DNA of 38,077 nucleotides. Source: Flavobacteriales bacterium (GTDB taxonomy: Bacteria > Bacteroidota > Bacteroidia > Flavobacteriales_F > PHOS-HE28). The position numbers were made by a program, and so were the translations under genes. Positions 1 through 38,077 of the stretch are shown here, piece by piece. Under the pieces are notes generated by a model that ran no database searches, was not told the origin of the DNA, and saw nothing but the letters and a program-made list of their open reading frames with translations. The stretch is taken from assembly GCA_016787995.1 (NCBI GenBank), contig JAEUTB010000149.1, positions 1-38,077 on the forward strand, given 5' to 3'. Within the stretch, counting starts at the first letter, position 1. Every line of letters starts with the position of its first letter.

Positions 1-2
1 AA

Positions 3-86
3 CTGTTACGAACAGTGCCCCCGGGATTGAAGCCGTATTATCGCGATCGGGTCAATGCCTATTTCGGTACTTTTGACCGACCCTGA
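3..86 (+). CDS. C-terminal fragment of an upstream gene (partial)
   Basis: An open frame enters from the left edge and stops at TGA 84-86. Its last residues are basic and aromatic and include the stretch PPGLKPYYRDRVNAYF. The next gene starts five bases after the stop, so the two are probably co-transcribed. From memory, Bacteroidota genomes often place a large DUF4175-type membrane protein before the ATPase-ybeY-mnmG set, and its C-terminus has a similar YRxxVxxYF flavour. That identity is inference only, because just 27 residues are visible. Confidence 0.5.
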   Translation: MLRTVPPGLKPYYRDRVNAYFGTFDRP

Positions 87-91
87 ACGCC

Positions 92-529
92 ATGGCCGCT
101 TTGATCGAAGAGCTCGAATTCACGCAACGGATCGACTTCCCCGCCAAGGCCGAGAACATCGCTCTCGCCGAGAAGCTGATCGACGAGGCGTGCACGAAGA
201 ACAACGTGCACGAAAGTCACTACGGTAACATCCTGATCGCCCTTACCGAAGCGGTGAACAACGCTATTCACCATGGCAATGGGCTCGACCCCTCGAAGTC
301 CGTTACGCTGGGCTATGTGGTGAAGGGTGATCGTATCATCTTCATGGTCCAGGACCAGGGCCCTGGCTTCGACCACGACCATCTGCCCGATCCGACAGAT
401 CCTCAGAACATCGAGAAGCCTCATGGACGCGGGGTCTTCCTCATGCGCGCCCTTGCCGACAGTGTGGAGTTCAGCGACCATGGCGCCACCGTGGCCATGG
501 CCTTCAGCCTTCAGCCGGTCTCCGAATAA
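92..529 (+). CDS. RsbW-like ATP-binding protein (HATPase_c, anti-sigma/serine kinase type)
   Basis: This 145-residue protein is a stand-alone GHKL ATPase of the size of RsbW/SpoIIAB anti-sigma factor kinases. The N-box is EAVNNAIHHGN (about residues 54-64), the G1 box is DQGPGFD (about 89-95), and the G2-like HGRGVFLM follows near residue 112. There is no signal peptide or membrane segment, so it is cytosolic. It follows the upstream gene by five bases, and its TAA stop overlaps the ybeY ATG by one base (TAATG), so the three genes look like one operon. The family normally phosphorylates an anti-sigma antagonist or holds a sigma factor, and a SpoIIE-type phosphatase is encoded at 28470 in this window. 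No partner is adjacent, and pairing the two is inference. Confidence 0.85.
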   Translation: MAALIEELEFTQRIDFPAKAENIALAEKLIDEACTKNNVHESHYGNILIALTEAVNNAIHHGNGLDPSKSVTLGYVVKGDRIIFMVQDQGPGFDHDHLPDPTDPQNIEKPHGRGVFLMRALADSVEFSDHGATVAMAFSLQPVSE

Positions 530-963
530 TGGCCACCACCGGCTCCATCGAGTTCATCGTTCAAGACGTTCCCGATGCGTTCCGTGAGCGCACCCGCATC
601 CGCAAATGGCTCTACCGCGTGGCCCAGGACCATGGCACACGGATCGATCGGGTGAACTTCGTGCTCATGTCGGATAAGGGTCTCCTGTACTACAACGAGA
701 CCTTCCTGCACCACGACGACCTTACCGACGTGATCACCTTCCCAGTGGAAAGCAATAACGGGGTGGCAGGTGATATCCTCATCAGCTACCACCGGATCAA
801 GGAGAATGCCGCCACGTTCGGGGCCTCCGCTCAACTGGAGTTGCGGCGCGTGATGGTCCACGGGCTTCTGCACCTGCTAGGCCATAAGGACAAGACCAAG
901 GCGCAACGTGAGACCATGCGCCAACTGGAGGAGAAGTTCCTCGCGCGCTTCCCGAAATCCTAG
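529..963 (+). CDS. ybeY: endoribonuclease YbeY (rRNA maturation factor)
   Basis: YbeY is a metal-dependent endoribonuclease of 16S rRNA 3'-end maturation and ribosome quality control. The 144-residue length matches the family. The metal motif is HGLLHLLGHKD at residues 111-121: His111 and His115 are present, but the third ligand position, usually His in HGxLHLxGYDH, is Asp121, followed by KTKAQRETM. I recall the KDKT variant as normal for Bacteroidota. The conserved DVITFPVE segment lies near residues 67-74. The gene overlaps the upstream ATPase by one base and is followed by a strong hairpin. mnmG, often the next gene in relatives, sits 5 kb downstream here, separated by inserted genes. Confidence 0.93.
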   Translation: MATTGSIEFIVQDVPDAFRERTRIRKWLYRVAQDHGTRIDRVNFVLMSDKGLLYYNETFLHHDDLTDVITFPVESNNGVAGDILISYHRIKENAATFGASAQLELRRVMVHGLLHLLGHKDKTKAQRETMRQLEEKFLARFPKS

Positions 964-970
964 AACGAAG

Positions 971-998
971 CGGGGCCGACTTCAAGAAGTCGGCCCCG
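971..998. terminator. hairpin terminator between convergent genes
   Basis: A near-perfect inverted repeat pairs CGGGGCCGACTT (971-982) with AAGTCGGCCCCG (987-998) around a 4-base loop. It lies between the stop of ybeY on the plus strand and the stop of the minus-strand gene at 1021, so it can serve both. There is no T-run, which weakens the intrinsic-terminator call. Confidence 0.6.
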
Positions 999-1020
999 GT
1001 ATCATTCGACCTACGAAAGA

Positions 1021-1452
1021 TCACTTCGCGGCTGGCTCCTTGGCCGCGCCGAGCTTGTCCTTCATGCCGTTCAGTTGTGCGGTGCTGGCGGTGATCACCT
1101 CCCTGGCCTTGGCAAAAACACCTTTGCTCGTCTCAGGAGTGGCCTTGTTCACCAGGTCCAACTGTTCCATCAACGAAACTTTGATGGTCTTCAGGGCGTT
1201 CGCGTTGTTCATGTGACCCTCCTGCTCTGGGCCGCTGGTGCTCGAAGCCATGTCGACGGCACGCTTGATCAATCCCTCGGCCATACCCAGGCTGTTCTTG
1301 AGCTCACCGGACAGCTCGCGCTTCTGCTGGGTCAACTCATCCGTGGCTTGTGGCGCAGCCACGGTGCCGGTGCCTTTGGTGGTCGGGGTCTGTGCCACAG
1401 CCGCCGTGCTGGCGAAGAGGGCAACGAAAAGGGTGAGAACGGTAGTGCGCAT
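1021..1452 (-). CDS. secreted helical protein of unknown function
   Basis: I do not recognise this 143-residue protein. It begins with a clear Sec signal peptide (basic MRTT, hydrophobic core, cleavage after AVAQ near residue 21). A short Thr/Gly/Ala linker follows, then a mostly alpha-helical hydrophilic body rich in Lys, Glu, Ala and Met, and an Ala-Lys tail. No cysteines are seen in the mature part. It is probably periplasmic or cell-surface. It is convergent with ybeY across the hairpin at 971-998, and it lies 156 bp downstream of the secreted nuclease gene on the same strand, so read-through from that gene is possible. Confidence 0.75.
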   Translation of the reverse strand: MRTTVLTLFVALFASTAAVAQTPTTKGTGTVAAPQATDELTQQKRELSGELKNSLGMAEGLIKRAVDMASSTSGPEQEGHMNNANALKTIKVSLMEQLDLVNKATPETSKGVFAKAREVITASTAQLNGMKDKLGAAKEPAAK

Positions 1453-1608
1453 GGTTCGTTTGGGTTCGATAGGTGTTTGACGTGCTTCGTGGTGCTTTGG
1501 TTGTTCGGACTACCAAGACCGTGCCGCCAAGATAATATCTGAGAACGTACTTCAGCGTGGACACGCGGCCCTTTAAGGCTCATCAGGCTCTCAACACCAT
1601 CTCTTGCC

Positions 1609-3546
1609 TCAAGGAATAACGAAGCGTCCAGTTGGGCCACCTTCTGGGATCCGCCACAAGTAAACACCCGACGCCATAGACCCGGTACCGATCCGCGCTT
1701 GACCATGGTGGATGCCGACACTTCCAACTTGCATCCCACGGGCGTCGAGAAGGAGCAACCGGGTTCGCGGGGTCCCGCTCGGGATGGTCCAGGTGATCAC
1801 CGCACCGTCATGGTGGATACGGACGCCTGTCGCGCTCTCACCACCTGTAAGGCCGACGCTCAGTTCTGCGGCATCGAAACCCACCAGAACGGGGTCATGG
1901 TCGCTGCTCCGGAACGCATTGGGCTGGTAGCGTGAAAGGTTGTTGTCGCGGTAGTCCAATGTGCCGGGTTCGTCCGCGTTGATGTGCCACACCCCTGCCC
2001 CGGTGATGGCTTGGTCCATGGCCGGTGTGGCGAACGCGTGGTCCAGCGCTCCGAACATTGCTGCATACGAATAGGTATGACCACCTGGAACCGACTGATG
2101 GACCAACCCGGAAGCACGAAGCCGGTCGATCGGATCCTCCTCGGAATAGGCATTGAAGTCACCCATGATCAATTGAGCCTCGATACCCGTTACCGAGCGA
2201 ACACCCTCCCAGTGATCCACCAGTGCGCTCACTTGTGAGCGACGGAGTGCGTTGAAGCATCCCTGGCCATCCCCTTGGTCCAGCTCGAGCCCCGTGGCAT
2301 TGTCGCAGAGTTTGCTGCGCAGGTGCATGGTGCTGAAGAGGAATCGTGCACCCGAGGCGTTCACCTCGAAGCCCTGGGTGAGGTGTGGGCGCTGGAAGAT
2401 CCCGGTATTCAACCAGTACAACTCCGTGGCCGGGGTCAATACCGATGGTTTGTACAGGATGATCGTACGAGTGCCCTGCCCAAAGGCGTCCTCCTCCAAG
2501 GCCGCATAGGTGCCCGCGCCAACCGCCGCGTTCAAGCCCGCTCGGAGGTGTTCCCATGCGGCATCGGCATTCTCGATCTCGCAGAGTGCGATCACATCAG
2601 CGTCCAACGCCGAAAGAGCCGCCACCAGTTTAGTACGCTGTCGAAGGAGCTCAGCAGTGTTCTCGGCACCCCATTCTCCGAGGGTGGTGAAGTAGTTGAG
2701 CACATTGAACCCCACAGCGCGCACCGTACCGCCGACCTCCGGCACGTCGGGTCGTGCATCATGCTGCAGGTCCACCGAACCTACCGGCTCCACTTTGTAG
2801 TCCCCGAACGAATAATGGAGCACACCGAGGAGGTCCGTGACGGTCGAACCGCAGCGCAGGGTGCCATTCCCATCGGGCCAAGGGGACGGGGTGGGCCAAA
2901 CCGTGGTTCGGGTATCATCGAGCAGGATCCGACTTCTCTCCACGAGGTCCTGCGCGGTCTGCACGGCCTGGCTATTGCCAGAACCGGTGCTGGCGGTGCC
3001 GGAAGCGATGGCATCATTCGGGTCGATGTGATCCGTCGGGATGCGCAAGCGCTCCGGAGCAAGCAGAACCTCACCGTATTGCGTCCAAGCCTCATTGCCC
3101 ACCACCACTAGTTCGCCAGGGAAGCGGATGAGCATACCCTCGAACCGCTCCCAGACAAGATCCGAAGCCACGGGAAGAACGATCTCCGTTGGGTTGACCA
3201 CTCCGGTTCCGAGCACCGTGTGGCTCGCATTGGTGAGTTCCGTTAGCCCATTGAATTCCACCACCAAGCCCGTGACCGATAACCGCAGCCCAGTGGATAG
3301 GCTACCAGCGTTGGGCGCATACACGAAGATGCCGTTGCTGGTATTCACACTCCCATCACACGCGGGCTGTTCGATGTAGTATCCACTGATGGAGCCTGCT
3401 CCAGTGAAGACGGCGGTGACAATGCCCTCGGTGGTGACCAGTTGACCTTCATAGGGACTAGTGGCGCCGCTGCCCTGTATGGCGCAAATGGGTTGCGCAT
3501 GAACGATCGACGGGAACAGGGCGAGGAGGATAAGGATGCGTTGCAT
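1609..3546 (-). CDS. secreted endonuclease/exonuclease/phosphatase (ExeM/NucH-like) with sorting tail
   Basis: This 645-residue exported protein resembles extracellular nucleases. A signal peptide (MQRILILLALFPSIVHA) is followed by an OB-fold-like N-terminal region of the type found in ExeM/NucH (residues about 20-230, with GYYIEQP and LVVEFNGLTEL). The endonuclease/exonuclease/phosphatase domain spans about 270-560. Its catalytic landmarks are VGFNVLNYF, the metal-binding Glu in IALCEIENA, STMHLRSK, GDFNAYSEEDP, and the terminal SSDHDPVLVGF. The last 80 residues form a beta-rich domain ending in ASGVYLWRIPEGGPTGRFVIP, which looks like a type IX secretion sorting domain. It probably degrades extracellular DNA or a phosphoester. 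It is divergent from the M3 peptidase gene. Confidence 0.88.
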   Translation of the reverse strand: MQRILILLALFPSIVHAQPICAIQGSGATSPYEGQLVTTEGIVTAVFTGAGSISGYYIEQPACDGSVNTSNGIFVYAPNAGSLSTGLRLSVTGLVVEFNGLTELTNASHTVLGTGVVNPTEIVLPVASDLVWERFEGMLIRFPGELVVVGNEAWTQYGEVLLAPERLRIPTDHIDPNDAIASGTASTGSGNSQAVQTAQDLVERSRILLDDTRTTVWPTPSPWPDGNGTLRCGSTVTDLLGVLHYSFGDYKVEPVGSVDLQHDARPDVPEVGGTVRAVGFNVLNYFTTLGEWGAENTAELLRQRTKLVAALSALDADVIALCEIENADAAWEHLRAGLNAAVGAGTYAALEEDAFGQGTRTIILYKPSVLTPATELYWLNTGIFQRPHLTQGFEVNASGARFLFSTMHLRSKLCDNATGLELDQGDGQGCFNALRRSQVSALVDHWEGVRSVTGIEAQLIMGDFNAYSEEDPIDRLRASGLVHQSVPGGHTYSYAAMFGALDHAFATPAMDQAITGAGVWHINADEPGTLDYRDNNLSRYQPNAFRSSDHDPVLVGFDAAELSVGLTGGESATGVRIHHDGAVITWTIPSGTPRTRLLLLDARGMQVGSVGIHHGQARIGTGSMASGVYLWRIPEGGPTGRFVIP

Positions 3547-3561
3547 GGGTGGGGGCCTAGG

Positions 3562-3569
3562 CGAAGGTA
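3562..3569 (-). promoter_or_regulatory. candidate -7 box of the secreted nuclease gene
   Basis: On the minus strand this reads TACCTTCG, one base off TAnnTTTG, 15 bp before the ATG at 3546. AGCGCT occurs twice just upstream (3572-3577 and 3581-3586), a possible operator in this divergent region. No clear -33 element was found. Confidence 0.35.
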
Positions 3570-3638
3570 CAAGCGCTTTCAGCGCTGTTCAGTGGAGAAC
3601 CTATAGGCACGCCCGGCCGGAACTGCGAATGCCCCCAG

Positions 3639-3646
3639 CACCTTTG
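3639..3646 (+). promoter_or_regulatory. candidate -7 box of the M3 peptidase gene
   Basis: CACCTTTG matches the Bacteroidota -7 box TAnnTTTG except at its first base and lies 17 bp before the ATG at 3664. No convincing -33 element was found. Confidence 0.35.
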
Positions 3647-3663
3647 TGTACCAGCTCCATTCC

Positions 3664-5778
3664 ATGCGCTTCCATGTCCGATACCTGCTCCTCGCATTGC
3701 CCTTCCTGGCGTGCGGAACCAATGAACCTGCCCCAGCGAAGATGACCAACCCGTTAGCGATAGCCAGCACGCTCCCCTTCCAAGCTCCTGTCTTCGACAA
3801 GTTGAAGGACAGCGATCATGAACCCGCCATCGAGGCGGGCATGGCCAAACAACTCACCGAGGTGGAGGCCATCACCGCCAATGCGCAGCCCCCCTCGTTC
3901 GAGAACACCATCGTGACGATGGAGCTGACCGGACGCGACCTCACGCGCGCCTCCAATATTTTCTTCAACCTCACCGGTAGCGCTACGAATGATAGCCTGC
4001 AAGCGGTGAAAGCGCGCCTGATGCCGAAGCTATCCGCACACAACGACGCCATCACCCTGAACGCCGCGCTCTTCCAACGCGTGAAGGCGGTCTACGAGGG
4101 TCGCGCCAATGCTGGCTTGGATCCCGTGCAGATCCGCCTCGTGGAACGCTACTACACCCGGTTCGTACGCGCTGGTGCCCTGTTGGATGACGCGGGCAAG
4201 GAGCAGCTCAAGAAGTTGAACGAGGAAGAGGCCAACCTCAACACCCGCTTCCAAGACAACATACTGAAGGCCCGAAGCGCCGCCGCCGTGATCGTGGAGA
4301 ACAAGGCCGAGCTCGCTGGGCTGGGGGAAGAGGCCATAGCCGCAGCGGCCGAAGCCGCCAAGGCCAAGGGACATGAGGGAAAATGGCTCATTGAACTGAT
4401 CAACACCACTGGTCAGCCTGTGCTGGCTTCGATAACGGATCGTAGCCTTCGTGAACGCATCCACAAAGCCAGCACCAGCCGTAACACCAGTGGCGAAACG
4501 GACAACCGCCCCATCGTGGCTCGCTTAGCTCAACTGCGTGCCCAGAAAGCCCGACTCTTGGGCTTTCCGAATTGGGCCTCGTACGTGATGGACGACCAGA
4601 TGGCAAAGACCCCCGAAGCGGCGCTGAAGCTGCTCGCCGGCCTGGCGCCGAACGCCGCTCGGAATGCCATGGCCGAAGCCGCCAAGTTGCAAGCATTGGC
4701 CGATCAGCAGAAGGCTGGTCACCGTGTTGAAGCATGGGACTGGGACTTCTATAGCGAGCAGGTCCGCAAGGCCGAATACGACCTCGACGAAGCGGCGCTG
4801 AAACCCTACCTGGAGTTCGATAGTGTGCTGGTGAACGGCGTGCTCTTTGCCGCCGAGAAACTCTACGGACTCACGTTCAAGGAGCGCAAAGACCTGCCCG
4901 TTTACCACCCCGATGTGCGCGTATTTGACATCATCGATACGGGAGGCACCGCTATCGGGCTGTTCTATGGCGACTACTTCGCCCGTGACAATAAGAATGG
5001 TGGCGCGTGGATGAGTTCGTTCCTGGACCAGAGCACCCTACTGGAGCAACAACCCGTGATCACCCAGAACTGCAACTACGTGAAGCCCGCTCCGGGGCAG
5101 CCCTGCCTGCTGAGCTTCGATGATGTGACCACCCTTTTCCATGAATTCGGTCATGCGTTGCACGGCATGCTCAGTCGCCAGACCTATCCCCTCTTCAGCG
5201 GCACCAATACCAGCACCGACTTCGTGGAGTTCCCTTCTCAGATCAACGAAGCCCTGGCCACCGATCCGGCCGTGCTGGCCAACTATGCCAAACACCACAA
5301 GACCGGGGAACCGATGCCCGCGGAACTGATCGCCAAGATGAAGCGCGCCAACACCTTCAACCAGGGCTATGCCACGAGCGAGTACCTGGCTTCGGCACTG
5401 CTCGATATCGAGTGGCACATGCTGCCGGCCGATGCTCCCTTGGTAGCGGATGTGGATGCCTTTGAGCGCGCCGCCCTGAAGAAATACGGACTCGACAATG
5501 CACTGGTCCCTCCGCGCTATAGGACAAGCTACTTCAGCCATATCTGGGGTGGAGGCTACGCGGCCAACTACTACGCTTACATGTGGAGCGAGGTCCTGGA
5601 TGCAGATGGTTGTGCTTGGTTCCAAGAGAACGGTGGATTCAACCGCACCAATGGCATGCACTTCCGAAGCACCGTTCTCTCGCAGGGAGGAAGCAAGGAG
5701 GGCCAGCAGCTGTACCGAGACTTCACCGGTCGCGCTGCGCGTTTGGAACCCCTCCTGATGCGGCGTGGATTGAACTGA
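3664..5778 (+). CDS. M3 family metallopeptidase lipoprotein (Dcp/oligopeptidase A type)
   Basis: This is a zinc peptidase of the thimet oligopeptidase / peptidyl-dipeptidase Dcp family, which trims short peptides. The zinc motif HEFGHALH lies at residues 493-500, and the downstream FVEFPSQ segment supplies the third ligand Glu region. The length of 704 residues is normal for the family. I chose ATG 3664 over an upstream in-frame GTG (3646) because it gives a proper lipoprotein signal (basic MRFHVR, hydrophobic core, lipobox LAC with Cys18). Enzymes of this type are often cytosolic; the lipobox points to the periplasm, anchored to a membrane. It stands alone, divergent from the secreted nuclease gene. 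Confidence 0.93.
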   Translation: MRFHVRYLLLALPFLACGTNEPAPAKMTNPLAIASTLPFQAPVFDKLKDSDHEPAIEAGMAKQLTEVEAITANAQPPSFENTIVTMELTGRDLTRASNIFFNLTGSATNDSLQAVKARLMPKLSAHNDAITLNAALFQRVKAVYEGRANAGLDPVQIRLVERYYTRFVRAGALLDDAGKEQLKKLNEEEANLNTRFQDNILKARSAAAVIVENKAELAGLGEEAIAAAAEAAKAKGHEGKWLIELINTTGQPVLASITDRSLRERIHKASTSRNTSGETDNRPIVARLAQLRAQKARLLGFPNWASYVMDDQMAKTPEAALKLLAGLAPNAARNAMAEAAKLQALADQQKAGHRVEAWDWDFYSEQVRKAEYDLDEAALKPYLEFDSVLVNGVLFAAEKLYGLTFKERKDLPVYHPDVRVFDIIDTGGTAIGLFYGDYFARDNKNGGAWMSSFLDQSTLLEQQPVITQNCNYVKPAPGQPCLLSFDDVTTLFHEFGHALHGMLSRQTYPLFSGTNTSTDFVEFPSQINEALATDPAVLANYAKHHKTGEPMPAELIAKMKRANTFNQGYATSEYLASALLDIEWHMLPADAPLVADVDAFERAALKKYGLDNALVPPRYRTSYFSHIWGGGYAANYYAYMWSEVLDADGCAWFQENGGFNRTNGMHFRSTVLSQGGSKEGQQLYRDFTGRAARLEPLLMRRGLN

Positions 5779-5809
5779 TAGCCGTAGCCAGCGGTCGGGT
5801 TAAACCACC

Positions 5810-6001
5810 TCAAGCTCGGTTCCGGTGTTCGGCATTCCAAAGCCTATACATCACATCACGGATGTCTTCCACCTCATGCGCCGTGGTCGGGAACTCTTTT
5901 TCCTTGCCGTCTTCCGCTCCTCGCACCTCGTGCAGATGGTGATCATCGGTCAGCTGGCGCAAGAGCTCAACGGGGGTGATGATGGCTTCCATGGCATTCA
6001 C
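5810..6001 (-). CDS. small hypothetical protein
   Basis: I do not recognise this short frame. It gives 63 residues from a GTG at 6001, or 60 from ATG at 5992 (start MEAIITPVELLRQL). The product is hydrophilic and acidic, and one helix pattern runs through EVEDIRDVMYRLWNAEH. Codon third positions are rich in G and C like the neighbouring real genes, which is the main reason for listing it. It lies between the M3 peptidase and mnmG on the opposite strand, and no clear promoter was found. It could still be a chance frame. Confidence 0.45.
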   Translation of the reverse strand: MNAMEAIITPVELLRQLTDDHHLHEVRGAEDGKEKEFPTTAHEVEDIRDVMYRLWNAEHRNRA

Positions 6002-6147
6002 TTCTGTTTGCGTTCATGAATAGTCAAAGGCTGTGCCACCACCCATGCCAGCGCAGCCACACTCCAAGGTCCGCCACCAGCGGGCCTTCCCGGCCTAGCA
6101 CATCCTAGAATGGCCTAACCAGTGATCCAACCGATCTATGATCGATC

Positions 6148-6155
6148 TAACTTTG
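6148..6155 (+). promoter_or_regulatory. -7 box of mnmG
   Basis: TAACTTTG is an exact TAnnTTTG box, 89 bp before the mnmG ATG at 6245. The implied leader contains the parS-like palindrome at 6224-6237. No clear -33 TTG is seen at the usual distance. Confidence 0.5.
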
Positions 6156-6223
6156 CTGCGTCCATGGAACCTATACCTACCAAATCATCTCAATTCCCTG
6201 AAGATCAGGGATCCGAGGGGTGG

Positions 6224-6237
6224 GTTCCACGTGGAAC
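6224..6237. other. parS-like centromere site 1
   Basis: This is the perfect 14-bp palindrome GTTCCACGTGGAAC, in 16-base context GGTTCCACGTGGAACA. The general bacterial parS is TGTTTCACGTGAAACA, and the TTCCACGTGGAA form is a known parS variant. The site ends 7 bp before the mnmG start codon. ParB binding is inferred from sequence and clustering. Confidence 0.75.
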
Positions 6238-6244
6238 ATGAACG

Positions 6245-8119
6245 ATGGAAGAGGTCTATGATGTGATCGTGGTCGGTGCTGGCCATGCCGGTAACGAGGC
6301 AGCCGCTGCGGCCGCCAACATGGGTTCGAAAGTCCTGCTCATTACCATGAACATGGGCGTGATCGGGCAGATGAGCTGTAACCCCGCCATGGGTGGGGTG
6401 GCCAAAGGACAGATCGTTCGTGAGGTGGACGCGCTTGGTGGGTACTCCGGTATCGTCACCGACCGCAGCACGGTCCAGTTCCGGATGCTTAACCGCAGCA
6501 AGGGACCAGCCATGTGGAGCCCACGCGCACAGAACGACCGCGCCCTCTTCGCCAACGAGTGGCGCCGCCTTCTTGAGTCCACCCCTAACGTTCACTTCTG
6601 GCAGGACAGCGTCAACGAGATCATCATCGTAAACGGAGCGGTCGCAGGTGTGCGCACAGGTCTCGGCAAAACGATCCGTGCACGCGCCGTGGTGCTCACC
6701 AGCGGCACCTTCATGAACGGTATCATGCACATCGGAGAGAAGCAGCTAGGCGGTGGACGGGCAGGCGAAAAGGCCAGCCACGGGATCACTGAACAGTTGG
6801 TGCGCCTCGGCTTCGAAGCAGGACGCATGAAGACAGGAACACCTCCACGAGTGGATGGGCGGAGTATCGACTATAGCCATCTGGAAGAACAACCCGGCGA
6901 CACCACACCTGGCAAGTTCAGCTTCCTGCCATCCACTCGCCCACCATCACGCCAGCTCTCCTGCTGGATGACCTACACCAGTCCCGAAGTACACGAGATC
7001 CTTCGAACAGGTTTCGACCGTAGCCCGATGTTCAACGGACGCATCCGTGGCCTGGGCCCACGCTATTGTCCAAGCATCGAAGACAAGATCGACCGGTTCG
7101 CAGACAAAGACCGCCACCAGATCTTCGTGGAGCCAGAAGGATGGGATACCGTTGAGACTTACATCAATGGCTTCAGCACAAGCCTGCCTGAGGAGGTACA
7201 GGTCGAAGCTCTTCGCCGCATACCGGGATTCGCAAATGCTCGAATGTTCCGTCCTGGGTATGCGGTCGAATATGACTACTTCCCCCCCACCCAGCTCAAG
7301 CATAGCTTGGAGACGAAGCTCGTCGATGGACTGTACTTCGCTGGACAGATCAATGGCACAACCGGGTACGAAGAGGCTGCTTGCCAGGGTCTGATCGCGG
7401 GCATCAATGCTCATCTCAAACTGCAGGAAGAGGAAGCCTTCGTTCTCCGAAGGGACGAGGCCTACATCGGTGTGCTCATCGATGATCTGATCACCAAGGG
7501 CACGGAAGAGCCCTATAGAATGTTCACCAGTCGAGCAGAATTCCGCATTCTACTGCGCCAGGATAATGCCGACCTCCGACTGACCTCCCGCGCATTTGAT
7601 ATTGGACTCGCTTCGCCAGAGCGTATGGATAGGGTGTCCCGGAAGAAGGACCTCTCGGAAGCCTTGGTGGGCGCACTAAGAGCAGAAAGCGTGTCACCAG
7701 AGGCCGCAAATGAACTGATCGTTCCACGTGGAACAACCCCCATAAAGCAGAAGGTAAAGCTCTACGACATTCTCCTGCGACCGCAGATAAACTTCTCCGA
7801 TATCGCACCACTATCCAGTGCGTCTCATTCCATTCTGAGTGATGCCGGTGACTTACAGCATGAGGTCCTTGAGCAGGTCGAGATCAACGTGAAGTACGAA
7901 GGTTACCTCGAAAAAGAGCGCGAAATGGCGGAGAAACTGAGCCGCTTGGAGGAGGTGCCCCTTGACTTGGAGCTCGACTATTCGAGGCTTACCTCGCTCT
8001 CGATCGAGGCGCGCCAGAAGTTGGATCGCATTCGTCCGAATACCCTGGGCCAGGCTTCCCGAATCAGCGGGGTTTCACCAGCGGACCTCACTGTATTGAT
8101 GGTCTACTTGGGACGCTGA
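6245..8119 (+). CDS. mnmG: tRNA uridine-5-carboxymethylaminomethyl modification enzyme MnmG (GidA)
   Basis: MnmG is the FAD- and NADH-dependent partner of MnmE, installing the (carboxymethyl)aminomethyl group at wobble U34 of certain tRNAs in the cytosol. The 624 residues match the family. The FAD dinucleotide motif is [12 protein letters not shown] near residues 9-20, followed by the signature region [24 protein letters not shown] and the conserved [16 protein letters not shown] near residue 370. The C-terminal helical domain for MnmE and tRNA contact includes [15 protein letters not shown] -7 box lies at 6148. One parS-like palindrome sits in its leader, one inside the gene (7721, encoding VPRGT) and one 361 bp after its stop. 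In many bacteria gidA lies close to the replication origin. Confidence 0.97.
7721..7734. other. parS-like centromere site 2 (inside mnmG)
   Basis: A second perfect GTTCCACGTGGAAC occurs in context CGTTCCACGTGGAACA. It is read in frame as Val-Pro-Arg-Gly-Thr of MnmG, so it is embedded in a conserved gene. Its identity with the sites at 6224 and 8480 argues against chance. Confidence 0.75.
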
Positions 8120-8479
8120 CCGCCGCTTTACTCTCTCAACAAAAGGTCTTGTGGCTTACAGCCCCAGAGACTGCTTGGCTGCGGCGTATAGCGCTGTAGG
8201 CGCACTACGATAAGCAGGAATCGGCATGGATACATTTCCATAAACCTGCTTGATACCTGGGACGGTAAAAAGATTCTCCGTTAGTATACACCCCCTTCTG
8301 CTCCTGCTCCAGTCACCGTCGAGTGGGACTTGAACCACAATTCGACCTGTTGCGGGCATAGCCTCCTGATCCATGAATGTGCCCTACATAGCACTAGAGC
8401 ACCATTCGACAAGAAACTAGACCACGAGCCGCCATCGATGCTGATCGCTCCATTAGGAAAGAACTACTTCGTTGCGATC

Positions 8480-8493
8480 GTTCCACGTGGAAC
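8480..8493. other. parS-like centromere site 3
   Basis: A third perfect GTTCCACGTGGAAC lies in context CGTTCCACGTGGAACA, the same 16-mer as site 2. It sits in the noncoding interval, 746 bp after site 2. Confidence 0.75.
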
Positions 8494-8513
8494 ATTAAGG
8501 TTATCAACCATCT

Positions 8514-8542
8514 ATCCACGATCATCGCTAACAATCGTGGAT
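8514..8542. repeat. inverted repeat of DnaA-box-like 9-mers
   Basis: ATCCACGAT (8514-8522) and ATCGTGGAT (8534-8542) form a perfect 9-bp inverted repeat around 11 bases, 20 bp after parS-like site 3. Each arm contains ATCCAC, the core of a DnaA box, but the full 9-mers (CTATCCACG and TGATCCACG) deviate from TTATCCACA at two positions. It could also be a hairpin or operator. Confidence 0.45.
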
Positions 8543-8961
8543 CACTACGCTTTCGCGAGTAGCTTGACAAGACAGATGGACTGGTCTCTAGCAAATGACC
8601 TGCGGCAGTGCATGCCCCACCAAAAGAACTTAACGCAGGTCGATCGGTGTCCGCAATATCCTATCCAACCAGCAAAAACACCCGTATCAGCTTGGGCATC
8701 AATTGCACCTCTACCAACTTACAAGGGCACCGCACATCACAAAAAAACCAACATTGCCCAGGAAGGGCCTAGACACCCCTTCTCCGAGCCCTTGGGGGTA
8801 ATATGGAGGTCGGAGTATCCAGGGCCAGCGATCGCGCGCCTGGCCGCAATTCTAGAGGCCTTACTATTCCTTTGATTTTCAATGCATTAGGGCCCTTCCA
8901 CCGCTTTGCCCGGTCTTTTGGGCCAGCCGGACAGCTACATTCCAACTGGGACTTTCATCAC

Positions 8962-8992
8962 TTGATCGGCCGGTGAACTGCGCTTACCTTTG
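8962..8992 (+). promoter_or_regulatory. promoter of the ALDH7 dehydrogenase gene
   Basis: A -33 TTG (8962-8964) and an exact -7 box TACCTTTG (8985-8992) are separated by 20 bp, the classical Bacteroidota arrangement. The box ends 20 bp before the ATG at 9013. Confidence 0.65.
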
Positions 8993-9012
8993 CGGCCCCA
9001 AAAATCATCCTC

Positions 9013-10572
9013 ATGATCTCTGCCCAGACCGCGACCGATCGGATAGCAGCAACGCTAAGGAACCTTGGAGTGGACCAGACCACTTCCGGTGTAAGCACGG
9101 GAAACACATGGGCGAAGGGCCAAGGTGAAACGCTCGAGAGCTACAGCCCGGTGGATGGGGCGCTCATTGGCACCATTAGGTCCGCCTCCAAAGCAGAATA
9201 TGAGGCCGCTGTACTTGCTGCCCAAACAGCCTACCTGGAGTGGCGCACGTGGCCAGCACCCAAGCGCGGTGAAGTGGTCCGCCAATTCGGGGAGGCTTTG
9301 CGCCAACACAAGGCGGACCTCGGAAAGCTGGTCAGCTATGAAATGGGCAAGAGCTACCAGGAAGGCCTCGGTGAGGTGCAGGAGATGATCGACATCTGTG
9401 ACTTTGCTGTTGGTCTTTCCCGCCAGTTGCACGGACTTACGATGCACAGCGAACGTCCGGACCATCGCATGTATGAGCAGTGGCATCCCATCGGACTTGT
9501 CGGCATCATCAGTGCATTCAACTTCCCCGTGGCTGTTTGGAGTTGGAACACCGCGCTGGCTTGGGTCTGCGGCGATGTTTGTCTTTGGAAACCCAGCGAA
9601 AAGGCCCCTCTGTGCAGCGTGGCTTGTCAGCACATCATCGCCGAGGTGTTCGAACGCAACGGGGTTCCCGAAGGGGTTTCCGTGCTCATCAATGGCGGCC
9701 GGGAAATAGGGGAGTGGATGAGCCACGACGAACGCATCCCGTTGGTCAGCGCCACCGGAAGCACGCGGATGGGCAAAGCCGTAGGTGCGGCGGTCGGTCA
9801 GCGGTTGGGACGCTCCCTCCTGGAACTAGGCGGCAATAACGCGATCATCATCAGCGACAAAGCGGACCTCGATATGTCCTTGATCGGATGCGTCTTCGGA
9901 GCCGTGGGGACCGCTGGTCAACGCTGCACCTCGACAAGGCGCCTGATCATCCATGATTCGGTGTACGAGGCATTCAAGCAGAAGCTGGTCAAGGCCTACG
10001 GTCAATTGCGCATCGGCGATCCATTGGATGAAAGCAACCACGTTGGACCACTGATCGATGCACAGGCCGTGGCCACCTACCAAAAGGCCCTGAAGGCGGC
10101 CGTTGATCAAGGGGCAACCCTGCTCGTGGAGGGGGGGCTGGTCTCCGGCCCCGGCTATGAAAGCGGCTGCTATGTGAAGCCGGCCATCGTTGAAGCGGAA
10201 CCGGACATGCGCATCGTGCAGGAGGAAACCTTCGCGCCGATCCTCTATCTCTTGCGGTACAGCGGTGGTGTCCACGAAGCCATCGCCATCCAGAACGGGG
10301 TAAAGCAAGGGCTCAGCAGCGCGATCATGACGCTTGACCTTCGCGAAGCAGAACGCTTCTTGAGCGCCGCGGGAAGCGATTGTGGCATCGCCAACGTGAA
10401 CATCGGCACCAGTGGAGCGGAGATCGGCGGTGCGTTCGGTGGGGAGAAGGAGACCGGAGGGGGTCGTGAAAGCGGCAGCGACGCTTGGAAGGCCTATATG
10501 CGCCGACAAACGAACACGATCAACTACGGCACCAAACTTCCGCTGGCACAGGGCATCAAGTTCGACCTGTAG
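9013..10572 (+). CDS. aldehyde dehydrogenase, ALDH7 / aminoadipate-semialdehyde dehydrogenase type
   Basis: This 519-residue NAD-dependent aldehyde dehydrogenase belongs to the ALDH7A1 (antiquitin) branch, which oxidises alpha-aminoadipate semialdehyde in lysine breakdown. The resemblance is long and specific: EVQEMIDICDFAVGLSRQLH, then GIISAFNFPVAVWSWNTALAW. The general base Glu271 sits in LLELGGNN, and the nucleophile Cys305 in GTAGQRCTSTRR. The C-terminal GGAFGGEKETGGGRESGSD contributes to the ALDH7 substrate pocket. It is cytosolic, with no signal peptide. A canonical promoter precedes it and no other lysine-catabolic gene is adjacent, so it appears to be a single-gene unit. Other semialdehyde substrates cannot be excluded. 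Confidence 0.93.
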   Translation: MISAQTATDRIAATLRNLGVDQTTSGVSTGNTWAKGQGETLESYSPVDGALIGTIRSASKAEYEAAVLAAQTAYLEWRTWPAPKRGEVVRQFGEALRQHKADLGKLVSYEMGKSYQEGLGEVQEMIDICDFAVGLSRQLHGLTMHSERPDHRMYEQWHPIGLVGIISAFNFPVAVWSWNTALAWVCGDVCLWKPSEKAPLCSVACQHIIAEVFERNGVPEGVSVLINGGREIGEWMSHDERIPLVSATGSTRMGKAVGAAVGQRLGRSLLELGGNNAIIISDKADLDMSLIGCVFGAVGTAGQRCTSTRRLIIHDSVYEAFKQKLVKAYGQLRIGDPLDESNHVGPLIDAQAVATYQKALKAAVDQGATLLVEGGLVSGPGYESGCYVKPAIVEAEPDMRIVQEETFAPILYLLRYSGGVHEAIAIQNGVKQGLSSAIMTLDLREAERFLSAAGSDCGIANVNIGTSGAEIGGAFGGEKETGGGRESGSDAWKAYMRRQTNTINYGTKLPLAQGIKFDL

Positions 10573-10604
10573 GTCGGGCTCCCAAGGCTCCCGGACATTC
10601 CCTC

Positions 10605-10634
10605 TTGGCCACTCCGGGCATCCGGGTATATTCG
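10605..10634 (+). promoter_or_regulatory. candidate promoter of the TlpA-like lipoprotein gene, very short leader
   Basis: A -33 TTG (10605-10607) and a -7 box TATATTCG (10627-10634) are 19 bp apart. The box ends only 9 bp before the chosen ATG at 10644, so the transcript would be almost leaderless. Confidence 0.5.
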
Positions 10635-10643
10635 CATCGCATC

Positions 10644-11915
10644 ATGTCTTTCGGATCGCGGGCCGCTGCAGCCTGTCTCTACCTCGCCTTGATCGGCTGC
10701 ACGGACCAACCGGCATTGGCTCCTGTTCCGCGCGCAGGTGTCTGGCGTATGGTGTTGGACCTGGGTGAACACAAGCTGCCGTTCCAGATCGACCTACAAC
10801 GCAAGGACAGCCTTTCCTGGGTGGCGAACATCCACAATGCCTCGGAGACCATCGGTGTTCATGATATCGAGCTGCGCGGCGACAGCTTCCTGATGCGTAT
10901 GCCCCTTTTCGACTCCGAGTTCAAGGGTGTCGTCGAGAATGACAGCACCATCTCGGGTCATTGGCACAACTACCTCAAAGGGCCCGATTACCGCATACCC
11001 TTCGTGGCACATGCTGGCCAAGCAGAGCGCTTTGGAGCTGCACCGAGCCCCTCAGGCGCCTTCGGTGGTACATGGGAGGTCCACTTCAGCAAAGGCTCAG
11101 CAGAGGCCTATGATGCCATTGGTGTATTCGATCAGGATAAAGACGGACTGCTCAGCGGCACATTCTTGACCGAGACCGGAGACTACCGGTTCCTCGAAGG
11201 CTCCGTGGCCAAGGATTCGCTTCGCCTATCCTGTTTCGATGGGTCGCATGCCTTCCTCTTCAAGGGAGCCCTTCAGGGCGACAGCATAGTCGGCGGATTC
11301 TGGAGCGGAACGCATTGGACTGAACCGTGGGTAGCCTATCGTAACCCGGACTTCCACCTCAGGGACCCGGATTCCTTGACATTCTTGAAGGAGGGACACG
11401 ATATGGCCGACGTCGCCTTCCCCGACCTGGAAGGGAACATGATCTCTACACATGACGACCGCTTCAAGGGCAAGGTGCTCATGCTACAGGTCATGGGAAG
11501 TTGGTGCCCCAACTGCGTGGATGAGACGGTGCTCCTGAAGCAATTGCACGCCGACTACGCGGGTCAAGGTCTTGAGGTGGTGGCGCTGGCGTTCGAGAAA
11601 TACGAAGAAGAGGCCCGAGCGATAGCGGGTCTGAAACGCTTCAAACGCGCAATGGGAGTGGAGTACCCCATCGTATATGGAGGATCGGCCGCGAAAGAGA
11701 ACGCTTCGGAGAAATTGCCTTTCCTGGATCACATCATGAGCTATCCTACGTGCATCTTCGTGGACCGCAATGGCAAAGTGCGTCGTATCCGGACCGGTTT
11801 CTACGGACCTAGCACAGGTGAGCATTACACCAACTATACCCGAGGGTTGAGGACCTTCATCGAGCAGCTTCTTCAGGAAGAGCCGGAACCTATGCCCCTT
11901 GCGACGAAGGGGTGA
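10644..11915 (+). CDS. TlpA/redoxin-family thioredoxin-like lipoprotein
   Basis: The protein is a membrane-anchored thioredoxin-fold protein of the TlpA/ResA type. I chose ATG 10644 (423 residues) because it starts a lipoprotein signal with lipobox LIGC; an upstream in-frame start would run back into the ALDH gene. Residues about 30-250 form a beta-rich N-terminal domain like the one commonly found before TlpA domains in Bacteroidota. The redoxin domain follows, with active site WCPNC at about 287-291 and the cis-Pro segment near SYPTCIFVDRNGKVRRI. It probably handles disulfide reduction in the periplasm. The gene ends with no spacer against the convergent M28 peptidase gene (TGA directly followed by TCA). 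Confidence 0.88.
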   Translation: MSFGSRAAAACLYLALIGCTDQPALAPVPRAGVWRMVLDLGEHKLPFQIDLQRKDSLSWVANIHNASETIGVHDIELRGDSFLMRMPLFDSEFKGVVENDSTISGHWHNYLKGPDYRIPFVAHAGQAERFGAAPSPSGAFGGTWEVHFSKGSAEAYDAIGVFDQDKDGLLSGTFLTETGDYRFLEGSVAKDSLRLSCFDGSHAFLFKGALQGDSIVGGFWSGTHWTEPWVAYRNPDFHLRDPDSLTFLKEGHDMADVAFPDLEGNMISTHDDRFKGKVLMLQVMGSWCPNCVDETVLLKQLHADYAGQGLEVVALAFEKYEEEARAIAGLKRFKRAMGVEYPIVYGGSAAKENASEKLPFLDHIMSYPTCIFVDRNGKVRRIRTGFYGPSTGEHYTNYTRGLRTFIEQLLQEEPEPMPLATKG

Positions 11916-13442
11916 TCAGGGTTCGATCGGCTTATCCACCGCGATCCGTTCCTCTTGGTTCGCTAGGATCCACGCCGTATGAAAGGCGAGTAGGATACGC
12001 TGGTGGAGCAATCCGATATCGATCTTCTCCACGTCGTCGCCAGGCTGGTGGTAGTCTTCGTGGATCCCGCTGAAATAGAACAGACTGGGTATGCCTTTTC
12101 GAGCGAAGTTGTAATGATCACTGCGGTAGTAGAAGCGATTCGGATCCGACTCCGCGTTGAACGTATAGTCCAGCGTTAGCTTGCTGTATAGGCTATTGGC
12201 CTTCTCGTTGGCTTCGTGCAAACCAGTGCTCAGCCGGTCGCTTCCGATCACATAGATGTACGGCTCAGAATCCGCGTGGGCACTATCCCGCCTCCCGATC
12301 ATATCGATGTTGAGGTCAGCGACCGTATTGGCCAAGGGAAAGACCGGGTGCTCACTGTAGTACCGCGAGCCGAGAAGTCCTTTCTCTTCACCGCTCACGG
12401 GCATCACCAACACGCTTCTCCGCGGACCCTGGCCAGCAGCCTTCGCCATGGCGAACGCCTCGGCGATCTCGATCATGGCCACCGTGCCTGTACCATCGTC
12501 ATCGGCTCCGTTGTACACCACGCCATCCTCCACGCCCACATGGTCATAATGCGCGGTCAGTACCACCAACTCGTCCTTTTTGTCCGTGCCTTCGATGTAG
12601 GCGAGGACGTTCTCCGTCGTCAACCGCTGTTCGGCCGCTTCTACTGCCAAGCGGATATCCACTGGTACGGCGTGCATGCGCTTCTTCTTCCTCAATTTGA
12701 CAAGCGAGTGTTCACCGAGGAGTTCCTGCATCGCCTGCGCATCCACCAGGATGATCTGCGTGGTGCCATTGCCTCTCTCTGTCTTCTTCACCTGCTCCGC
12801 CAAGCGCATTTGCGACCCCCTCAAATGCATATGCGGGATCATTGCGCCGAGATCATCCACCGCGACCAACACCAACCGTGCACCAGCCTTGCGGAACTCG
12901 TCCGAACGGTCCCGGAGCCCCTCGAGCAGCCCAGGAAACTCCCCCAGACTATTCCCATCCATCAATACATCCTTGCCCACAAGACTACTCGCCACAGGCT
13001 TGACCTTGTACGGGACGAATGTCAATAAGTCCACTTGACGATCAGAGGTCAAGCGCTCCTGGAAGTTCACCAACTCCTTTCCATGGCGGTAGACGCGGCC
13101 CCCCTTTACCAAGGAAATGGTCCCTGAGCGCTCCTCGATGACCTCGAATGGCTGGAAGTAGCCCTCTACGATAGCCGCCGGATCCTGGGGCACCACCTGC
13201 GGTATACCCGCCTGCACGAATGCTTCCTTCAGATAGGCAGCTGCCATTTTCTGGCCTTCCTTGCCCGTATCGCGGCCTTGGTAGGCATCGCTGGCGATGA
13301 TGGTGAGGTGCTCCAGTAACTCCGATCCCGTTATGGTGCTGGCGAAACGAAGCGCGACGGAATCCACTTGGGCAACGGTACACGTGGTCAGTAGCGATGC
13401 TCCGATGACCGTACAAAGGGTGCGGATCGATGTCATCATCAC
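11916..13442 (-). CDS. secreted M28 family zinc aminopeptidase
   Basis: This exported peptidase of 508 residues has a signal peptide (cleavage near TCTVAQ, residue 25) and a C-terminal two-zinc M28 domain. The ligand set is present in order: His in TAHYDHVG, Asp in GADDDGTG, the catalytic Glu-Glu in SGEEKGLLG, Asp in LNIDMIGR, and His in HEDYHQPGDD. A protease-associated-like insertion occupies the middle (about 130-260). It would release N-terminal amino acids from peptides outside the inner membrane. It overlaps the upstream rpiB gene by four bases (13439-13442), so the two are co-transcribed even though their functions are unrelated. It is convergent with the TlpA-like gene with no intergenic DNA. 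Confidence 0.92.
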   Translation of the reverse strand: MMMTSIRTLCTVIGASLLTTCTVAQVDSVALRFASTITGSELLEHLTIIASDAYQGRDTGKEGQKMAAAYLKEAFVQAGIPQVVPQDPAAIVEGYFQPFEVIEERSGTISLVKGGRVYRHGKELVNFQERLTSDRQVDLLTFVPYKVKPVASSLVGKDVLMDGNSLGEFPGLLEGLRDRSDEFRKAGARLVLVAVDDLGAMIPHMHLRGSQMRLAEQVKKTERGNGTTQIILVDAQAMQELLGEHSLVKLRKKKRMHAVPVDIRLAVEAAEQRLTTENVLAYIEGTDKKDELVVLTAHYDHVGVEDGVVYNGADDDGTGTVAMIEIAEAFAMAKAAGQGPRRSVLVMPVSGEEKGLLGSRYYSEHPVFPLANTVADLNIDMIGRRDSAHADSEPYIYVIGSDRLSTGLHEANEKANSLYSKLTLDYTFNAESDPNRFYYRSDHYNFARKGIPSLFYFSGIHEDYHQPGDDVEKIDIGLLHQRILLAFHTAWILANQEERIAVDKPIEP

Positions 13443-13870
13443 GATAGCTCGATCTTCTCCACCCGGCGCTGATGGCGCCCACCTTCGAACCGGGCCTCCA
13501 GGAAGGCCTCCACGATAAGTTCGGCTTCACCTGCACTGATGAACCGCGCTGGAAGCGCCAGAACGTTCGCATCATTGTGCTCTCGTGCAAGCTTGGCCAC
13601 CTCGGCTGTCCAAGCCAAAGCGGAGCGCACACCTGGGTGTCTATTGGCACTGATATTCACTCCATTACCACTTCCGCAGATCACGATCCCCAACGTGCCA
13701 TCCTCTTTGAGCACACCTTGTGCAACGGCGTGCGCGAAGTCCGGGTAATCCACGCTATCCTTCACATGCGTGCCCTTATCCGTGACCTCATGGCCCAAAG
13801 CCCTTAGGTGATCCTTCAACAGATGCTTCAAGTCGAAGCCCGCATGGTCGCTGCCAATGAGGATGTGCAT
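13439..13870 (-). CDS. rpiB: ribose 5-phosphate isomerase B
   Basis: RpiB interconverts ribulose 5-phosphate and ribose 5-phosphate in the cytosolic pentose phosphate pathway. The 143-residue length fits. SDHAG at residues 7-11, DYPDFA at 41-46, and the catalytic Cys65 in IVICGSGNGVNISANRH are all family landmarks. It is the first gene of a two-gene unit with the M28 peptidase. Its stop overlaps the peptidase start by four bases. A TAnnTTTG box on the minus strand lies 20 bp upstream. Related LacA/B-type or allose 6-phosphate isomerases are less likely given the absence of sugar-specific neighbours. Confidence 0.95.
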   Translation of the reverse strand: MHILIGSDHAGFDLKHLLKDHLRALGHEVTDKGTHVKDSVDYPDFAHAVAQGVLKEDGTLGIVICGSGNGVNISANRHPGVRSALAWTAEVAKLAREHNDANVLALPARFISAGEAELIVEAFLEARFEGGRHQRRVEKIELS

Positions 13871-13889
13871 GATCGATCAAGATGGGTCG

Positions 13890-13897
13890 CAAAGATA
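13890..13897 (-). promoter_or_regulatory. -7 box of the rpiB operon
   Basis: On the minus strand this reads TATCTTTG, an exact TAnnTTTG, 20 bp before the rpiB ATG. No clear -33 TTG was found. Confidence 0.5.
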
Positions 13898-14200
13898 CCG
13901 TAAGGGCGATCTGACGATCGGATCGTTGGATCGCGTTCGCAGGTGTGGATATCCAGGGGTAACATTCCGGTAGTGTGAATAACGCCTGCCGCCTTAACAA
14001 GAAGGAGCGGATCTCCAAATCGGGTTGTCGATCGATCTGCACCGGAAACCCACGATCAGCAAGCCAGGAATGGTCGTTCTCTTTTCAACATCGGTAGAAC
14101 GGATCTGTCATCAACGATCGTTCATACCGAGCAAGAAGTACCTGAACACGAAAGTGATGCGAACTTCGCTCCTTATCGGGATCGTTCATCAACGGTGCGC

Positions 14201-14208
14201 TAATTTTG
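14201..14208 (+). promoter_or_regulatory. -7 box of the MORN-repeat gene
   Basis: TAATTTTG is an exact TAnnTTTG box inside the 430-bp gene-free stretch 13871-14303. It implies a leader of about 90 bases before ATG 14304. Apart from this, the rpiB box and the palindrome at 14277, nothing else was recognised in the stretch. Confidence 0.45.
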
Positions 14209-14276
14209 ATAACCGGAACCCGCAAGTCGCCGGGCATTCGATCATCAACAGATCCAACCGACCATACTATATCATC

Positions 14277-14291
14277 AACCTTTTAAAGGTT
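14277..14291. repeat. 15-bp palindrome just before the MORN-repeat gene
   Basis: AACCTTT-T-AAAGGTT is a perfect 7-bp inverted repeat around one base, 12 bp before ATG 14304. It lies downstream of the candidate -7 box, so it could be an operator or could affect translation. Confidence 0.4.
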
Positions 14292-14303
14292 AAACAGAAA
14301 TAC

Positions 14304-15836
14304 ATGAAGAGTTGGTTGAAGACGTTGGTCGTAGTGCTTGCATGCCTTCAAGCTGTGTTCGGTGCAGCACAGACGGATAGCCTGCATCGCTATTACCATC
14401 CGAACGGGCAGGTGGCCAGCGAAGGTGCCTTGATCAATGGTAAACCCGAAGGGCAATGGCGCAATTATTACGATACGGGGGTTCTCCGCAGTGAGGGTGT
14501 CAGACGCGAGCTCTTATTGGAAGGCGTGTGGAAGTTCTACGACACGAAAGGAAGACTGGCCAGCTCGATCACCTATATGGGCGACAAGAAGAACGGGCCT
14601 GCGCTGAAGTACGATTCCACGGGAGTTCTGCTGGCAGAAGAAGTGTTCGTGGATGACCTTCGGGAAGGCGTGGCCAAGTACTACCATGTCAATGGGGTGC
14701 TGCATAAGGAGGTTCCTTTCAAAGCCGGCAAAGAAGAGGGTAGGGGTTACGAGTATGCCGAGGATGGGCGCATCATCTCCTTGCTGCAATATGGTGCGGG
14801 TCTGTTGCGCAAGCGTGAGGATATCAACCGTGTGGACGCCATGGGTCTGAAACAAGGCCCATGGAAAGAGTTCCATGCGAACGGAAAGGTCAAGTGGGAA
14901 GGTACTTACGTGGATGGTGAGCGCCAGGGTCTTTTCAAGGAGTACGATGCGCGTGGAAGTCTGAAGGACATGGTGAAGTTCGATAACGGGGTGAAGGACG
15001 AACAGGCTTCCCAAGCACAGATGCTGGACATCAAACGCACGTACCACCCCAACGGTAAGGTGGCCAGTATGGGCAGTTACTCCAGGACAGGCAAGAAGGA
15101 GGGGCTCTTCCGCGATTTCAATGAGAAGGGAGAGGCCACAACGGCTAGCATTTACGCCAGTGATCAACTACTGAGTCAGGGAACCGTGAATGATGTAGGT
15201 GCCTTGGAAGGCGAGTGGACCGAATTCTACATCACCGGCGAGAAGCGTGCACAAGGAAGCTACAAGGCAGGCAAGAAAGAAGGGGATTGGACCTTTTTCC
15301 ACCGCGCTGGTGGCGTAGAGCAGAAAGGCAAGTACCAGAACGGCCTACCGCAGGGGACCTGGGTCTGGTACTATGAGGACGGCAAGAAACACCGCGAGGA
15401 GCTCTACCGGAAAGGCAAGGAGGATGGAGCATCCGTGGAATATGACGAGGAGGGCAATGTGATCGTTCAGGGTGACTACATCGACGGCCTAAAGGACGGT
15501 AAGTGGTTCTACAAGGTCGGCGACCACCAGGAAGAAGGAGTGTACAAGGACGATCTGAAGGATGGCGAGTGGGTGTACACCTACGACAACGGGAAGAAGT
15601 ACTTCGTGGGTTCGTTCCTGAACGGAGAGCCCAATGGCAAACACAAATGGTATCATCCCAATGGCCAGTTGAAACTGGAAGGGAGGTATAGCCTCGGACT
15701 GGAACAAGGTGATCACATCCACTACAACGAACAGGGTATCCCCGTCACCGTGGTGAAGTTCAAGGATGGTGCGGAGATCAAGATCGATGGGGAGCGTATA
15801 CCCGCACCGTATACGATAGACGATATCACTCCTTGA
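14304..15836 (+). CDS. secreted MORN_2/YwqK-type repeat protein
   Basis: The product is a 510-residue exported protein built almost entirely of tandem repeats of roughly 23 residues. Typical units are YYHPNGQVASEGALINGKPE, then FHANGKVKWEGTYVDGERQG and YHPNGQLKLEGRYSLGLEQG. This is the MORN_2 repeat pattern that databases label YwqK-family antitoxin, although no toxin gene is nearby and that label should not be taken as function. I chose ATG 14304 because it starts a signal peptide (MKSWLKTLVVVLACLQAVFGAAQ); the open frame upstream is noncoding. It is followed after 34 bp by the histidine kinase on the same strand. A surface or periplasmic binding or scaffold role is a guess. Confidence 0.85.
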   Translation: MKSWLKTLVVVLACLQAVFGAAQTDSLHRYYHPNGQVASEGALINGKPEGQWRNYYDTGVLRSEGVRRELLLEGVWKFYDTKGRLASSITYMGDKKNGPALKYDSTGVLLAEEVFVDDLREGVAKYYHVNGVLHKEVPFKAGKEEGRGYEYAEDGRIISLLQYGAGLLRKREDINRVDAMGLKQGPWKEFHANGKVKWEGTYVDGERQGLFKEYDARGSLKDMVKFDNGVKDEQASQAQMLDIKRTYHPNGKVASMGSYSRTGKKEGLFRDFNEKGEATTASIYASDQLLSQGTVNDVGALEGEWTEFYITGEKRAQGSYKAGKKEGDWTFFHRAGGVEQKGKYQNGLPQGTWVWYYEDGKKHREELYRKGKEDGASVEYDEEGNVIVQGDYIDGLKDGKWFYKVGDHQEEGVYKDDLKDGEWVYTYDNGKKYFVGSFLNGEPNGKHKWYHPNGQLKLEGRYSLGLEQGDHIHYNEQGIPVTVVKFKDGAEIKIDGERIPAPYTIDDITP

Positions 15837-15870
15837 CCACGCTCAGCCCCGACTTCTGTAAGTTCGTGGC

Positions 15871-18800
15871 ATGGTAGGCAAGGGAGGGCCTGGAGGAGCC
15901 CCAGCGGTGCAACATTCCATGGAGCAGGCGTACGCTGAATTGCAGCGGCAGTACGAGCAGCTGGTGAGCAGGAATCTGGCGGGTGTCTACCGTACTACCA
16001 TGGATGGCCGATTCCTGGAGTGCAATGATGCGTTGGCGAGGATACTGGGGTATTCCGACCGTAACGAACTGCTGTGCTCTCAAGCGCTTTCCATCTATCC
16101 TACTGCGGCCGACCGCGAGCGTTTCCTCCAGGACCTTCTGCGGGAAAAACAACTGATCAACTACGAGCTGTCCCTGAAACACAGGAACGGGAGGCTGGTG
16201 GATGTACTGGAGAACGTGTTCCTCGATGTCATGGAGGATGGTACGGCCACCATTCAAGGGACCTTGATCGACATCACCGCGATCAAGCAGGCCGAAATGG
16301 AGCAAACCTCGCTCACCGCCAGCTACCGAAGTCTGGTGGAGCACATGCGCGATGGGGTAATGGTGGTGCGCGACGGAAGGATACACTACGCGAACCCTGC
16401 CGCACAGCGCCTGATGGGACAGCCTCTGATCGGTATGGACTTGTCTGGATCGTTCGCTGAAGCCGATGCACGGGCGGTGCAGGAAATGGTCAAGGCATCT
16501 GGCTCGGAACCCGCTTCAGCGCCCCTGATCGTTCGATCGCGCAACGATAGCACGTCCGAGGTCGGGCTCTATGCCACGAAAGCCCTCTTCGAGGGCGCCT
16601 CGGCCGTTCAGGTCACCATCCAGGACGAACAAGCCAGACAGAACCTGCTTCGTGAGCGGCTACGGGTGCAAATGGCCGAAGAGGTGAACCAGGTGCTGCG
16701 CCAAGAGATCGAAGAGCACAGACGCACTCAGGACGCCTTGCGTCGGTCCAGACAATTCGCCCGCAGCCTGGTCGACAGCTCGCTGGATATGATCATGGCC
16801 GCCGACCCGGAGGGTTTGATCACCGAATACAATCCAGCGGCCCAAATGCGCTTTGGTTATGAAGCACATGAGGTGATGGGTACCAGCACCAACAAGCTGT
16901 ATGCGGACCCAACCGAGTATGCGCGGATCCAACACGAGCTCAATACCTACGGTGCTTTCACTGGTGAGGTGCGCAACGTGACGAAGGATGGTGAGGTTTT
17001 CACCTCATTCCTCGCTGCTTCGCGCCTCTTCGATGAGGATGGACAATTCCTTGGCGCCATGGGCGTGTCGCGGGATATCACCCGCATGAAGCAGGACCGC
17101 GAAGCGTTGCAAGCCAGCGAAGAGCGCTACCGCGACCTGTTCGAGAACGCCACCGACCTGATCCAAAGCGTGGATCCCGAGGGTCGCTTCCAGTACGTGA
17201 ACACGGCTTGGAGGCGTGCCTTGGGTTATATGGAGCGGGAGGTGGGGTCCCTTCGGTTGAAGGATGTGGTGCATCCTCTTCATCTGGAGGCGTACGAAGA
17301 ACGCCACGCACGTGTCATGGCGGGAGAAACGGTCGAACGCATCCGTACGGTGTTCGTGGGCAAACAGGGCCAAGAGGTACACGTGGAAGGCACCACCAAC
17401 CTGCGCAGTGTGGATGGAAAGCCGGTGGCCACCCGAAGCATATTCACCGATATGACCCACGTGGACGCCGCCCGGGCCAAAGTCCAGGAGCACGAAGCCA
17501 AATTGCGTGCGCTGTTCGAAAGCAGCGAACACATGTTCTGGACGGTGGACCCGCAGATCAAACTCACCTCCTACAACCGCGGGTATAGCGACATGATCGA
17601 ACGGCTGCATGGCAAGCGACCGGAGATCAATACGGACCCCACAAAGCCCAGGGCGCTCTTCGCCTCCACGGAATACCATGCGTTCTGGGAGGAGAAGTAC
17701 AGCCACGCGTTCAAAGGCAAGCCCATGCGCTTCGAGACCGATCGCGTGGATCAACATGGGCGCCGGGTCTGTAATGAGATCTTCCTGAGCCCGGTGTTCG
17801 GCTCGGATGGTCAGGTGACGGAAGTCTTCGGTGTAGGCCACGAGATCACCGAACAAAAGCTGGCCGAGGACCTCGTGCGACACCAAGCCGCGAGGATCAA
17901 AGCCATCTTCGAGAATGCCGCGAACGTGATGATCTGGACCTTGAACAAGGACTTCCGGATCACCTCCTTCAACGAGCACTTCCTGCGAACCACGGACCGC
18001 CGGCTCGGCATCCAGTTCAAAGACGGGGATGACTTCATCGGCACCATGCGGGAGCGCGTGGCCAGTGGTGCCGCCGAACCAGCGATCGCGCAGTTCAAGG
18101 CAGCGCTTAAGGGCGCACCGCAACAATTCGAGGTGGAACTGCGCGGTGACGAAGGCCGATCGGTCTGGGTCGAGTGCTTCCTCAACCCTATCGCGGGGGA
18201 CAAGGGCGTGAAGGAGATCTCGTGCATGGCCTATGGCATCACCGACCGGAAGGAGGCGGAATTGAAGCTCCGCCAAAGCCTTGGGGAGAAGGAGGTATTG
18301 CTGAAGGAGGTGCATCACCGCGTGAAGAACAACCTCCAGGTGATCAGCAGCATCCTGAGCCTGCAGACCGCCCATGTGGATGGTGATGAGCGCATTCTGG
18401 AGCTCTTGCGCGTGAGCCGAGACCGCATCCGCAGCATGTCCTTCATCCACGAAAGCCTCTATCAGAACAAGGATTTCAGCTCCATCGATCTCGGCAGCTA
18501 CATCGATGGGCTCAGCCGGAACCTTGTGATGAGCTATAGCCTTACGGGCAATATCGCTTTGGAGCGCGATCTTAAACGGGTCGAGCTGGTCCTGGACCAA
18601 GCCATACCCTGCGGGCTCATCCTCAACGAGCTCATCAGCAATGCCTTCAAACACGCGTTCCCCGGAGGACGGGCCGGGGTGGTCCGGATCGGATTGAACC
18701 TTCAGGGGGAACAGGTGTCCATCACCGTTCAGGACGATGGTGTGGGCCTTCCGGAAGGCTTCAGCGCGAAGAACGACGGCAACCTCGGACTCGAACTCGT

Positions 18801-18891
18801 ACGGACCCTGGTGGATCAACTGGACGGAAAGCTGGAGGTGAAGACTGGCGCAGGCGTCGCCTATTTGCTTACCTTTGAACGTTACCGATAG
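15871..18891 (+). CDS. soluble multi-PAS sensor histidine kinase (HisKA_2 type)
   Basis: This 1006-residue kinase has no signal peptide or membrane helix, so it should sense cytoplasmic cues. About six PAS-like modules can be read: roughly 30-145, 150-255, 295-410, 415-540, 540-665 and 665-795, with a charged coiled coil at 255-295. The dimerisation/phosphotransfer segment is [20 protein letters not shown], with His815 the likely phosphoacceptor, marking the HisKA_2 (LytS-like cytosolic) class. The HATPase follows with N-box [13 protein letters not shown]1 DDGVGLP, and [10 protein letters not shown]. The LytTR response regulator starts three bases after its stop and is its obvious partner. 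ATG 15871 is used; an internal Met at 15919 is an alternative start. Confidence 0.93.
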
Positions 18892-18894
18892 AAC

Positions 18895-19656
18895 ATGGCG
18901 CAGACGAATGTCCTCGTAGTCGAGGACGAGAGCATCGTAAGCAAGGACATCCAACACAGCCTGAAGAAACTCGGGTACAACGTGGTGGGTGCGGCCAACA
19001 ATGGGGAAACGGCGGTCAGCCTTGCGCTGGAGCATCAGCCGGACATCATCCTCATGGACATCATGCTCAAGGGCGAGATGAACGGTATAGAGGCCGCTGA
19101 TGCCATCCGCAAGGAAACGAACATCCCGGTCATCTTCCTCACGGCCTACGCCGACGAAAGCACCTTGGCCAAAGCCAAAGTGACCCAGCCCTACGGGTAC
19201 ATCATCAAGCCGTTCAAGGAGATCGACATCCACACGTCGATCGAGATGGCGCTGTACAAGCACAAGAAGGAGACCGAAGTGCTGAAGGAGCGCGACCTGC
19301 TCTATTCCCTCGTGGAGAACAAGGAGGCCGCCGGTGCGCGCGACATCATGTTCGTGAAGAGCAACAGCCGCTTGGTGAAGCTGAAGACCAGCGACATCTA
19401 CTTCATCGAAGCGCTGAAGGATTACGTGGTGATCAATACGCTGAACACCCGTTACACCGTGCACAGCACCATGAAGGACATCGAGGCGAAGCTGCCCGAG
19501 GCCGACTTCATTCGCGTGCACCGCAGCTTCATCGTGCGTCTCGATAAGATCGTGGCCATCGAACAGCCCAACCTGATCCTGGAGAACGATAAGAAGGTGA
19601 TCCCGATCGGTGGTAGCTACAAGGACGATCTGGCGAAGCGCCTGAACCTCGTCTAG
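18895..19656 (+). CDS. LytTR-family response regulator
   Basis: This 253-residue protein pairs a receiver domain (1-120) with a LytTR DNA-binding domain (about 150-250). Acidic residues VEDE at 9-12, phosphoacceptor Asp55 in ILMDIML, Thr in FLTAYAD and Lys in IIKPFKE are all present. The LytTR part shows DIYFIEALKDYVVINT and the FIRVHRSFIVRLDKI signature. It would bind promoter repeats as a dimer when phosphorylated by the kinase encoded three bases upstream. Its targets are not evident; the neighbouring MORN-repeat gene is one candidate because it is on the same strand next to the kinase. Confidence 0.95.
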   Translation: MAQTNVLVVEDESIVSKDIQHSLKKLGYNVVGAANNGETAVSLALEHQPDIILMDIMLKGEMNGIEAADAIRKETNIPVIFLTAYADESTLAKAKVTQPYGYIIKPFKEIDIHTSIEMALYKHKKETEVLKERDLLYSLVENKEAAGARDIMFVKSNSRLVKLKTSDIYFIEALKDYVVINTLNTRYTVHSTMKDIEAKLPEADFIRVHRSFIVRLDKIVAIEQPNLILENDKKVIPIGGSYKDDLAKRLNLV

Positions 19657-19665
19657 CCAGCGATA

Positions 19666-20148
19666 TTGGCTCCAGGTGGATACATCGGCAGAAACAAGTA
19701 TTGGCTAAGCCTCTACAGCGTTGTTTGTCGTCTGCTCAAAGGGCGACGGCCCCTGTTGTTGGATCGCGAGAAGCATTCGAATAGAGGAAGGGGTGCATCG
19801 CCGGCCCTAAGCCATAGCGAGCGTTCTATTTTTACGAGCATCGTAGGGGAATGGGTCGGGCTCGCGGACGATGATGACAGCATCGAGGAAATGCGAGGTT
19901 TCAATCCCAACGACGAGGCGGCCCTTAAGCAGTACGTTTTGCGAACCATTGGCATGTCCGATCAAAGTGTTGAGCAAAAAGCAATGCGTCTCCGCGTTTT
20001 CAACAAGTTCGCAGGCCTGAGCCGAATTGAACAGGAGGATATTTGGGATGGCTATCTCCCGCCCTTTAATTTACCAGAAGACACTTCTGTTCTTTATGGG
20101 TTGATTCGTGAGCGGATTGAAAACTCCTCGGCTGCTCCTTCTTCATAA
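19666..20148 (+). CDS. hypothetical protein, start uncertain
   Basis: I do not recognise this frame. The full open frame gives 160 residues from a TTG at 19666, but the first 50 residues read like translated noncoding DNA. From about residue 52 onward it looks like a real soluble acidic protein (SERSIFTSIVGEWVGLADDD, then RVFNKFAGLSRIEQEDIWDG). The only in-frame ATG nearby is 19891, giving 85 residues. Codon third positions contain more A and T than in the flanking genes, hinting at acquired or relaxed sequence. It is convergent with rnr and ends 31 bp before that gene's stop. Confidence 0.5.
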   Translation: MAPGGYIGRNKYWLSLYSVVCRLLKGRRPLLLDREKHSNRGRGASPALSHSERSIFTSIVGEWVGLADDDDSIEEMRGFNPNDEAALKQYVLRTIGMSDQSVEQKAMRLRVFNKFAGLSRIEQEDIWDGYLPPFNLPEDTSVLYGLIRERIENSSAAPSS

Positions 20149-20179
20149 GCGCGGCATCGGCTGTCATAGACCCAGTAGC

Positions 20180-22444
20180 TCAACGACGTTTCTTCCCCTT
20201 CTTGGCCTTCGGTGACTGCTTGGGCTTCTTTCCCTTGGCGGTGGCCTTTCGTGGCGCGATGGAGCGTCGCGCGAACTTGCCCGAGGTGGTGACCGGTGAA
20301 GAAGCCTCGCCCGTGAGGCTGAAATCCACGACGCGGCGGTCCATGTCCACGGCCTTGACGGTGACCTCCAACTCATCGCCCAACCGGAATTTCCGCCCCG
20401 TACGCTGGCCAACGACCATGTAGCGCTCCTTGTCGAACTTGAAGACATCTCCTGGAATGTCGCGCAGACCGATGAGCCCTTCGCACTTGTTCTCTTTCAA
20501 TTCCACGTAAATGCCCCAGGTGGTGAGGCCGCTGATCACGCCTTCGAAGCTCTGGCCGATACGGGCCACCATGTATTCCGCCTGTTTGTACTTGATGCTC
20601 GCCCGCTCGGCGTCGCTGGCCTGTTTCTCCATGCGCGAACTGTGGCTGCAGCTCAGCTCCAACTCGCCACGATCCAACGGACCGCCTCCTGCGAGGTAAT
20701 GGGCCATGGCCCGGTGCACCAGCAGGTCCGGGTAGCGGCGGATGGGGGAGGTGAAGTGCGTGTAATGCTCGAAGGCAAGACCGTAGTGCCCGATGTTCTC
20801 CGTGCTGTAGATGGCCTTCGCCATGCTGCGTATCGCCACCTGCTTGATGATGTTCTCCTCTTCGGTGCCTTTCACGTCCTTCAACAGGTCGTTGATGGCA
20901 TGCGGAAGCTCGGATGCGTCGGCGTGGCGCAACGTGTAGCCGAAGCTCTTGGCCAAGGAGCGCAGCTGGTCGATCTTCTCGGGGTCGGGTTCATCGTGGA
21001 TCCGGTAAACGAAGGGCCGAGCGCCGCGTTGATGGTGACCTTCTTTCCCGGCCGGTCGCTTATTCACCCAAGTGGCCACGCGCTTGTTGGCCAGCAGCAT
21101 GAACTCCTCGATCAGCCAGTTCGCTGGCCCCATCACTTTCTCGTACACCCCGAGCGGTTTACCGTCCGCGTCCAGTTTGAATTTCACCTCGTTGCCTCCG
21201 ATCTCCAGTGCGCCATTGCCGATGCGCTCTTTTCGGAGGATCTGCGCCAGACGGTGTAGCAGCAGCACCTCATCCTGGAACGCGCCTTCGCCCTTCCCAT
21301 CGATGATCGCCTGGGCTTCGGCATAGGCGAACCGGCGGCGGGAACGCATCACCGTTCGACCGAACCATTCGCCCTTGATCCGGGCTTGGTCGTCCAGCTC
21401 GAAGATGGCGCTGAAACTCAGCTTGTCCGTATCGGCGTGCAGCGAACACAGGTCGTTGCTGAGCTTCTCGGGTAGCATTGGCACTACGCGGTCCACGAGG
21501 TACACGCTTGTGGCGCGGCTGGCGGCTTCCATGTCCAGCACGCTTCCGGGTGTCACATAATGGCTCACATCGGCGATGTGCACGCCCACCTCCCAGTGTC
21601 CATTCTCGAGTTTGCGCACGCTCAGAGCATCATCGAGGTCCTTGGCGTCGTCCGGATCGATGGTGATGGTGGGGATGTTGCGCACATCGCGTCGACGCGC
21701 GACCTCGTCCACCGTTGCTCCATCGCGGATCTCGGTGGCCGCGCGTAGTACGCTCTCCGGGAATTCCAAGGGAAGGCCGAACTCGGCCAGGATAGCGTGC
21801 ATTTCCACGTGGTGCTGGCCAGCGCGGCCGAGGACCCGGACCACCTTACCACGGGGTTCATCCCGGGCATCCTTCCATTCCCCAAGTTCGATGATGGCTT
21901 TGTCTCCCTCCACGGCCCCGTTCACCTCCGCCGCTGGTATCACGAATGGCCGCTGCACGCGTTGGTCATCGGCCACCAGGATCATCCGGCCTTGGTGTTT
22001 ATGCACAGTGCCCACGAATTCAATGCGGCGCCGTTTCAAGACCTTCACCACTTTGCCCTCGAGCCTCGAGCCACGCCCTCCGATGAGTTTTATGGCGACG
22101 GTATCGCCATGAAGGGCCGTTCCGATGTCGCGCTGCTGCACATAGACGTCATCTTCCCCGCCGCCCAACCGCACGTAGCCCGCCCCACTGGCGATGATGT
22201 CGATGGTACCCTCGGCCGAATCCTTGCCGCCTGTGACCGTATACCGTCCCTTTTTTCCGCTCTCGATCCGGCCCTCATCCAACAGGAGGTCGATGGCGTC
22301 GAAAACTTTGTATCGCTGGCTTTTCTCCCTGATACCCAGCTGCAAAGCCAGTTGCTGGCTGGTGACACCCGCGTGGCCAGCGGATCGGATGGCGGCTAGA
22401 ACCTGTTGTACGAATGGGTCTGGCTGGGAAGAACGTCGGTTCAA
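20180..22444 (-). CDS. rnr: ribonuclease R
   Basis: RNase R is the processive 3'-5' exoribonuclease of the RNB family, acting on structured RNA in the cytosol. In order: a winged-helix segment (QQLALQLGIREKSQRYKVFDAIDLLL), cold-shock domains, and the RNB catalytic core with acidic cluster IDPDDAKDLDDALSV near residue 265. A C-terminal S1 domain (FEGVISGLTTWGIYVELKE) and a Lys/Arg-rich tail follow. The start is uncertain. A minus-strand -7-like box at 22480-22487 lies downstream of the in-frame ATGs at 22507, 22522 and 22570, so I prefer TTG 22444 (754 residues). ATG 22507 is the main alternative. Divergent from prs. Confidence 0.93.
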   Translation of the reverse strand: MNRRSSQPDPFVQQVLAAIRSAGHAGVTSQQLALQLGIREKSQRYKVFDAIDLLLDEGRIESGKKGRYTVTGGKDSAEGTIDIIASGAGYVRLGGGEDDVYVQQRDIGTALHGDTVAIKLIGGRGSRLEGKVVKVLKRRRIEFVGTVHKHQGRMILVADDQRVQRPFVIPAAEVNGAVEGDKAIIELGEWKDARDEPRGKVVRVLGRAGQHHVEMHAILAEFGLPLEFPESVLRAATEIRDGATVDEVARRRDVRNIPTITIDPDDAKDLDDALSVRKLENGHWEVGVHIADVSHYVTPGSVLDMEAASRATSVYLVDRVVPMLPEKLSNDLCSLHADTDKLSFSAIFELDDQARIKGEWFGRTVMRSRRRFAYAEAQAIIDGKGEGAFQDEVLLLHRLAQILRKERIGNGALEIGGNEVKFKLDADGKPLGVYEKVMGPANWLIEEFMLLANKRVATWVNKRPAGKEGHHQRGARPFVYRIHDEPDPEKIDQLRSLAKSFGYTLRHADASELPHAINDLLKDVKGTEEENIIKQVAIRSMAKAIYSTENIGHYGLAFEHYTHFTSPIRRYPDLLVHRAMAHYLAGGGPLDRGELELSCSHSSRMEKQASDAERASIKYKQAEYMVARIGQSFEGVISGLTTWGIYVELKENKCEGLIGLRDIPGDVFKFDKERYMVVGQRTGRKFRLGDELEVTVKAVDMDRRVVDFSLTGEASSPVTTSGKFARRSIAPRKATAKGKKPKQSPKAKKGKKRR

Positions 22445-22479
22445 GATGGGGTGGATCGTCGAGCATAAGGCCGACGGTC

Positions 22480-22487
22480 TAAAGGTA
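22480..22487 (-). promoter_or_regulatory. candidate -7 box of rnr
   Basis: On the minus strand this reads TACCTTTA, one base off TAnnTTTG. If used, transcription begins near 22473, which excludes the upstream ATGs and supports the TTG start of rnr at 22444. Confidence 0.35.
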
Positions 22488-22548
22488 GGTGCGCCGATCG
22501 TTAGCATCCCGTTGATGCTCATGTGGAAAACACCACCACCAACAGCTG

Positions 22549-22578
22549 TTGATAACCTCCGGAAGTTCACTACATTTG
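22549..22578 (+). promoter_or_regulatory. promoter of prs
   Basis: A -33 TTG (22549-22551) and an exact -7 box TACATTTG (22571-22578) are 19 bp apart. The box ends 33 bp before the ATG at 22612. Confidence 0.65.
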
Positions 22579-22611
22579 CAGCCCTTTTCGGGACATCCCA
22601 CCACTTCCACC

Positions 22612-23559
22612 ATGCAGGAAAGCGCCAAGATCTTCAGCGGTACCGCCACCCGGTACTTGGCCGAGAAGATCGCCGCCAGCAACGGCGAGCGCTTGGGTGA
22701 GGTATTGGTGAGCCGGTTCAGTGACGGGGAATTCCAGCCCAGCTTCGAGGAAACGGTGCGCGGTGAACTGGTCTTCATCGTTCAAAGCACGTTCCCCCCG
22801 AGCGACAATCTCTTCGAGCTGTTGCTCATGGTGGACGCCGCCAAGCGCGCCAGTGCCAAACGGATCGTGGCCGTGATGCCTTATTTCGGCTTCGCGCGGC
22901 AGGACCGCAAGGACAAGCCGCGGGTTTCCATCGGGGCCAAGTTGGTGGCGAACATGCTCACCGCCGCTGGTGTGGATCGGATCATGACCATGGACCTCCA
23001 TGCCGACCAGATCCAAGGTTTCTTCGAGGTGCCGGTGGACCACCTCTTCGCCAGCAGCATCTTCCTGCCCTACATCAAGGAGCTTGCCTTGCCCGAGTTG
23101 GTGATGGCCGCACCCGATACGGGTGGCACCAAGCGCGCCAACGCCTATGCCAAACACCTCGGTTGCGAGATGGCCATCTGCTACAAGCAGCGCAAGGTGG
23201 CCAACCAGATCGAGAGCATGACCGTGATCGGCGACATCAAAGGCAAGAACGTGGTGCTCGTGGACGACATGTGCGACACCGCGGGTACATTGACCAAGGC
23301 GGCGGACATGATGATGCAACAGGGCGCCACCAGCGTGCGTGCCGTGTGCACCCATGCCGTGCTCAGCGGTGAGGCCTACGAGCGCATCGAGCGCAGCGCC
23401 CTTACGGAACTCATCGTTTCCGATACCATTCCGCTGAACGCCGAAAAGGCCAGCGCGACCAAGAAGATCAAACAGCTCACCGTGGCAGGCCTCTTCGGCG
23501 ACGTCATCAAGCGTGTACAGAGCCACGAGAGCATCAGCAGCCATTTCATCGTAGCATAA
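22612..23559 (+). CDS. prs: ribose-phosphate pyrophosphokinase (PRPP synthetase)
   Basis: Prs makes PRPP from ribose 5-phosphate and ATP for nucleotide, His and Trp synthesis, in the cytosol. The 315-residue length is standard. Landmarks are the flexible ATP loop FARQDRKDKPR, the metal-binding MDLHADQIQGFF, and the PRPP-binding loop VVLVDDMCDTAGTL. I chose ATG 22612 rather than an upstream in-frame start because the promoter box lies between them. rplY begins 10 bp downstream on the same strand, a prs-ctc order seen in many bacteria, so they form an operon ending at the terminator at 24296. Confidence 0.97.
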   Translation: MQESAKIFSGTATRYLAEKIAASNGERLGEVLVSRFSDGEFQPSFEETVRGELVFIVQSTFPPSDNLFELLLMVDAAKRASAKRIVAVMPYFGFARQDRKDKPRVSIGAKLVANMLTAAGVDRIMTMDLHADQIQGFFEVPVDHLFASSIFLPYIKELALPELVMAAPDTGGTKRANAYAKHLGCEMAICYKQRKVANQIESMTVIGDIKGKNVVLVDDMCDTAGTLTKAADMMMQQGATSVRAVCTHAVLSGEAYERIERSALTELIVSDTIPLNAEKASATKKIKQLTVAGLFGDVIKRVQSHESISSHFIVA

Positions 23560-23569
23560 CAACCCGGCC

Positions 23570-24226
23570 ATGAACACCATCGCCCTTTCCGGAACCCCCC
23601 GCACCAACCTCGGCACCAAGTACGCCGCCCAACTGCGTCGCAGCAAGCATGTGCCCTGCGTGCTCTACGGTGGAGAGACCCCTGTTCACTTCAGTGTGGA
23701 GGAGGCTGCCCTCAACAAGCTCGTTTTCACCCCGGAATTGAACGGTGTGGAGATCGATATCGATGGCCGCAAGATCCTGGCATTGGTCAAGCAGAAGCAG
23801 TTCCACCCGGTCACCGATAAGGTGATCCACGTGGATTTCGTGGAGCTGAACGAAGGCAAGGAGACCACGGCTTCCCTCTCTGTGCGCTTGAAGGGTCAGC
23901 CCATCGGTGTGCGTAAAGGAGGCAAGCTCAGCCAGCCTATGCGCCGTATCCGCGTGAAGGGAGTGCCCAGCAAGATCCCGGGACACATTGAACTCGACAT
24001 CGCCGACTTGGACATCAACAAGAGCATCCAGGTGAGCGACCTGAGCTTCGATGGCATCACCTTCATGGAGCGTTCCGAGGATGTGGTGGTGGCCGTGAAG
24101 ATGGCGAAGAAGGTGGAGGAAGCCGCTGCTGCGGGTGCTGCTCCTGCTGCTGCAGGCGCCAAGGCCGCTGCGACCCCGGCTGCTGCCGCCAAGCCCGCAG
24201 CCGCCAAACCGGCCGCGAAGAAGTAA
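23570..24226 (+). CDS. rplY: 50S ribosomal protein L25 / general stress protein Ctc
   Basis: This is the longer Ctc/TL5-type L25 (218 residues), which binds 5S rRNA in the large subunit. The N-terminal L25 beta-barrel (about 1-95, with RRSKHVPCVLYGG and KVIHVDFVEL) is followed by the TL5 C-terminal domain (about 100-185, IPGHIELDIADLDINKSIQV). The last 35 residues are an Ala/Pro/Lys low-complexity tail encoded by GCC/GCT-rich DNA (about 24118-24223), a common but variable extension and a slippage-prone region. It lies 10 bp after prs in the same operon. Confidence 0.95.
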   Translation: MNTIALSGTPRTNLGTKYAAQLRRSKHVPCVLYGGETPVHFSVEEAALNKLVFTPELNGVEIDIDGRKILALVKQKQFHPVTDKVIHVDFVELNEGKETTASLSVRLKGQPIGVRKGGKLSQPMRRIRVKGVPSKIPGHIELDIADLDINKSIQVSDLSFDGITFMERSEDVVVAVKMAKKVEEAAAAGAAPAAAGAKAAATPAAAAKPAAAKPAAKK

Positions 24227-24295
24227 GGCCCGGATCGATCGTGCATGGTGCCACTTCGTGGGCCCTCATGGCGATCCTGAAAGGAAGTTCGACCA

Positions 24296-24332
24296 CAAGG
24301 CCTTCGCAGCAAGCGGAGGCCTTGTTCTTTTG
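24296..24332 (+). terminator. intrinsic terminator of the prs-rplY operon
   Basis: CAAGGCCTTCGC (24296-24307) pairs with GCGGAGGCCTTG (24313-24324) with one G-T wobble around loop AGCAA, followed by TTCTTTTG. It ends 14 bp before the pth ATG. Confidence 0.75.
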
Positions 24333-24346
24333 AACCCACACCCTCC

Positions 24347-24910
24347 ATGAAGTATCTGATCGTAGGCTTGGGCAACCCAGGTGATGAATACGCCGAGACC
24401 AGGCACAACATCGGCTTCCAGGTGCTGGATCACCTGGCGCGGTTGGCCGAGGTACGTTTTTCCGCAGACCGCTATGGGGACCGCTCCGAAATGAGGCACA
24501 AGGGCCGCACGTTCGTCCTGATCAAGCCGAGCACCTTCATGAACCTGAGCGGTAAAGCGGTGCGCTACTGGATGGAACAGGAGAACATCCCCGCCGATCG
24601 GCTGATGGTGATCACCGATGACCTGGCCCTCCCTTTCGGTGCCATACGGATCAAACCCAGTGGTGGGGCGGGCGGTCACAACGGCCTCACCAGTATCATC
24701 CAACTCATGGGCAGTGAGGCATTCCCACGTCTTCGTTTCGGGATCGGGAGCGACTTCCCGAAAGGCCGCCAAAGTGAATATGTGCTCGGTGTATGGAATG
24801 AGGTGGAGCGGAAGACGCTCGGGGATCGGATCGAACTTGCCGGTAAGGCCGTCTTGCAGTTCGGGCTCCTTGGGATCGACCAAGCCATGAACGGTTTCAA
24901 TAAGCGGTAG
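24347..24910 (+). CDS. pth: peptidyl-tRNA hydrolase
   Basis: Pth releases tRNA from stalled peptidyl-tRNA in the cytosol. The protein has 187 residues, as expected. It opens with YLIVGLGNPGDEY; Asn10 lies in GNPG and the catalytic His20 in TRHNIGF. The middle signature FMNLSG, the DD in ITDDLALPFG, and GGAGGHNGL complete the active site. The prs-rplY-pth order is conserved in many bacteria. A terminator separates pth from rplY here, so pth may be read partly by read-through or from a weak promoter not identified. A GC hairpin follows its stop. Confidence 0.96.
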   Translation: MKYLIVGLGNPGDEYAETRHNIGFQVLDHLARLAEVRFSADRYGDRSEMRHKGRTFVLIKPSTFMNLSGKAVRYWMEQENIPADRLMVITDDLALPFGAIRIKPSGGAGGHNGLTSIIQLMGSEAFPRLRFGIGSDFPKGRQSEYVLGVWNEVERKTLGDRIELAGKAVLQFGLLGIDQAMNGFNKR

Positions 24911-24933
24911 CAGACGCCCCGGCGGGGCTGCTT
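24909..24933 (+). terminator. GC-rich hairpin after pth
   Basis: GCCCC-GGC-GGGGC (24916-24928), extended by AGCA/TGCT on the outside with a three-base bulge, sits directly at the pth stop codon. The T-run is minimal, so termination is plausible but not certain. Confidence 0.45.
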
Positions 24934-24940
24934 AACTTAG
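24933..24940 (+). promoter_or_regulatory. candidate -7 box of the ferritin gene
   Basis: TAACTTAG is one base off TAnnTTTG and lies 37 bp before the ATG at 24978. No -33 TTG was found at the expected place. Confidence 0.35.
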
Positions 24941-24977
24941 CGGCCGTTGAACCCCGACCGCACCAAAGGCCAAAACC

Positions 24978-25496
24978 ATGCTGAGCAAGAAGATCGAAGC
25001 AGCCCTGAACGGACAGGTGGCCATCGAGGCCGCCAGTAGCCAAGCTTACCTAGCCATGGCCTCTTGGGCCGAGAACCAAGGCTTAAGTGGTACGGCGGCC
25101 TTTCTCTACAAGCACAGTGACGAGGAGCGCATGCACATGCTCAAGCTGGTGAAGTTCATCAATGAGCGTGGTGGCCGGGCCGTGATCCCCGCCCTGAAAC
25201 AGCCGGGCACCAACTTCAAGTCCATTACGGACATTTTCCAAGCATTGCTCTACCACGAGACCAAGGTGACCCAGGAGATCAATAGCGTGGTGGACACCTG
25301 TTTGAAGGAGAAGGATTATACCACCCACAACTTCATGCAGTGGTACGTGAGCGAGCAGATCGAGGAGGAGGCCTTGGCGCGTACCCTCATCGACAAGCTG
25401 AACCTCATCGGCAACGACAAGGGCGGGCTGTACTTGTTCGATCGAGACCTGCAGGGTATGAGTGCCGCTAATGCAGGTGGCGGCAAGCCGGCATAG
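24978..25496 (+). CDS. non-heme ferritin
   Basis: This is a cytosolic iron-storage ferritin of 172 residues that forms a 24-subunit shell and oxidises Fe(II). Ferroxidase residues can be placed: Glu17 and Tyr24 (VAIEAASSQAYLAM), then Glu50 and His53 (SDEERMHML). Further acidic ligands lie in YHETKVTQEIN and the SEQIEEEAL helix. No haem-ligand Met or signal peptide was recognised. It is a single gene with its own candidate promoter, preceded by the pth hairpin and convergent with the M28 peptidase gene 9 bp away. A Fur-type operator was not recognised. Confidence 0.95.
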   Translation: MLSKKIEAALNGQVAIEAASSQAYLAMASWAENQGLSGTAAFLYKHSDEERMHMLKLVKFINERGGRAVIPALKQPGTNFKSITDIFQALLYHETKVTQEINSVVDTCLKEKDYTTHNFMQWYVSEQIEEEALARTLIDKLNLIGNDKGGLYLFDRDLQGMSAANAGGGKPA

Positions 25497-25505
25497 TTAT
25501 CCGGG

Positions 25506-26957
25506 TCACTCCCAAGGCCAGTCGCCTCCGATCCGAAGTGGGCCTTCCAAGCCCTCTTCGACCAAACGGCCCTTTAATCCATCTTTAGTAAAGTGGGCGG
25601 GCAGGCTTGCAGCACTGGCCAGTTCGTAGATCAGGGCGCCTACGAATCGAACGTTGTTGGTCATGGCCTTGGGCTCCACCAGGTGGATGTCGTCACAACT
25701 GCTGTGGTAGCACCCATACACATGCTTTCCAAGGTCGTTAAGGGGGTAGATGACCGGGACGCCCTTCAATAGGAAAGGCTGGTGGTCGCTGTGCAACCAG
25801 AGCTCCTCCGAGGCGCGCCCCGCGAAGGAGGCGCTATCAATGCGCCGTATCCGATCACAGGCATCGGTGACAAGGTTCTTCCAGCCCGCAGGCCCACCCA
25901 CACCGAAACCTTGAGGGTTACCACTCATGTCCAGGTTGATCATGCACCGGATGCGCGACAGGTCGCCACTCCGTTCGTAATGGTCCACCAAGTGTCGGGA
26001 TCCGAGTAGGCCTTGCTCTTCGCCCATGAAGAGGACGAACCGGATGGTGCGTTCCGGCATGAAGGGCATGCTTTTCATCAGGCGCGCGAGATCCAGGATG
26101 GAGAATGCGCCCAACCCATTGTCGGTAGCACCCGTGGCGAGGTCCCAACTATCGAGATGGCCGCCGACCAGGATGACATCATCGGGGAACTTGGATCCAC
26201 GTATTTCGGCTACGATGTTCCGGGCGGTCACCTCTTGGCTCGTATTGCGCATGTCCAATCGCGCCACCAATGCCTCCCCTGCACTTAGGCGCTCCCGGAG
26301 CCGAGCGCCATCCTCCGCAGCCAGACAAGCGGCGGGGATGGATATGAGATCCCCATCGATGGACGCTGTGCCGGTCAACAGCACGCCACCCGATACTTGA
26401 TTGACGAAGAGTATGGAAGCCGCTCCTGCATCCAGGGCCAAAGCCGCCTTCTCGCTACGGTGCAGGTTCTTGGTCCCTTCTGCGGCCGCCACCAAGCCGA
26501 GGCTGATCAGTAACGCAGCACCGTGGATCCGAGGCCCCAAGCGTTCCAGATCCTCGGGAAGTCCGTTGCCCGCGTCCACGATCGGCGCTTCCACCGAACA
26601 GGAGAGCGGCGTGTTGGCGAGCGCGACGCAGGCCATATGAGAAGAACCACGTCCGTCGCTGATGGTCAAGCCAACCGAGCCGCGGGCCCAGGCGTTGGCG
26701 GTGAACGGTACGGCATACACGGTATCCAGTCCAGAGGAGCGGAATAAGCTATCGGCCAAGTCCTCCGCCATGGAACCCTGGGCACTGCCTGTTAGGCGAT
26801 GTCCGATATGGGCACTGGACCAAGCGAGCCATTCGTAGCCCTGTTCGCTCACCGAAGCCGCCGCATCGAACGCCCGAGCGCGGGTGCTTTGGGCTTCCAC
26901 GTCAACAAGTTGGTGTTGACAGATGCAAAGCGCGGTCGCCCAGCGAAGCATGCGCAT
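25506..26957 (-). CDS. secreted M28 family peptidase (carboxypeptidase Q-like)
   Basis: This is a second exported M28 zinc peptidase, 483 residues from ATG 26957. I chose that start because it opens a short signal-like stretch (MRMLRWATALCICQHQLVDV); the frame upstream is noncoding. A protease-associated insert (about 110-260, GAASILFVNQVSGG) precedes and interrupts the catalytic fold. Zinc ligands are His and Asp in GGHLDSWDLATGATDNG, Glu-Glu in GEEQGLLGSRH, Asp in NLDMSG, and His in YHSSCDDIHLVEP. It resembles plasma glutamate carboxypeptidase (CPQ)-like dipeptidases more than the other M28 at 11916. It is divergent from the YfiR operon. Confidence 0.92.
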   Translation of the reverse strand: MRMLRWATALCICQHQLVDVEAQSTRARAFDAAASVSEQGYEWLAWSSAHIGHRLTGSAQGSMAEDLADSLFRSSGLDTVYAVPFTANAWARGSVGLTISDGRGSSHMACVALANTPLSCSVEAPIVDAGNGLPEDLERLGPRIHGAALLISLGLVAAAEGTKNLHRSEKAALALDAGAASILFVNQVSGGVLLTGTASIDGDLISIPAACLAAEDGARLRERLSAGEALVARLDMRNTSQEVTARNIVAEIRGSKFPDDVILVGGHLDSWDLATGATDNGLGAFSILDLARLMKSMPFMPERTIRFVLFMGEEQGLLGSRHLVDHYERSGDLSRIRCMINLDMSGNPQGFGVGGPAGWKNLVTDACDRIRRIDSASFAGRASEELWLHSDHQPFLLKGVPVIYPLNDLGKHVYGCYHSSCDDIHLVEPKAMTNNVRFVGALIYELASAASLPAHFTKDGLKGRLVEEGLEGPLRIGGDWPWE

Positions 26958-27014
26958 CCGCCTACTTTGCCACGTGTTGGTGAAGTTCGGCACGAGATCA
27001 GCTAAGGGGGGGCT

Positions 27015-27022
27015 CAAATCTA
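27015..27022 (-). promoter_or_regulatory. -7 box of the M28 peptidase gene
   Basis: On the minus strand this reads TAGATTTG, an exact TAnnTTTG, 57 bp before ATG 26957. It lies 11 bp before the start of the divergent YfiR gene. No -33 TTG was found. Confidence 0.4.
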
Positions 27023-27033
27023 AGCCCTGGGCG

Positions 27034-27579
27034 ATGACCGCATCCCGGTCCATACGCATCCTCCTGCTCACGCCCTTCTTCCTGTTCGCTGCGGTCCCAC
27101 AACAGCCGCGCGAGGCAGAGAAGGACACCACGGCGATCCTGCAGGCGAACTACCTGTACAACATCGCCAAGCTGGTGGAGTGGAAGGATGCTTCAATGCG
27201 CAATGGGAACTTCGTTATCGGTGTGATCGGAAGCGCGAACTTGTACCAGGAGCTGATCAAACAGTACTCCACACGCACCATCGGAAAGCAACCCATCGAA
27301 GTACGGAAGCTACCCCGTTCCCCTGAGGTGGAGCGCTGCCACATGTTGTTCGTGGGCCGGAGCGATCTGGCTTTGTTGCCGGAGATCTACAAACGACTCA
27401 ACGGCAAGCCGACCTTGGTGGTGACCGAGTACACAGGTGCTCTCGATGATGGCGCGGTGGTGAACTTCGTGAAGGTGGATAACCTGTTGAAGTATGAGAT
27501 GAGCCTGTCCAATGCCCAGAAACATGGCTTGGTGGTGGGCCTTACTTTGAAGAACCTCGCACACCGCGTAGAGGAATGA
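27034..27579 (+). CDS. YfiR-family (DUF4154) periplasmic protein
   Basis: This 181-residue exported protein is of the YfiR/DUF4154 family. A signal peptide (RILLLTPFFLFAAVP) precedes ANYLYNIAKLVEWKD, the family's opening signature (Y-x-F/I-A-K/x-x-W). FVIGVIGSANLYQEL, CHMLFVGRSD and the ending KVDNLLKYEMSLSNAQKHGL follow. In Pseudomonas, YfiR is a periplasmic inhibitor of the membrane diguanylate cyclase YfiN. Here the next genes are a TPR protein (4-base ATGA overlap) and a HAMP-SpoIIE phosphatase, so it may instead gate that phosphatase. ATG 27034 is preferred over upstream in-frame starts because of the signal peptide. Confidence 0.88.
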   Translation: MTASRSIRILLLTPFFLFAAVPQQPREAEKDTTAILQANYLYNIAKLVEWKDASMRNGNFVIGVIGSANLYQELIKQYSTRTIGKQPIEVRKLPRSPEVERCHMLFVGRSDLALLPEIYKRLNGKPTLVVTEYTGALDDGAVVNFVKVDNLLKYEMSLSNAQKHGLVVGLTLKNLAHRVEE

Positions 27580-28463
27580 AGCGTATCGCACATATCCTTC
27601 TGCTCCTGCTGATGCTCGGCGGTGTGGCGCGCGGCCAGGGTGACCCGTTGGTCGAAGCGTTGCGCAACTACCAGAGTGGCGCACTGAACGAAGCGAAAGT
27701 GCTCGTCGATGAGGCGGTGGCCAGCCCTCAACATGCACAGAACGCGGAAGCGTGGCTGCTTCGGGGGTTCATCTATAAGGATGCGTATAAGGCCGCCACT
27801 GCCGCGCAGCAAGGAGACCCCTTGCGGGAGGAGGCGCTCAAGAGCCTATACCGGTGCATCACCTTGGACACCGCTGGGACCTACAAGGAGAACGCCACTC
27901 AGGCCTACGATTTCTTGACGCGGTCCTATTTCAACGATGCCGCCAAAGCGTTGAATGAGATGAACGAGGTCCGTGCCATGGAGGTCTTCCCGAAGTTCAA
28001 AGAAGCCGCACTATTGGTGGACCCGAAGGCTGATCTGCGGCTGCGCGAGATCGAATTCACCAATGCGCTCGGCACCGTATTCACCAAGCGCTTCAATACC
28101 GACCGGACGGATACCACTCTCTTCGCGCGAGCCGTCGAGGCGTATACGAAGGTGCTTGAATTGGACCCGGAGAATTACGGGGCCAACTACAATCTGGCCA
28201 CCTTGTACTACAACCGCGGGGTGTACAACATCCAACGGATCGACGCGGAGGATGAGATCCCGACGATCCTTGAGGTGCAACAGGCGAGCCGGGAGTACTT
28301 CCAGAAAGCGCTGCCCTACATGCTGAAAGCGCACGACATGAATCCCTCACGGCGGGAAACCCTGCTCGGGCTTGAGGGCATCTATTACAGCCTTCAGGAC
28401 CAGGAAAGCTCGGACAAGTTCAGGCAGCTCTTCGAGGAGATGCCTCCCGAGGAGGATCGTTGA
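27576..28463 (+). CDS. exported TPR-repeat protein
   Basis: The 295-residue protein has a signal peptide (MKRIAHILLLLLMLGGVARGQ) and a helical body with TPR-like helix pairs. The clearest is AVEAYTKVLELDPENYGANYNLATLYYNRGVYN near residues 187-219; weaker ones precede it. It overlaps the YfiR-like gene by four bases and ends six bases before the phosphatase gene. This tight three-gene operon implies a joint complex at the inner membrane, perhaps with the TPR protein bridging the YfiR-like protein to the phosphatase periplasmic domain. That bridging role is inference. Confidence 0.85.
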   Translation: MKRIAHILLLLLMLGGVARGQGDPLVEALRNYQSGALNEAKVLVDEAVASPQHAQNAEAWLLRGFIYKDAYKAATAAQQGDPLREEALKSLYRCITLDTAGTYKENATQAYDFLTRSYFNDAAKALNEMNEVRAMEVFPKFKEAALLVDPKADLRLREIEFTNALGTVFTKRFNTDRTDTTLFARAVEAYTKVLELDPENYGANYNLATLYYNRGVYNIQRIDAEDEIPTILEVQQASREYFQKALPYMLKAHDMNPSRRETLLGLEGIYYSLQDQESSDKFRQLFEEMPPEEDR

Positions 28464-28469
28464 CCCACC

Positions 28470-30257
28470 ATGCGCATACGCCTCACCATCGGCCGAAGGA
28501 TCGGGATGGGCTTTGGCCTGTTCATCTTCTTCGCCTTGTTGGTGGTGATCCTCACCAACAGCACGCTGGAGCGGAGCCGGAACATCAACGACCAGATCAA
28601 TAACGTCTACTCGCCGAGCGTGGATGCGTTAGTGAGGCTGCGCAACCTCACCGTGAACGCGCACATGCTCATCAAGCATTGGGCGTTGCTCGAGAGCCGC
28701 GCCGACGCGCCTGAAAAGACGAACCTCGTCGACCTTACCAATCGTGAACTCCCACAGCTGCTGGACCAGATCGATACGCTCATGGCCGATTGGGAGCATG
28801 AAGAGGTGGCGTTGATGGGTCAGATCACCGTTGAAATGCGTGAGCTGTTCGATCTGCACGAGCGCATCAAGGTCCTCCTGCCCTCGCTGGAGAGCTACAG
28901 TGACCCCTTCATCCATATGGAGCGGAACGACATCGCCGAGGAGGGCGGCCCGCTCGATCAAAGCATGCAAAAGGTCCTTGCGGACCTCGACCGGTTGCTG
29001 GAGATGCAGGAAGGGAAACGGATGGCCCTGGGCAGCGGCATGATCAGGAGCTTCGACTCCTTGAAATTCTTCGTGCTGTACATGGGGATCGGTCTTGTGG
29101 TGGTGGGTGCCGTGGCGGCCTTCTTCATCGTGCGCGGGATCGTGACGCCGGTGCAACGCCTGCGAAGCGTGCTGCTCAGTTTGGGACGGGGAGTGTTCCC
29201 GAGGAACAAGGTGCGTACGACCAATGACGAGATCGGTGACATGAGCAAGGCCCTTACCTCATTGGTGGAAGGGTTGCGGCGTACGACCGAATTCTCGCAC
29301 GCTGTGGCGGCAGGCGACTTCGAGGCCAGCTATCAACCGCTCAGTGACGAAGACATGCTAGGGCATGCACTGCTGAAGATGCGCGATGAACTCGGCCAAC
29401 GGGAGCGCACGTTGGAGCTGAAGGTGCAGGAACGCACGGAGGAAGTCGTACGACAGAAGGAGGAGGTGGAACGCCAAAGCCGCAAGGTGGTGGAACTTTA
29501 CAAGAACGTGACCGACAGTATCCGGTACGCCAAGCGGCTACAGGATTCCATTCTGCCGCCCGAAAAGCGGATACGTGAGCTTTTGCCGGAATCCTTCGTG
29601 TATTACCGCCCCAAGGACATCGTCAGCGGTGACTTCTATTGGGTCGACCGGGTCAATGGTCGGGTGGCCTTCGCTGCCGTGGACTGCACTGGACATGGAG
29701 TACCCGGCGCCTTCATGAGCCTGATCGGTCACAATGGTCTCAACCAGGCCATTCGTGAGCGGGGAGCAGGACGGCCCTCTGAGGTATTGAAAGTCCTCAA
29801 CAAGCTGGCTTTTGAGGCCCTGCACAAGGATCGTGAGCAGTTCCTGGTACGTGATGGTATGGACATGGCACTGTGCAACTACGACCCTTCTCGGAGGGTC
29901 TTGGAATATGCTGGTGCCAACTCTCCGCTTTACATCGTACGCGGAACCGAGGTGTTGCGCTTCCAACCGGACAAACGCCCCATCGGAAGCTTCGAACTGG
30001 ATGGTCAGGATTTCACGGACCACCGCATCCTCCTCGAGCAGGGGGACATGGTCTACCTGTTCTCCGATGGTTATGCGGATCAGTTCGGCGGGCCCAAGGG
30101 CAAGAAGTTCCTCTACAAGCGCTTCCGCGACCTCCTCTTGGAGATCAGCCGTTATCCAGCCGAACGCCAGAGCAGCATGCTGGAGGAGGCCTTCCGCGGA
30201 TGGCGCGGCGTGCATGAGCAGGTGGATGACATCCTGGTCATCGGCATGCGCGCTTGA
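28470..30257 (+). CDS. membrane HAMP-SpoIIE (PP2C-type) serine phosphatase
   Basis: This 595-residue signalling phosphatase has an N-terminal membrane helix (about 14-32), a helical periplasmic sensor (33-195), a second helix (about 198-219), and a HAMP domain (about 219-272). A long charged coiled coil (315-360) follows, then a SpoIIE/PP2C domain to the end. The phosphatase signatures are YRPKDIVSGDFYWV, AVDCTGHGVPGAFMS, MDMALCNYD, and SDGYADQFGG with the closing DDILVIGMR; the metal-binding Asp residues are present. Such enzymes dephosphorylate anti-sigma antagonists or other STAS-like proteins. No STAS gene is adjacent, but an RsbW-like kinase is at 92. It is the last gene of the YfiR-TPR operon, ended by a terminator. 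Confidence 0.93.
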   Translation: MRIRLTIGRRIGMGFGLFIFFALLVVILTNSTLERSRNINDQINNVYSPSVDALVRLRNLTVNAHMLIKHWALLESRADAPEKTNLVDLTNRELPQLLDQIDTLMADWEHEEVALMGQITVEMRELFDLHERIKVLLPSLESYSDPFIHMERNDIAEEGGPLDQSMQKVLADLDRLLEMQEGKRMALGSGMIRSFDSLKFFVLYMGIGLVVVGAVAAFFIVRGIVTPVQRLRSVLLSLGRGVFPRNKVRTTNDEIGDMSKALTSLVEGLRRTTEFSHAVAAGDFEASYQPLSDEDMLGHALLKMRDELGQRERTLELKVQERTEEVVRQKEEVERQSRKVVELYKNVTDSIRYAKRLQDSILPPEKRIRELLPESFVYYRPKDIVSGDFYWVDRVNGRVAFAAVDCTGHGVPGAFMSLIGHNGLNQAIRERGAGRPSEVLKVLNKLAFEALHKDREQFLVRDGMDMALCNYDPSRRVLEYAGANSPLYIVRGTEVLRFQPDKRPIGSFELDGQDFTDHRILLEQGDMVYLFSDGYADQFGGPKGKKFLYKRFRDLLLEISRYPAERQSSMLEEAFRGWRGVHEQVDDILVIGMRA

Positions 30258-30290
30258 CACCAAGTGCCGGCGTACGACCGTTTCGCACTC

Positions 30291-30317
30291 AAAGCCCGCC
30301 AGCGGGACTTTTTGCGG
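30291..30317 (+). terminator. intrinsic terminator after the SpoIIE gene
   Basis: AAAGCCCGC pairs with GCGGGACTTT (one bulged A) around a two-base loop, followed directly by more T residues. It lies between the SpoIIE stop and the convergent usp stop. Confidence 0.65.
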
Positions 30318-30365
30318 TTCCGGTCAGCTGGGTAGTTCCCTTCTTTTGGAGAATAGCGCCACGGA

Positions 30366-31208
30366 TCAGCCTTGCATCGTCCATCCGCCTCCCACGCCTG
30401 TGGCGATCGGATTCATGCAGACCACGGGGATCTGGGCCTCATTGGCGATCACCTCCTGCTCGTAGGGTACGCCGAGCACACCGAAGATGTTCCCCTCGGT
30501 CAGGTTCATGATCGCGATCAGGTCCGCATCGATCTCCACGGAGTGCCGCACCACGGCCTTCACGAAATCGCTGCTGTCCGACTTGGCAATGGTGGCCACG
30601 TGTTCGATACCGCGCTCGGTGAGGTACTGGTCAGCGAACTTGATGTGGTTCAGCAACTGGTTATGCAGGAACTCATCGTCCTCTTTGGGCGTGATCAAAT
30701 GCACTTTGCTCCCGAAGGTTTTGGCCATTTCGGCCACTACGGTGAGCTTTTGTCGGGTCTCTTTATGCAAGTCGAGCGGCACTACGATGTTACGATAGCC
30801 GACATCCTTGATCATGCGCTCCTGCACCACCACGAAGGGCACGTTGCTGCTCGTGATCACGCGCAGGGCACGGCTTCCGGTGATGAACTGCATGCCGCGC
30901 ATCCCATGGGTACCCATGATGATGAGCCCAGCACCGACCTCCGCTGCGGCATCCCCGATATCCTCGTAGATGGAGCCGATGCGCACCAAGGGGGTCACGC
31001 TTACCGAGGCATTCCATTTCCTGGCCCGCTCTACCTCCAGATCCAGTTTGCGACGCGCCTCTTCCACATGGCTTTGCTTGTCCACCACGTGTACGATGTA
31101 CACTGCTGCGCCGGTCTTGGCGGCCACGGTCATGGCATGGTTCAGTGCACAGTCTGCCACCTTGGTGAAGTCCGTGGGGACCAGGATCTTGCTTGTCGTA
31201 TGGCTCAT
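30366..31208 (-). CDS. tandem-domain universal stress protein
   Basis: This cytosolic 280-residue protein contains two Usp domains. The first (1-145) starts KILVPTDFTKVADCALNHAM and ends with the nucleotide-binding motif MGTHGMRGMQFITGSRA, which fits G-2x-G-9x-G-S. The second (about 150-275) starts NIVVPLDLHKETRQKL and has a degenerate loop (NLTEGNIFGVLG), so only the first may bind ATP. I chose ATG 31208; the frame runs on upstream through noncoding DNA and the antisense of ssb. It is divergent from the small ssb gene, with the conserved CAAACG block between them. Usp proteins protect during starvation or oxygen stress. Confidence 0.92.
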   Translation of the reverse strand: MSHTTSKILVPTDFTKVADCALNHAMTVAAKTGAAVYIVHVVDKQSHVEEARRKLDLEVERARKWNASVSVTPLVRIGSIYEDIGDAAAEVGAGLIIMGTHGMRGMQFITGSRALRVITSSNVPFVVVQERMIKDVGYRNIVVPLDLHKETRQKLTVVAEMAKTFGSKVHLITPKEDDEFLHNQLLNHIKFADQYLTERGIEHVATIAKSDSSDFVKAVVRHSVEIDADLIAIMNLTEGNIFGVLGVPYEQEVIANEAQIPVVCMNPIATGVGGGWTMQG

Positions 31209-31253
31209 GGGTCGATTCCCTTGCAGGGGAGAGGATGAGTTGGAAAAGGCGGC

Positions 31254-31261
31254 TAAAGATA
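31254..31261 (-). promoter_or_regulatory. candidate -7 box of usp
   Basis: On the minus strand this reads TATCTTTA, one base off TAnnTTTG, 45 bp before ATG 31208. The conserved block at 31302-31335 lies upstream of it. Confidence 0.35.
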
Positions 31262-31301
31262 GAAAAGGGAGTCGCCGCGAAGCCCGAACCTCCGCCGTAA
31301 A

Positions 31302-31335
31302 ACAAACGACAGCGAACAACTGCAAACGCATGTAA
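31302..31335. promoter_or_regulatory. upstream block shared by both ssb genes, copy 1
   Basis: ACAAACGACAGC (31302-31313), nine bases, then CAAACGCATGTAA (31323-31335). The same arrangement occurs at 35086-35120 before the second ssb gene. CAAACG is directly repeated 20 bp apart, about two helical turns. The block lies 74 bp before the ssb ATG and 93 bp before the divergent usp ATG, so it could serve either gene. Confidence 0.55.
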
Positions 31336-31409
31336 ATGATGAACACACGGATCAGCCTCGGGTCCCATTCCTGCTTTGCACCGGTCAACAACGAAAAACA
31401 ACGCAGACC

Positions 31410-31772
31410 ATGAACACAACGATGAAGAACAAAGTGCAGCTGATCGGTAACCTGGGCAAGGATCCCGAGCTCAAGAACGTGGGCAACGGACAGGCCTTGT
31501 TGCGCTTGAGCTTGGCCACCAACGAACGCTACCGTACGGCGGAAGGAGAATGGAAGGACAACACCCAATGGCACCCCATCGTGATCTGGGGCAAACAAGC
31601 GGAGAAGCTTGCCAGCCAGGTGCGCAAGGGAAGCGGTCTTGTAGTCGAAGGACGCCTGGTGCAGCGCACCTACGAGTCCAAAGAAGGCGAGCGGCGATAC
31701 AGCACCGAGGTGGTCGTGAGCGATTACCAGTTGTTGGGAGGGGCCAAGGTGACTGCGGCTGAAATGGCCTAG
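31410..31772 (+). CDS. ssb: small single-stranded DNA-binding protein (paralogue 1)
   Basis: This is a 120-residue OB-fold SSB. KNKVQLIGNLGKDPELK opens the fold, followed by LSLATNERYR, TQWHPIVIWGKQAE, GSGLVVEGRLVQRTYE and STEVVVSDYQLL. It ends after about ten non-acidic residues (AKVTAAEMA) and lacks the acidic, DDDIPF-like C-terminal tip through which housekeeping SSB recruits repair and replication proteins. A second, diverged short SSB is at 35237. The gene is monocistronic: a strong terminator follows, and the upstream gene is divergent. ATG 31410 is used; an internal Met four codons later is an alternative. Confidence 0.94.
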   Translation: MNTTMKNKVQLIGNLGKDPELKNVGNGQALLRLSLATNERYRTAEGEWKDNTQWHPIVIWGKQAEKLASQVRKGSGLVVEGRLVQRTYESKEGERRYSTEVVVSDYQLLGGAKVTAAEMA

Positions 31773-31790
31773 GTCGCCTCGAATTAGAAA

Positions 31791-31824
31791 GAAGGCCGTG
31801 GGATGGACCACGGCCTTCTTTTTT
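31791..31824. terminator. strong bidirectional intrinsic terminator
   Basis: GAAGGCCGTGG (31791-31801) and CCACGGCCTTC (31808-31818) form a perfect 11-bp stem with a six-base loop and six T residues after it. On the other strand the left flank gives TTCTTTC. It ends both ssb and the convergent PKD gene. Confidence 0.88.
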
Positions 31825-32945
31825 CAAGGCAGTACGACCACCCGTCTGGTGCCACGCGCGTCATCCGTACGCACCTCAAGGAGATACTCACCGGCTGTGA
31901 TGCCATTGATCTCGACCTTTTGTTCCCCCGACCCCAGTGATCGCTCTATGACCGAGCGTCCTAGTACATCAAGTAATCGAAGGGACATTGCTGCATTCAA
32001 CCCTGGTATCTCCACGGTGATCGAGCCGTGCGATGGGTTCGGCCAAACAGAGAGGTCGTCCAGCAAAAGTTCCTGTACCGCGGTGAGCGGTAGCACTTCA
32101 TGTGTGCGACATACCAACGAAAAGCAGGTGTCCAAGTTGGCCATATCGAAGGCGCCGACGAGCAGGCAGGTCTGGTAGATACCGTTCATCGCATAGGAGT
32201 GAGAGCCTACCATGGTCGTGTCGTACTGACCATCTCCGTAAGACCAGATGCTCAACGCCGGATCCAGACCACTGGCGACGACGCTCGGCATGAACACGGT
32301 GGTCTCGCCATCGGAGACCACGCCGAAGTCGGCAAAAAGATCCGGACCACACGTACTGGCGTTACCATCCACCGATACCCAACGGCCGCTCGAGGATGCG
32401 CAATCCCCGAAGGTGCGGGTCAAGGTCACGAAGTGTGATCCGGGCATGGCCCATGTGTGGCTTGGTTGAGCTTCGGTGCTGAAGGTCCCATCACCGAACT
32501 CCCAGAGCCAAGTGCCTTCGGTCGGGAAGACCGACATCTCATAGAAAGTGCCTGTGTTGGTGCCGGCGCCCTGATAGCCGATCACCGATTGAAGCGATCC
32601 GCCACAATCGTTCAACGGCACGATGAGTTCCCTACATGAGGTCGATGAGCAGGATGGGTCTGGTCCGGAGGTGAGGGAAAGACAGACCGTATATGTTCCA
32701 GGTGCATCGAAGATGTGGTAGGGTTCAGGTACGCTGGAGGTACCATCGCCGAAGTTCCACATGGCCTCGGCCTCCAGACCGAAGGTGCGGGAACTGTCCT
32801 GAAAGGTGACGTAGGTTCCCGACGTGGTGTAGGTGAACGCGGGTCGCAACAGGACATCGCACAACGGTTGCGCATACCCCGATGCAGCAAGGAACCCCGC
32901 AAGAGCGAGCGGCAATGATCTAGCGAGGTGAACGACCGAATTCAT
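31824..32945 (-). CDS. PKD-domain surface protein with type IX secretion sorting tail
   Basis: This 373-residue exported protein has a signal peptide (cleavage near SGYAQ, residue 26), two clear PKD beta-domains (AMWNFGDGTSSVPEPYHIFDAPGTY and WLWEFGDGTF...HTWAMPGSHFV), a third weaker one (IWSYGDGQYDTTMVGSHSYAMNG), and a C-terminal sorting domain. The sorting domain starts at VWPNPSHGSITVEI and ends EYLLEVRTDDARGTRRVVVLP, the type A form. It is probably exported through the type IX system to the cell surface. Its start overlaps the end of the beta-barrel gene by 26 bp, so it is the third gene of the ECF sigma operon. Confidence 0.9.
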   Translation of the reverse strand: MNSVVHLARSLPLALAGFLAASGYAQPLCDVLLRPAFTYTTSGTYVTFQDSSRTFGLEAEAMWNFGDGTSSVPEPYHIFDAPGTYTVCLSLTSGPDPSCSSTSCRELIVPLNDCGGSLQSVIGYQGAGTNTGTFYEMSVFPTEGTWLWEFGDGTFSTEAQPSHTWAMPGSHFVTLTRTFGDCASSSGRWVSVDGNASTCGPDLFADFGVVSDGETTVFMPSVVASGLDPALSIWSYGDGQYDTTMVGSHSYAMNGIYQTCLLVGAFDMANLDTCFSLVCRTHEVLPLTAVQELLLDDLSVWPNPSHGSITVEIPGLNAAMSLRLLDVLGRSVIERSLGSGEQKVEINGITAGEYLLEVRTDDARGTRRVVVLP

Positions 32946-34416
32946 GTTGCAAACGTATCTGGAAGCTGTACCCCTTCATGAGTGGAGCATCCGGTGAAGT
33001 GAAGGCCCTGAGCGGTGCGTAAAAGACCGGTTCTGCGTAGAGGGCCAGGTGCTCGGTGAGCGCGTAGCCCAGGCTAACGCCGATCTGTGTGCTCATTCGT
33101 GGGCGGAAGCGATCATCCACGCGCCGATCGGTCAGATCAATGATGCGCAGTCCTGCGTCGTTGACCTCGTTCACCAACGTGTTGCCCTCTCGCTGTGTGG
33201 GTATGTACGCCACCAAGCCCCCGAGCAGGCCGTATCGGAACCGCCGCAGATCACCGTGCCAGGCCACCGTCAAGGGGATCTGGATGGCGCCGTACCGGTT
33301 TCGGGCATCCGTGCGGCGCACTTCCGTTGGACGTGTGGTCATCAAAGTGTCGATGTTCCAGGTGTAGACCAGGTCTTCGGTGTTGTTGTACACCGTGGCG
33401 GTCCATGTGGTATCCACTTCGGTGAAGAGGGCCTCGGACACTTCTTCGTGCGTGAACGTGCTCCGTATGAGCTCAAGACCGGCCCCGGCGGAAATACTCC
33501 ACCCGCTGCGCCAGCTGCGTCCGAGCTGCGCACCCCACTGGGTGGAGCCCCTCCACCGTTCAGCGGTGTTCAACGGTTCGGCATGCTGGCCGCGCCAAGT
33601 TCCCGTGCTCTGCCCCATTCCTGCGTAGAGACCAAGCCACCACTGACCGTTCGCTAACACATACGGCGCAGGCCGGCGCGCCAGAACGGGTGTTCCTGTT
33701 GTTGGCGCTGGAAGCACAGTGTACAAGAGGCTCAAGGCCACCGCATCTTCATCGGGGAGTCGTTGATCTTCGAGGTCTGCGGGAGTCGAACGCAGGTGTC
33801 TTGCACCGTCCACTTCGGACGTTGAAGGGCGCTGCTCTCGTGTACCTCCCCACATCGTACTATGCCCTCCGGAGCTCTGGACCGTGACCGAAGTCTCCGC
33901 GGCCGAAGAGCTGTTGCGCTTCGCATTCGTTTCGCGGACATCGTCGGGTTCTTGGCCACGCTCCGATAGGGTCTTGCTGTTGCTGATCAGTCCCTGTGCG
34001 GCAGCTTGAGGTTCGAAGGCCTCCGGCGTTGTTCGTGGATCCGTGCGGCTCGACTCAACAGAGGCGACCGCATATTGCTTTCCGCTGCTGTCCTCGGGGA
34101 TAGGCGCTTCCGACACTTCCTGCAGTCTGCTGGAGGAGCTGGAGATCTCGCTAATGGGCGACACGTTTCGTTCCGTGAGGTACGTCTTCGTTCTCTGCTC
34201 ATTCCCGGTGTGCGGCAGGAATAGCTGACTTGCGCTGGACACAGCGAGCACTGCACCCACTAGGAGCACAGACCATGAGCGCCATGTGCTGCCCGCGGCC
34301 GTACCGGCATCCCAGCCCAGTTGTCGGGCAAGGGCATCGCGCACGGCACCCGGTGGTGCGGCCTCTGCGTCGTACAACGCTTTGAAGCGTTCGTCAATGG
34401 GATGTTCTTCCCGCAT
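32920..34416 (-). CDS. putative trans-envelope transducer: cytoplasmic anti-sigma-like segment, one membrane helix, outer-membrane barrel
   Basis: This 498-residue protein follows the ECF sigma gene with a 23-bp overlap. Residues 1-45 are soluble and charged (MREEHPIDERFKALYDAEAA), residues about 46-67 form one hydrophobic helix (WSVLLVGAVLAVSSASQLFL), and 67-240 are a long Ser/Thr/Glu-rich low-complexity linker. From about 250 to the end come alternating amphipathic strands (WWLGLYAGMGQSTGTW, GAQLGRSWRSGWSISAGAGLEL, YGAIQIPLTVAWHG, SFQIRLQHEF) typical of small outer-membrane barrels. The position suggests an anti-sigma factor with a built-in sensor barrel. No zinc-finger motif is visible, so the anti-sigma role is inference. 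ATG 34416 is preferred over frame extensions that read antisense of the sigma gene. Confidence 0.8.
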   Translation of the reverse strand: MREEHPIDERFKALYDAEAAPPGAVRDALARQLGWDAGTAAGSTWRSWSVLLVGAVLAVSSASQLFLPHTGNEQRTKTYLTERNVSPISEISSSSSRLQEVSEAPIPEDSSGKQYAVASVESSRTDPRTTPEAFEPQAAAQGLISNSKTLSERGQEPDDVRETNAKRNSSSAAETSVTVQSSGGHSTMWGGTREQRPSTSEVDGARHLRSTPADLEDQRLPDEDAVALSLLYTVLPAPTTGTPVLARRPAPYVLANGQWWLGLYAGMGQSTGTWRGQHAEPLNTAERWRGSTQWGAQLGRSWRSGWSISAGAGLELIRSTFTHEEVSEALFTEVDTTWTATVYNNTEDLVYTWNIDTLMTTRPTEVRRTDARNRYGAIQIPLTVAWHGDLRRFRYGLLGGLVAYIPTQREGNTLVNEVNDAGLRIIDLTDRRVDDRFRPRMSTQIGVSLGYALTEHLALYAEPVFYAPLRAFTSPDAPLMKGYSFQIRLQHEFGRSPR

Positions 34417-34957
34417 GATGCAAGACTTCTTTTCGTTCGATCCGGGCCTGCAGATAACTACGGGCCTTTGAAAGTTGGCTGCGCGAGGTGCTTTCGCCAC
34501 AGCCCAGCATGGCGGCGATCTCGGCATGGTCAAAGCCTTCGATCGCGTACAGATTGAAAACATGCCGGTACCCATCGGGTAGTTCGGCGATGAGTTTCAT
34601 GAGTTCTTGTTCTCCCAGGTTGTCGATGGCGAGGGATTCCACGGGCGATTCGGGTAGGTTCTCCATGCCGAAGCGCTCTTGCTGGAAGGACTTCTTCCGG
34701 TATTGGTTGATGGCTGTGTGTACCATGATCCGTCGGATCCAACCTTCCAACGAGCCCTCCATCCGGAACGCAGGCAACTTCTCAAAGACCCGGATGAAGC
34801 CCTCCTGCATCAGGTCCTGTGCCTCCAGCTGGTGCCGGGCATAGCGCAGACACACGGCGTACATACGCCGTGCGTACCGCGTGTACAGGGTCTCCTGACA
34901 ACGGCGGTCCCCACCCAGGCAACCCTGGACGAGCTCTCGTTCGTTCGGTTCGCGCAA
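34394..34957 (-). CDS. ECF-family RNA polymerase sigma factor
   Basis: This 187-residue sigma-70 factor of the extracytoplasmic-function type has region 2 (QETLYTRYARRMYAVCLRYA...AQDLMQEGFIRVFEKLPAF) and region 4 (GYRHVFNLYAIEGFDHAEIAAMLGCGESTSRSQLSKARSYL). No ATG fits the N-terminus. The TTG at 34957 gives REPNERELVQGCLGGDRRCQ, which matches the usual Bacteroidota ECF opening, so I use it. A minus-strand box TACCTTGC at 35027-35034 could be its -7 element. The barrel protein gene overlaps its end by 23 bp, and the PKD gene overlaps that in turn. The CAAACG block (35086) lies between it and ssb. Confidence 0.92.
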   Translation of the reverse strand: MREPNERELVQGCLGGDRRCQETLYTRYARRMYAVCLRYARHQLEAQDLMQEGFIRVFEKLPAFRMEGSLEGWIRRIMVHTAINQYRKKSFQQERFGMENLPESPVESLAIDNLGEQELMKLIAELPDGYRHVFNLYAIEGFDHAEIAAMLGCGESTSRSQLSKARSYLQARIERKEVLHHAGRTSH

Positions 34958-35085
34958 ACCGGAAAGGCCTTTCCGTGAACAAGACAGGGTTCCGGGTCGG
35001 AACGCTGCCTGCCCGGAGGGCCACCTGCAAGGTACAGCAACCGGCTCTGTAAGAAGGAGTTCACTATCCGACCAGGCCACTGACA

Positions 35086-35120
35086 ACAAACGACAGCATC
35101 CGTTGGACAAACGCCTATAA
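35086..35120. promoter_or_regulatory. upstream block shared by both ssb genes, copy 2
   Basis: ACAAACGACAGC (35086-35097), ten bases, then CAAACGCCTATAA (35108-35120). The first half is identical to copy 1 (31302) and the second matches at 11 of 13 positions. The block is 116 bp before the second ssb ATG and about 130 bp before the divergent sigma gene. A separate -7-like box AACGTTTG for ssb is at 35166-35173. Confidence 0.55.
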
Positions 35121-35236
35121 CCGCATACAAGTGGTTATCAGCCGACTAAGGCTACCCCGTCGCTGAACGTTTGCATCGTCGTTCGGCAACAGCACCGGCG
35201 GCGGAAACGAAAAGTCACACTAAACACACAAGTCCC

Positions 35237-35587
35237 ATGAACACGCTGAAGAACAAAGTGCACCTGATCGGCAACCTCGGTTTCGACCCCGAAGTGCGGG
35301 AGATCGCAAAAGGGCGCAAGGTGGCCCGCATCTCCGTGGCCACGAACGATAGCTACCGCAATGCCAGCGGAGAACGCGTCACCGATACCCAGTGGCATAC
35401 CGTGGTGGCTTGGGGTACCACGGCCGAAGCGGTGGAGCGTATGCTTCGCAAAGGATCGCCCGTGGCCCTCGAAGGCCGCCTGGTGCACCGCAGCTACGAG
35501 ACCAAGGAAGGCATGAAGCGCTACATCACCGAAGTGGTCATGAACGATTTCCAACTCCTGCAGCCCAAACAAGAAGCGGCCGCCTGA
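35237..35587 (+). CDS. ssb: small single-stranded DNA-binding protein (paralogue 2)
   Basis: This 116-residue OB-fold SSB is related to the one at 31410. It has LKNKVHLIGNLGFDPEVRE, ISVATNDSYR, TQWHTVVAWGTTAE, GSPVALEGRLVHRSYE and ITEVVMNDFQLLQ, then a short Gln/Lys/Ala tail without an acidic tip. ATG 35237 is chosen because it matches paralogue 1's start (MNTxxKNKV) and the upstream codons are noncoding. It has its own terminator and a divergent sigma gene upstream, so it is monocistronic. Such short SSBs may work in natural transformation or recombination rather than at the replication fork, but this is inferred from the missing tip. Confidence 0.94.
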   Translation: MNTLKNKVHLIGNLGFDPEVREIAKGRKVARISVATNDSYRNASGERVTDTQWHTVVAWGTTAEAVERMLRKGSPVALEGRLVHRSYETKEGMKRYITEVVMNDFQLLQPKQEAAA

Positions 35588-35606
35588 GCGGAGCGCCCCC
35601 TGAATG

Positions 35607-35645
35607 AGAAGCGGTCCCGATCTTCGGGGCCGCTTCTGCTTTTCC
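35607..35645 (+). terminator. intrinsic terminator after the second ssb
   Basis: AGAAGCGGTCCCG (35607-35619) pairs with CGGGGCCGCTTCT (35625-35637), a 13-bp stem with one G-T wobble and a five-base loop, then GCTTTTCC. It ends 8 bp before the DUF748 start codon. Confidence 0.78.
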
Positions 35646-35653
35646 AGCCCACC

Positions 35654-37930
35654 ATGTCCGGGACCACCACAAAACCTCGCCGCAAGAAACGTTGGCTGAT
35701 CGCACTGGTCGGCTTCCTCATCACCGTGCTTCTGGTGGTGGCGCTGTTGCTTCCTTACATCCTCAAGCGTTATATCGAAACGAACAGCGAGGCTTGGATC
35801 GACCGGAAGGTCACCATCGACCGGATCATCCTGAACCCCTTCACCTTCCGCTACGCCATCATCGGGGTCACCTGCTACGAGCCGAAGAGCGAGGAGGTCT
35901 TCGTGTCGTGGAAGAGCATCAGCGTCCGCAGCGATCTCTGGGCCGGTTTCCTAGAGAACAATTGGCGCTTCACCGGCCTGCGGATCGAGGCGCCGTATTT
36001 CCACATCGTGCAGAACGGCGATCGCTTCAACTTCAGTGATCTGCTCGAGCTTGGAGAGGACGATACGGCCGCGCCCGATCCTGCTGCGCCCGTGCGATTC
36101 AGCATGGAGGACATCGTGCTGAACGACGGCCGCCTCGATTACAAGAGCGATGTGCTCGCCGCTCCCGTTGGACTCAAGAACCTCATGGCCACGAGTACCA
36201 TCATCTCTTCGGAGAACGCGCGGATGGACTTCGCCCTGGGCTTCGACCTGACCGAAGGTGGCCGATTGGATGGGGGCTTCATGCTGGATACCGAAAAGTC
36301 GCTCTATGGTATCGCTGCGGAGCTGAAGGCCTTCGCCATGCCCCAGCTGTTGCCCTATCTGCAGGACTTCTTCGCATGCCAAGAACTGAACGGTGCGATG
36401 GATCTGAAATTGAACCTGCTTGACAGTTATGCCGATAGTACGAGCCTGAGGCTCAGCGCCGGCCTTGACCTGCACGATGTCGTGCTCGTCGATCCGTACA
36501 GCGACAAGCTCTTCAGCTTGAAGAACGCCACAGCACGGCTGGATACCCTCGTGGCCAAGGACCAGCGCGTGGACATGGGCGAAGTGGTGCTGGATGGTGC
36601 GGACCTCAAGTTCGTGATGCTCGCCGATGGCACGGACAACTGGACGCGGTTGTTGAAATTGGATAGCACGACAGTCGCAGGCGATAGCAGCACTGCGCAA
36701 CTGCAGGCGAGCGAGAGCAACGTATTCGTGCTACTGGCCGACTACATCAGCTACCTCGGCGAACAGATCGTGGCGAGCGACTACACGGCCAAGAAACTCG
36801 CGCTCAGCAATAGTGCCGTGCAGTTCGAGGATAACACACCCGCGCAGCCGTTCCGATATACGATCTCGGCCATCAATGTGAGCGCGAATCGGATCACCAG
36901 TGAGCAGGAGGCTGGGAAAGTCATGGCCAGCGCGCTGCTGCAAGAGACCGGCAAGCTGAAGGGCGATGCCGTTTTCGATCCGAAGAACATCCGCAACGTG
37001 ACCGTGGACCTGACGGTGGATGAACTCGCGCTGAACCACCTGGATGCCTACGGCCGCTGGTACGCGGCGCATCCGTTGGAAGATGGTCTGTTGCGATACG
37101 TCACCAAGACCGTGGTTCAGGATGGCAAGATCGACTCGCAGAACCACCTGCGCGTGGACAAGATGAAGGTGGGGAAGAAGGTGGACGATCATGACCCCGA
37201 GATCTTCGTGTTGCCACTACGCCTGGCAGTGGGGCTACTGAAGGACGTGAATGGTGTGATCGACTTGGATGTGCCAGTGAAAGGAGACTTGAAGGACCCC
37301 GAATTCAAAGCGTGGCCAATCGTGTGGCAAGTGTTGAAGAACCTGATCGTGAAGGCCGCCGCTGCGCCCGGTCGTTTGCTGATGCGCGCCTTCGAGGGTG
37401 CCGATGAGAGCGATCTGGAGCGCGTGCGGTTCGAATTCCTGCAACCCGGTCCCTCGAAACCGCAGGAGCAGACGTTGAAGCAACTGGTCTCCGCGCTGAA
37501 AGCGAAACCGGAACTCACCGTGGATCTTGTGCCTATCGTGGACGCGACAGCTGAGGCGAGGGAGGTTGCGGTCTTCCACGCGAAGAAGGCATTCCTCTTT
37601 CCGGACAAGCCGGACATCATTGGCGCGGATAGCACACGCATCGCGGAACTGAGCGCCCGGGACTCGGCCTTCGCCGCGTATGTAGAAGGGCGAACGGCGT
37701 CCCTGGCGGGCAAGTCGCTGCACGACCGCAGCCTGGCGCTACTCGGCGCCGCTGAAGCCGAACGCATCGCCGGCGCGATCGAATACGCGCGGCGTGAAAG
37801 CACCATGCAGTTCCTGCTGGCGCAAGGCATCACACCTGCCCGGGTGCGCTACCGGGATGGAACAGCCGAAGAACTGGCGGGGCAGCGGGGTGTGCCAGGG
37901 TATAGGTTCATGTATGATGTGGGGGAGTAG
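35654..37930 (+). CDS. DUF748 / AsmA-like envelope protein
   Basis: This 758-residue protein is anchored by one N-terminal membrane helix (about 15-37, WLIALVGFLITVLLVVALLLPYIL) after a Lys/Arg-rich start. The rest should lie in the periplasm. The opening IDRIILNPFTFRYAIIGVTCYEP, and later VLPLRLAVGLLKDVNGVIDLDVPVKGDLKDPEF, are DUF748 signatures. This family is related to the AsmA/TamB group of long beta-taco bridge proteins proposed to move lipids between membranes. The C-terminal 130 residues are a helical, charged domain (PKQEQTLKQLV, AEAREVAVFHAKKAF). It follows the ssb terminator by 8 bp and precedes tRNA-Asn; no operon partner is visible. Confidence 0.9.
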   Translation: MSGTTTKPRRKKRWLIALVGFLITVLLVVALLLPYILKRYIETNSEAWIDRKVTIDRIILNPFTFRYAIIGVTCYEPKSEEVFVSWKSISVRSDLWAGFLENNWRFTGLRIEAPYFHIVQNGDRFNFSDLLELGEDDTAAPDPAAPVRFSMEDIVLNDGRLDYKSDVLAAPVGLKNLMATSTIISSENARMDFALGFDLTEGGRLDGGFMLDTEKSLYGIAAELKAFAMPQLLPYLQDFFACQELNGAMDLKLNLLDSYADSTSLRLSAGLDLHDVVLVDPYSDKLFSLKNATARLDTLVAKDQRVDMGEVVLDGADLKFVMLADGTDNWTRLLKLDSTTVAGDSSTAQLQASESNVFVLLADYISYLGEQIVASDYTAKKLALSNSAVQFEDNTPAQPFRYTISAINVSANRITSEQEAGKVMASALLQETGKLKGDAVFDPKNIRNVTVDLTVDELALNHLDAYGRWYAAHPLEDGLLRYVTKTVVQDGKIDSQNHLRVDKMKVGKKVDDHDPEIFVLPLRLAVGLLKDVNGVIDLDVPVKGDLKDPEFKAWPIVWQVLKNLIVKAAAAPGRLLMRAFEGADESDLERVRFEFLQPGPSKPQEQTLKQLVSALKAKPELTVDLVPIVDATAEAREVAVFHAKKAFLFPDKPDIIGADSTRIAELSARDSAFAAYVEGRTASLAGKSLHDRSLALLGAAEAERIAGAIEYARRESTMQFLLAQGITPARVRYRDGTAEELAGQRGVPGYRFMYDVGE

Positions 37931-37938
37931 AGCGGTCA

Positions 37939-37970
37939 TTTGGCAGTTATCCACGATCATCCTACTTTTG
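37939..37970 (+). promoter_or_regulatory. promoter of tRNA-Asn
   Basis: A -33 TTTG (37939-37942) and an exact -7 box TACTTTTG (37963-37970) are 20 bp apart, the best full match to the Bacteroidota consensus in the window. The spacer contains TTATCCACG (37947-37955), one base from a DnaA box. Transcription would start about 14 bp before the tRNA. Confidence 0.7.
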
Positions 37971-37991
37971 CCGTCCCTTAACGGGGAACCT

Positions 37992-38065
37992 TCCCTGGTA
38001 GCTCAGCTGGTTAGAGCACATGACTGTTAATCATGGGGTCGCTGGTTCAAGTCCAGCCCGGGGAG
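37992..38065 (+). tRNA. tRNA-Asn (anticodon GTT)
   Basis: The full cloverleaf can be folded: acceptor TCCCTGG/CCGGGGA, D-arm GCTC...GAGC, anticodon stem CATGA/TCATG around loop CTGTTAA (anticodon GTT), five-base variable loop, and T-arm GCTGG-TTCAAGT-CCAGC with discriminator G. CCA is not encoded, as GCG follows. The window ends shortly after, so a further tRNA downstream cannot be excluded. Confidence 0.97.
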
Positions 38066-38077
38066 CGAAAGCCTCAG

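Follow-up and report, generated by a model that had tools for sequence, protein, structure and literature searches.

Predicted parS centromere sites at the mnmG gene of a Flavobacteriales bacterium and their conservation in the class Bacteroidia

The three palindromes in the window and in the assembly

Three identical palindromes that flank and enter the mnmG (gidA) gene of a Flavobacteriales bacterium are read best, and almost certainly correctly, as a parS centromere cluster, that is, as predicted binding sites of the ParB protein. The window (the whole stretch of DNA analyzed here, 38,077 nucleotides from contig JAEUTB010000149.1) contains the 14-mer GTTCCACGTGGAAC at positions 6224-6237, 7721-7734 and 8480-8493, as established by exact search, and a search with GTTYCACGTGRAAC that allows up to two mismatches recovers these three known sites and no others in the window. 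Across 100 dinucleotide-preserving shuffles of the window, the mean count of the 14-mer is 0.00, and three copies are reached in none. The mnmG gene itself (6245..8119, + strand) encodes a protein of 624 aa that matches the NCBIfam equivalog TIGR00136 (mnmG_gidA) and the PDB entry 3cp8, GidA, with an E-value of 8.9e-209; no strand is assigned to the palindromes or to the intergenic intervals discussed here. Site 1 (6224-6237) belongs to the mnmG leader and ends 7 bases before the ATG at 6245. Site 2 (7721-7734) is located within the gene, in frame, and reads GTT CCA CGT GGA AC(A), which corresponds to residues 493-497, VPRGT. Site 3 (8480-8493) lies 364 bases beyond the last mnmG codon, in the interval 8120-9012 that separates mnmG from the next clear gene, starting at 9013.

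The base 3' of the palindrome is A at all three sites, and CGTTCCACGTGGAACA is common to those at 7720 and 8479. A preliminary description of this DNA, made from the letters alone, had reported three perfect copies and no others in the window, their placement in the leader of mnmG, inside it and in the interval after it, the trailing A and the 16-mer common to two copies; the search confirms each of these points and adds that the internal copy is in frame. The count over the whole assembly (G000; 3,297,107 bases in 271 contigs), which that description had left open, is likewise three exact copies of GTTCCACGTGGAAC, all within 2.3 kb around mnmG, although copies could be absent from this count because the assembly is 73.9% complete. 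Given that these are the only exact copies in the assembly, the 14-mer is not spread evenly around the chromosome. At one mismatch, two extra sites appear, on contigs C16 and C44.

Identity of the palindrome and the partner proteins ParA and ParB

The sequence GTTCCACGTGGAAC is a palindrome close to the parS consensus TGTTTCACGTGAAACA. The identical 14-mer is contained in parS1-4 of Pseudomonas aeruginosa (PMC4368675) and in TGTTCCACGTGGAACG, the parS consensus of Myxococcus xanthus, which was bound by ParB in a gel shift (PMC3899335).

The assembly also encodes the expected partners: on the short contig G000:C1, a gene for a ParA-like ATPase of 271 aa (parA) is directly followed by parB. With the NCBIfam ParA models, no match of the former protein reaches the cut-off, and it is named ParA from its sequence and its place. 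The ParB protein matches solved structures of ParB, Spo0J and Noc in PDB as well as TIGR00180, and contains GKDRTTVTNYLRLLRLP, MGHAR and ISGERRFRA. The last of these includes the GERR motif, which is consistent with CTP binding. Among the genomes of the genus, parB is found in 40 of 45 and in all 30 good ones. The best-scoring NCBIfam match of the G000 ParB is nucleoid_noc, with 224 bits, below the cut-off of 315. An assignment to Noc and its NBS sites is rejected: at the two specificity positions, where the conserved ParB residues are R173 and G201 and those of Noc are Q173 and R201 (Caulobacter numbering; PMC7383237), the G000 protein has R and G (positions transferred by eye), i.e., the parS type.

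Conservation around mnmG in the genus

Exact GTTYCACGTGRAAC sites, 1-5 per genome, are present in 41 of the 45 genus genomes, and the four genomes with zero sites (G001, G034, G035 and G037) likewise lack an mnmG match. The mnmG locus is readable in one piece in 39 genomes; this set leaves out G032, where mnmG is split over two contigs, a second copy of G022, and five genomes without an mnmG match (the four named above and G025, which has one site). In the 39 genomes, 109 of the 110 genome-wide GTTYCACGTGRAAC sites are located at mnmG, between -400 and +1500 bases. Of the three copies, conservation is highest for the one inside mnmG (39/39), followed by the copy up to 1500 bases after the gene (37/39) and the leader copy, up to 400 bases before it (30/39). 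For G009, G024 and G041, with completeness of 99-100%, a search that admits one mismatch places the exact sites at mnmG only. The genus maximum, five parS sites with four located downstream of mnmG, is seen at G027:C87:1688-3099.

In 17 of 20 genus relatives (including L317 and L330), mnmG is followed by an ORF of about 305 aa that by eye resembles a SAM methyltransferase, and site 3 falls in the leader or the first codons of this ORF. The ORF is missing in the window (8120-9012) and in three other loci (L313, L314 and L316), and all four keep site 3, at a distance of 100-580 bases past mnmG. The possibility that site 3 is a control element of the next gene is weakened because these four loci retain the site without the ORF, and the comparison favors a role of site 3 that would be independent of it.

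Frozen codons of the copy inside mnmG

Site 2 reads GTT CCA CGT GGA AC identically in 39 of 39 genus rows, and the base that follows varies (ACA in 34, ACC in 4, ACG in 1). Among 278 degenerate columns with an invariant residue in these 39 rows, the codon is invariant in 6, of which 4 belong to site 2, and none of these four is the commonest codon for its residue. In the invariant-run test, for which three gapped rows were dropped and 36 of the 39 used, the longest invariant run consists of the 14 bases of site 2, with a runner-up of 8. The frozen codons and this record run therefore show that selection acts on the DNA.

The slot varies in other Bacteroidia. Residues 493-497 form the end of helix 485-495 plus the following loop (AlphaFold2 model, block pLDDT 91) and lie outside the conserved columns of 27 proteins, and in 67 other aligned proteins the residues in the same codon slot are mostly unrelated. 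Two lineages outside the genus carry different parS spellings in the identical codon slot: G065, from another family, has GTTTCACGTGAAAC (residues VSRET), and L057, a Cryomorphaceae MAG, has GTTTCACGTGGAAC (residues VSRGT), the palindrome in both cases still being parS. The slot is without a site in G108, which belongs to the family of G065, and in G111 there is a parS in mnmG, at a different place. As read from these alignments, DNA-level selection at site 2 fixes both the codons and the peptide VPRGT in this genus, a clear case of a predicted DNA-binding site determining codons and residues of a protein. In Bacillus subtilis, a parS site is found inside the coding sequence of spo0J (parB); the host gene here is a different one, and the freezing of codons is examined over 39 species.

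Conservation across the class Bacteroidia

The class sample consists of 73 other genomes, 70 of which have an mnmG match (G056, G079 and G101, without a match, were dropped). Exact sites at mnmG are present in 59 of these 70 genomes, representing 46 of 54 families, and account for 115 of the 142 genome-wide sites; the remaining 27 fall outside the zone from -400 to +1500, five of them within the fetched stretch. In the 59 genomes, sites are found before the gene in 37, inside it in 2 and after it in 41. The fetched mnmG stretch contains no exact site in 11 of the 70 genomes, six of which carry exact sites at other genomic positions; the other five lack them genome-wide. One-mismatch sites are located at mnmG in three of the 11 (G053, G086 and G094), and neither exact nor one-mismatch sites are seen in G068 and G103.

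A second sample, 80 named loci picked by MnmG similarity, of which at least five belong to the source genus, shows the same picture: 73 have sites near mnmG, with a density of 188 sites in 310 kb (0.606 per kb) near the gene vs 4 in 1277 kb (0.0031 per kb) in the flanks. In three of the seven loci without an exact site (L048, L073 and L097; Larkinella twice and Dyadobacter), a one-mismatch site lies about 50 bases before mnmG. The comparison of related genomes, suggested in the preliminary description, thus finds the sites kept around mnmG across both genus and class.

The replication origin

In Flavobacterium sp. SLB02, the GC-skew fit (a balanced two-replichore model with 19 readable skew samples, one of the 20 stretches being all N) puts the origin at 5.22-5.29 Mb, and eight exact sites together with mnmG lie at 5.268-5.271 Mb. 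In the genus, the signal is too weak for the skew fit to serve as the sole proof of the origin, and this use of it is rejected. For G009, which is a single contig, the 20-sample fit yields 2.77-2.81 Mb, with 2 of 1000 permutations as good, and the 40-sample fit yields 2.69-2.71 Mb, whereas mnmG is at 2.996 Mb; at mnmG itself, the skew passes from negative to positive over the neighboring 20-kb samples, the one at 3.10 Mb excepted. For G024, the best fit is 2.78-2.89 Mb (score 0.0125), the position of mnmG at 2.52 Mb scores 0.0121, and 10 of 1000 permutations are as good. The permutation counts show a real skew switch in both genomes and do not fix its exact place; the origin is located approximately, within about 0.2-0.4 Mb of mnmG in G009 and G024. 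Mariniflexile and Algorimicrobium also have mnmG as an oriC neighbor according to Ori-Finder and GC skew (PMC11278836, PMC12843772), although in the former source the text and a figure legend contradict each other as to whether oriC or ter is the element at mnmG.

The genes of the partitioning and initiator proteins are located elsewhere. Along the circle, the distances of parB and dnaA from mnmG are about 1.66 and 1.47 Mb in G009, about 1.8 Mb for either gene in G024 (taken as circular), and 0.87 and 1.09 Mb in SLB02. In part of the genus (e.g., G003, G019, G017, G002, G022, G032 and G005), the gap between parB and dnaA is about 4-5 kb, at a place away from mnmG.

Within the window, a 434-base intergenic interval at 13871..14304, 5.4 kb past site 3 and flanked by an rpiB-like ORF (identified by eye) and a MORN-repeat ORF, is a candidate oriC. 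The interval is near the AT-richest stretch of the window (14201-14380), has the local minimum of the cumulative GC skew (13841) at its edge, and contains the densest DnaA-like boxes in the window (5 per 450 bases, with at most 2 elsewhere), the strict box TTWTNCACA occurring once. In 18 of 21 genus loci (the exceptions are L315, L319 and L322), the cumulative skew along the fetched stretch reaches its lowest point 5.2-6.9 kb past mnmG. Alignment of the intergenic intervals from 18 of the 21 loci (L324, L329 and L330 were dropped) reveals 101 matches to TTATCCACA with up to two mismatches vs 22 in shuffles, and 68 matches to TTWTCMACA with one mismatch vs 6 in shuffles, the latter pattern having been picked after viewing the alignment. 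Because local skew minima can also arise from diverging genes, 13871-14304 stays a putative oriC.

Taken together with the GC skew, this candidate supports the proximity of the window to oriC that the preliminary description had proposed, and the lack of parAB and dnaA genes in the window, on which it had remarked, is explained by the remote position of parB and dnaA in the relative G009. The GC skew points to an origin at or near mnmG, strongly in Flavobacterium and weakly in the genus.

An oriC directly beside mnmG is rejected: the strict box TTATYCACA is nearly absent from the first 2.5 kb on either side of the gene in the 80 named loci, and the interval 8120-9012 contains no strict DnaA box. 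A separate box cluster lies 2.55-3.03 kb past mnmG in four of the 80 loci (Larkinella twice, Dyadobacter and Marinigracilibium), and in Chitinophaga solisilvae a box cluster is found 4.6 kb before mnmG. A search for a 9-mer iteron shared near mnmG within the genus gave none, the best 9-mers clustering in 2 of 21 loci only. A few kb from the candidate oriC, the window encodes a large PAS/HisKA_2 sensor kinase and, after it, a LytTR response regulator (15871-19656).

Proposed mechanism and alternative explanations

The best explanation, and very probably the right one, is that a ParABS system uses the palindromes as its chromosomal parS sites, the ParB-coated origin region being moved by ParA and segregated first. 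This explanation rests on the sites themselves, their uniqueness in the assembly, their identity with the parS of other bacteria, conservation in genus and class, the frozen codons, the parA-parB pair and the GC skew, and the parS reading of the preliminary description is upheld on these grounds. By analogy with established ParABS biology, a ParB dimer would occupy each palindrome, the bound ParB would turn into a CTP-dependent clamp that slides over mnmG and its surroundings, and the ParB-coated DNA would be the cargo of ParA; the origin, at a distance of a few kb, would thus be the first region to segregate, just after replication. The centromere of the genus would be about 2 kb long, with its core copy inside mnmG, at a slot that is variable in other Bacteroidia. 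ScpA (PF02616) is found in Litoribacter and in 9 of 14 controls; it is found in none of the five genus genomes searched, nor in Flavobacterium sp. SLB02. Given its absence from the five genus genomes, ParB in this genus probably loads no classical Smc-ScpAB.

A more far-reaching joint reading, which we consider an evenly balanced proposition, is that long-standing selection ties the Bacteroidota centromere to mnmG itself and not merely to the origin neighborhood, as parS stays at the edges of the gene or in frame within it and parB and dnaA moved far away. Under the same proposition, the MnmG slot would be the core centromere site in this genus, such that segregation dictates part of a tRNA-modifying enzyme, and ParB-parS would work without Smc-ScpAB.

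A serious contender, if somewhat short of an even case, is that the sites are indeed parS but owe their seat to old synteny of mnmG with oriC, with no selection for mnmG as such. The gene is an origin neighbor in published Flavobacteriaceae (PMC11278836, PMC12843772), the location of parS near the origin is presented as a general rule in the reviews consulted, the exact sites of six class genomes fall beyond the mnmG stretch that was fetched, and G100 has one of its two sites roughly 27 kb from the gene. However, synteny does not readily account for the clustering of sites only tens of bases from either end of the gene or for the contrast between 188 sites in 310 kb and 4 in 1277 kb; the frozen codons of site 2 are not explained by hitching alone either, although selection for parS anywhere nearby would explain them.

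It is very improbable that the palindromes are primarily operators that control mnmG, via ParB or another factor, with a secondary part in segregation. Site 1 directly precedes the start of mnmG in the window, as do sites in many genomes of the class, and extra ParB represses the promoters adjoining parS3 and parS4 in P. aeruginosa (PMC5521831), but the universal copy sits 1.5 kb inside the gene (39/39, with a leader copy in 30/39), site 3 is kept in four genomes without the ORF that is present there in 17 others, and the 14-mer is a proven ParB site in other bacteria. Finally, a perfect palindrome can have its origin in a terminator or a mobile repeat, but a functionless repeat, hairpin or chance palindrome is hardly conceivable in view of zero chance matches in 100 shuffles, the single place in the assembly, the class-wide conservation and the frozen codons.

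Comparison with known systems

The ParABS system is known; its arrangement at mnmG is unusual. The parS1-4 sites of P. aeruginosa (PMC4368675) resemble those described here in the core GTTCCACGTGGAAC and in forming a small cluster near oriC, but here the sites lie close against mnmG and within it, with parB and dnaA at remote positions in the relatives checked. M. xanthus (PMC3899335) has the same parS core and 22 sites, whereas each genome of this genus with sites has 1-5. In gut bacteria, including two Bacteroidetes (PMC10197239), parS clusters are located at the GC-skew origin, as they are here; that study also notes that the origin is not always at dnaA and that two gut Bacteroidetes strains are without a known condensin, and its relevant passages do not name mnmG or treat codon conservation. 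Mariniflexile and Algorimicrobium share the origin at mnmG, and the corresponding passages (PMC11278836, PMC12843772) do not mention parS. The literature searched, in which subscription journals are mostly uncovered, does not describe an association of parS with mnmG across Bacteroidota or a frozen parS within the gene, and priority is not claimed.

Sites of this kind at mnmG provide a simple mark of the origin region in contigs and MAGs of Bacteroidota where dnaA misleads. They also raise the question why the centromere keeps with one tRNA-modification gene class-wide, unlike parB and dnaA, and point to lineages in which ParB-parS may have to work without Smc-ScpAB.

G077, from another family, has 12 exact parS sites (contigs C24, C28, C40 and C43), seven of which lie on C24 at a spacing of about 98-99 bases, resembling centromere units in a tandem array. 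In Flavobacterium hydatis (L085, 12429-14050), further parS-like sites, all ending in T, are spread from 0.5 to 2.2 kb after mnmG, with a spacing of about 100 bases towards the end of the spread.
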